Shown: positions 1 through 32,321 of the stretch, piece by piece | Numbering within the stretch: position 1 is the stretch's first letter | How the letters are laid out: the number at the start of each line of letters is the position of its first letter | DNA from: an uncultured Clostridia bacterium | Lineage (GTDB): Bacteria > Bacillota > Clostridia > Oscillospirales > Acutalibacteraceae | Length of the DNA stretch: 32,321 nt | Direction: 5' to 3' | Assembly (NCBI GenBank): GCA_947589485.1 | Contig: CANQBK010000020.1 | Location: forward strand, 1-32,321 | Made by a program: the position numbers and the translations under genes | The notes under the pieces: model-generated | The model's database searches: none | What the model saw: the letters and a program-made list of their open reading frames with translations, nothing else | Told to the model about the DNA's origin: nothing

Positions 1-868
1 ACCCGTCTGAGCTCTCGTTGTGTTTGATAAATTGGTTATCAGTAAAAAGAGGAAGAAGAGAAACAATAGCAATAGACGGGAAAACAATATGCGGAAGTGG
101 GAATGAAAGGCATAGAGCCTATCACGTTATAAGTGCTTTTGTTGCAGAAACACAGCTGACACCGGGTGAGATAACCGTCGAAGAAAAATCAAACGAAATC
201 ATTGCAGTACCGGAATTGTTGGAACTTATTGATGTTGAAGGATGTATTGTGACGGCTGATGCGATGAGCTGTCAAAAAAAGATAGTAAAAAAGATAACAG
301 AAAAGGGTGCCGATTACACAATCGGATTAAAGCAGAATCAGCCGGCACTGTTTCAAGATACGAAAGATTACTTTGAAACTTTCTCAAAAGATGTTCAGGC
401 AATAACCCAATTTGATAAAGGAAACGGCAAAATAGAAAAACGTGAATATCGACTTTTGACCGGTATTGAATGGTTAGATCAGAAATCCGAATGGAGTGAA
501 CTAAAAGCACTTGGAATGGTCAGATCTACGGTAACAGAAAAAACTGAAACTCGTGAATACACAAAATATTTCATTACGTCATTAACTGATTTGAGCGAAT
601 TTGCTGATTCTGTAAGAAAGCATTGGTCTATCGAAAACCGGCTCCATTGGTGTTTAGATGTAATTTTTCACGAAGATGCTTCAAGAAAAAGAAAAGATAA
701 TTCCCCATTGAACTTTAATGTTTTGCGGAAGTTTGCATTAAAGCTTGCCTCTCAGGCTCAATTTGATCGTATGAGCAAAAAACGCATTATGTTTTCCGCT
801 GCTCTTAATCCTGATTTTCTTTTAAAAATCCTTTTTGATCCTTTAAAGTAAATGCTGTTGCCCTGGTT
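1..868 (+). mobile_element. ISAs1-family insertion sequence, right part
   Basis: The transposase gene plus the short downstream stretch at about 852-868 (GCTGTTGCCCTG), which is a plausible right inverted repeat. The left end lies outside the window, so neither the paired repeat nor a target duplication can be checked. The exact right boundary is approximate. The 270 bp between here and 1138 is AT-rich and shows nothing further that I recognise. Confidence 0.6.
3..851 (+). CDS. ISAs1 family transposase, 5'-truncated by window edge
   Basis: DDE transposase of the ISAs1 (H-repeat) family. The reading frame is open to the left edge (no stop from position 3), so the N-terminal region lies outside the window; the first internal start-like codon is TTG at 18. 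Visible family motifs are AIDGKT with the first catalytic Asp, VTADAM with the second Asp, and a C-terminal WSIENRLHW-LDV-F-EDA block carrying the catalytic Glu and the HW signature. The protein would cut and rejoin the IS ends. The C-terminus looks complete and ends at a TAA. A short sequence just after the stop (TGTTGCCCTGGTTGCC) resembles the right terminal repeat of such elements. Family assignment is confident; whether the whole copy is intact cannot be judged. Confidence 0.9.
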   Translation, partial: PSELSLCLINWLSVKRGRRETIAIDGKTICGSGNERHRAYHVISAFVAETQLTPGEITVEEKSNEIIAVPELLELIDVEGCIVTADAMSCQKKIVKKITEKGADYTIGLKQNQPALFQDTKDYFETFSKDVQAITQFDKGNGKIEKREYRLLTGIEWLDQKSEWSELKALGMVRSTVTEKTETREYTKYFITSLTDLSEFADSVRKHWSIENRLHWCLDVIFHEDASRKRKDNSPLNFNVLRKFALKLASQAQFDRMSKKRIMFSAALNPDFLLKILFDPLK

Positions 869-1137
869 GCCTTAGACTCTTATATATAAATCAATATGAA
901 AAATTGTATTCATATTTGAAATTTTCATGTATTGTAATGATTATCTTAATAAAAGATTGCTAAAAACAAAATCCCTAAAGTAGTTCGAATTATGTTAGGT
1001 TGTTTTTGTTTATATTTTAGTCAATATTTGTGATTGAAGTCGTTTTGCATATTTGGAGTTTGAACGTCAAATGACTCATAATAACAGTAGCATAACGTAT
1101 TTGATAATTTAGAGTTTAAAATAATTGAGGTGAGCTT

Positions 1138-1815
1138 ATGACAAAACTTACAGATGAAGATATAATGGGTGTTATAAATAATCAGCGTATTTTAGATAAC
1201 TTTTTATCATATGTTATGATTGGTTTGTGGGTAATATGTATTGGGTTTTGTATATTTGAAACAGTGGTTCGTATTTTAATGATAAGTAGAAAACGGAAAA
1301 ATTTAAAAGCTGTAGACAATGTCAGTTCGGAACCAATGAACAACGAAAGTTCTATTATAACCAAAAACGAATCTGATTCGAGTTCATTAGAACCTATTTT
1401 GCCTTGGCTTGGTGATCTGATTATCTTACTGTTGTCTTCAGCAATTGGCATTGCCGGGATACTTATAGTTATAAATAACAATCAGCCTGTTTCGTTCAGA
1501 ATTGAAGAAAAGTACGTAGCACAAGCTGACGTGTATTATTTTGAAAATAAAATAACCGATAATAACCATAATGATAAAAATGACTGGAACATAAAAATCC
1601 CAAAAGAACCTGATGTTTATTATTTTGTATTTGTATGTGAGAATAACAATTCACTTGAAAACATAAAGAAGTACAAAGTGGATGCTACTACATATTCAAG
1701 ATTTACTGAAAACTTTGAGGTGGCATATATCGCTATAAACAATAATAATCAATCAGTCATTTCTGCATGGAATAAAAGTGAGTATTTGTATGTAGGAAAA
1801 TTTCTTATCCCATAA
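1138..1815 (+). CDS. hypothetical membrane protein, two TM segments
   Basis: 225-residue protein of no family I recognise. A good ribosome-binding site (GAGGTGAG, around 1127-1134) precedes the ATG. Two hydrophobic segments are visible, at about residues 22-50 and about 95-118. They are separated by a short Ser/Asn/Glu-rich loop and preceded by a basic RKRK stretch after the first segment. The roughly 105-residue C-terminal part is polar, rich in Asn and aromatic residues, and would sit on one side of the membrane as a small soluble domain. Transcription seems independent of the ISAs1 upstream. The surface-protein gene follows 208 bp later on the same strand, and co-function is possible but unproven. 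It is probably a real gene because of its start signals and amino-acid composition. Confidence 0.7.
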   Translation: MTKLTDEDIMGVINNQRILDNFLSYVMIGLWVICIGFCIFETVVRILMISRKRKNLKAVDNVSSEPMNNESSIITKNESDSSSLEPILPWLGDLIILLLSSAIGIAGILIVINNNQPVSFRIEEKYVAQADVYYFENKITDNNHNDKNDWNIKIPKEPDVYYFVFVCENNNSLENIKKYKVDATTYSRFTENFEVAYIAINNNNQSVISAWNKSEYLYVGKFLIP

Positions 1816-2010
1816 AGGTATTATTTAAGATCTGCAAATCAATAAATGAATGATTTATGTAATGAAATATTTATTATGCTTGTAAATAAACTTCTATATT
1901 AAACTAAAATATAATTTGAGCTTGAAAGAAGGTGATGCTGCTAAAATAACTATTTGAAGGGAGGAAATGCTGAAAACTCGATATTTTTAGGATGTATAAT
2001 CAATTTTAAG

Positions 2011-2017
2011 AGAGGAG
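2011..2017 (+). promoter_or_regulatory. ribosome-binding site fixing the start at 2024
   Basis: AGAGGAG lies 6 bp before the ATG at 2024 and decides between this start and the Met eight codons later (MKKVL), which would also give a signal peptide. The 208 bp upstream also contains a second strong GGGAGG in front of a 7-codon ORF (MLKTRYF). This could be a leader peptide or chance. Confidence 0.6.
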
Positions 2018-2023
2018 AATAAT

Positions 2024-5000
2024 ATGCAAAGTAAAAATGCTTTTATGAAAAAGGTGCTTGCCGTTGCTTTAACTTCATGTGTAACAATTGGAGGATTGGG
2101 TATAGCTATCCCTAACTCAACTGTATATGCAAAAGATGACTTATCCACAGTTACAGTAGAAGAAGATTCAATGAGCAACGAGTACATTAAACTGGTAACT
2201 GATGAAAATGGCAGATTTGTTCTTGGAACAACTGGAGGTGATCTTTCGAAAGACACAGACAACAACAAAAAGTTGTTATATGGTTTTCCAGATTATGTTG
2301 AAACCTCATTTACCACAATAAGAATAGATGGAAAATCCTATATCTACGGTGAAAATGGACTGGAAACCTCCCCTACCTTTAATGCCGATGAAAAATCGTG
2401 TGTATCGACACAGATTATCAACAATATCGAAATAACACAGACTTTATCTTTTGTAAATAATGTCTCAACTGATAAAGAAGATGTTATGGAAATAAAGTAT
2501 GTCGTAAAAAACAATGACAGCATATCGCATAATATTGGTACGAGAATAATGTTGGACACTATGCTTGGCAACAATGATGATGCTCCATTTCGAGTTCAAG
2601 GTACAGGAAGTGTCACAACGGAAACGGAATTTATGGGAGATGATATTCCGCAATATTGGCAGGCTTTCGATAGTTTGACTGAGCCAACAGTTGTATCTCA
2701 AGGTACATTTGTAAGGGGTAACGATTTAAAACCAGACAAAGTTCAATTTGCACATTGGGGTGCAGGAGGTTGGTTTGGAACCCCGGGCGTAGCTGAAACA
2801 CCGTGGGATTATCAAATTACTGATGGAAAAAGCAACGATGACAGTGCTGTTACGGTTACATGGAATGAAACAGAGTTAACTTCTGGTGAAAGCCGTACAT
2901 ACAAAACCTATTATGGACTTAGTGAACTGACACAGGACAATACTCCGCCTTTGGCTCTTAGTGTTTATAGTGACAATACAGCTGTCCCATATTATAGTTT
3001 GGAAAAGCTAAAATATGTATTTGAGGCTATTTCAATTACAGCTTATATAGAAAACATAAGTGATGTACAAGCTAAGAATGCATATTTGAGAATCGAATTA
3101 CCAGAAGGAATGAATTTGGTTCAAACTCCAGACGGACAAATATATCCTAATTATAATCAAGCAGAGTTCAGATATGAAGTTTTGGATGTGGAAGATATAA
3201 AACAACATAGTTGGACGATTCAAATATCCGATGATATTGTTGCAGGCACATATTCAATTAAGGTAGTATGTGGTGCTGATGATATGGAAGAAAAAACAAT
3301 TCAAAGGTTTATTAACATTCCTGAAAGGGAAAATGTCCAAGATAACAGAATTCGTTGGGGCGAAGAAAAAAAGAATTGGGGAAAGCCAACTGGAGAATGG
3401 ACTGGAATGGATAACCTTGGGTTTATTAATAGTCATCCGTATTTTGATCGTGAGGGTTATGACAAACAAACTTATAGAATATCAGATCATTATTTTAACT
3501 TACTCACTAAGAATATGAGCAATACAGTTTATAATTATTTGCAGAAGCAACGCACTAATGAATGGGACGGTTCGTGTTATGGAATGAGTGATGTTGTTTC
3601 ATTGATGAGAACAGGATACCTTCATCCTTCATACTGGGAAAGCAATGTCTCGATGACTCACTCATTAAGCGATCCGAATAAAAGTGAAAATGTTGAAAGT
3701 TTAATAAGCTTTTACCACCTGTCTCAATATTTACCAGATATACAGGACATAGAGAGTAACTATGATGCTATATGGGAGTCTGATACATTAAAATCAGATG
3801 ATTCATCTGTATTAAAAAATGTTGTATCTGAAGCACAAAGAGTTAAAAATGGTGGCATGCCTGTACAGCTGACTTTTTTCTGGTACAAATATGTACACGA
3901 AAATGAGAAAAATAATCCGATTAAGTTAAGCAATCAAACATCAATTGATGATTACAAAAAGCTTATCGCTGATGATTCATGGATGAATAATAAAGGGATT
4001 ACCAAAGAGTTTAAATCCAAAAATATTATTCTGGAAGACGATTGTGTGTATATATTAATAAACGGTAAGAAATGCAAAGTGGATATGCTTGATGAAGATA
4101 CCTTAATGCTTGATGAAGGTGAAAAGATCAACATTAATGGAGAAGTGTTGAAATTAGTAAACACATATCAAAGAGTTTCTGGTGTTGGTCATGCTGTAAT
4201 AGCTTATGATGTTGATGGTCCCGAAACAGCCGAGAATGGAAAAACGTATCGTTACAGAGTTTCAATATGTGATCCGAATGCATCTAAATGGACATATCTT
4301 TATATATCAGAGGATTATTCTGATTGGTACTATTTGAATATGAGTCTGACTTCCGAAAAAAATGCTACTCATAATGTTGCAACAGATGCAAATGGTGTTG
4401 AACAAAAAGTTATGGTCATGGCAAATTCCGATATAGGAACACTGGACATTGTAAATGCAGAAACTGGAGAAGATAGAAGTGTTTTGAAGAATTATAACCA
4501 AAACTTTATTTCTTCTTATCAAACTTCTGTTGCTGATATAACATCATCAAGCAATAAAAAAGCACAAATAAATGGTTTTTCATCTGAGGGTGATTTAGAC
4601 ATTGTTGTGTTACCTTCATTATCTGAAACAGCAGATGGAACTGGAAATGAATTTAACAGATTTATTCTTCCGGACAATAATGAAGATAGTTATACCATTA
4701 CGCCACAAATGGAAAATGGAATAATTGATTCAACAGGAACATTTATTAATTATATGGTTGGGGCAAAAACATCTTCCGGAAAATCAGCAACATTTGACCC
4801 AAAAGGTAAAGTTTCTCTTGAAGGTAATAACAGTGATTATCAGCTTGAAGCCACTTACAATGATAATTTGAGTAATTTGCCTTGGTTTACGCTTATAGTA
4901 AACGGCAATTCGGCAAATAACTCCTCCCTTGAAGTTGTATCAGATGGTATGATACTTACAAGTGATAATCTAAAAGATGTGAAGACAACAGCCAACAACA

Positions 5001-5419
5001 GAAATAATGAAGTTTCACTGAATTTCAGCACAGATAAAGATTCTGTAAAATTCATGGCTGTTGATAACGGTACTCTTGGTGCGTATATTGATAACGATGG
5101 TGATGGTGTGTATGAAACATTGATATCTGATAGTAACGGTGGCAGTGATGAGCCGAGTGATGATCCAAGTGACGAGCCCAGCGATAACCCAAGCAGTCAG
5201 CCAAGTGATGAACCTAGCAATGACCCAAGCAGTCAGCCAAGTGATGAACCTAGCAATGACCCAAGTGTCGAGCCAAGTAACAACCCAACTATAAATCCAA
5301 ACAATAACTCGCCTGCAACTGGTGATAGTAATCCTGCGATTTTTATGGTTGTTTTGTTTGTAGTTTCATCTTCTGCAATGGTATTCTGTCTTAGGTATCG
5401 TAAAAGAAAAACAAAATGA
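2024..5419 (+). CDS. sortase-anchored surface protein, possible cysteine-peptidase-like domain
   Basis: 1131-residue secreted protein. The N-terminus is a classical signal peptide (KK then a hydrophobic run, cleavage near VYA-KD, about residue 37). The C-terminus is a cell-wall sorting signal: SPATG at about 1096-1100 (an LPXTG variant), a hydrophobic stretch, then RYRKRKTK. Before it lies a PSDEPS/PSNDPS wall-spanning linker. The first half (about 45-430) is beta-rich by composition. A central region contains WDGSCYGMS with Cys518, GHAVIAYDV with His723, and CDPNAS with Asp750/Asn752. That order and spacing resemble a papain-like Cys/His/Asp(Asn) site, which is inference. An EF-hand-like DNDGDGVYE loop precedes the linker. 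No sortase gene is in the window. The protein probably acts at the cell surface as an adhesin or hydrolase. I do not recognise a named family. Confidence 0.75.
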   Translation: MQSKNAFMKKVLAVALTSCVTIGGLGIAIPNSTVYAKDDLSTVTVEEDSMSNEYIKLVTDENGRFVLGTTGGDLSKDTDNNKKLLYGFPDYVETSFTTIRIDGKSYIYGENGLETSPTFNADEKSCVSTQIINNIEITQTLSFVNNVSTDKEDVMEIKYVVKNNDSISHNIGTRIMLDTMLGNNDDAPFRVQGTGSVTTETEFMGDDIPQYWQAFDSLTEPTVVSQGTFVRGNDLKPDKVQFAHWGAGGWFGTPGVAETPWDYQITDGKSNDDSAVTVTWNETELTSGESRTYKTYYGLSELTQDNTPPLALSVYSDNTAVPYYSLEKLKYVFEAISITAYIENISDVQAKNAYLRIELPEGMNLVQTPDGQIYPNYNQAEFRYEVLDVEDIKQHSWTIQISDDIVAGTYSIKVVCGADDMEEKTIQRFINIPERENVQDNRIRWGEEKKNWGKPTGEWTGMDNLGFINSHPYFDREGYDKQTYRISDHYFNLLTKNMSNTVYNYLQKQRTNEWDGSCYGMSDVVSLMRTGYLHPSYWESNVSMTHSLSDPNKSENVESLISFYHLSQYLPDIQDIESNYDAIWESDTLKSDDSSVLKNVVSEAQRVKNGGMPVQLTFFWYKYVHENEKNNPIKLSNQTSIDDYKKLIADDSWMNNKGITKEFKSKNIILEDDCVYILINGKKCKVDMLDEDTLMLDEGEKININGEVLKLVNTYQRVSGVGHAVIAYDVDGPETAENGKTYRYRVSICDPNASKWTYLYISEDYSDWYYLNMSLTSEKNATHNVATDANGVEQKVMVMANSDIGTLDIVNAETGEDRSVLKNYNQNFISSYQTSVADITSSSNKKAQINGFSSEGDLDIVVLPSLSETADGTGNEFNRFILPDNNEDSYTITPQMENGIIDSTGTFINYMVGAKTSSGKSATFDPKGKVSLEGNNSDYQLEATYNDNLSNLPWFTLIVNGNSANNSSLEVVSDGMILTSDNLKDVKTTANNRNNEVSLNFSTDKDSVKFMAVDNGTLGAYIDNDGDGVYETLISDSNGGSDEPSDDPSDEPSDNPSSQPSDEPSNDPSSQPSDEPSNDPSVEPSNNPTINPNNNSPATGDSNPAIFMVVLFVVSSSAMVFCLRYRKRKTK
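5191..5262 (+). repeat. 36-bp direct tandem repeat coding the Pro/Ser/Asp wall linker
   Basis: Two exact 36-bp copies (5191-5226 and 5227-5262) encode 12-residue units of the PS(D/N)(E/D) type inside the surface-protein linker. Degenerate copies flank them. Such tracts can change length by slippage, altering how far the surface domain extends from the wall. Confidence 0.85.
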
Positions 5420-5450
5420 TCTATCAAATAATTGAGAAACCGTAATTCAT

Positions 5451-5494
5451 TCGCAGATATTCACTCTTTTAGGGATTGAGTATCTGCGATTTTA
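5451..5494 (+). terminator. candidate terminator after the surface protein
   Basis: Perfect 9-bp inverted repeat TCGCAGATA (5451-5459) and TATCTGCGA (5481-5489), followed by TTTTA, 31 bp after the stop codon. The loop is long (21 nt) with an extra possible CTC/GAG pairing. The position and T run fit an intrinsic terminator of modest strength. Confidence 0.6.
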
Positions 5495-5501
5495 TGCTAT
5501 A

Positions 5502-5596
5502 ATGAATTTGGATATATTCCCCCGAACGCCGACATCCATATCGAGGTATCGAGCCATGTGGAGATGGTGGTATTTATGTCACGTCAGAATCCTTAA
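5502..5596 (+). pseudogene. relic of an RlmD/RumA-like methyltransferase 3' end (copy A)
   Basis: The frame from 5502 reads L-D-I-F-P-R-T-P. After a frame shift the sequence reads V-S-S-H-V-E-M-V-V-F-M-S-R and stops at 5594. Together these match the C-terminal signature of RlmD/RumA-type 23S rRNA 5-methyluridine methyltransferases, (V)DMFPRTxHVExVVLMSR, as I know it. Nothing of the catalytic part is present. The relic continues with poorly preserved sequence to about 5745, ending in a frame reading VSDIDAEVLKLW. The restriction module starts at 5883. A diverged second copy lies after that module (8644-8919). The match is short, so homology is likely but not certain. Confidence 0.5.
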
Positions 5597-5882
5597 AAAT
5601 AAAAGACTTTTGGTAACATCAAAATGGGACACTCGACCCAAAGTGTGTTTTATCGTAAGAAGAAACATATAAATTATAACTATACAAAACAGGTTGAGTT
5701 AGTGATATTGATGCCGAAGTATTAAAACTATGGATTGGATGTCAGTAAAGCATATACTTTAGAAAATCACATAATAATAATTCATGAGTTTAAATAGTGA
5801 ATCAAAAAAATTAGTATTCAATAATGACCGTTAGATAAATATGGGCAAGTATTGAGAAAACACACGGTTGGAGGAATAAAAC

Positions 5883-7307
5883 ATGGAGCTAAATGAATTT
5901 ATTGATAAGGTCAAGAGTCAAAGTGAAAGGTTCGGATTTTGTTTTGAATCTCAAACAAGAAAAACAAAGAACGCAGTATGGCGGAAAAATATCCATCCAG
6001 AGAAAGAAGAGGACTTCAGGAAGGGGGCTTATTTTGGCCTGGTAAATGCTGATGAAGAACCAACAGGAGCATACAGCGATTTTAGTTTGGTTATCTTTCC
6101 AAATGCTGAGTGTTCCCATTTTGTTATCGCCCTGGGTGTTGGTTCTTTAGGATTCAACAAAGATTTTACTGTTGCCACTTTACCGTGGCTAAGACGATCA
6201 TTTTCTAGGCTCAGAGATGACAAATTCGCAGGAAAACAATTCTTTAAGGTTGATTTTTCTGATATTGAATCACCATCCGCTATTTTAAATTACATGGAAA
6301 ACATAGAAGATTTGAGAGAGGTAATTAACAAATATTCTAAGGTTCTTTCTGCTTGCCAGATTATTGAAGTTGCAAAATACTCTGAAGAAGAAGTATATGG
6401 CATTGTTTGGCAATGGCTAGCAAGCTATGCAGCTTTTAGAGAAGTTGGAAATAATAAGGCGCAAAGAAATGAGATTAGAAAATATTTACCTCGTGCAAAA
6501 GACTTAGACGATTATTCTGAGGGCGCCATTTACAAACAGTTACTTGAGGAGCGATTCATCGTTCTTCAGGGAGCTCCTGGAACGGGCAAAACTTGGACTG
6601 CAAATAAAATTGCTAAACAGCATTTTAGTGGTAGTGAAGGAAAGACCTTTTTCGAGCAGTTTCATGCGGAAACTACATATTCAGATTTTGTTTATGGAAT
6701 TAAGCCAAAAACTGATGGGAAAGGGTTGTTATATGAAGAGCATTATGGGATTCTTATAGATGCAATAGACTATGCAACTTCGGGCAAGCCCACATTATTA
6801 ATTATAGATGAAATTAACAGGGCAAATCTAGCAAGTGTTCTTGGCCCGGTTTTCTATCTGTTTGAGAAAAATGCTGGTGAAAGGTCTAATTATATAAAGA
6901 TCGGAACTAAAAAAATAACGAAATTACCAGATACCCTATATGTAATAGCTACGATGAACACTGCTGACCGCAGTTTGGCGGTCGTTGATTTTGCGCTTAG
7001 ACGAAGATTTTCATGGGTTACATTACGACCTCATGTAATAGAGGCACAAAAAGGGCAAATATTTATGAATAACGAGTTTGAACGTTTTTCAGATTTATTC
7101 AGCAGATACGCTTCTAGTGAAGAGCTAAATTTGCAACCAGGCCAGTCATACTTTATCGCTGAAAACGCGGAAGCATGGAACCAAAGGTTAAGATATGAGT
7201 TGGTTCCTTTGATGAAAGAGTATTTTAATGAAGGATACTTAAAAAATGCAATTTCCGAGTTCAGCGACTACGTCTATGACAAATTAAGGGTTGATTTATA
7301 TGAATAA
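5883..7307 (+). CDS. mcrB: McrB-like AAA+ GTPase subunit of a type IV restriction system
   Basis: 474-residue motor subunit that would translocate DNA by GTP hydrolysis and activate the McrC-like nuclease encoded next. The N-terminal part (about 1-130) looks like the MrcB N-terminal/DUF3578 domain, which is thought to recognise DNA. The AAA+ core has Walker A GAPGTGKT at 230-237, Walker B LLIIDEIN with Asp309-Glu310, the McrB signature MNTADRS at 358-364 and an arginine-rich RRRF at 373-376. The start is fixed by TTGGAGGAA just upstream of the ATG at 5883. The 3' end overlaps the next gene by 8 bp, so the two form one operon with likely coupled translation. McrB proteins with this signature use GTP. 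The target modification cannot be told from sequence. Confidence 0.9.
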   Translation: MELNEFIDKVKSQSERFGFCFESQTRKTKNAVWRKNIHPEKEEDFRKGAYFGLVNADEEPTGAYSDFSLVIFPNAECSHFVIALGVGSLGFNKDFTVATLPWLRRSFSRLRDDKFAGKQFFKVDFSDIESPSAILNYMENIEDLREVINKYSKVLSACQIIEVAKYSEEEVYGIVWQWLASYAAFREVGNNKAQRNEIRKYLPRAKDLDDYSEGAIYKQLLEERFIVLQGAPGTGKTWTANKIAKQHFSGSEGKTFFEQFHAETTYSDFVYGIKPKTDGKGLLYEEHYGILIDAIDYATSGKPTLLIIDEINRANLASVLGPVFYLFEKNAGERSNYIKIGTKKITKLPDTLYVIATMNTADRSLAVVDFALRRRFSWVTLRPHVIEAQKGQIFMNNEFERFSDLFSRYASSEELNLQPGQSYFIAENAEAWNQRLRYELVPLMKEYFNEGYLKNAISEFSDYVYDKLRVDLYE

Positions 7308-8613
7308 TAATGCGATTTTGACACTACAGGTTCTTAATAGCAATACTTTTACAATGGATAAGCTGAAAAATTTTTTATCTGGAGACAAACGAAAATTCGA
7401 GAGGGATATTCAAAAACTTATAGGCTTAAACAAAAAAGCTTTTGATTACTTGAAAATAGATGCTCGTGGACAATATGACGATAGCTTTAATTTTTCTCTT
7501 TGTTTAAAATCATCGGAATATTCTGGAGTAGTACCAATTCGCTCTGCTGGAACTGGGCTAATATGTGGCTATTTGAAGGTAGTGGGACGCTATGGTGAAG
7601 ATATAGCTGGAGTATTGCCGCTTCTGAAAGGTGAAGACTTTACTCCCAATTTTGATAACACAATGTTGATTGGACCTGACATGTCTGTGGCTCCACCCAA
7701 ATACATAGAATGCGCAAAATATGTGGATAAGTATGTGCAAGCGGATCGGTTTCATTGGCAGAAATTTTCAAATAAAAAAATCACTCAGACAAAGCCAAGA
7801 AATACAGATTGGGTGACGTATTCCCTAAAATCATATAATCCGAACAACGTTTTTAAATATCCAAATAGCATTAATGAATTAACTACAGAGCATTCTGAAT
7901 GGGCTGCGCTAAAATATGTGTTATCACTTGCGACTTCAGAATTAAGAGCAAGTACAACGCCGAAATCAATTAAATTGCATTATGCGGATATTATCAAACG
8001 CCTTGAACATACATACTTTAGAGACGATTTGCAAATAATCGATCATATAAATGTTCACTCCTCTGATCCAATAATTATTAAAGAACTGAAAGCCACAGCA
8101 AATCTGATTCTTAAGAATACATCAGATATTCGTTGCGCTTGGAGGGTTGATTACTCGCGTTTCTTTGAATGTTATGTTCAATACATCTTTGCACAGTTAG
8201 CATATAAAAGGGGCGCGCGAGTTTTTAATAATCCCCATTTTGGAATCAGCGGCCAAAAACCGGCTTGGGCTTTAAAATACCTGGAACCAGATTTGGTGAT
8301 GATTAAAGACAGTGAACAGGTGGTCGTAGAGGCAAAATACAAGTCTCATATGTATAACTGTGATAGTAATTCTACTGAGTTACATGACGCTTTTAGAGAG
8401 GATTTTCATCAAGTACTTGCTTATTCCTCGTTTAATTCTGTACAACAAAAAAGAACGATTATTGCGTATCCTTATAAAGAGTTTAAATATTATGTTACAA
8501 CCGTGCACAGCAGTTTGAATGAATGTGAAAATAAAGCATTTCTTATAGGCCTACCGATATCCAAAGCAGCTATTATTAATGTCGTAGACTCATTGAATAA
8601 GATACTTTATTAG
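7300..8613 (+). CDS. mcrC: McrC-like PD-(D/E)XK nuclease subunit
   Basis: 437-residue partner of the McrB-like protein. The ATG at 7300 lies inside the end of the upstream gene, giving an 8-bp overlap. An in-frame TTG at 7291 would add three residues and is less likely. The N-terminal two-thirds resembles the DUF2357/McrC-type scaffold that docks on the AAA+ ring. The C-terminal part carries a clear PD-(D/E)XK nuclease: EPDLVM with Asp at about residue 331, VVVEAKYK with Glu about 344 and Lys about 346, and the downstream DFHQVLAYSSF helix seen in this group. All metal-binding residues expected for cleavage are present, so the enzyme looks active. The pair likely restricts modified foreign DNA. 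The gene ends within a candidate inverted repeat and the methyltransferase relic B. Confidence 0.85.
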   Translation: MNNNAILTLQVLNSNTFTMDKLKNFLSGDKRKFERDIQKLIGLNKKAFDYLKIDARGQYDDSFNFSLCLKSSEYSGVVPIRSAGTGLICGYLKVVGRYGEDIAGVLPLLKGEDFTPNFDNTMLIGPDMSVAPPKYIECAKYVDKYVQADRFHWQKFSNKKITQTKPRNTDWVTYSLKSYNPNNVFKYPNSINELTTEHSEWAALKYVLSLATSELRASTTPKSIKLHYADIIKRLEHTYFRDDLQIIDHINVHSSDPIIIKELKATANLILKNTSDIRCAWRVDYSRFFECYVQYIFAQLAYKRGARVFNNPHFGISGQKPAWALKYLEPDLVMIKDSEQVVVEAKYKSHMYNCDSNSTELHDAFREDFHQVLAYSSFNSVQQKRTIIAYPYKEFKYYVTTVHSSLNECENKAFLIGLPISKAAIINVVDSLNKILY

Positions 8614-8614
8614 A

Positions 8615-8646
8615 AAAACGTATTCTTGTTAACTTTATTACGTTTT
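8615..8646 (+). terminator. weak candidate terminator after mcrC
   Basis: AAAACGTA (8615-8622) pairs with TACGTTTT (8639-8646), and the T run lies within the right arm. AT-rich and weak. It overlaps the start of relic B, so it may be fortuitous. Confidence 0.35.
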
Positions 8647-8919
8647 GATATGTTTCCTATAGCTACTAGAACCCATAATATCAAAATAGTCGTATCAAGC
8701 CACGTGTAGATGGTGATATTGATGTCACATACTCTTACTGAACACGAAAAATACAGCGAATAACTTCATAAATCGCAGCGTTTCAGATATTATGAGCGAA
8801 TATAGCGAGCAGCATGATGAGTGGCGCGGATGCTGTAGGAACATATCAGCCGATTTTTTCGTGGGGTTAAGTGTCCGATTTAGATTTAGATTTAGATATT
8901 GAAGTATTGAGGCTGTGAT
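8644..8919 (+). pseudogene. relic of an RlmD/RumA-like methyltransferase 3' end (copy B)
   Basis: The frame from 8644 reads F-D-M-F-P, then V-V-S-S-H-V, a TAG at 8707, then M-V-I-L-M-S. This is the same C-terminal methyltransferase signature as copy A at 5502-5596. The stretch GTATC-AAGCCA... at 8691-8727 aligns base for base with 5545-5581 apart from scattered transitions. Further on, 8872-8919 reads VSDLDLDLD then IEVLRL and stops, matching VSDIDAEVLKLW of copy A. The two relics lie in the same orientation on either side of the restriction operon. The DNA between 8764 and 8870 shows no other recognisable content. Confidence 0.5.
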
Positions 8920-8958
8920 TTAGATAACAAATAAATAATAAAATAAGAAACAGAAACA

Positions 8959-9349
8959 TTGAATTTTACGGAGAAATTTCAAATTGAATTAAAAGAAAAT
9001 TTATTAAAATATATGAAAAATAGAATTTCAGATAAGTCCGGTTTGGAAGATATTGTAAATGTATTTGAATAGATGTGTAATATACCGACTGAAGAAGATA
9101 TAATTCTATTTGAAACAGGGACTTATTCTTTTACGGGTAAACCGATGTTTTACTTTTCTTTAGTTAGACAATTCCCTGATGATGAGAAAGAATATTATCA
9201 AATTCATGTGGATGTGTTATATTCACCTATATTAAGAAAATGAAGATTTTGAAGAAAATATATTTAATTATATTAAAAAATCGTCGAAATTTGATTTCTG
9301 TAAGGATAAAAAGTTTTGTAAAGTAGATATATATTTAGATGAAACCTAA
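8959..9349 (+). pseudogene. broken small gene of unknown function
   Basis: One conceptual protein of about 130 residues is interrupted twice. From a TTG-type start at 8959 the frame runs to a TAG at 9070, continues in the same frame from an ATG at 9073 to a TGA at 9241, then resumes one base later in the next frame to a TAA at 9347. The composition (Glu/Asp/Tyr/Phe-rich, soluble, with FETGTYSFTGKPMFYF) resembles small accessory proteins often found beside toxins. I recognise no family. Both interruptions look like decay. The next gene follows at once, which fits a row of former immunity or accessory genes. Confidence 0.45.
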
Positions 9350-9384
9350 AGTACAAATCTTCAGTTTAATGAAGCAAAAGATTC

Positions 9385-9771
9385 TTGCTTATATGGGATG
9401 ATGTTTTGAATATTGAAAAGACAAAATCATTTTATAAAAAAATAAAATCTGATGAACTATGTAACTGTGCTTATTGTCAAAATTATTTTCGGGAAATTAA
9501 AGCATCTTATCCGACACTTACAGAATATTTGAATAATTTGGGTATTGATATTGAAAAGCCCTTTGAAACGATGCCGCTTGAGCCTGATGAATCAGGGTAT
9601 ATTGAATATATATGTGCACAATATATTGTTTGTGGTACACCTGATGATTTTGTGAAAGAAACTGTAGGTTCAGTTGAGGTGGGTATTGCTGAATCTCATC
9701 CATCAACGGCAATAGAAGAAAATCATTTTTTAATTGAGGTGTATCCTATTCGCTTAAAATGGGTTATGTAG
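9385..9771 (+). CDS. small hypothetical protein with a CxCxxC motif
   Basis: 128-residue soluble acidic protein. There is no good ATG: the frame opens after a TGA at 9370, and TTG at 9385 is the only start-like codon near the 5' end, with no clear ribosome-binding site. It may therefore have lost its start or be the distal part of a larger gene. A cysteine cluster, CNCAYC at about residues 26-31, could bind a metal. The rest has regularly spaced Tyr/Pro/Glu residues and a C-terminal HFLIEVYPIRLKW strand-like stretch. I do not know a function. The size, composition and company of a broken gene and a nearby toxin cassette fit an orphan immunity-type protein, which is speculative. Confidence 0.5.
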   Translation: MLIWDDVLNIEKTKSFYKKIKSDELCNCAYCQNYFREIKASYPTLTEYLNNLGIDIEKPFETMPLEPDESGYIEYICAQYIVCGTPDDFVKETVGSVEVGIAESHPSTAIEENHFLIEVYPIRLKWVM

Positions 9772-9920
9772 ATAATAAATTAAAAATGTCTTACACAGAC
9801 AACATAGCGAATCCCAACATGGCTTTTGAAAGCGGTGAATTTATTTCTTCGTTGAAACATATATAATTGTTTGAATCACAGTGCTTTCAACAGATAAAAA
9901 CATTTATATTATAATCAAAG

Positions 9921-10601
9921 GGGGCTGTCGCAGTAAGAAAAGCGGCAGCCCTGGTATTTTTGCATAAAAGAAAATAAATATATAAAATGAATGTAAAATA
10001 CCCTGTGAAAAATGATAAAAACAAAAAACTTGTACGACAAAAAGACGTAAACGAATTACGTCAATTTTTTTAGTGTACAATTTTTGAATTTCAAAATTCA
10101 AGCAATAGTTTTCAAATCAAACAGATAATTTCCCGTCCTATCAGATTGAATTTTTCTATGAAGCTTGTTAATGTTATGAGCCATGGCTAAAAGAATGCTT
10201 TCGGCAGTTGCATTTTGCTTTCCTCTGCTAAGATACCTACGGAATCCCATGTCCTGTTTAATATTACCAAAGGAACCTTCTACCTGAATGCTTCGGTTCA
10301 TTCGCAGCTGACAACCTTCTTCACTGATAATTCTTTTCAGATCTTCTTCTCTGCACTGCATAAACTTTTTAGAAACCTGAAGAACTTTGTTTCTTTTTTC
10401 AAATGGTATTCTATTTCAAATATTCTATTTCAAACGGAATTTTTAGTTGCTTTTCTATTCCGTTTGTCGTATAATCTTTTTTGTAAATAGTTGTGTTTGA
10501 TCATACTTCTATTTTACACCAACAGTCGGATTTTTCATAGTCCGGCTGTTATTTTTTTGCATATTTTTTTGGGCTGCCGCTTTTCTTACTGCGACAGCCC
10601 C
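9921..10601 (-). mobile_element. internally deleted IS1182-family element with perfect 31-bp ends
   Basis: A 681-bp unit bounded by perfect 31-bp inverted repeats (9921-9951 and 10571-10601, GGGGCTGTCGCAG... and its complement). Each end is also partly self-complementary (GGGCTGTCGC/GCGGCAGCCC) and can fold as a hairpin. Inside, on the minus strand, are only the start and the end of an IS1182-type transposase, so the element could move only if a full-length relative supplied the enzyme. No convincing target duplication was seen at the borders. Confidence 0.8.
10098..10504 (-). pseudogene. IS1182-family transposase with internal deletion
   Basis: Read on the minus strand, an ATG at 10504 starts an N-terminal piece (IKHNYLQKRLYDKRNRK) that stops early. 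After a frame change comes KIPFEIEYL, then the frame jumps to the family's C-terminal end: QCREEDLKRIISEEG, VEGSFGNIKQDMGFRRYLSR and ESILLAMAHNINKLHRKI, down to the stop at 10098. The whole catalytic middle is missing. The C-terminal GSFGxxKxxMGFRRYL block with its Glu is diagnostic of IS1182 transposases. A 14-bp tandem duplication (TTTGAAATAGAATA as read on the minus strand) lies close to the deletion point. It is not functional. Confidence 0.8.
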
Positions 10602-11021
10602 TCTTACTATCAAATATATATCATTTCAGGGTAATTCTGTATTATGTTGCACAATAAGTAGTTTGCGTTTTAACTTATATATGTACAATGATACAAACTT
10701 TTTTGTAAATCTCGACAAAATAAGCAATAATAATTATACTTATGGTAAGTTAAAGCAAAAACAAAAGCCAAAAACAAGAAAACCTATAACAGCAGAGAAT
10801 CATCAAGGAGGAAATACTAATGAAATATACTATACTTTGGTGGTGATGATTTATGATTGTATACATTCAGACAAAGAAGAAACGCACAGGCATATGATAC
10901 TGTTGGCTCAGTATCTGCCTATGCGTTCCCAGTTATGCTATATGCACAACTTCGATAAAGTTTATTATAGCATATTCCGGGAGCTTTGTCTATTGACAAA
11001 AACACCAAAAATAAATAATGA
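10602..11021 (+). other. 420-bp stretch without a convincing gene
   Basis: AT-rich DNA between the IS1182 element and the DUF4417 gene. A frame is open at 10663-11040, but it begins without a ribosome-binding site, has biased low-complexity composition and resembles no protein. A strong AAGGAGG at about 10806-10812 is followed by an ATG whose frame stops after eight codons. A second frame at about 10880-10950 (QAYDTVGSVSAYAF...) looks protein-like but has no start. The region probably holds remains of broken genes. Confidence 0.4.
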
Positions 11022-11699
11022 TTGGAGGAATATGCTATAAGTAAACCAAATTTTTATGAATATCAGCTTGATTTCATAGGTGATATGATAGCATTGGATG
11101 CCACGCTTGTGGGTAAATATGGTTTTCCTGCTATCCCCCCTCAGAAGCTGATCCCTGATGTGATGCCGTTGCCTATGAACTATATGATGAGCGATAGAAA
11201 TATCTCGAAGAACTGGTATCACTGCTTTGTTGGTGATGAACAATTTGAAAGATACTGGCATAACTTTTATAAGTATGTACCGTATATACGCTCTGCAAAA
11301 GGCTTGATATCCACTGATTTCAGTATGTATCGTGACATACCGGAAGAGACACAGATTCGCAATTGCTACCGCAATAGAGTCATGACCTATGCGATGCAGA
11401 AGATCAATCCTAATGTAATACCCACTGCCGGATTTGGCGGAGAGAATACATGGGGTTGGTGCTTTGATGGTTTACCCAAGCATTCTACTTATGCTATCAC
11501 AACTAATGGTGGTCTTTCAGATCCGGAAGCTTGCAGACTGTTTATTGGCGGAGTTGATGCTCTCGTATTGACTCTTGAACCTTACGCACTCATTGTATGT
11601 GGTAACTATCCGCAATGGCTAAACACAAAATATCCGGGAGTTCATATAATCCAGATACTTAGTTATAGTCAGATGTGGAGTGCAAGGAGGTGCGGCTGA
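11022..11699 (+). CDS. DUF4417-domain protein
   Basis: About 220-residue protein matching the DUF4417 family. Characteristic stretches are VGDEQFERYWHN, GLISTDFSMYRDIP, QIRNCYRNRVMTYAMQ, INPNVIPTAGFGGENTWGWCFDGLP and TTNGGLSDPEA. The family is common on phages and integrative elements of Firmicutes, and its biochemical role is unknown to me. The start is uncertain: TTG at 11022 keeps the frame, but the obvious GGAGG (11024-11028) points to an ATG at 11032 in another frame that stops after two codons. A one-base deletion may have damaged the true start. The stop overlaps the next gene's ATG (TGATG at 11697-11701), indicating an operon with the toxin-like gene. Confidence 0.75.
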   Translation: MEEYAISKPNFYEYQLDFIGDMIALDATLVGKYGFPAIPPQKLIPDVMPLPMNYMMSDRNISKNWYHCFVGDEQFERYWHNFYKYVPYIRSAKGLISTDFSMYRDIPEETQIRNCYRNRVMTYAMQKINPNVIPTAGFGGENTWGWCFDGLPKHSTYAITTNGGLSDPEACRLFIGGVDALVLTLEPYALIVCGNYPQWLNTKYPGVHIIQILSYSQMWSARRCG

Positions 11700-12151
11700 T
11701 GGGCGGTTATGGTGGAGCGAGCGGTCGTGTTAAGGACAAGTGCTACTATGATACCGGTGGACATAAGGTAAAAGACCGGAATGCTGTTGCAATAGGCGAT
11801 TACTATATTAAGCAAGGAAAGTATGTAGCATTTCTTAAAGAAATTCCCGATGAAAACAGAGCGGATATGTCTGTTGAAGGTGTTCATGTTGAGGTAAAGG
11901 GAATGTCTTCTCCAAAGCCGGGACAAGTAGCAAAAAATCTTAAAAAGGGCTTCATTCAGGTTGATGCCGATAACAAAAGACATTCTAAAGAAACGCACCG
12001 TCCCGGCACTGTTGTTATCCTTTCAAAATACAATTCTCTTGAAGAAGCAAAGATAGTTGTCAAGGCTGGATATGACGAAGCAGTAAGAAAAGGTTATGTA
12101 ACAGGCAATGTAAAGCTGTTTCATAACGGTGTAATGTACGATATCACATAG
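11699..12151 (+). CDS. CdiA C-terminal-like nuclease toxin domain protein
   Basis: 150-residue protein starting at the ATG at 11699, chosen because AAGGAGG ends 8 bp upstream and the ATG overlaps the preceding TGA. Upstream in-frame start-like codons would add eight unrelated residues. After a Gly-rich GGYGGASGR head, the body contains GVHVEVKGMSSPKPGQVAKNLKKGF, split as VHVEVKGMSS and PKPGQVAKNLKKGF, then DADNKRHSKETHRPGTVVIL. This pattern resembles the CdiA C-terminal toxin domain (tRNA nuclease type) that also ends phage head proteins and other polymorphic toxins. The conserved Glu-x-Lys, His and Arg residues could be catalytic. It has no secretion signal and no long delivery domain, so it appears as an orphan toxin cartridge. 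The exact enzymatic activity is inference. Confidence 0.6.
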   Translation: MGGYGGASGRVKDKCYYDTGGHKVKDRNAVAIGDYYIKQGKYVAFLKEIPDENRADMSVEGVHVEVKGMSSPKPGQVAKNLKKGFIQVDADNKRHSKETHRPGTVVILSKYNSLEEAKIVVKAGYDEAVRKGYVTGNVKLFHNGVMYDIT

Positions 12152-12162
12152 GAGGTTAGTAT

Positions 12163-12690
12163 ATGGCAGGATTAAAATGCAGTCACTGCGGCAAAGGCAT
12201 ACGATATCACGGTATGCCGAACGGAATTGAACATACTGTTTTTACTCTGAAAAACTGGAAAAAAATTGTTTCGACCGTATATGATCCGAATAATGAGCGT
12301 ATGCACGAAGAATGGAATACCCCCGGTCCCTACCTGTACAGAGCTGATACGATATGGGAGGATTTTGAGGACGACTATTTTGAGGTCTGGGTATGCCCTC
12401 ATTGCGGAACAATAGCTGTGTTTGATAATAGCGGACTTCATGTCAGGGCGGTATATACCCCAACCAACGATAATACCCCTGTTGACAGGAACGCTGAAAA
12501 GTATGTCATATTCTCGGATTATGTATGGGAAAAAATATCGGAATCTTCGATACCTGTGTCCGAGATACCTGATAAATTTAAAGCATCATACTATGTAATA
12601 GCTAACGGTGATTATGTATGGCTTTTTAATTCTCAGTCAGAATCGGATTGTTCCAAGGTATATAAGCGGATAGCTATTGCAACAGAGTAA
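12163..12690 (+). CDS. zinc-ribbon protein, candidate immunity partner
   Basis: 175-residue soluble protein 11 bp after the toxin-like gene, with a strong TAGGAGG site before its ATG. Two CxxC knuckles (CSHC near residue 6 and CPHC near residue 78) form a split zinc ribbon. Between and after them are Trp/Tyr-rich acidic stretches (WEDFEDDYFEVWVC). I do not recognise a named family. Position directly behind a polymorphic-toxin domain, the acidic composition and the operon spacing suggest the cognate immunity protein. An ordinary zinc-ribbon accessory protein is the alternative. Confidence 0.6.
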   Translation: MAGLKCSHCGKGIRYHGMPNGIEHTVFTLKNWKKIVSTVYDPNNERMHEEWNTPGPYLYRADTIWEDFEDDYFEVWVCPHCGTIAVFDNSGLHVRAVYTPTNDNTPVDRNAEKYVIFSDYVWEKISESSIPVSEIPDKFKASYYVIANGDYVWLFNSQSESDCSKVYKRIAIATE

Positions 12691-12692
12691 AT

Positions 12693-12986
12693 AACAAGGA
12701 AAATGATACCTCTAAGGGCTTTGCGAACCTTACAGATAAGGAACGTGCAATGGTTGATAGGGTTGATAAGATTTGGAGAAAAACAGTTTATGATAAATGG
12801 AAAAAGAAGTACAGCTAAAATGACATGGCAGGAGTTTACGGAGTGGCAGCGTACCATGTACTGGATAAAGACTGGAATCTCATCAGTTCCGATAAGAATC
12901 TGCTTATCCTTTTGACTTCTCCTGTTCATCTGTTTGGCAATAAGTCTTTCCGTGACATCATCAGCGAAATTGACTTTGACACTTGA
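12693..12986 (+). pseudogene. remnant coding frame(s) after the toxin cassette
   Basis: One frame reads protein-like sequence from about 12693 (SKGFANLTDKERAMVDRV, IWRKTVYDKWKKKYS) to a TAA at 12816. It continues in the same frame from an ATG at 12825 as a 53-codon ORF (AGVYGVAAYHVLDKDWNL, then LLILLTSPVHLFG) ending at a TGA at 12984. Neither part has a good ribosome-binding site. Composition suggests the C-terminal end of one or two former accessory proteins. No family recognised. Confidence 0.35.
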
Positions 12987-13023
12987 ATAATAACATAATC
13001 TACCATTATATTTATAATATGAA

Positions 13024-13500
13024 GGAGGCTGTCGCACAAGCGTAAAAAAACGCAGTGCGGCAGCCCTGATATTTTTGCATAAAAGAAAATAAATATATAG
13101 AAAGAATGAAAAATACCCTGTGAAAAATGATAAAAACAAAAAATTTGTATGACAAAAAGACGTAAACGAATTACGTCAATTTTTTTAGTGCACAATTTTT
13201 GAATTTCAAAATTCAAGCAATAGTTTTCAAATCAAACAGATAATTTCCCATCCTATCAGATTGAATTTTTCTATGAAGCTTGTTAATGTTATGAGCCATG
13301 GCTAAAAGAATGCTTTCGGCAGTTGCATTTTGCTTTCCTCTGCTAAGATACCTACGGAATCCCATGTCCTGTTTAATATTACCAAAGGAACCTTCTACCT
13401 GAATGCTTCGGTTCATTCGCAGCTGACAACCTTCTTCACTGATAATTCTTTTCAAATCTTCTTCTCTGCACTGCATAAACTTTTTAGAAACCTGAGAACT
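13024..13500 (-). mobile_element. IS1182-family remnant, one end only
   Basis: Second copy of the IS1182 sequence. A terminal hairpin-like end (GGCTGTCGCAC...GTGCGGCAGCC, about 13026-13065) is followed by sequence nearly identical to 9951-10385, including the transposase C-terminus. The other IS end is missing. At about 13492-13500 the sequence changes abruptly into an IS200/IS605 tnpA gene, through the shared bases AGTTCT. Confidence 0.75.
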
Positions 13501-13758
13501 TTTCCCCTTTAAATACCCCATTACTTGTGCTACACTATATTTGGACAGTATTGCAATAAGTATGTAGATATAATCCGGGTATGCTTCTGATTCTATTATA
13601 TCCATTCCCTTTTGTTCACACAGTTTTCTCAATATCCTTCCTATATCAATTTTTATCTTATTATAAATTACCATTCTCCTATACTTTGGTGCAAACACCA
13701 CATAATATTTGCAATTTCATTTGGAATGTGCTAAACTGCTTATATCGTCTCTTTTCAT
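13213..13758 (-). pseudogene. chimeric frame: dead IS200/IS605 TnpA fused to IS1182 transposase tail
   Basis: On the minus strand GAGGAGG precedes an ATG at 13758 that opens an IS200/IS605 TnpA gene: SLAHSK, a TGA where the family has Trp, then NCKYYVVFAPKYRR. It continues through KYSVAQVMGYLKGKSS. The catalytic HUH motif (normally D-H-I-H) reads D-Y-I-Y, so both metal-binding His are lost. After KGKSS the frame runs without a break into the IS1182 transposase C-terminus (QVSKKFMQCREEDLKR...) and stops at 13213. The catalytic Tyr helix of TnpA is gone. The join retains an open 162-codon frame from 13701. Neither half can be an active transposase. Confidence 0.8.
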
Positions 13759-13783
13759 TACGATACCTCCTCGTTATTTTTAC

Positions 13784-13801
13784 TTTGGTTGGCAGACCAA
13801 A
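13784..13801 (-). repeat. hairpin near the tnpA 5' end of the IS200/IS605 remnant
   Basis: TTTGGT-TGGCAG-ACCAAA, a 6-bp stem with 6-nt loop about 26 bp upstream of the tnpA start. IS200/IS605 elements carry subterminal hairpins recognised by TnpA, and this one fits by position. The outer end of the element is not defined. Confidence 0.5.
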
Positions 13802-14173
13802 CTTATTATAACGCCGGAGGTTTTTATTTTTCAATCATAGCTAATTGGAACGTCAAAAGAAACATTCTAACTTGAAACTTCTTTTGCTGTTCCATTATGA
13901 TGATTTTGAAAAGAAATGGTCAAATCAATGGCACAGTCAATATCTGAACATACTCACAAAAATACACTTTACTATCCACACAAAGTTGGAATGAGCATAC
14001 GAGTTATAAATGGATGACCGGTTCTCTAAGATTACTATGTATCAGCTTTTTTGAAAATCCCATTATTCTTTTACATAGCAACTTCACAAAATGTTTGCGT
14101 ATTTTTCATTTTACCCTATTGAATCCGAAACCCAAAATCGGTATAATATATAGACTTATGAAAACACCTCTGA
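13802..14173 (+). other. 370-bp stretch with only decayed fragments
   Basis: Mostly AT-rich. Short protein-like frames occur at about 13900-13995 (WSNQWHSQYLNIL) and 14005-14055 (MDDRFSKITMYQLF), broken by stops, which suggests a dead gene I cannot name. Base composition turns GC-richer near 14170, where the LysR remnant begins. No promoter or RNA gene is evident. Confidence 0.35.
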
Positions 14174-14605
14174 AAATGCCGGGGACTGCTGATTGAAAAT
14201 GAGCCGATTTACTGCGCGGTGTCCGGCTATCACCCACCGGCATCAAAAGAGAAATTGACGGTACATGATCTGTACGGAAAAGACCTGATGATGATTCATC
14301 TCGGGTGGTATCGTCACCCGGACGACCTGCGGGACAATTTGCCAGAACACCATCCGCAGATCAACCTTGTGAATTTCAATCTATACGATGTGGGCGTTTT
14401 CAATCGGTGTGAGGAAAACAAGGATATTCCGATAGTCATTAAAAGTTGGAGCATGGTGCATCCGATGATACTCGTGATTCCGGTAAAGTGGGACAATATC
14501 ATGCCTGTAGAGATACTTTGTTCTCTCCGACCAACGGAAGTTGTCCGACGCTTCCTCTCCGCACCGGAAACGGTACTGACCTCTCCAAAAGAAAACGCTC
14601 GGTAA
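14174..14605 (+). pseudogene. LysR-family regulator, C-terminal remnant
   Basis: The frame opens after a TGA at 14171 and reads LLIENEPIYCAVSGYHP, DLYGKDLMMIHLGWYRH, LVNFNLYDVGVFNRCEEN, IKSWSMVHPMILVIPV and ILCSLRPTEVVRRFL. This is the C-terminal lobe of a LysR-type substrate-binding domain. The DNA-binding helix-turn-helix and the first half of the effector domain are missing, and the frame has no ribosome-binding site (GTG at 14219 is only the first start-like codon). In related genomes LysR genes of this type sit beside flavodoxin, aldo/keto reductase and alcohol dehydrogenase genes like those that follow, so this is probably the former local regulator. Truncation lies at the AT-rich/GC-rich border. 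Confidence 0.7.
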
Positions 14606-14619
14606 TAACCTGCGGTTAG

Positions 14620-14669
14620 AACTGATTAACGAATCGAGACTTCCCCGGAAGCCTCGGTTTTTTTATAAT
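14620..14669 (+). promoter_or_regulatory. shared upstream element and -10 box, copy 1
   Basis: AAC-N3-T-N-AAC-N-AA-N2-GAGACTTC at 14620-14643, then 20 bp, then TATAAT at 14664-14669. The same arrangement recurs at 16744-16793 and 19557-19606. In this copy GAGACTTCC also pairs with GGAAGCCTC (14648-14656), followed by a T7 run, so the site could double as a terminator of the LysR remnant. Confidence 0.6.
14635..14664 (+). terminator. candidate terminator after the LysR remnant
   Basis: CGAGACTTCC/GGAAGCCTCG inverted repeat with one mismatch, followed by seven T. It overlaps the shared promoter element. The other two copies of that element have no such hairpin. Confidence 0.45.
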
Positions 14670-14719
14670 AATATCGTGGATAGGCAGATTGAAATGCATC
14701 CGAAAGAATGGTGATAAAG

Positions 14720-16720
14720 ATGAAACAAAAAGTTGTAATATGCCTGATTTTTGCCCTACTCCTGACACTTCTCTGTGCCTGTAACGGAAATCAGGTAAAC
14801 ATTGAAACGCCGGCAGCGGAACCGTCTCAGAAAACGGAAGCAGCCAGTGACCGAGAGAAAAACAGTACGCCTGCCGGTGGCAAAGAATCGAGAGCAAGTG
14901 ACATAGAAAAAAGTTCATCCGCCGAGAGTGAAGAATCAGGAGGGAGTGAAATGGAAATACCGCAGACCGGCTGGACGGAAGCTGTTCCGGCAGAGTACAC
15001 CAAGACGGCATCCGAACAAGGCAACGTCGTTCGCCTCGACTATGAATCCGAGGACTATGTGCGGGACGGCAGTGCCGTTACGAAAACCGCATACGTTTAT
15101 ACGCCCTACGGCTACGATGAGAACGATTCCGAAACGCGTTACAATATTCTCTATCTCATGCACGGCTGGGGCGGTCACGCCGGAGAATATTTTGATTTCA
15201 CGGCAACAAAAAATATGTTCGACAATCTTATCGCAAACGGAAACATTCCACCGCTCATCATCGTGTCAGCAACTTTCTACAACGAAAACAGCAGCACGGA
15301 TTTCAGCAGCTCAATTGAAGAATTTCGGGTTTTCCATCAGGATTTTGAAAACCACCTGATGCCCGCGGTTGAGGGTCGGTTCCATACCTACGCCGCGTCC
15401 ACGTCCCCTGAAGATTTGAAAGCCTCCCGCGACCATCGGGCGTTCGGCGGCTTCTCCTTGGGTTCAGTCACCACATGGCTCCAGTTCTGCTATGACTACG
15501 ATTATATCCGCTATTTTCTTCCTATGAGCGGTTCCTGCTGGTACTACGGAACCTACGGCGATTTCCGCTTTGAGGACAACGTGGACTTCATAGAGCAACT
15601 TGTAAAGGACAAAAACCTCGATGAGCGCGGGTACTTTATCTATCACGCAGTCGGCACCGAGGATGCGGTAAAGAGCCAGTCGATCAATATGGCGGAGGAA
15701 ATGCTGTCGCGGGAGATTTTCACGCCGGAACACTATGTATTCTATCAAAAGGACGGCGGCTACCACGACTTCAACGCCGTGCAGGAATATCTTTACAACG
15801 CGCTCCCACTGTTCTTTCGGGACGGCTCTTCCGCAAACGTGCAGACGAAAAGCCAACCCTTTACAGCCGACACCGCCATTTCGGATGTGATAAACGACCC
15901 AACTTTCGGAGAATATGGACAGCTAATCTTCCCCGTAGACTCCGAATATTATAGCGGCAAGACTTTGGGCGACCTTAGCTTGACGTGGTACTCGAATATC
16001 GACCCGAATAAAACGGTGGAAATTGTAAACTATATGAAATCTCATGTGCAGGCGGGCGAAACGATCTTTTACGATATTTATACCGATGAAGAAAAAGCGG
16101 CTGACCCCGACAAGGCGAATACGGGGCTGTTCTTTTTCAAGGGAAATTCCGGCGAAAAGTTTGCCGTGTGTAATGCCGGAGGCGGTTTTGCATACGTCGG
16201 TGCGATGCACGACAGTTTCCCACACGCACTGGAGCTTTCAAAAATGGGCTACAATGCCTTTGCGCTGATCTATCGTCCCGGCTGGGACACGGCGATGGAA
16301 GATCTTTCGCGGGCAATCAGCTTTATTTTTAAACATGCGGAGGAACTGAAAGTAGACACCGACTGTTATTCCCTTTGGGGCGGTTCGGCAGGCGCGAGAA
16401 TGGTAGCGGACGTCGGCTCTTACGGTACGGCTTATTTCGGCGGAGATTATCTGCCGCAAGCGGGTTGTATCGTCATGCAGTACACGGGTCACAGTGAATG
16501 GCAGAAAACAGACCCGCCCACCTATGTCTGCGTCGGAACAAGCGACGGCATTGCAAACTGGCGCACGATGCAAAGCCGAATCAAGGCAATGTCCGCCGCA
16601 GGGATTCCTACAGAATTTCACGCCTACGAAGGGCTTTCCCACGGCTTCGGCCTGGGTACGGGAACGGTCGCCGAGGGCTGGATAAACGATGCCGTGGCGT
16701 TTTGGGAAGAACAAATGTAA
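14720..16720 (+). CDS. lipoprotein with two esterase (alpha/beta-hydrolase) domains
   Basis: 666-residue secreted lipoprotein. The ATG at 14720 (MKQKVVICL) is preferred over 14708 because GGTGAT lies at the right distance and the signal peptide starts properly. Lipobox LLCAC gives acylation at about Cys19. A Ser/Glu-rich linker follows to about residue 85. Domain 1 (about 95-380) is like feruloyl/acetyl-xylan esterases of the esterase D type: LMHGWGG, GFSLGS with nucleophile Ser246, and YHDF with His349. Domain 2 (about 440-666) is a second hydrolase: NAGGGF oxyanion-type loop, WGGSAGAR with Ser556, SDG, and LSHGFGLG with His641. It probably deacylates plant polysaccharides or other esters outside the cell. 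It is followed by a flavodoxin lipoprotein after 103 bp with its own promoter element. Confidence 0.8.
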   Translation: MKQKVVICLIFALLLTLLCACNGNQVNIETPAAEPSQKTEAASDREKNSTPAGGKESRASDIEKSSSAESEESGGSEMEIPQTGWTEAVPAEYTKTASEQGNVVRLDYESEDYVRDGSAVTKTAYVYTPYGYDENDSETRYNILYLMHGWGGHAGEYFDFTATKNMFDNLIANGNIPPLIIVSATFYNENSSTDFSSSIEEFRVFHQDFENHLMPAVEGRFHTYAASTSPEDLKASRDHRAFGGFSLGSVTTWLQFCYDYDYIRYFLPMSGSCWYYGTYGDFRFEDNVDFIEQLVKDKNLDERGYFIYHAVGTEDAVKSQSINMAEEMLSREIFTPEHYVFYQKDGGYHDFNAVQEYLYNALPLFFRDGSSANVQTKSQPFTADTAISDVINDPTFGEYGQLIFPVDSEYYSGKTLGDLSLTWYSNIDPNKTVEIVNYMKSHVQAGETIFYDIYTDEEKAADPDKANTGLFFFKGNSGEKFAVCNAGGGFAYVGAMHDSFPHALELSKMGYNAFALIYRPGWDTAMEDLSRAISFIFKHAEELKVDTDCYSLWGGSAGARMVADVGSYGTAYFGGDYLPQAGCIVMQYTGHSEWQKTDPPTYVCVGTSDGIANWRTMQSRIKAMSAAGIPTEFHAYEGLSHGFGLGTGTVAEGWINDAVAFWEEQM

Positions 16721-16743
16721 ACGCGGCTATAACTTCCGGTATT

Positions 16744-16793
16744 AACCAATGAACAAATAGAGACTTCTGTAAACGGGAAAACAGATTTATAAT
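16744..16793 (+). promoter_or_regulatory. shared upstream element and -10 box, copy 2
   Basis: AAC-N3-T-N-AAC-N-AA-N2-GAGACTTC at 16744-16767, 20 bp, TATAAT at 16788-16793. The spacing is identical to copies 1 and 3. No good -35 hexamer is present (TTCTGT at 17-bp spacing), which fits an activator-dependent promoter. Confidence 0.6.
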
Positions 16794-16823
16794 AATATCA
16801 TCAAATAGAAAGGACGAATTACT

Positions 16824-17522
16824 ATGAAACGAATTTTAACAATTTTATTTAGCCTTACGATGATTTTTTCTCTCGTAGCCTGCTCCGGTCAAAATGAGCA
16901 GAGCAGCCGGAGCTCCGGCAGTTCCAACAGCTCCACTGAGGAAATCACACCATCGGAAAACAGTTCTGAACCGACAGAGCAGCCCGACAAACCATCTGAT
17001 ACAGCATCTTCTAAAACACCGAATGAGAAAACGGCCGAGGGAAAGACGCTCGTTGTTTACTACTCTGCTACAAACAACACCGAAACAGTTGCGGGATATA
17101 TCGCGGACGCCACAGGTGCGGATATATTTGAGCTTGTTCCGGTAGAGCCTTATACCTCTGATGATCTGGACTGGACAAACAGTGACAGCCGTGTATCCCG
17201 TGAGCATGACAATGAATCCCTGCGCACCGTCGAACTGGAAAAATCCGTCCCTGACAACTGGGACGAATATGATACCGTGTTCATCGGTTACCCGATTTGG
17301 TGGGGTATCGCCGCATGGCCGACCGACACATTCGTAAAAGCCAATGATTTCACCGACAAAACCGTGATCCCGTTCTGCACTTCCTCCTCGTCCGGTCTCG
17401 GACAGAGCGGTGAACTGCTCAAAGAGGAAGCAAAAGGCGGCAACTGGCTGGAGGGTGAGCGATTCCAGTCGGGAGCAAGCGAGGACACGGTAAAAGAATG
17501 GGTAAACGGACTTGACTTATGA
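16824..17522 (+). CDS. flavodoxin-domain lipoprotein
   Basis: 232-residue protein with signal peptide and lipobox LVAC (Cys about 20), a Ser/Glu/Pro/Thr linker to about residue 70, then a full flavodoxin-like domain. The FMN phosphate loop is YYSATNNTET (from Ser81), followed by an ELVPVEPY stretch, FIGYPIWWGIAAWP with the flavin-stacking aromatic region, and a TSSSSGLG loop. It belongs to the Flavodoxin_4 type often paired with aldo/keto reductases. A membrane-anchored flavodoxin outside the cytoplasm would serve electron transfer at the surface. The start has AAAGGACGAA upstream. The stop overlaps the next gene's start (ATGA at 17519-17522), so the two are co-translated. Confidence 0.85.
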   Translation: MKRILTILFSLTMIFSLVACSGQNEQSSRSSGSSNSSTEEITPSENSSEPTEQPDKPSDTASSKTPNEKTAEGKTLVVYYSATNNTETVAGYIADATGADIFELVPVEPYTSDDLDWTNSDSRVSREHDNESLRTVELEKSVPDNWDEYDTVFIGYPIWWGIAAWPTDTFVKANDFTDKTVIPFCTSSSSGLGQSGELLKEEAKGGNWLEGERFQSGASEDTVKEWVNGLDL

Positions 17523-18463
17523 AAACGCAAACACTTTTGTCTTTGATCCTTGTACTTTGTCTGCTTCTGTCCGGCTGTACAAACCGACCGGACAGAAGTA
17601 CGTCCTCCGATAGCGAAAATTCCACCGGCACCGGCGAACCGCAAAGCAGCGAAAAACCGTTGTCAAGTGAAACTTCCACAGAGAATCCGACCGAAACGAA
17701 ATCGCAGAATCTCGGAAACGTAACAGCCGGAACCGAAACCTATCGCGGCTTTGTAATCGACAACGTATATCATTCCCAAAATGACGGGGATATTCATTAC
17801 AACGTCTATATCCCCGAAAGCTACGACGGCAGCCGTCCATACTCGCTGTTCTTCACACTTCCCGGATATGAGGGACTATATTTTCAGGGCGTGGCCCGAA
17901 ATCTGGAGGCAGAAGCATTTGGTTTTGAAGCACAGAAGTACAACGAGGAAATGATAGTCGTCGCTCCTCAACTTTCCGATTGGGGCGAAACCTCCGCAAA
18001 TCAGACCATCGCACTGCTTGAATACTTCCTTGACGCCTACAACATCGACCGCGAAAAGGTCTACGCAAACGGCTATTCGGGAGGCGGAGAGACAATGTCC
18101 CTTGTAATGGGTAAACGTCCCGAACTGTTTACCGCGTATCTTCATTGTTCTTCTCAGTGGGACGGCGACCTCGAAGTTTTGGCGCAAAGCCGAACGCCGG
18201 TATATCTTGCCATAGGTGAGGACGACGAGTATTACGGCTCCGAGCCGACCAAACGCACATATAATACCCTGCACGGACTGTATGAAAAGCAGGGGCTTAC
18301 AAACGCACAAATCGGGGAGCTCCTGGTACTGGACATCAAAGAGGACAGCTATTTTCGGGACAGAGGCATGAACAACCAGCACGGAGGCGGTGGATTATTC
18401 GCCTACGATGAGAACATTATGGGCTGGCTGTTTGGAAAGCAGATTGGAGAAGATTATGGATAG
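17519..18463 (+). CDS. alpha/beta-hydrolase lipoprotein (esterase/peptidase-like)
   Basis: 314-residue lipoprotein with lipobox LLSGC (Cys about 19) and a Ser/Thr/Glu linker to about residue 65. The hydrolase domain shows VYIPESYDG, FFTLPGYEG (oxyanion region), a nucleophile elbow NGYSGGGE with Ser187, GEDDEYYG with the acid around Asp235-236, and NNQHGGGG with His288. The layout resembles poly(hydroxyalkanoate) depolymerase/feruloyl esterase-like or prolyl-oligopeptidase-like hydrolases. The substrate is unknown. It is translationally coupled to the flavodoxin gene (4-bp overlap) and followed by an overlapping RibD-like start at 18456, so these formed one operon before that gene was truncated. 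Confidence 0.8.
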   Translation: MKTQTLLSLILVLCLLLSGCTNRPDRSTSSDSENSTGTGEPQSSEKPLSSETSTENPTETKSQNLGNVTAGTETYRGFVIDNVYHSQNDGDIHYNVYIPESYDGSRPYSLFFTLPGYEGLYFQGVARNLEAEAFGFEAQKYNEEMIVVAPQLSDWGETSANQTIALLEYFLDAYNIDREKVYANGYSGGGETMSLVMGKRPELFTAYLHCSSQWDGDLEVLAQSRTPVYLAIGEDDEYYGSEPTKRTYNTLHGLYEKQGLTNAQIGELLVLDIKEDSYFRDRGMNNQHGGGGLFAYDENIMGWLFGKQIGEDYG

Positions 18464-18629
18464 ACCGACTGTAATATGCCATATTTTAACGGCGCCGGAC
18501 GGAAAAATCGACGGGTCGTTTTTCACCGCACCGTAGACGATGCCCGCTCTGCGGAAATACGGAGAGGTGCGAAAGTTTTACGATTGCCCCGCTGCAATTT
18601 ACGGAACGACAACCATGGCGGAGGGTTAG
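18456..18629 (+). pseudogene. truncated RibD/DHFR-like reductase
   Basis: The ATG at 18456 follows GGAGA and overlaps the end of the hydrolase gene. The frame reads RPTVICHILTAPDGKIDG, SFFTAP, a TAG at 18534, then PALRKYGEVRKFYDC, AAIYGTTTMAEG and a TAG at 18627. This is the N-terminal end of the RibD C-terminal/dihydrofolate-reductase-like pyrimidine reductase family (usually about 230 residues). Only about 57 codons remain and one is a stop. The cut-off coincides with the switch from GC-rich to AT-rich DNA at about 18635, so an insertion or deletion removed the rest. Confidence 0.7.
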
Positions 18630-18658
18630 GTGTTACAAAGTAATGTTTTTTAATTATA

Positions 18659-18697
18659 GCAAGCCCTTTCATAAACTGTTAGGGCTTGCCTGATTTT
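18659..18697 (+). terminator. hairpin ahead of the split AT-rich gene
   Basis: Perfect 9-bp repeat GCAAGCCCT (18659-18667) / AGGGCTTGC (18681-18689), then CTGATTTT. It could terminate transcription of the esterase/flavodoxin operon or act as a leader hairpin for the gene starting at 18710, whose GGAGG follows directly. Confidence 0.55.
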
Positions 18698-18709
18698 ATG
18701 GAGGAAAAT

Positions 18710-19069
18710 ATGTCATTAATTTCGATTTTTAATAATATCTACACAAATGAATTGTCAAGTTATGGTTTCCGGAGGCTGAAAGGTATGGCTTGTTTTGGAA
18801 GAATAATAAACAATGATATATTTCAGTATGTTATGCCAATAAACAGAAAATCATTAGAAAAAAATAAAAAAAGATTTACAATCGTATCAGGTATTTTTAC
18901 TGTATATAGTCCTGCTCTAAATAAGGAACTGTTTGAAAACTATGGCAACTTCTTTACCGATTTTGAGTTTATGGATTGTTTGCCGCATACAGAATTAATA
19001 AGACTATGTGATTTAAGTTATAACACACAATCCATTCAAACTGTTGGTGACATACTCCCCCACCTATAG
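18710..19069 (+). pseudogene. N-terminal half of a split gene (DUF4304-like)
   Basis: The start at ATG 18710 is fixed by TGGAGGAAAAT. The 119-codon frame reads a small soluble protein (SLISIFNNIYTNELSSYGF, ACFGRIINNDIFQYVMP) with a general likeness to DUF4304-type proteins. At about 19048 it runs into the palindromic mini-element and ends as D-I-L-P-H-L. The rest of the protein continues in another frame after the element (19101-19512). The AT-rich composition contrasts with the GC-rich operons on both sides, so the gene is a separate arrival. Confidence 0.55.
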
Positions 19070-19100
19070 AGGTGGGGGACTTCTTGCCCATATAGGTTAA
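19048..19100 (-). mobile_element. 53-bp palindromic IS200/IS605-derived mini-element
   Basis: On the minus strand it reads TTTAACCTA, CAAGAAGTCCCC, then a hairpin CCCCCACCT-CTAT-AGGTGGGGG, then AGTATGTCA. The left part matches the left end (23583-23615) and the right part matches the right end (23915-23940) of the IS605-type remnant elsewhere in the window. It is thus both ends of such an element joined with nothing between: a palindrome-associated element (PATE/MITE). It interrupts the gene 18710-19512. The borders are estimated from the shared sequence. Confidence 0.65.
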
Positions 19101-19107
19101 ACAATCT

Positions 19108-19512
19108 TTGAAAGGGTTTAAATCAGTTATGCTCCCATATCTAAATCAAATTATAACATTAAATGATTATATCGGTTATTGTAGACAGATGAAGATTTCT
19201 TTACTAAAGAATGCTGAACAAATGTGGGGAGATTCTATACTATTGCTAAAAACAAATAATCATGATAATTTCATAGACGACTATAATAAGATATGTGCTT
19301 TGTTACTGAGGGAACAGTATAATAACAACACAAATGACCCGGATTTTATTCGAACAAAGAAAATATACTATGATGCAATTGTTGTAGAGATTGCTCAATC
19401 AAGAGATAGGGTTTATAATGATAATGGTTTGTATGAACAAGCAATGGAATTAACGGAGAAAAGAAAGAAACATAATTCCGCAATATTAAAATCTTATGGA
19501 TTTGATATTTAA
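19108..19512 (+). pseudogene. C-terminal half of the split gene
   Basis: A 134-codon frame beginning with a TTG-type codon at 19108 and without a ribosome-binding site. It reads as a helical soluble protein (MLPYLNQIITLNDYIGYC, EQMWGDSILLLKTNNHD, LYEQAMELTEKRKKHNSA). It is in a different frame from the upstream half (18710-19069), and the mini-element lies exactly between them. Joined, they would make a protein of about 240 residues. It probably is not expressed now unless reinitiation occurs. Confidence 0.5.
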
Positions 19513-19556
19513 CCTCTTGTGGGCGGGTATTTTTATGAGTTCTAACTTGAGGTCAT

Positions 19557-19606
19557 AACTGCTGAACCAACCGAGACTTCTGTTATCCGGCAAAGCAGGC
19601 TAAAAT
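19557..19606 (+). promoter_or_regulatory. shared upstream element and -10 box, copy 3
   Basis: AAC-N3-T-N-AAC-N-AA-N2-GAGACTTC at 19557-19580, 20 bp, TAAAAT at 19601-19606. It lies 36 bp before the first aldo/keto reductase start and would drive the four-gene operon that follows. Confidence 0.6.
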
Positions 19607-19641
19607 AGAATTACAAACAAATCCCACAGGAGGTATAAATT

Positions 19642-20481
19642 ATGGAATACATTACACTCAATAACGGAATCAAAATGCCTATGGCCGGAATCGGCGTGTT
19701 TATGATGTCCCCTGCCGAAGCGGAGGCTTCAGTGGAAAGCGCACTTAAAAGCGGTGTTCGCCTAATCGACACGGCAAACGGCTACATGAATGAGAGCGGC
19801 ACCGGTCGCGGTATCAAAAAGAGCGGTGTCAATAGAGAGGACATTTTCCTTGTCACCAAGCTGTGGCCTACGGTCTATGAAAAGGAAACGGCGGTAGACG
19901 AAACACTTTCCCGTCTCGGCACAGACTACATCGACTTGCTTTTCCTGCACCAGCCCACAGCCAACTGGCGTGAGGGCTATCGGAACATCGAAAAGGCGGT
20001 CAAGGCAGGCAAGGTAAAAGCCATCGGGCTTTCAAACTTTCCCGATGAGTTGCTCCGAGAAGCTATCGACACCATGGAACTTAACCCTCAAGTGGTTCAA
20101 GTGGAAGCGCACCCGTACTACCCGCAGACCGAACTGAAAAAGATTCTTGCCGAGACAGGCATGGGGCTTATGGCATGGTATCCGCTGGGTCACGGCGACA
20201 AGAGTCTGCGTGAAGAACCGATATTCACGGAGCTTGCGAAAAAGTACGGAAAGACCAACGCACAGATCATTCTGCGCTGGCACATTCAAAGTGGTAATGT
20301 GGTGATTCCCGGCTCCAAGAATCCCGATCATATCCGTGATAATTTTAATATCTTTGACTTTGTCCTCTCCGATGAGGATATGGTGCAGATTGCAAAGGTA
20401 AACAAAAATAAGAGGTATTACATGGCAACGCCGGAAATGCTGACCGCCTACGCAAATATGGAGCTGCAGCCTGACCTTTGA
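19642..20481 (+). CDS. aldo/keto reductase (AKR, 2,5-diketogluconate reductase-like)
   Basis: 279-residue NADPH-dependent carbonyl reductase with a TIM-barrel fold. The catalytic tetrad is complete: Asp43 (LIDTANGY), Tyr48, Lys73 (LVTKLWP) and His103 (FLHQP). GLSNF and the C-terminal VIPGSKNPDHIRDN segment, which binds the 2'-phosphate of NADPH, are present. AGGAGG precedes the ATG. It is first in an operon with a second AKR (33 bp later), an iron alcohol dehydrogenase and a DUF4405 membrane protein. The set suggests aldehyde/ketone detoxification or sugar-derivative reduction. The substrate cannot be inferred. Confidence 0.92.
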   Translation: MEYITLNNGIKMPMAGIGVFMMSPAEAEASVESALKSGVRLIDTANGYMNESGTGRGIKKSGVNREDIFLVTKLWPTVYEKETAVDETLSRLGTDYIDLLFLHQPTANWREGYRNIEKAVKAGKVKAIGLSNFPDELLREAIDTMELNPQVVQVEAHPYYPQTELKKILAETGMGLMAWYPLGHGDKSLREEPIFTELAKKYGKTNAQIILRWHIQSGNVVIPGSKNPDHIRDNFNIFDFVLSDEDMVQIAKVNKNKRYYMATPEMLTAYANMELQPDL

Positions 20482-20514
20482 TTTAAGCCGAAACTTTACA
20501 GGAGGGAGTTTATC

Positions 20515-21363
20515 ATGGAATACACGATATTGAACAACGGTGTAAAAATGCCCATGGAGGGCTTCGGCGTCTTTCAAGTGCGTGACCCGAAGGAATGCGA
20601 ACAGGCGGTTATGGACGCTATCAGCGTGGGGTACCGGCTGATCGATACAGCGGCGTCCTACGGAAACGAGGAAGCGGTTGGCGCGGCTCTCAAAAAGAGC
20701 GGAGCCTGCCGTGACGACCTGTTTATCACCACAAAGCTGTGGGTATCTGATACAAGCTATGAGGGTGCAAAGAAAGCATTTGAAGATTCTCTAAAAAAGC
20801 TGGGACTGGAATACCTTGATCTGTATCTCCTTCATCAGCCTATGGGAGATTACTACGGCGCATGGAAAGCCATAGAGGAATTATACAAGGAAGGTGTGAT
20901 TCGTGCTATTGGCGTGTGCAATTTCTATCCCCATGTGCTGGCGGATTTCTGTGAGACAGTGGAAGTCCTGCCCATGGTGAATCAGGTAGAACTGCATCCG
21001 TTCTTTCAGCAGCCGGACGCGCTTTCCCTTATGAAAGAATACGAAGTACAGCCGGAAGCGTGGGGGCCGTTTGCCGAGGGCAAGCACGGTATCTTCACTC
21101 ACCCGCTACTGACGGAGATTGGCGCAAAATACGGCAAATCACCCGCCCAAGTCGCTTTGCGTTGGAACGTGCAGCGGGGCGTTGTCGTTATCCCGAAATC
21201 CACTCATCGGGAACGCATGGTGCAGAATTTGGATATTTGGAATTTCACACTCACCGAGGAAGAAATGGTACGCATTTCGGCTCTTGACATCGGTCATAGC
21301 GAGATCGTCAACCATTTCGATCCGAACTTTGTCCGAGCGCTCCACGGACGTTTCGCCGGATAA
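20515..21363 (+). CDS. aldo/keto reductase, second copy
   Basis: 282-residue AKR, paralogous to the preceding gene but clearly diverged, so an old duplication. The tetrad is complete: Asp44, Tyr49 (ASYGNE), Lys74 (TTKLW) and His107 (LLHQP). GVCNF and VVIPKSTHRERMVQN are the usual cofactor segments. CAGGAGGGAG precedes the ATG, and the alcohol dehydrogenase begins 11 bp after its stop. Two AKRs in a row with an ADH fit a broad-range cytosolic carbonyl-reducing operon. Confidence 0.92.
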   Translation: MEYTILNNGVKMPMEGFGVFQVRDPKECEQAVMDAISVGYRLIDTAASYGNEEAVGAALKKSGACRDDLFITTKLWVSDTSYEGAKKAFEDSLKKLGLEYLDLYLLHQPMGDYYGAWKAIEELYKEGVIRAIGVCNFYPHVLADFCETVEVLPMVNQVELHPFFQQPDALSLMKEYEVQPEAWGPFAEGKHGIFTHPLLTEIGAKYGKSPAQVALRWNVQRGVVVIPKSTHRERMVQNLDIWNFTLTEEEMVRISALDIGHSEIVNHFDPNFVRALHGRFAG

Positions 21364-21374
21364 AGGAGGCTGTT

Positions 21375-22535
21375 ATGAACACATTTGCATACCGTTATCC
21401 CGTAACGGTTTATTTTGGAGAAAAAGCGGCAGAAAAAAATCTGCCCTCAGAGCTTAAAAAGGTCGGCAAAAATGTAATGCTGGCCTATGGCGGCGGTTCC
21501 GTCAAAAAGAACGGCGTTTACGATGAACTGATGAATCTGCTCACCACTGCCGGAAAGAACGTCACTGAATTTACCGACATTATGTCCAACCCCACATACG
21601 CCAAAGTGCAGGAGGGCGCTCGTCTTGCCCGTGAAAGCAAGATTGATTTCATTTTAGCCGTGGGCGGCGGCAGCGTCATCGACTGCTGCAAAGTCGTTTC
21701 GGCTCAGGCAAAAACGGACGATGATCTGTGGGAACTGGAAACCGTGAAGCACGGCAGTCCTGCGGACTTTATCCCTATGGGTGCGGTGGTGACAGCTTTT
21801 GGCACCGGTGCGGAAATGAATAACGGTGCAGTCATCACTAATGAGGAAAAGAAGGTCAAAGGCCCTCTGTGGGGCGCATTTTACGATTTTGCCATTCTTG
21901 ATCCGACTTATACTATGACTATGCCCATAAATCAGGTAATCTCCGGCTCTTTTGATGCGCTTTCTCACTGCATGGAAACCTATATGGGAACACCGAGGGA
22001 AACGAATCTTTCTGATGAGATCAACGAAGCCTGTCAGCGCAATATTATCCGCAACCTTCGGGCGACACTGAAAAACCCACAGGATATAGAGGTGCGGAGC
22101 GAGCTTGTGTGGGCGTCGGCTATGGGCGAAAACGGGATACTTAAAATCGGCAAGGTCACGGATTTTCAGGCACATATGCTGGAACACCAGCTCGGTGCAT
22201 ACACAGACTGCAACCACGGACAAGGTCTGGCGGTGATCCATCCTGTTCTATACCGTTATATGCTTTCGGAGGCCGCACCGCAGTTTGCCCGCCTCGCCGT
22301 CAATGTGTGGGGCGTCGATCCTGTCGGAAAGACGGAAACAGATCTGGCAAACGCTTTTCTCGACGCTCTGGCGTCGTTCATTAAAGAAGTCGGTCTGCCG
22401 ACGACGTTTACGGAAATGGGTATTTCGGCAGACACAGACTATGTGGCAATCGCAGACAGCACCGTTCTTACCGGTGGCTGCTGCAAAAAATTCACAAAAG
22501 ACGAGCTGCTTGCAGTTCTTTATGCGTGCAGATAG
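21375..22535 (+). CDS. iron-containing alcohol dehydrogenase, YqhD/butanol dehydrogenase type
   Basis: 386-residue group III (metal-dependent) alcohol dehydrogenase that reduces aldehydes with NAD(P)H. The N-terminal Rossmann-like part shows AYGGGSVKKNG and GGGSVIDCCK. The metal ligands are Asp194, His198 (DALSHCMETY), His267 (AHMLEH) and His281 (CNHGQGLA), the same positions I recall for E. coli YqhD, with GQGLA completing the family signature. GGAGG precedes the ATG 11 bp after the second AKR. The stop codon directly abuts the next ATG (TAGATG), so the downstream membrane protein is translationally coupled. Confidence 0.93.
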   Translation: MNTFAYRYPVTVYFGEKAAEKNLPSELKKVGKNVMLAYGGGSVKKNGVYDELMNLLTTAGKNVTEFTDIMSNPTYAKVQEGARLARESKIDFILAVGGGSVIDCCKVVSAQAKTDDDLWELETVKHGSPADFIPMGAVVTAFGTGAEMNNGAVITNEEKKVKGPLWGAFYDFAILDPTYTMTMPINQVISGSFDALSHCMETYMGTPRETNLSDEINEACQRNIIRNLRATLKNPQDIEVRSELVWASAMGENGILKIGKVTDFQAHMLEHQLGAYTDCNHGQGLAVIHPVLYRYMLSEAAPQFARLAVNVWGVDPVGKTETDLANAFLDALASFIKEVGLPTTFTEMGISADTDYVAIADSTVLTGGCCKKFTKDELLAVLYACR

Positions 22536-23210
22536 ATGAAAACAAAACAAATTGTGAAAATCCTGACCAATGTTTCTATGACTGTCCTGCTTCTCCTCCT
22601 AATGGCGTACTCCATTATAGGCGAAGCGGCTCACGAATGGCTTGGCGTCGGCATATTCCTGCTTTTTGTCCTGCATCATATTTTGAACTTAAAATGGTAC
22701 AGAAACCTCTTTCGTGGGAAATATCCGCCGATTCGTGTATTCGGAACGGTGATGGTGCTGCTTGTGCTTCTTTCTATGGCGGGCTCTATGATAAGCGGTG
22801 TTTTACTGTCCCGCTATGTGTTTCGCCTTGACGTACACAGCTTCAGCACAGTCCTACGGACGGTTCATATACTCTCGGCCTATTGGGGATTTGTATTTTT
22901 ATCTCTGCACCTTGGACTGCACTGGGGTGGGATCATGAGTATAGCAAGAAAGCTCACAAAAAAGCGCTCGAAATTACGAAAATGGACGCTGCGCAGTATG
23001 GCGGCCTCGATTGCCGCGTATGGAGCGTATGCGTTCGTGAAACGAGATTTCGTAAATTATATGCTCCTGCGGTATCATTTCGTTTTCTTTGATTTTGATG
23101 AATCGCTTATACTATTCCTTATGGACTATGTTGCTATTATGGGGCTGTTCGTTTGCATCGGGTATTACTTCGCAACTATGCTCGTTCAAAAAGGCAAACG
23201 AAAAACTTAA
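22536..23210 (+). CDS. DUF4405-type membrane protein
   Basis: 224-residue integral membrane protein with about four to five hydrophobic segments (around residues 10-30, 37-52, 67-90, 108-128, 185-213). It contains His residues typical of DUF4405/cytochrome b561-like proteins: AAHEWLG, LHHILNLKWYRN and HILSAYWGF-HLGLHWG. The His placement suggests heme binding or quinone-linked electron transfer, which is inference. It starts immediately after the alcohol dehydrogenase stop. Linkage of such proteins with flavodoxin and AKR genes fits a membrane redox role in the same regulon. The operon ends in two hairpins at 23288-23367. Confidence 0.8.
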   Translation: MKTKQIVKILTNVSMTVLLLLLMAYSIIGEAAHEWLGVGIFLLFVLHHILNLKWYRNLFRGKYPPIRVFGTVMVLLVLLSMAGSMISGVLLSRYVFRLDVHSFSTVLRTVHILSAYWGFVFLSLHLGLHWGGIMSIARKLTKKRSKLRKWTLRSMAASIAAYGAYAFVKRDFVNYMLLRYHFVFFDFDESLILFLMDYVAIMGLFVCIGYYFATMLVQKGKRKT

Positions 23211-23287
23211 ATTATCAGAAAAAACAAATACGGTTGTCTGTAAAGTGTTTGGTGGAAGTTTTGTACTTTTCATTTTGCAAATGACCG

Positions 23288-23313
23288 AAAACAAGACAAT
23301 GGTGTCTTGTTTT
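23288..23313 (+). terminator. first hairpin terminator of the AKR/ADH operon
   Basis: AAAACAAGACA-ATGG-TGTCTTGTTTT, a perfect 11-bp stem with 4-nt loop ending in T4, 78 bp after the DUF4405 stop. Confidence 0.75.
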
Positions 23314-23318
23314 ACAAA

Positions 23319-23366
23319 AAGGCAAAAGGGCAATCTGCTTTGTGTGGGTATGCCCTTTTGCCTTTC
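23319..23366 (+). terminator. second, longer inverted repeat terminator
   Basis: AAGGCAAAAGGGCA (23319-23332) and TGCCCTTTTGCCTT (23351-23364) form a perfect 14-bp stem with an 18-nt loop, flanked by A and T tracts, so it can work on either strand. Confidence 0.7.
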
Positions 23367-23378
23367 ATATATTTCTGA

Positions 23379-23618
23379 ATGAAAAAAGAAAATGCTTTTG
23401 ACGGTCTTTTGCAGTTTTATATGCAGGCAACCGAAAAGTATAAACATTATCCGCCTGTATGTGAAAAGTTAAAACGCCGATTACCCGACAGAGAAAATTT
23501 TTTTAAAAAATTTTTAAAATTTACTATCCAAACGATGTTTTTATTAGTCTATATAAATGACCGGGCAGGAAACGATTTTTATTTTAACCTAAACGGTCAA
23601 GAAGTCCCCTACCTCTAA
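23379..23618 (+). pseudogene. hypothetical gene fragment cut by the IS605-type element
   Basis: A 79-codon frame from an ATG without ribosome-binding site. The protein is basic with a short hydrophobic stretch (FTIQTMFLLVYI). Its last about 12 codons (from NLNGQEV) lie inside the left end of the mobile element, so the natural C-terminus is missing. No family recognised. It could be the start of a gene destroyed by insertion. Confidence 0.3.
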
Positions 23619-23713
23619 GGCGGTGTAGTGAATTGCGCGCCGGCCGCAAGGCTGACTTTTTATTGACTTACGATTCTGTTTATGTTATCTTTGTGATAAA
23701 GAGGTGAAAAGCA

Positions 23714-23848
23714 ATGAATAAAGTCTATAAATTTAGTATATATCCGAATAAAGAGCAAAGCACATTGATTGAAAAGACATTCGGCTGTGTCAAATTTATC
23801 TACAATATATTGAAATCAAAACAAGAACCGTTTGATACACGGGGTTAG
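23714..23848 (+). pseudogene. tnpB N-terminal fragment
   Basis: AAAGAGGTGAAAAGCA provides a ribosome-binding site for the ATG at 23714. The 44 codons (KVYKFSIYPNKEQ, TLIEKTFGCVKFIYN) match the helix-turn-helix start of TnpB/OrfB proteins of IS200/IS605 elements. The frame then passes the deletion point and stops at 23846. The RuvC nuclease core and zinc finger are gone, so no RNA-guided nuclease is made. Confidence 0.75.
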
Positions 23849-23940
23849 CTCGCTTATGCTTAGTACATTGGTACTATCGAACGAGAACCAGGCCTGACGG
23901 AGTTGAGAAACTCCAACCCCTTTAGGTGGGGAGTATGTCA
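23849..23940 (+). ncRNA. omegaRNA-like right-end structure
   Basis: Just before the element's right end the sequence can form CTCG...CGAG (23849-23852/23882-23885) enclosing AGTAC-ATTG-GTACT, then GGAGTT-GAGA-AACTCC (23899-23914), then CCCC-TTTA-GGTGGGG, ending at AGTATGTCA. TnpB-associated guide (omega) RNAs are encoded at exactly this place, with the guide drawn from the DNA beyond the right end (here CTTGATAGGC...). Its function is inferred. With tnpB deleted, it could act only with a TnpB supplied from elsewhere. Confidence 0.45.
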
Positions 23941-24010
23941 CTTGATAGGCTACTCGTTTTGTTTATCCGTAATTTTAGTAAAATAAAAAACGTAAGTCAG
24001 GAGAATTGCA

Positions 24011-24378
24011 ATGAACAAAGATTTTATACCGCCGGTAAAAGCCCATGCTTTTTGAGAGTATTTCAGATGAGGCTATGTATGAGATAAAGGACGAGCAAAA
24101 TTCCGACCTTGTACCCCCACGAGTTTGTTGACAAAGAAGAAACAAGTCGTTTGATAATGGAGATAATAAATAAACTCTCGGAGGAAAAGCGGCTTGTAAT
24201 ACTGATGTATTACTATCAGGAAATGTCAACTACAGAAATTGCCGAGACACTTGAAATGCCGCTTACGGTTTTGACCTCTATTTTTTCAAAGGCGGCGCAA
24301 GGCGTAAATGCACCCGCGTTTTCGGCAATATCTCAGTCGGTTTTGGGAGCTCCGACAGCAGTAGGAGCAACAGCATGA
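24011..24378 (+). pseudogene. decayed sigma-70 factor gene, once fused to the downstream LRR protein
   Basis: CAGGAGAATTGCA precedes an ATG at 24011 (NKDFIPPVKAHAF, TGA at 24053). Sigma-like sequence goes on in a second frame (SISDEAMYEIKDEQNSD) and a third from about 24109: PHEFVDKEETSRLIMEII, then region-4-like KLSEEKRLVILMYYYQEM and TTEIAETLEMPLTVLTSI, the usual -35-recognition helix-turn-helix, though the last helix has drifted. A Ser/Ala-rich tail ends at a TGA at 24376. That TGA is in frame with the first LRR gene, and the 21 codons between it and ATG 24442 are open. So sigma factor, Ala/Thr linker, TM segment and LRR domain formed one reading frame apart from this stop and the two upstream shifts. 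Confidence 0.65.
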
Positions 24379-24441
24379 ACAACCGCGTTAAACGCGGCAA
24401 GAACGGCGGGAACTACCGCCGCAAAAACAGGAGGAATAAAT

Positions 24442-25788
24442 ATGATCTCTAAAACAACAATGGCAAAAGTAATAGCAGCGGTTTTAGCCGTTGCGGTAGT
24501 TGGGGGCGGTTTGACCGCCACCGGTTGTAATAATCAAAACAATGACAACTATTCACAAACAGTAAATGACAAAGACGAATCGAGCTATAACGACTTTGAA
24601 GACAGCGAAAACTATTCTTCAATTTTTTCAGAAGAGAGCAAAATGTCCGAAATACCCGAAAGCTCTGATGAAGACAACGGAAACAAATCTTCAAACTTTT
24701 CAGAGGAAAGCAAAATGTCCAAAATACCCGAAAGCTCTGATGAAGACAACGGAGGCAATTCTTCCGACATTTCAGAGGAAAGCGAAATACCCGAAAATCC
24801 TGCTTCGGATTTTGAATATACCGCTGAAAATGGCGATGTGACAATTACTAAATATATAGGCAGCAACGAACAGGTACGCATACCGAAAAAAATAGAGGGC
24901 AAGCCTGTTACGAAAATCGGAAAGCAGGCCTTTAAATTATGCACAAGATTAACAAGAATAGATATTCCAAACAGCGTTACTGAAATCGGAGAGGAGGCCT
25001 TTCAATTCTGTATAGATTTAACAATAATAGAAGTTCCCGACAGCGTTACAGAAATTGGAGAAGGGGCATTTTCACACTGCGAAGGGTTAAAAAGCATAAA
25101 AATTTCAAACGCCGTTACGAAAATCGAAAATAATGCCTTTAGAGAATGCGGAAAATTAACAAGCATAAAAATTCCAAACAGCGTTACTGAAATTGGAGAA
25201 TATGCCTTTGACAGCTGCAAAAGCTTAACAAGCATAGAAATTCCCGACGGCGTTACGAAAATTGGAGTATTCACCTTTGCCGCCTGCAAAAACTTAACAA
25301 GCGTAGATATTCCAAACACCGTTACTGAAATCGGTGCTCATGCCTTTGCCAACTGCAACAGCTTAACAAGTGTAGATATTCCCGACAGCGTTACTGAAAT
25401 CGGTAATTCTGCCTTTCACGGTTGCGAAAGCTTAACAAGCATAAAAATTCCAAACAGCGTTACGAAAATTGGAGAGTATACCATTGCCGCCTGCAAAAGC
25501 TTAACAAGCATAGAAATTCCAAACGGCGTTACCGAAATCGGTGATAATGCCTTTTCCAACTGCGACAGCTTAACAAGTGTAGATATTCCAAACAGCGTTA
25601 CGAAAATTGGAGAGTATGCCTTTTCCCACTGCGACAAATTAACAAGCGTAGATATTCCAAGCAGCGTTACTGAAATTGACAAGTACGCATTTAGTGAATG
25701 CTCAAGCGACCTTATAATTAAAGGCAAAGCAGGCTCTGCAGCAGAAACATGCGCGAACGAGGGCGGCTATACATTTAAGACCAATTAA
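24442..25788 (+). CDS. BspA-like leucine-rich repeat (LRR_5) surface protein 1
   Basis: 448-residue protein. AGGAGGAA precedes the ATG. The N-terminus is a signal peptide with lipobox-like TATGC (Cys about 29), so probably a lipoprotein. An acidic Ser/Glu linker with three copies of a SEESKMSxIPESSDEDNG unit follows (residues 58-115). From about residue 125, YTAENGDVTITKYIG opens the repeat domain: about 12 units of 23 residues of the type LTSVDIPNSVTEIGEYAFSNCKS. A capping segment (DLIIKGKAGSAAETCANEGG) ends the protein. BspA-type LRR proteins bind host or polymer ligands at the cell surface. First of five tandem paralogues. Its last 305 bp are identical to those of the next gene. Confidence 0.88.
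   Translation: MISKTTMAKVIAAVLAVAVVGGGLTATGCNNQNNDNYSQTVNDKDESSYNDFEDSENYSSIFSEESKMSEIPESSDEDNGNKSSNFSEESKMSKIPESSDEDNGGNSSDISEESEIPENPASDFEYTAENGDVTITKYIGSNEQVRIPKKIEGKPVTKIGKQAFKLCTRLTRIDIPNSVTEIGEEAFQFCIDLTIIEVPDSVTEIGEGAFSHCEGLKSIKISNAVTKIENNAFRECGKLTSIKIPNSVTEIGEYAFDSCKSLTSIEIPDGVTKIGVFTFAACKNLTSVDIPNTVTEIGAHAFANCNSLTSVDIPDSVTEIGNSAFHGCESLTSIKIPNSVTKIGEYTIAACKSLTSIEIPNGVTEIGDNAFSNCDSLTSVDIPNSVTKIGEYAFSHCDKLTSVDIPSSVTEIDKYAFSECSSDLIIKGKAGSAAETCANEGGYTFKTN
24616..24798 (+). repeat. 72-bp tandem repeats coding the acidic linker of LRR protein 1
   Basis: Units start at 24616, 24688 and 24760 (the third shortened). Each encodes a Ser/Glu/Asp-rich 24-residue spacer. The paralogues downstream have only one unit, so this gene expanded its stalk or the others lost it. 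Confidence 0.8.
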
Positions 25789-25801
25789 AAGCTTACACAG
25801 T
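25497..25801 (+). repeat. 305-bp tract identical to 27578-27882
   Basis: The 3' ends of LRR genes 1 and 2, together with the first bases of the following spacer, read identical base for base (offset 2081). Elsewhere the two genes differ in repeat number and sequence. This indicates recent duplication or gene conversion of the 3' end. Confidence 0.85.
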
Positions 25802-25865
25802 GACAGCCGCTTTAAACGAGGCAAGAACGGCAGGAATTACCGCCGCAAAAACAGGAGGAATAAAT
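25789..25865 (+). repeat. 77-bp spacer with relic linker, copy 1
   Basis: Between LRR genes 1 and 2. Translated in the frame of the following gene it reads TAALNEARTAG then ITAAKTGGIN up to the ATG, the same Ala/Thr-rich linker seen between the sigma relic and LRR gene 1. The AGGAGGAA ribosome-binding site is part of the K-T-G-G-I-N codons. A GTG at 25800 is in frame, but the GGAGG argues for ATG 25866. Confidence 0.85.
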
Positions 25866-27869
25866 ATGACATCCAAAACAACAACGGCAAAGGTAATAGC
25901 GGCGGTAGTTTGCTTCGGTGTGACCGCCGCAGTTATAATAAACAAAAACAACAGCAACAATTCACAAACAATATATAAGAAAAATAATAAAGATAAAGCG
26001 GACAATAACGGCTCTAAAAACAGCGGAAACTATTCTTCAAACCTTTCAGAGGAAAGCGAATTGCCCGAAAGTCCTGCCTTGGATTTTGAATATACCGTTG
26101 AAAACAATGAGGTGACAATTACTAAATATATAGGCAGCGACACACAGGTACGCATACCCGAAAAAATAGAGAGCAAGTCTGTTACTGAAATCGGCAATGA
26201 GGCCTTTTGCTACTGCAACAACTTAAAAAACGTAACTATTCCAAGCAGCGTTACGAGAATTGGCAATTATGCCTTTGACATCTGCAAAAGATTAACCGAC
26301 ATAAATGTAAGCATTAATAATCCGTTATATTCCTCGCAGGACGGCGTCCTTTTTAACAAAGACAAAACAACTTTAATTTGCTATCCCACAGGAAAAGAAA
26401 ACACATTATACACTATTCACAACAGCGTTACTTACATCAGCGATTATTCCTTTTCCAACTGCACAAGCTTAACAAGCGTAGATATTCCAAACAGTGTTAC
26501 TGAAATCGGTGATAAAGCCTTTTACAACTGCTACAGCTTAACAAGCGTAACTATTCCCGACGGCGTTACTAAAATCGGAGAAAAGGCCTTTGACTACTGC
26601 AAAAGCTTAACAAGTGTAACTATTCCCACCGGCGTTACGAAAATCGGAAAGCAGGCCTTTTACAGATGCAAAAGCTTAACAAGCATAGATATTCCAAACA
26701 ACGTTACTGAAATTGGTATTGCTGCCTTTGCCATTTGCACAAGCTTAACCGACATAAATGTAAGCAGTAATAATCCGTTGTATTCCTCGCAGGACGGTGT
26801 CCTTTTTAACAAAGACAAAACAACTTTAATTTGCTATCCCGCAGGAAAAGAAAACACATTATACACTATTCCCAACAGCGTTACTAAAATTGGAGAATAT
26901 GCCTTTGATAGATGCTCAGGCTTAATAAGCATAGAAATTCCCGACAGCGTTATGAAAATTGGAGGATATGCCTTTTGCTACTGCAAAAGATTAACAAGCG
27001 TAGATATTCCAAACAGCGTTACTGAAATTGGCGATTATGCCTTTTGCTACTGCAAAAGATTAACAAGCATAGAAATTCCCGACAGCGTTACGAAAATTGG
27101 AGGATATGCCTTTTTCTACTGCGACAGCTTAAAAAGCATAACTATTCCAAGCAGCGTTACGAGAATTGGCAATTATGCCTTTGCCGTCTGCAAAAGCTTA
27201 ACCTACATAAATGTAAGCAGTAACAATCCGTTGTATTCCTCGCAAGACGGCGTCCTTTTTAACAAAGACAAAACAACTTTAATTTGCTATCCCGCAGGAA
27301 AAGAAAACACATTATACATTATTCCCAACAGCGTTACGGAAATCGGTAATGATGCCTTTTCTGAATGTTCAAGCCTAACAAGCGTAACTATTCCCGACGG
27401 CATTACTAAAATCGGCAATGATGCCTTTTCTGAATGTTCAAGCTTAACAAGCGTAACTATTCCCGACAGCATTACGGAAATCGGAGATGATGCCTTTTTC
27501 AGCTGTAAAAGCTTAACAAGCGTAACTATTCCCGACGGCGTTACTCAAATCGGTAATGGTGCCTTTTCTGAATGCTCAAGCTTAACAAGCATAGAAATTC
27601 CAAACGGCGTTACCGAAATCGGTGATAATGCCTTTTCCAACTGCGACAGCTTAACAAGTGTAGATATTCCAAACAGCGTTACGAAAATTGGAGAGTATGC
27701 CTTTTCCCACTGCGACAAATTAACAAGCGTAGATATTCCAAGCAGCGTTACTGAAATTGACAAGTACGCATTTAGTGAATGCTCAAGCGACCTTATAATT
27801 AAAGGCAAAGCAGGCTCTGCAGCAGAAACATGCGCGAACGAGGGCGGCTATACATTTAAGACCAATTAA
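25866..27869 (+). CDS. BspA-like LRR surface protein 2
   Basis: 667 residues from the ATG at 25866 (an in-frame GTG at 25800 is ignored because it belongs to the spacer linker). The N-terminal hydrophobic run AKVIAAVVCFGVTAAVII lacks both a lipobox and an obvious cleavage site and is followed by Asn/Lys-rich sequence, so it is probably a signal anchor rather than a lipoprotein signal as in paralogues 1 and 5. The extracellular part has about 22 LRR_5 units of 23 residues, punctuated by three 'island' inserts of the type NPLYSSQDGVLFNKDKTTL-ICYPAGKENTLY typical of BspA proteins. The C-terminal cap is identical to protein 1. Likely a surface ligand-binding protein. Confidence 0.88.
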   Translation: MTSKTTTAKVIAAVVCFGVTAAVIINKNNSNNSQTIYKKNNKDKADNNGSKNSGNYSSNLSEESELPESPALDFEYTVENNEVTITKYIGSDTQVRIPEKIESKSVTEIGNEAFCYCNNLKNVTIPSSVTRIGNYAFDICKRLTDINVSINNPLYSSQDGVLFNKDKTTLICYPTGKENTLYTIHNSVTYISDYSFSNCTSLTSVDIPNSVTEIGDKAFYNCYSLTSVTIPDGVTKIGEKAFDYCKSLTSVTIPTGVTKIGKQAFYRCKSLTSIDIPNNVTEIGIAAFAICTSLTDINVSSNNPLYSSQDGVLFNKDKTTLICYPAGKENTLYTIPNSVTKIGEYAFDRCSGLISIEIPDSVMKIGGYAFCYCKRLTSVDIPNSVTEIGDYAFCYCKRLTSIEIPDSVTKIGGYAFFYCDSLKSITIPSSVTRIGNYAFAVCKSLTYINVSSNNPLYSSQDGVLFNKDKTTLICYPAGKENTLYIIPNSVTEIGNDAFSECSSLTSVTIPDGITKIGNDAFSECSSLTSVTIPDSITEIGDDAFFSCKSLTSVTIPDGVTQIGNGAFSECSSLTSIEIPNGVTEIGDNAFSNCDSLTSVDIPNSVTKIGEYAFSHCDKLTSVDIPSSVTEIDKYAFSECSSDLIIKGKAGSAAETCANEGGYTFKTN

Positions 27870-27882
27870 AAGCTTACACAGT
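27578..27882 (+). repeat. 305-bp tract identical to 25497-25801
   Basis: Partner of the identical tract at the end of LRR gene 1. The identity extends through the stop codon into the spacer. Confidence 0.85.
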
Positions 27883-27946
27883 AACAGCCGCTTTAAACGA
27901 GGCAAGAACGGCAGGAATTACCGCCGCAAAAACAGGAGGAATAAAT
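27870..27946 (+). repeat. 77-bp spacer with relic linker, copy 2
   Basis: Differs from copy 1 by a single base seen by eye (GTGACAG to GTAACAG), which removes the in-frame GTG. The linker codons and GGAGG are intact. The length is exactly the same. Confidence 0.85.
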
Positions 27947-29635
27947 ATGATATCCAAAACAACAATGGCAACGGTAATAGCAGCGGTAGTTTGCTTCGGT
28001 GTGACCGCCGCAGTTATAATAAACAAAAACAATAGCAACAATTCACAAACAATATATAAGAAAAATAATAAAGATAAAGCGGACAATAACGGCTCTAAAG
28101 ACAACGGAGGCAATTCTTCCGACATTTCAGAGGAAAGCGAAATGCTCGAAAGCCCTGCTTCGGATTTTGAATATACCGTTGAAAACGGCAAGGTGACAAT
28201 TACCAAATATATAGGCAGCGACACACAGGTACGCATACCCGAAAAAATAGAGGGCAAGTCTGTTACTAAAATCGGAGAGCACGCCTTTTACAACTGCTAC
28301 AACTTAACAAGCGTAGATATTCCAAACAGCGTTACGAAAATCGGAAAGAATGCCTTTGACAGTTGCACAAACTTAACAAGCATAGATATTCCAAACGGCG
28401 TCACTAAAATCGGTAATGAGGTCTTTTCCGAATGCTCAAGCTTAACAAGCGTATATATTCCCGACAGCGTTAATGAAATTGGTATTGATGCCTTTGACAT
28501 CTGCAAAAGATTAACCGACATAAATGTAAGCAGTGATAATCCGTTATATTCCTCGCAGGACGGCGTCCTTTTTAACAAAGACAAAACAACTTTAATTTGC
28601 TATCCCGCAGGAAAAGAAAACACATCATATAGTATTCCCAACAGCGTTACGGAAATCGGTAATGAAGCCTTTTCTGAATGCTCAAGCCTAACAAGCGTAA
28701 CTATTCCCGCCGGCGTTACGGAAATCGGCAATGATACCTTTTGCTACTGCAACAACTTAAAAAGCGTAACTATTCCAAGCAGCATTACGAGAATTGGCAA
28801 TTATGCCTTTGACAGCTGCACAAGCTTAACAAGCATAGATATTCCAAACAGCATTACGAGAATTGGCAATTATGCCTTTGACAGCTGCACAAGCTTAACA
28901 AGCGTAGAAATTCCCGACAGCGTTACTGAATTTGGTATTGCTGCCTTTGCCATTTGCAAAAGATTAACCGACATAAATGTAAGCAGTAATAATCCGTTGT
29001 TTTCCTCGCAGGAAGGCGTCCTTTTTAACAAAGACAAAACAACTTTAATTTGCTATCCCGCAGGAAAAGAAAACACATCATACACTATTCCCAACAGCGT
29101 TACTGAAATCGGTATTGCCGCCTTTAACTGCTGTACAAGCTTAACAAGCGTAATTATTCCTGACGGCATTACTAAAATCGGCAATAATGCCTTTTCTTAC
29201 TGCACAAGTTTAACAAGCGTAACTATTCCCGACAGCGTTACTGAAATCGGACATGATGCCTTTTTCAGCTGTAAAAGCTTAACAAGCGTAACTATTCCCG
29301 ACGGTGTTACTAAAATCGGAGAATATGCCTTTGATAGATGCTCAGGCTTAATAAGCATAACTATTCCAAGCAGCGTTACTGAAATCGGTATTGCCGCCTT
29401 TAACTGCTGTACAAGCTTAACAAGCGTAGATATTCCAAACAGCGTCACGAAAATCGAAAAAAAGGCCTTTCAAAAGTGCACAAGCTTAACAAGCGTAAAT
29501 ATTCCCGACAGCGTTACGAAAATCGGCAAATACGCATTTAATGCATGTTCAAGCGGCCTTATAATTAAAGGCAAAGCGGGTTCTGCCGCAGAAGCATACG
29601 CGAACGATAACGGTTTTAAATTTGTGACCGATTAA
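27947..29635 (+). CDS. BspA-like LRR surface protein 3
   Basis: 562 residues from the ATG at 27947 behind AGGAGGAA. Same signal-anchor type N-terminus as proteins 2 and 4 (VIAAVVCFGVTAAVII), one copy of the acidic DNGGNSSDISEESEM stalk, about 18 LRR_5 units and two NPL(Y/F)SSQ(D/E)GVLFNKD islands. The C-terminal cap is a different allele from proteins 1 and 2 (AEAYANDNGFKFVTD). Long stretches are identical to protein 4, but two repeat units (46 residues) present in protein 4 are absent here. Surface location and ligand binding are family knowledge. Confidence 0.87.
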   Translation: MISKTTMATVIAAVVCFGVTAAVIINKNNSNNSQTIYKKNNKDKADNNGSKDNGGNSSDISEESEMLESPASDFEYTVENGKVTITKYIGSDTQVRIPEKIEGKSVTKIGEHAFYNCYNLTSVDIPNSVTKIGKNAFDSCTNLTSIDIPNGVTKIGNEVFSECSSLTSVYIPDSVNEIGIDAFDICKRLTDINVSSDNPLYSSQDGVLFNKDKTTLICYPAGKENTSYSIPNSVTEIGNEAFSECSSLTSVTIPAGVTEIGNDTFCYCNNLKSVTIPSSITRIGNYAFDSCTSLTSIDIPNSITRIGNYAFDSCTSLTSVEIPDSVTEFGIAAFAICKRLTDINVSSNNPLFSSQEGVLFNKDKTTLICYPAGKENTSYTIPNSVTEIGIAAFNCCTSLTSVIIPDGITKIGNNAFSYCTSLTSVTIPDSVTEIGHDAFFSCKSLTSVTIPDGVTKIGEYAFDRCSGLISITIPSSVTEIGIAAFNCCTSLTSVDIPNSVTKIEKKAFQKCTSLTSVNIPDSVTKIGKYAFNACSSGLIIKGKAGSAAEAYANDNGFKFVTD

Positions 29636-29712
29636 AAGCTTACACAGTGACAGCCGCTTTAAACGAGGCAAGAACGGCAGGAATTACCGCCGCAAAAACA
29701 GGAGGAATAAAT
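29636..29712 (+). repeat. 77-bp spacer with relic linker, copy 3
   Basis: Identical by eye to copy 1, including the in-frame GTG at 29647. It leads into the ATG at 29713. Confidence 0.85.
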
Positions 29713-31716
29713 ATGACATCCAAAACAACAACGGCAAAGGTAATAGCGGCGGTAGTTTGCTTCGGTGTGACCGCCGCAGTTATAATAAACAAAAACAACA
29801 GCAACAATTCACAAACAATATATAAGAAAAATAATAAAGATAAAGCGAACAATAACGGCTCTAAAGACAACGGAGGCAATTCTTCCGACATTTCAGAGGA
29901 AAGCAAAATGCCCGAAAGCCCTGCCTCGGATTTTGAATATACCGTTGAAAACGGTGAGGTGACAATTACTAAATATATAGGCAGCGTCACACAGGTACGC
30001 ATACCCGAAAAAATTGAGGGCAAGCCTGTTACGGAAATCGGAGAGCATGCCTTTTCCTTCTGCAAAGAATTGACAAGAATAGAAATTTCAAACAGCGTTA
30101 CTGAAATCGGTGAGTATGCCTTTTTCAGCTGCGAAAGTTTAACAAGCGTAACTATTCTCGCCGGCGTTACGGAAATCGGTAATTATGTCTTTTCCAACTG
30201 CGACAAATTAGCAAACGTAGATATTCCAAACGGCGTCACTAAAATCGGTAATGAGGCCTTTTCTGAATGCACAAGCTTAACAAGCGTAGATATTCCCGAC
30301 AGCGTTACTGAAATTGGTATTGATGCCTTTGACATCTGCAAAAGATTAACCGACATAAATGTAAGCAGTGATAATCCGTTATATTCCTCGCAGGACGGCG
30401 TCCTTTTTAACAAAGACAAAACAACTTTAATTTGCTATCCCGCAGGAAAAGAAAACACATCATATAGTATTCCCAACAGCGTTACGGAAATCGGTAATGA
30501 AGCCTTTTCTGAATGCTCAAGCCTAACAAGCGTAACTATTCCCGCCGGCGTTACGGAAATCGGCAATGAGGCCTTTTGCTACTGCAACAACTTAAAAAGC
30601 GTAACTATTTCAAGCAGCGTTACGAGAATTGGCAATTATGCCTTTACCTTCTGCACAAACTTAACAAGCATAAATATTCCAAATGGCATTACTGAAATCG
30701 GCAATGATACCTTTTGCTACTGCAACAACTTAAAAAGCGTAACTATTCCAAGCAGCATTACGAGAATTGGCAATTATGCCTTTGACAGCTGCACAAGCTT
30801 AACAAGCATAGATATTCCAAACAGCATTACGAGAATTGGCAATTATGCCTTTGACAGCTGCACAAGCTTAACAAGCGTAGAAATTCCCGACAGCGTTACT
30901 GAATTTGGTATTGCTGCCTTTGCCATTTGCAAAAGATTAACCGACATAAATGTAAGCAGTAATAATCCGTTGTTTTCCTCGCAGGAAGGCGTCCTTTTTA
31001 ACAAAGACAAAACAACTTTAATTTGCTATCCCGCAGGAAAAGAAAACACATCATACACTATTCCCAACAGCGTTACTGAAATCGGTAATGATGCCTTTTC
31101 TGAATGTTCAAACTTAACAAGCGTAACTATTCCCGCCGGCGTTACGAAAATCGGTAATGATGCCTTTTCTGAATGCTCAAGCTTAACAAGCGTATATATT
31201 CCCGACAGCGTTAATGAAATCGGCGATTATGCCTTTTTCAGCTGCACAAACTTAACAAGCATAGATATTCAAAACGGCATTACTGAAATCGGCAATGAGA
31301 CCTTTTGCTACTGCAACAACTTAAAAAGCGTAACTATTCCAAGCAGTGTTACGAGAATTGGCAATTATGCCTTTGCCGTCTGCAAAAGCTTAACAAACAT
31401 AAATGTAAACAGTGATAATCCGTTGTTTTGCTCACAGGACGGCGTCCTTTTTAACAAAGACAAAACAACTTTAATTTGCTATCCCGCAGGAAAAGAAAAC
31501 ACATTATACAGTATTCCAAACAGCCTTACTGAAATCGGTAATTGTGCATTTTTGAGCTGCAAAAATTTAACAAGCGTAACTATTCCCGACAGCGTTACGA
31601 AAATCGGCAAGTACGCATTTAATCAATGCTCAAGCGACCTTATAATTAAAGGCAAGACAGGCTCTGCCGCAGAAACATACGCTAATGATAACGGCTTTAA
31701 ATTTATGACCGATTAA
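29713..31716 (+). CDS. BspA-like LRR surface protein 4
   Basis: 667 residues, the same length as protein 2 but with a different repeat order. The start at ATG 29713 is set by AGGAGGAA; the in-frame GTG at 29647 lies in the spacer. Signal-anchor N-terminus, DNGGNSSDISEESKM stalk, about 22 LRR_5 units and three islands (one reading NPLFCSQDGVLFNKD). The cap resembles protein 3 (AETYANDNGFKFMTD). Blocks around 30326-30570 and 30704-31080 match 28491-28730 and 28731-29107 of gene 3 almost exactly, with 138 bp (two units) extra between them. It is a mosaic made by recombination among the paralogues. Confidence 0.88.
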   Translation: MTSKTTTAKVIAAVVCFGVTAAVIINKNNSNNSQTIYKKNNKDKANNNGSKDNGGNSSDISEESKMPESPASDFEYTVENGEVTITKYIGSVTQVRIPEKIEGKPVTEIGEHAFSFCKELTRIEISNSVTEIGEYAFFSCESLTSVTILAGVTEIGNYVFSNCDKLANVDIPNGVTKIGNEAFSECTSLTSVDIPDSVTEIGIDAFDICKRLTDINVSSDNPLYSSQDGVLFNKDKTTLICYPAGKENTSYSIPNSVTEIGNEAFSECSSLTSVTIPAGVTEIGNEAFCYCNNLKSVTISSSVTRIGNYAFTFCTNLTSINIPNGITEIGNDTFCYCNNLKSVTIPSSITRIGNYAFDSCTSLTSIDIPNSITRIGNYAFDSCTSLTSVEIPDSVTEFGIAAFAICKRLTDINVSSNNPLFSSQEGVLFNKDKTTLICYPAGKENTSYTIPNSVTEIGNDAFSECSNLTSVTIPAGVTKIGNDAFSECSSLTSVYIPDSVNEIGDYAFFSCTNLTSIDIQNGITEIGNETFCYCNNLKSVTIPSSVTRIGNYAFAVCKSLTNINVNSDNPLFCSQDGVLFNKDKTTLICYPAGKENTLYSIPNSLTEIGNCAFLSCKNLTSVTIPDSVTKIGKYAFNQCSSDLIIKGKTGSAAETYANDNGFKFMTD

Positions 31717-31793
31717 AAACTTACACAGTGACAGCCGCGTTAAACGCGGCAAGAACGGCGAGAATTAACGCCGCAAAAACAGGAGGAATAAAT
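31717..31793 (+). repeat. 77-bp spacer with relic linker, copy 4 (diverged)
   Basis: Same length and linker frame as the other spacers but with several changes: GCGTTAAACGCGGC as in the sigma-LRR junction at 24387-24402, and GGCGAGAATTAACGCC with a paired change in the second inverted repeat. It leads to the ATG at 31794. Confidence 0.8.
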
Positions 31794-32321
31794 ATGTTAT
31801 CCAAAACAACAATGGCAAAGTTAACAGCAGCGGTTTTAGCCGCTGCCATAGTTGGGGTCGGCGTAACCGCCACCGGTTGTAATAATCAAAACAACAGCAA
31901 TTCTTCCAACCTTTCAAAGGAAAGCAAAATACCCGAAAGCCCTGCTTCGGATTTTAAATATACTGTTGAAAACGATAAGGTTATCATAACAGACTACATA
32001 GGCAGTGACACAGAGGTTAGCATACCAAAAAAAATAGAGGGCAAGTCTGTTACGGAAATCGGAGAGCGAAGCTTTCTCTGCTGCCTTGAGTTAACAAGCG
32101 TAACTATTCCCGCCGGCATTACTGAAATCGGCGAGAATGCCTTTTTCCACTGCGACAGATTAAAAAGCGTAGATATTCCAAACAGTGTTACTAAAATCGG
32201 TGATGGTGCCTTTTCCTACTGCGACAAATTAACAAGCGTAGATATTCCAAACGGCGTTACTAAAATCGGTAATGAGGCCTTTTCTGCATGCTCAAGCTTA
32301 ACAAGCGTAGATATTCCAAAC
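31794..32321 (+). CDS. BspA-like LRR surface protein 5, cut by window end
   Basis: The first 176 codons of a fifth paralogue, with the frame open to the last base. AGGAGGAA precedes the ATG. Its N-terminus (AAVLAAAIVGVGVTATGCNN) has the lipobox-like TATGC of protein 1, unlike proteins 2-4. The stalk is short (NSSNLSKESKIPESP). The strand YTVENDKVIITDYIG opens the domain, and about four LRR_5 units are visible. Protein 5 and its spacer resemble the first member of the array more than its direct neighbour. Confidence 0.85.
   Translation, partial: MLSKTTMAKLTAAVLAAAIVGVGVTATGCNNQNNSNSSNLSKESKIPESPASDFKYTVENDKVIITDYIGSDTEVSIPKKIEGKSVTEIGERSFLCCLELTSVTIPAGITEIGENAFFHCDRLKSVDIPNSVTKIGDGAFSYCDKLTSVDIPNGVTKIGNEAFSACSSLTSVDIPN

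Follow-up and report, generated by a model that had tools for sequence, protein, structure and literature searches.

A probable relic of a membrane-tethered ECF sigma factor gene heading a tandem LRR array in an uncultured Clostridia bacterium

Why does the relic of a sigma factor lie in one reading frame with a gene for an LRR surface protein? We met this arrangement in the window, by which we mean the whole analysed stretch of 32,321 nucleotides from contig CANQBK010000020.1 of an uncultured Clostridia bacterium (Acutalibacteraceae). The initial annotation had read it as one fusion gene, split by a single in-frame TGA. In the following we argue that the window probably holds the remains of a membrane-tethered ECF sigma gene heading a tandem LRR array, and that the intact form would be a one-protein transmembrane switch.

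The decayed gene and its lesions

Three-frame translation together with the ORF list gave one frame that runs from TTG 24109 through a region-4 remnant and a Ser/Ala-rich tail to the TGA at 24376-24378, and then over 21 sense codons (24379-24441) into ATG 24442 of a 448-aa LRR ORF. The shared frame of sigma relic, TGA, open codons and ATG is hence exact as annotated, and the two frame changes reported upstream of the region-4 remnant are also seen in translation; the KPMLFESISDEAMYEIKDEQNSDLV stretch lies in a frame that differs from both that of the relic start at ATG 24011 and that of the remnant. By simple arithmetic, an in-frame join over 21 open codons has a chance of about 1/3 x 0.36 and is not beyond chance alone, so that the evidence for a fusion has to come from intact homologues. 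The features of the locus, compared with the orthologous locus L142 of the related genome G100, are the following.

23523-23554, + strand: ECF-type promoter-like site ACTATCC-N16-AGTCTATAT, type A (collinear with a G100 block)
23588-23941, + strand: remnant of an IS605-type element, 354 bp, inserted in the 5' leader (absent in G100)
24011-24043, + strand: surviving start of the sigma gene, ATG 24011 and about 11 codons (G100 alignment)
24037-24043, + strand: deletion junction for region 2, lying in a short direct repeat (7 bases in two alignments)
24044-24256, + strand: relic of the linker between sigma regions 2 and 4 and of most of region 4, with internal frame changes
24257-24266, + strand: junction of the deletion that took the end of region 4, a 10-bp direct repeat (two alignments)
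24267-24375, + strand: post-region-4 segment (SKAAQGVNAPAFSAISQSVLGA...) and start of the Ala-rich linker (G100 alignment)
24376-24378, + strand: in-frame TGA (three-frame translation)
24379-24441, + strand: 21 open codons holding the Shine-Dalgarno GGAGG (homologous to the 3' half of the G100 linker)
24442-25788, + strand: copy 1, membrane anchor and BspA-type LRR ORF, 448 aa (ORF list, Pfam)
25866-27869, + strand: copy 2, stand-alone TM-LRR gene, ORF open from GTG 25800 (ORF list, Pfam)
27947-29635, + strand: copy 3, stand-alone TM-LRR gene, 562 aa (ORF list, three-frame translation)
29713-31716, + strand: copy 4, stand-alone TM-LRR gene (ORF list, three-frame translation)
31794-32321, + strand: copy 5, stand-alone LRR gene, open to the window end (lipobox-like TATGC)

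In the Pfam scan the 89-aa relic matched Sigma70_r4_2 at 2.7e-9, over profile positions 2-40 of 54 only, and gave no Sigma70_r2 match. The window copy thus carries no region 2 and a region 4 cut at 40/54, where an ECF sigma factor has both regions. The copy 1 ORF matched LRR_5 at 7.9e-103, and because GGAGG at 24430-24434 stands 7 nt before ATG 24442, this ORF has its own translation start. As far as the sequence can tell, the sigma half is destroyed, while the LRR half still has an open frame and a ribosome-binding site of its own.

L142 contains an intact 765-aa ORF with Sigma70_r2, Sigma70_r4_2 and LRR_5, followed, as in the window, by two stand-alone TM-LRR ORFs. Apart from the lesions, the two loci form collinear blocks of 82-98% DNA identity. 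Compared with G100, the window's sigma half has region 2 deleted, region 4 truncated, a frame-shifting length change and the IS605-type remnant in its leader, which matches HTH_OrfB_IS605 at 3.7e-14 (23714-23845) and whose insertion point corresponds to bases 4419|4420 of L142, contiguous in G100. The sigma gene start aligns with L142 4496-4538 (window 24001-24043, 97.7% identity), the following block with 4768-4996 (24037-24266, 95.2%) and the post-region-4 block with 5089-5203 (24257-24371, 88.7%). Bases 24037-24043 are therefore shared by two alignments, one ending at L142 4538 and the other starting at 4768, and likewise bases 24257-24266 by one that ends at 4996 and one that starts at 5089. 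A segment comparable to 24267-24375 also follows the sigma domain in family members. Since region 2 and the end of region 4 are lost and a length change and the IS605-type remnant are present as well, the TGA is one lesion among several, and splitting by a single stop, as initially annotated, is ruled out. Read-through or recoding of the TGA is likewise disfavoured, given a sigma half without region 2 and an LRR ORF equipped with a Shine-Dalgarno and ATG of its own.

Of the proposal that the 21 codons are a linker, one part stood: the fused linker of G100 is homologous to them in its 3' half. They are, however, also homologous to stand-alone LRR leaders, among them a G100 leader in which an extra A breaks the frame. 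Indeed, the linker-like stretch of copy 1 also precedes the four further copies of the window (ATG 25866, 27947, 29713, 31794). Because the 21 codons occur in stand-alone leaders and the LRR half of copy 1 looks stand-alone, recombination may have made the present joint, which would then be a scar and not the original linker with one stop. We give an even chance to the reading that the sigma relic became joined to the leader and body of a stand-alone array copy, the original TM-LRR half being lost. In that case coincidence would account for part of the common frame, and no once-open linker need have acquired the TGA by nonsense mutation. In favour of this reading, the G100 linker lacks about 33 nt that surround the TGA in the window and partly resemble stand-alone leaders, and over its first 48 residues copy 1 agrees with G100 stand-alone proteins at 34/48 positions, vs 29/48 for the G100 fused protein. 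The lipobox, a pattern before a Cys in lipoproteins, points the same way: a lipobox-like TATGC is found in copies 1 and 5 (in copy 1 after a hydrophobic stretch) and TAAGC in two G100 stand-alone copies, while the G100 fused protein has no Cys at that place. On the other hand, TATGC is absent from copies 2-4, which carry fused-type residues there, gene conversion could explain the Cys of copy 1, and copy 1 retains linker-type sequence up to 24371. Moreover, the stand-alone leaders match the 3' half of the fused linker in the same frame, so that a fused gene with a longer linker was probably duplicated to give the array. An assembly or sequencing error in an intact gene would be conceivable in an assembly of 160 contigs, but two deletions with direct-repeat borders, an IS remnant, a frameshift and a stop are hard to obtain from read errors, and we consider this explanation most improbable.

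Intact fused relatives

The ancestral protein that had been proposed, a cytoplasmic sigma factor followed by linker, TM helix and extracellular LRR domain, has intact counterparts elsewhere in this genome and, in G100, at the orthologous locus, as judged from open frames and domain matches. A search of related genomes indeed returned intact proteins with sigma, TM and LRR_5 parts, for example the 765-aa ORF of L142. The own genome contains five intact fused ORFs (699, 819 and 796 aa at L009, 672 aa at L010 and about 645-664 aa at L011), of which all 5 carry Sigma70_r2 and r4 and 2 carry LRR_5 in Pfam. TIGR02937 scored 76.6-87.0 bits in the five fused proteins scanned, vs a cut-off of 42.9; regions 2 and 4 and the superfamily model thus place the intact relatives among the ECF sigma factors. 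Each of the best 46 family matches (E <= 2.1e-41) sits in an open frame, 413-1303 aa long, and 32 of the 300 genomes, the own one included, contribute to them; the best loci are named Clostridia, Ruminococcus, Oscillospiraceae and Lachnospiraceae.

For the tails behind the sigma domain, L057 was dropped because its sigma sits at the ORF end, which left 88 of 89. A membrane-type segment, set as a mean Kyte-Doolittle value of >= 1.5 over 19 residues after the linker, was counted in 85/88 tails as a threshold count without a null; the three below 1.5 were set aside. Pfam matched 16 families in all among the 88 tails, with LRR_5 in 26, Zn_ribbon_CSL and Zn_ribbon_Brz in one each, and DUF3298 reported for one, though not among ten tails rescanned. 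In a tree whose sample was recruited by similarity to fused proteins, 87/87 fused sigma domains group together on one side of a split, joined there by 1/27 unfused domains (support 0.966), and the fused/unfused labels require 2 changes vs at least 20 in 200 shuffles. The best solved match of the sigma domain is SigW, deposited with RsiW (E 4e-43; Foldseek 8.8e-7); two of 56 rows were omitted from the structure alignment. The AlphaFold model is limited to residues 1-285, with a mean pLDDT of 69.7 and values < 50 in the linker/TM part.

The LRR copies of the window belong to a numerous class, with 70 LRR_5 stretches in the own genome. Copy 2 matches LRR_5 at 2.8e-175, and copies 1 and 2 have LRR_5 behind an export/anchor segment, recognised by eye and hydropathy, as in BspA-type proteins.

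Candidate promoters

Upstream of subfamily-A genes we found the candidate ECF-type promoter ACTATCC-N16-YGTMTATAT; CGTC is typical of ECF -10 elements. The promoter core occurs in 19 of 90 upstream regions, vs a mean of 0.055 and a maximum of 1 in mononucleotide shuffles. With patterns and identity cut-offs set after inspection, and genes within a subfamily being related, type A is present in 15/15 genes whose sigma is >= 59.6% identical to A819, type B in 5/5 with >= 65% identity to B699 and type E in 2/2 genes. Just below the type A cut, the next sigma (59.56%) lacks a site, sigmas between 45 and 59.6% identity to A819 have one in only 2/8 rows, type B is found in 0/4 listed B-like rows below 65%, and two D-type genes show no recognised site. 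As an association, the predicted promoter variant goes with the sigma subfamily.

The site at 23523 has 0 mismatches to the pattern with N at the first -10 base and is the only site in the window; dinucleotide shuffles of the window gave a mean of 0.10 sites, with a match in 9/100. It is one of three type A sites with 1 mismatch in the 2.39-Mb own genome, all upstream of family genes. Types B and E have one site each there, with 0 mismatches and again upstream of family genes; because their reversed controls gave 2 and 3 sites, it is only the position of each single site that counts. When 2 mismatches are allowed, type A shows no excess in the own genome (11 vs 13 in the reversed control), and the two 2-mismatch hits inspected both lie inside other ORFs. 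A broader type A pattern gave 5 sites vs 1 in the control, two of the 5 inside other ORFs, and the G100 genome has no site at <= 1 mismatch. Among relatives we counted 18 distinct sites, nine of them new. The longest frames behind seven of these nine encode five LRR_5 (BspA-type) and two Peptidase_C39_2 (C39-like) proteins. These seven genes do not count as independent cases: the sites of two LRR genes are identical, a similar signal peptide recurs in the five LRR proteins, and the two C39 genes look orthologous.

Proposed function and known systems

By hydropathy, the intact protein would sit in the membrane with its sigma inside and its ectodomain outside. A ligand or envelope change may then cause the protein to be cut close to its TM helix by regulated intramembrane proteolysis, or the sigma to be released in another way. 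Once free, the sigma would transcribe surface-protein genes along with its own operon and could, through this positive feedback, remodel the cell surface. This idea is supported indirectly by the candidate promoter, whose variants follow the sigma subfamily and which marks surface-protein genes. In the window this switch would be dead, with only the surface genes remaining. One may go further and propose that gut Clostridia hold a large family of one-protein transmembrane sigmas with exchangeable ectodomains (LRR, Ig-like, DUF3298, others) and an own promoter per subfamily. Each gene would be a self-feeding switch that senses by its surface domain and drives itself and secreted LRR proteins of the same kind, matching sensor to surface repertoire, and arrays would decay and refill by duplication, as here. 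This wider proposal could go either way. If the proposed switch is real, one polypeptide would in these bacteria unite receptor, tether and transcription factor for transmembrane signalling, the promoters of such switches would be readable directly from the genome, and a direct handle would be gained on the control of BspA-type LRR surface proteins, which are numerous in these genomes; the window would illustrate the loss of such a switch while its surface genes persist.

The switch might also work differently. The sigma could be active while tethered, or be exposed by a conformational change, like membrane-bound activators and without cleavage. The long low-complexity linker could let a tethered sigma reach DNA, and the cleavage site is itself only postulated, but SigW is activated through proteolysis. 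The same holds for IutY and is proposed for ECF52 (PMC8999054, PMC5826349), and we regard a tethered mode of action as unlikely. The two M50-type matches in the own genome are no evidence either way, because the family also matches in 14/14 control genomes. Somewhat less doubtful, though still tentative, is the idea that the fused gene yields two proteins, the full form and a sigma-less form from an internal Shine-Dalgarno and ATG before the TM, and that the window copy lives on through this internal start. A Shine-Dalgarno with in-frame ATG within 25 codons before the TM occurs in 11/85 fused ORFs, compared with 47/1636 30-codon windows elsewhere in frame, and GGAGGAATAAATATG is common to four window copies. 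However, synonymous shuffles (mean 6.4, max 12) reach the observed 11, so that codon choice adds little beyond the amino acids and the internal start is weak as a codon-level signal. Elsewhere, 70/1636 windows carry such a pair in the +1 frame, the ATG or the Shine-Dalgarno is missing in some close relatives, and the internal pair may be only a scar of fusion or fission.

The one-polypeptide layout of sigma and membrane part is already known from ECF52 and IutY. The clostridial proteins may already lie within a numbered ECF group; our literature search, which did not cover the ECF reclassification (gkaa1229), found no sigma-TM-LRR protein. As PMC5826349 describes it, ECF52 (SCO4117 of Streptomyces coelicolor) combines ECF sigma, TM, a low-complexity extracellular stretch and a binding domain in one polypeptide, with a zinc-finger domain and a carbohydrate-binding module, and is called exclusive to Actinobacteria; autoregulation is suggested and proteolytic release proposed. 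In one ortholog a stop codon separates the ectodomain, where its authors suspect a sequence error (PMC5826349). The clostridial family shares TM region, low-complexity stretch and extracellular domain, the topology being assigned by hydropathy. Unlike ECF52, its 88 tails show neither the PF13490 zinc finger among their 16 families nor a carbohydrate-binding module, the ectodomains being LRR_5 or of other kinds, and Clostridia are the hosts named for the top matches. For IutY (ECF243, Pseudomonas putida), sigma release by intramembrane proteolysis was shown (PMC8999054); other ECF groups, too, are fused to their anti-sigma factor. The clostridial sigma is similarly fused to a membrane-bound regulatory part; IutY serves Gram-negative iron-siderophore cell-surface signalling, whereas the clostridial ectodomain varies. 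SigW of Bacillus subtilis, the closest solved match in sequence and fold, is a free sigma with RsiW as separate anti-sigma protein, in contrast to the single clostridial polypeptide. SigI/RsgI are carbohydrate-sensing pairs in which a surface domain is linked across the membrane to sigma control, by two proteins where the clostridial family uses one; the RsgI family was not among the Pfam matches of the 88 tails. To our knowledge, BspA-type proteins do not usually come coupled to transcription factors; their LRR_5 ectodomain is shared by those 26 tails and by window copies 1 and 2.

The sigma relic and its intact orthologue

In the initial annotation, the sigma relic and the first LRR gene were read as one fusion gene. 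Three-frame translation and the ORF list bear out the frame claim exactly: TTG 24109 leads through the region 4 remnant to TGA 24376, and from there over 21 open codons to ATG 24442. Pfam detects Sigma70_r4_2 in the 89-aa relic piece, where the match stops at position 40 of the 54-position profile; in copy 1, the 448-aa ORF, it detects LRR_5. An open in-frame run of 21 codons is not unusual by chance, so the join says little on its own, and at the sequence level it is the homologues that decide about an ancestral fusion. The intact sigma plus TM/LRR homologue that was to be sought in related genomes was indeed found at L142, the locus orthologous to the relic in G100, a genome from another genus of the same family. 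Two stand-alone TM-LRR ORFs come next there, and the window blocks follow L142 in the same order with 82-98% DNA identity.

Features of the window and of L142
L142 4506-6803: sigma-linker-TM-LRR ORF, 765 aa, with Sigma70_r2, Sigma70_r4_2 and LRR_5 (Pfam)
23588-23941: IS605-type remnant, 354 bp (HTH_OrfB_IS605, 3.7e-14); G100 is contiguous there
24037-24043: loss of region 2 between short direct repeats, relative to L142
24257-24266: loss of the region 4 end, flanked by two 10-bp repeat copies, relative to L142
24442-25788: LRR ORF, copy 1
ATG 25866: LRR gene, copy 2
ATG 27947: LRR gene, copy 3
ATG 29713: LRR gene, copy 4
ATG 31794: LRR gene, copy 5, open at the window end
10098-10361, minus strand: ORF sharing an 87-residue C-terminal stretch with the next
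13213-13701, minus strand: ORF with the same stretch

The split by a single in-frame TGA did not survive comparison with G100, which revealed the IS605 remnant in the leader (the site is empty in G100), the two deletions and a frameshift in addition to the TGA. The frame change between the deletions is a one-base length difference relative to L142, and the G100 linker has no equivalent of some 33 nt that surround the TGA. Thus the sigma half was broken several times, with the TGA as just one of the lesions, and the relic itself is dead. As far as sequence goes, the comparison shows both the fused architecture and the broken state of the relic. Some segments of the relic are 95-98% identical in DNA to the L142 gene of a genome assigned to another genus, suggesting a recent transfer or a recent break. 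The IS605-type remnant, located between the promoter and the start of the sigma relic, retains just the beginning of an OrfB-like gene. Elsewhere in the window, the minus-strand ORFs with the common C-terminal stretch (MQCREEDLKRIISEEG...FDLKTIA, one residue different) look by eye like transposase copies.

The reading of the 21 codons as a linker stands in part. A common stretch ending in GGAGGAATAAATATG precedes all five LRR copies of the window and shares homology and reading frame with the 3' half of the fused linker of G100. In stand-alone copies it serves as a leader and may be non-coding, given a G100 copy with an additional A in it. The first 48 residues of copy 1 match the G100 stand-alone proteins at 34/48 positions and the G100 fused protein at 29/48. 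Copies 1 and 5 carry a lipobox-like TATGC at the anchor end, while copies 2-4 lack TATGC and have fused-type residues there. We regard recombination with a stand-alone copy and retention of the old linker as about equally probable origins of the present joint.

Intact fusions and the extent of the family

Searched for Sigma70_r4, the genome that carries the window yields 16 matches, and five of these sit in open frames 674-824 aa long. All five fused proteins contain Sigma70_r2 and r4 (Pfam). After the sigma, each continues with a linker of low complexity and a hydrophobic, TM-type segment; LRR_5 is present too in the proteins of 699 and 819 aa. The predicted sigma-linker-TM-LRR ancestor, supported by these fusions and by L142, thus has extant relatives in the very genome of the relic.

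Fused genes of the window's own genome
Genes 1-3, in tandem on a single contig: 699, 819 and 796 aa
Fourth gene: 672 aa
Fifth gene: about 645-664 aa

Named genomes were searched with an alignment of the five own-genome N-terminal parts. Among the best 80 of 350 confirmed loci in named genomes, the top loci belong to MAGs labelled uncultured Clostridia, Ruminococcus, Oscillospiraceae and Lachnospiraceae, several of rabbit, goat or rumen origin going by their names. Within the window's family, 218 of 300 genomes match at 1e-12, many via plain sigmas; among the matches listed, the 46 best, with E values up to 2.1e-41, each fall in an open frame of 413-1303 aa and together represent 32 genomes, own included. 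Among the matches listed for 391 genomes of the class, those at or below 1.5e-43 sit in frames of 396-824 aa, judged by frame length, and come from seven families (f1, f6, f31, f46, f53, f54, f68); weaker ones are mostly plain sigmas of about 200 aa.

The loci retrieved supplied 89 non-redundant ORFs of at least 300 aa, of which we left out one with the sigma at its end. Behind the linker, 85 of the 88 tails reach a mean Kyte-Doolittle value of at least 1.5 over 19 residues (raw count). Pfam assigns LRR_5 to 26/88 tails, Big_2 and A2M to two each, DUF3298 and CAP to one each, and two zinc-ribbon families to one tail each; the PF13490 anti-sigma zinc finger was found in none of the 88. In a sigma-domain tree (n=114), 87/87 fused proteins fall on one side of a split together with 1/27 unfused ones (support 0.966), with two label changes versus at least 20 in 200 shuffles. 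Because sequences entered the sample through their similarity to fused proteins, the tree supports, and does not prove, a single fusion event.

Promoter variants and a candidate regulon

Upstream of family genes we find an AT-rich run, ACTATCC, 16 bases and YGTMTATAT, in this order. The core occurs in 19/90 upstream regions (mononucleotide shuffles: mean 0.055, maximum 1). With patterns and identity cut-offs set after inspection, type A sites precede 15/15 genes whose sigma is at least 59.6% identical to the reference A819; the next sigma down, at 59.56%, lacks one, and 2/8 rows in the 45-59.6% range carry one. Type B, with a 15-base spacer, precedes 5/5 genes with sigmas at least 65% identical to B699 and 0/4 listed rows below. 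Type E sites precede both type E genes, and no recognised promoter site was seen at the two D-type genes. These sequences show the promoter association, and the variant follows the sigma subfamily.

In the own genome, type A at one mismatch gives three sites, one belonging to the relic (23523-23554) and the others to two fused genes; with up to two mismatches allowed, there are 11 matches versus 13 for the reversed control. Types B and E within two mismatches each return one site, at their source fused genes (reversed controls 2 and 3). Loosening the type A pattern raises the count to five sites versus one control, the two added sites lying inside other ORFs.

Seven other genome handles, of which G265 and G685 are apparently one genome, gave 20 type A rows at up to one mismatch (18 distinct, versus 3 for the reversed control); G100 had no such site. 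Nine sites lie at fused genes already seen and nine are new, one of these before a fused sigma start and one ending at a contig edge. For the remaining seven, the longest downstream frames encode five LRR_5 proteins, whose starts look by eye like signal peptides, and two Peptidase_C39_2 proteins.

Further features of family loci
L146 386-1816: Peptidase_C39_2 protein, same promoter as fused sigmas
L151 434-1807: Peptidase_C39_2 protein, same promoter as fused sigmas
L009, upstream of 5468, minus strand (own genome): small leader ORF; also at L013, L014, L016, L017 and L019

These seven genes are not independent, since two LRR genes share an identical site sequence, the five signal peptides are similar and the C39 proteins look orthologous. 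Genomes G683, G684 and G686 contain 102, 24 and 55 LRR_5 stretches, roughly estimated as no more than a few per cent of genes, and the enrichment behind the sites is therefore still striking. Both C39 proteins have an N-terminal hydrophobic stretch. Additionally, a conserved small leader ORF of 39-46 aa (VWVIKYYLYL...KIYIEEVKSENLF...) lies upstream of fused sigma genes. It ends at, or a few bases from, the sigma start, which suggests translational coupling.

Sigma fold, proposed mechanism and precedents

Among solved structures the sigma domain matches SigW of Bacillus subtilis best, in an entry shared with RsiW (E 4e-43 by sequence; 8.8e-7 with Foldseek, at a TM-score of 0.68 on the target). 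The AlphaFold model of L013 1-285 (mean pLDDT 69.7, linker/TM part below 50) contains sigma2, sigma4 and an extra helix at 198-210. Its TM-score on target is 0.59-0.70 against anti-sigma-bound SigW, CnrH and SigK versus about 0.3-0.4 against RNA polymerase-bound sigmas; sigmaE-RseA and AlgU-MucA, also anti-sigma complexes, reach just 0.45-0.49. The model is at most a hint at self-inhibition.

Going by hydropathy, the fused protein would span the membrane. Its ectodomain may bind a ligand, and proteolysis would release the sigma, which may then activate its own promoter in a positive feedback. The value of the finding lies in the family to which the relic points, not in the relic itself. Membrane-fused sigmas are a known kind. 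The clostridial variant did not appear in a literature search that included passages of PMC8999054, PMC5826349 and PMC8103513, the ECF reclassification lying outside its scope. The closest precedents in these sources are IutY, where intramembrane release is demonstrated (PMC8999054), and ECF52 SCO4117, for which a release model is backed by truncation experiments (PMC5826349). The clostridial fusions differ in their LRR and other exchangeable ectodomains and in the absence of a PF13490 domain.
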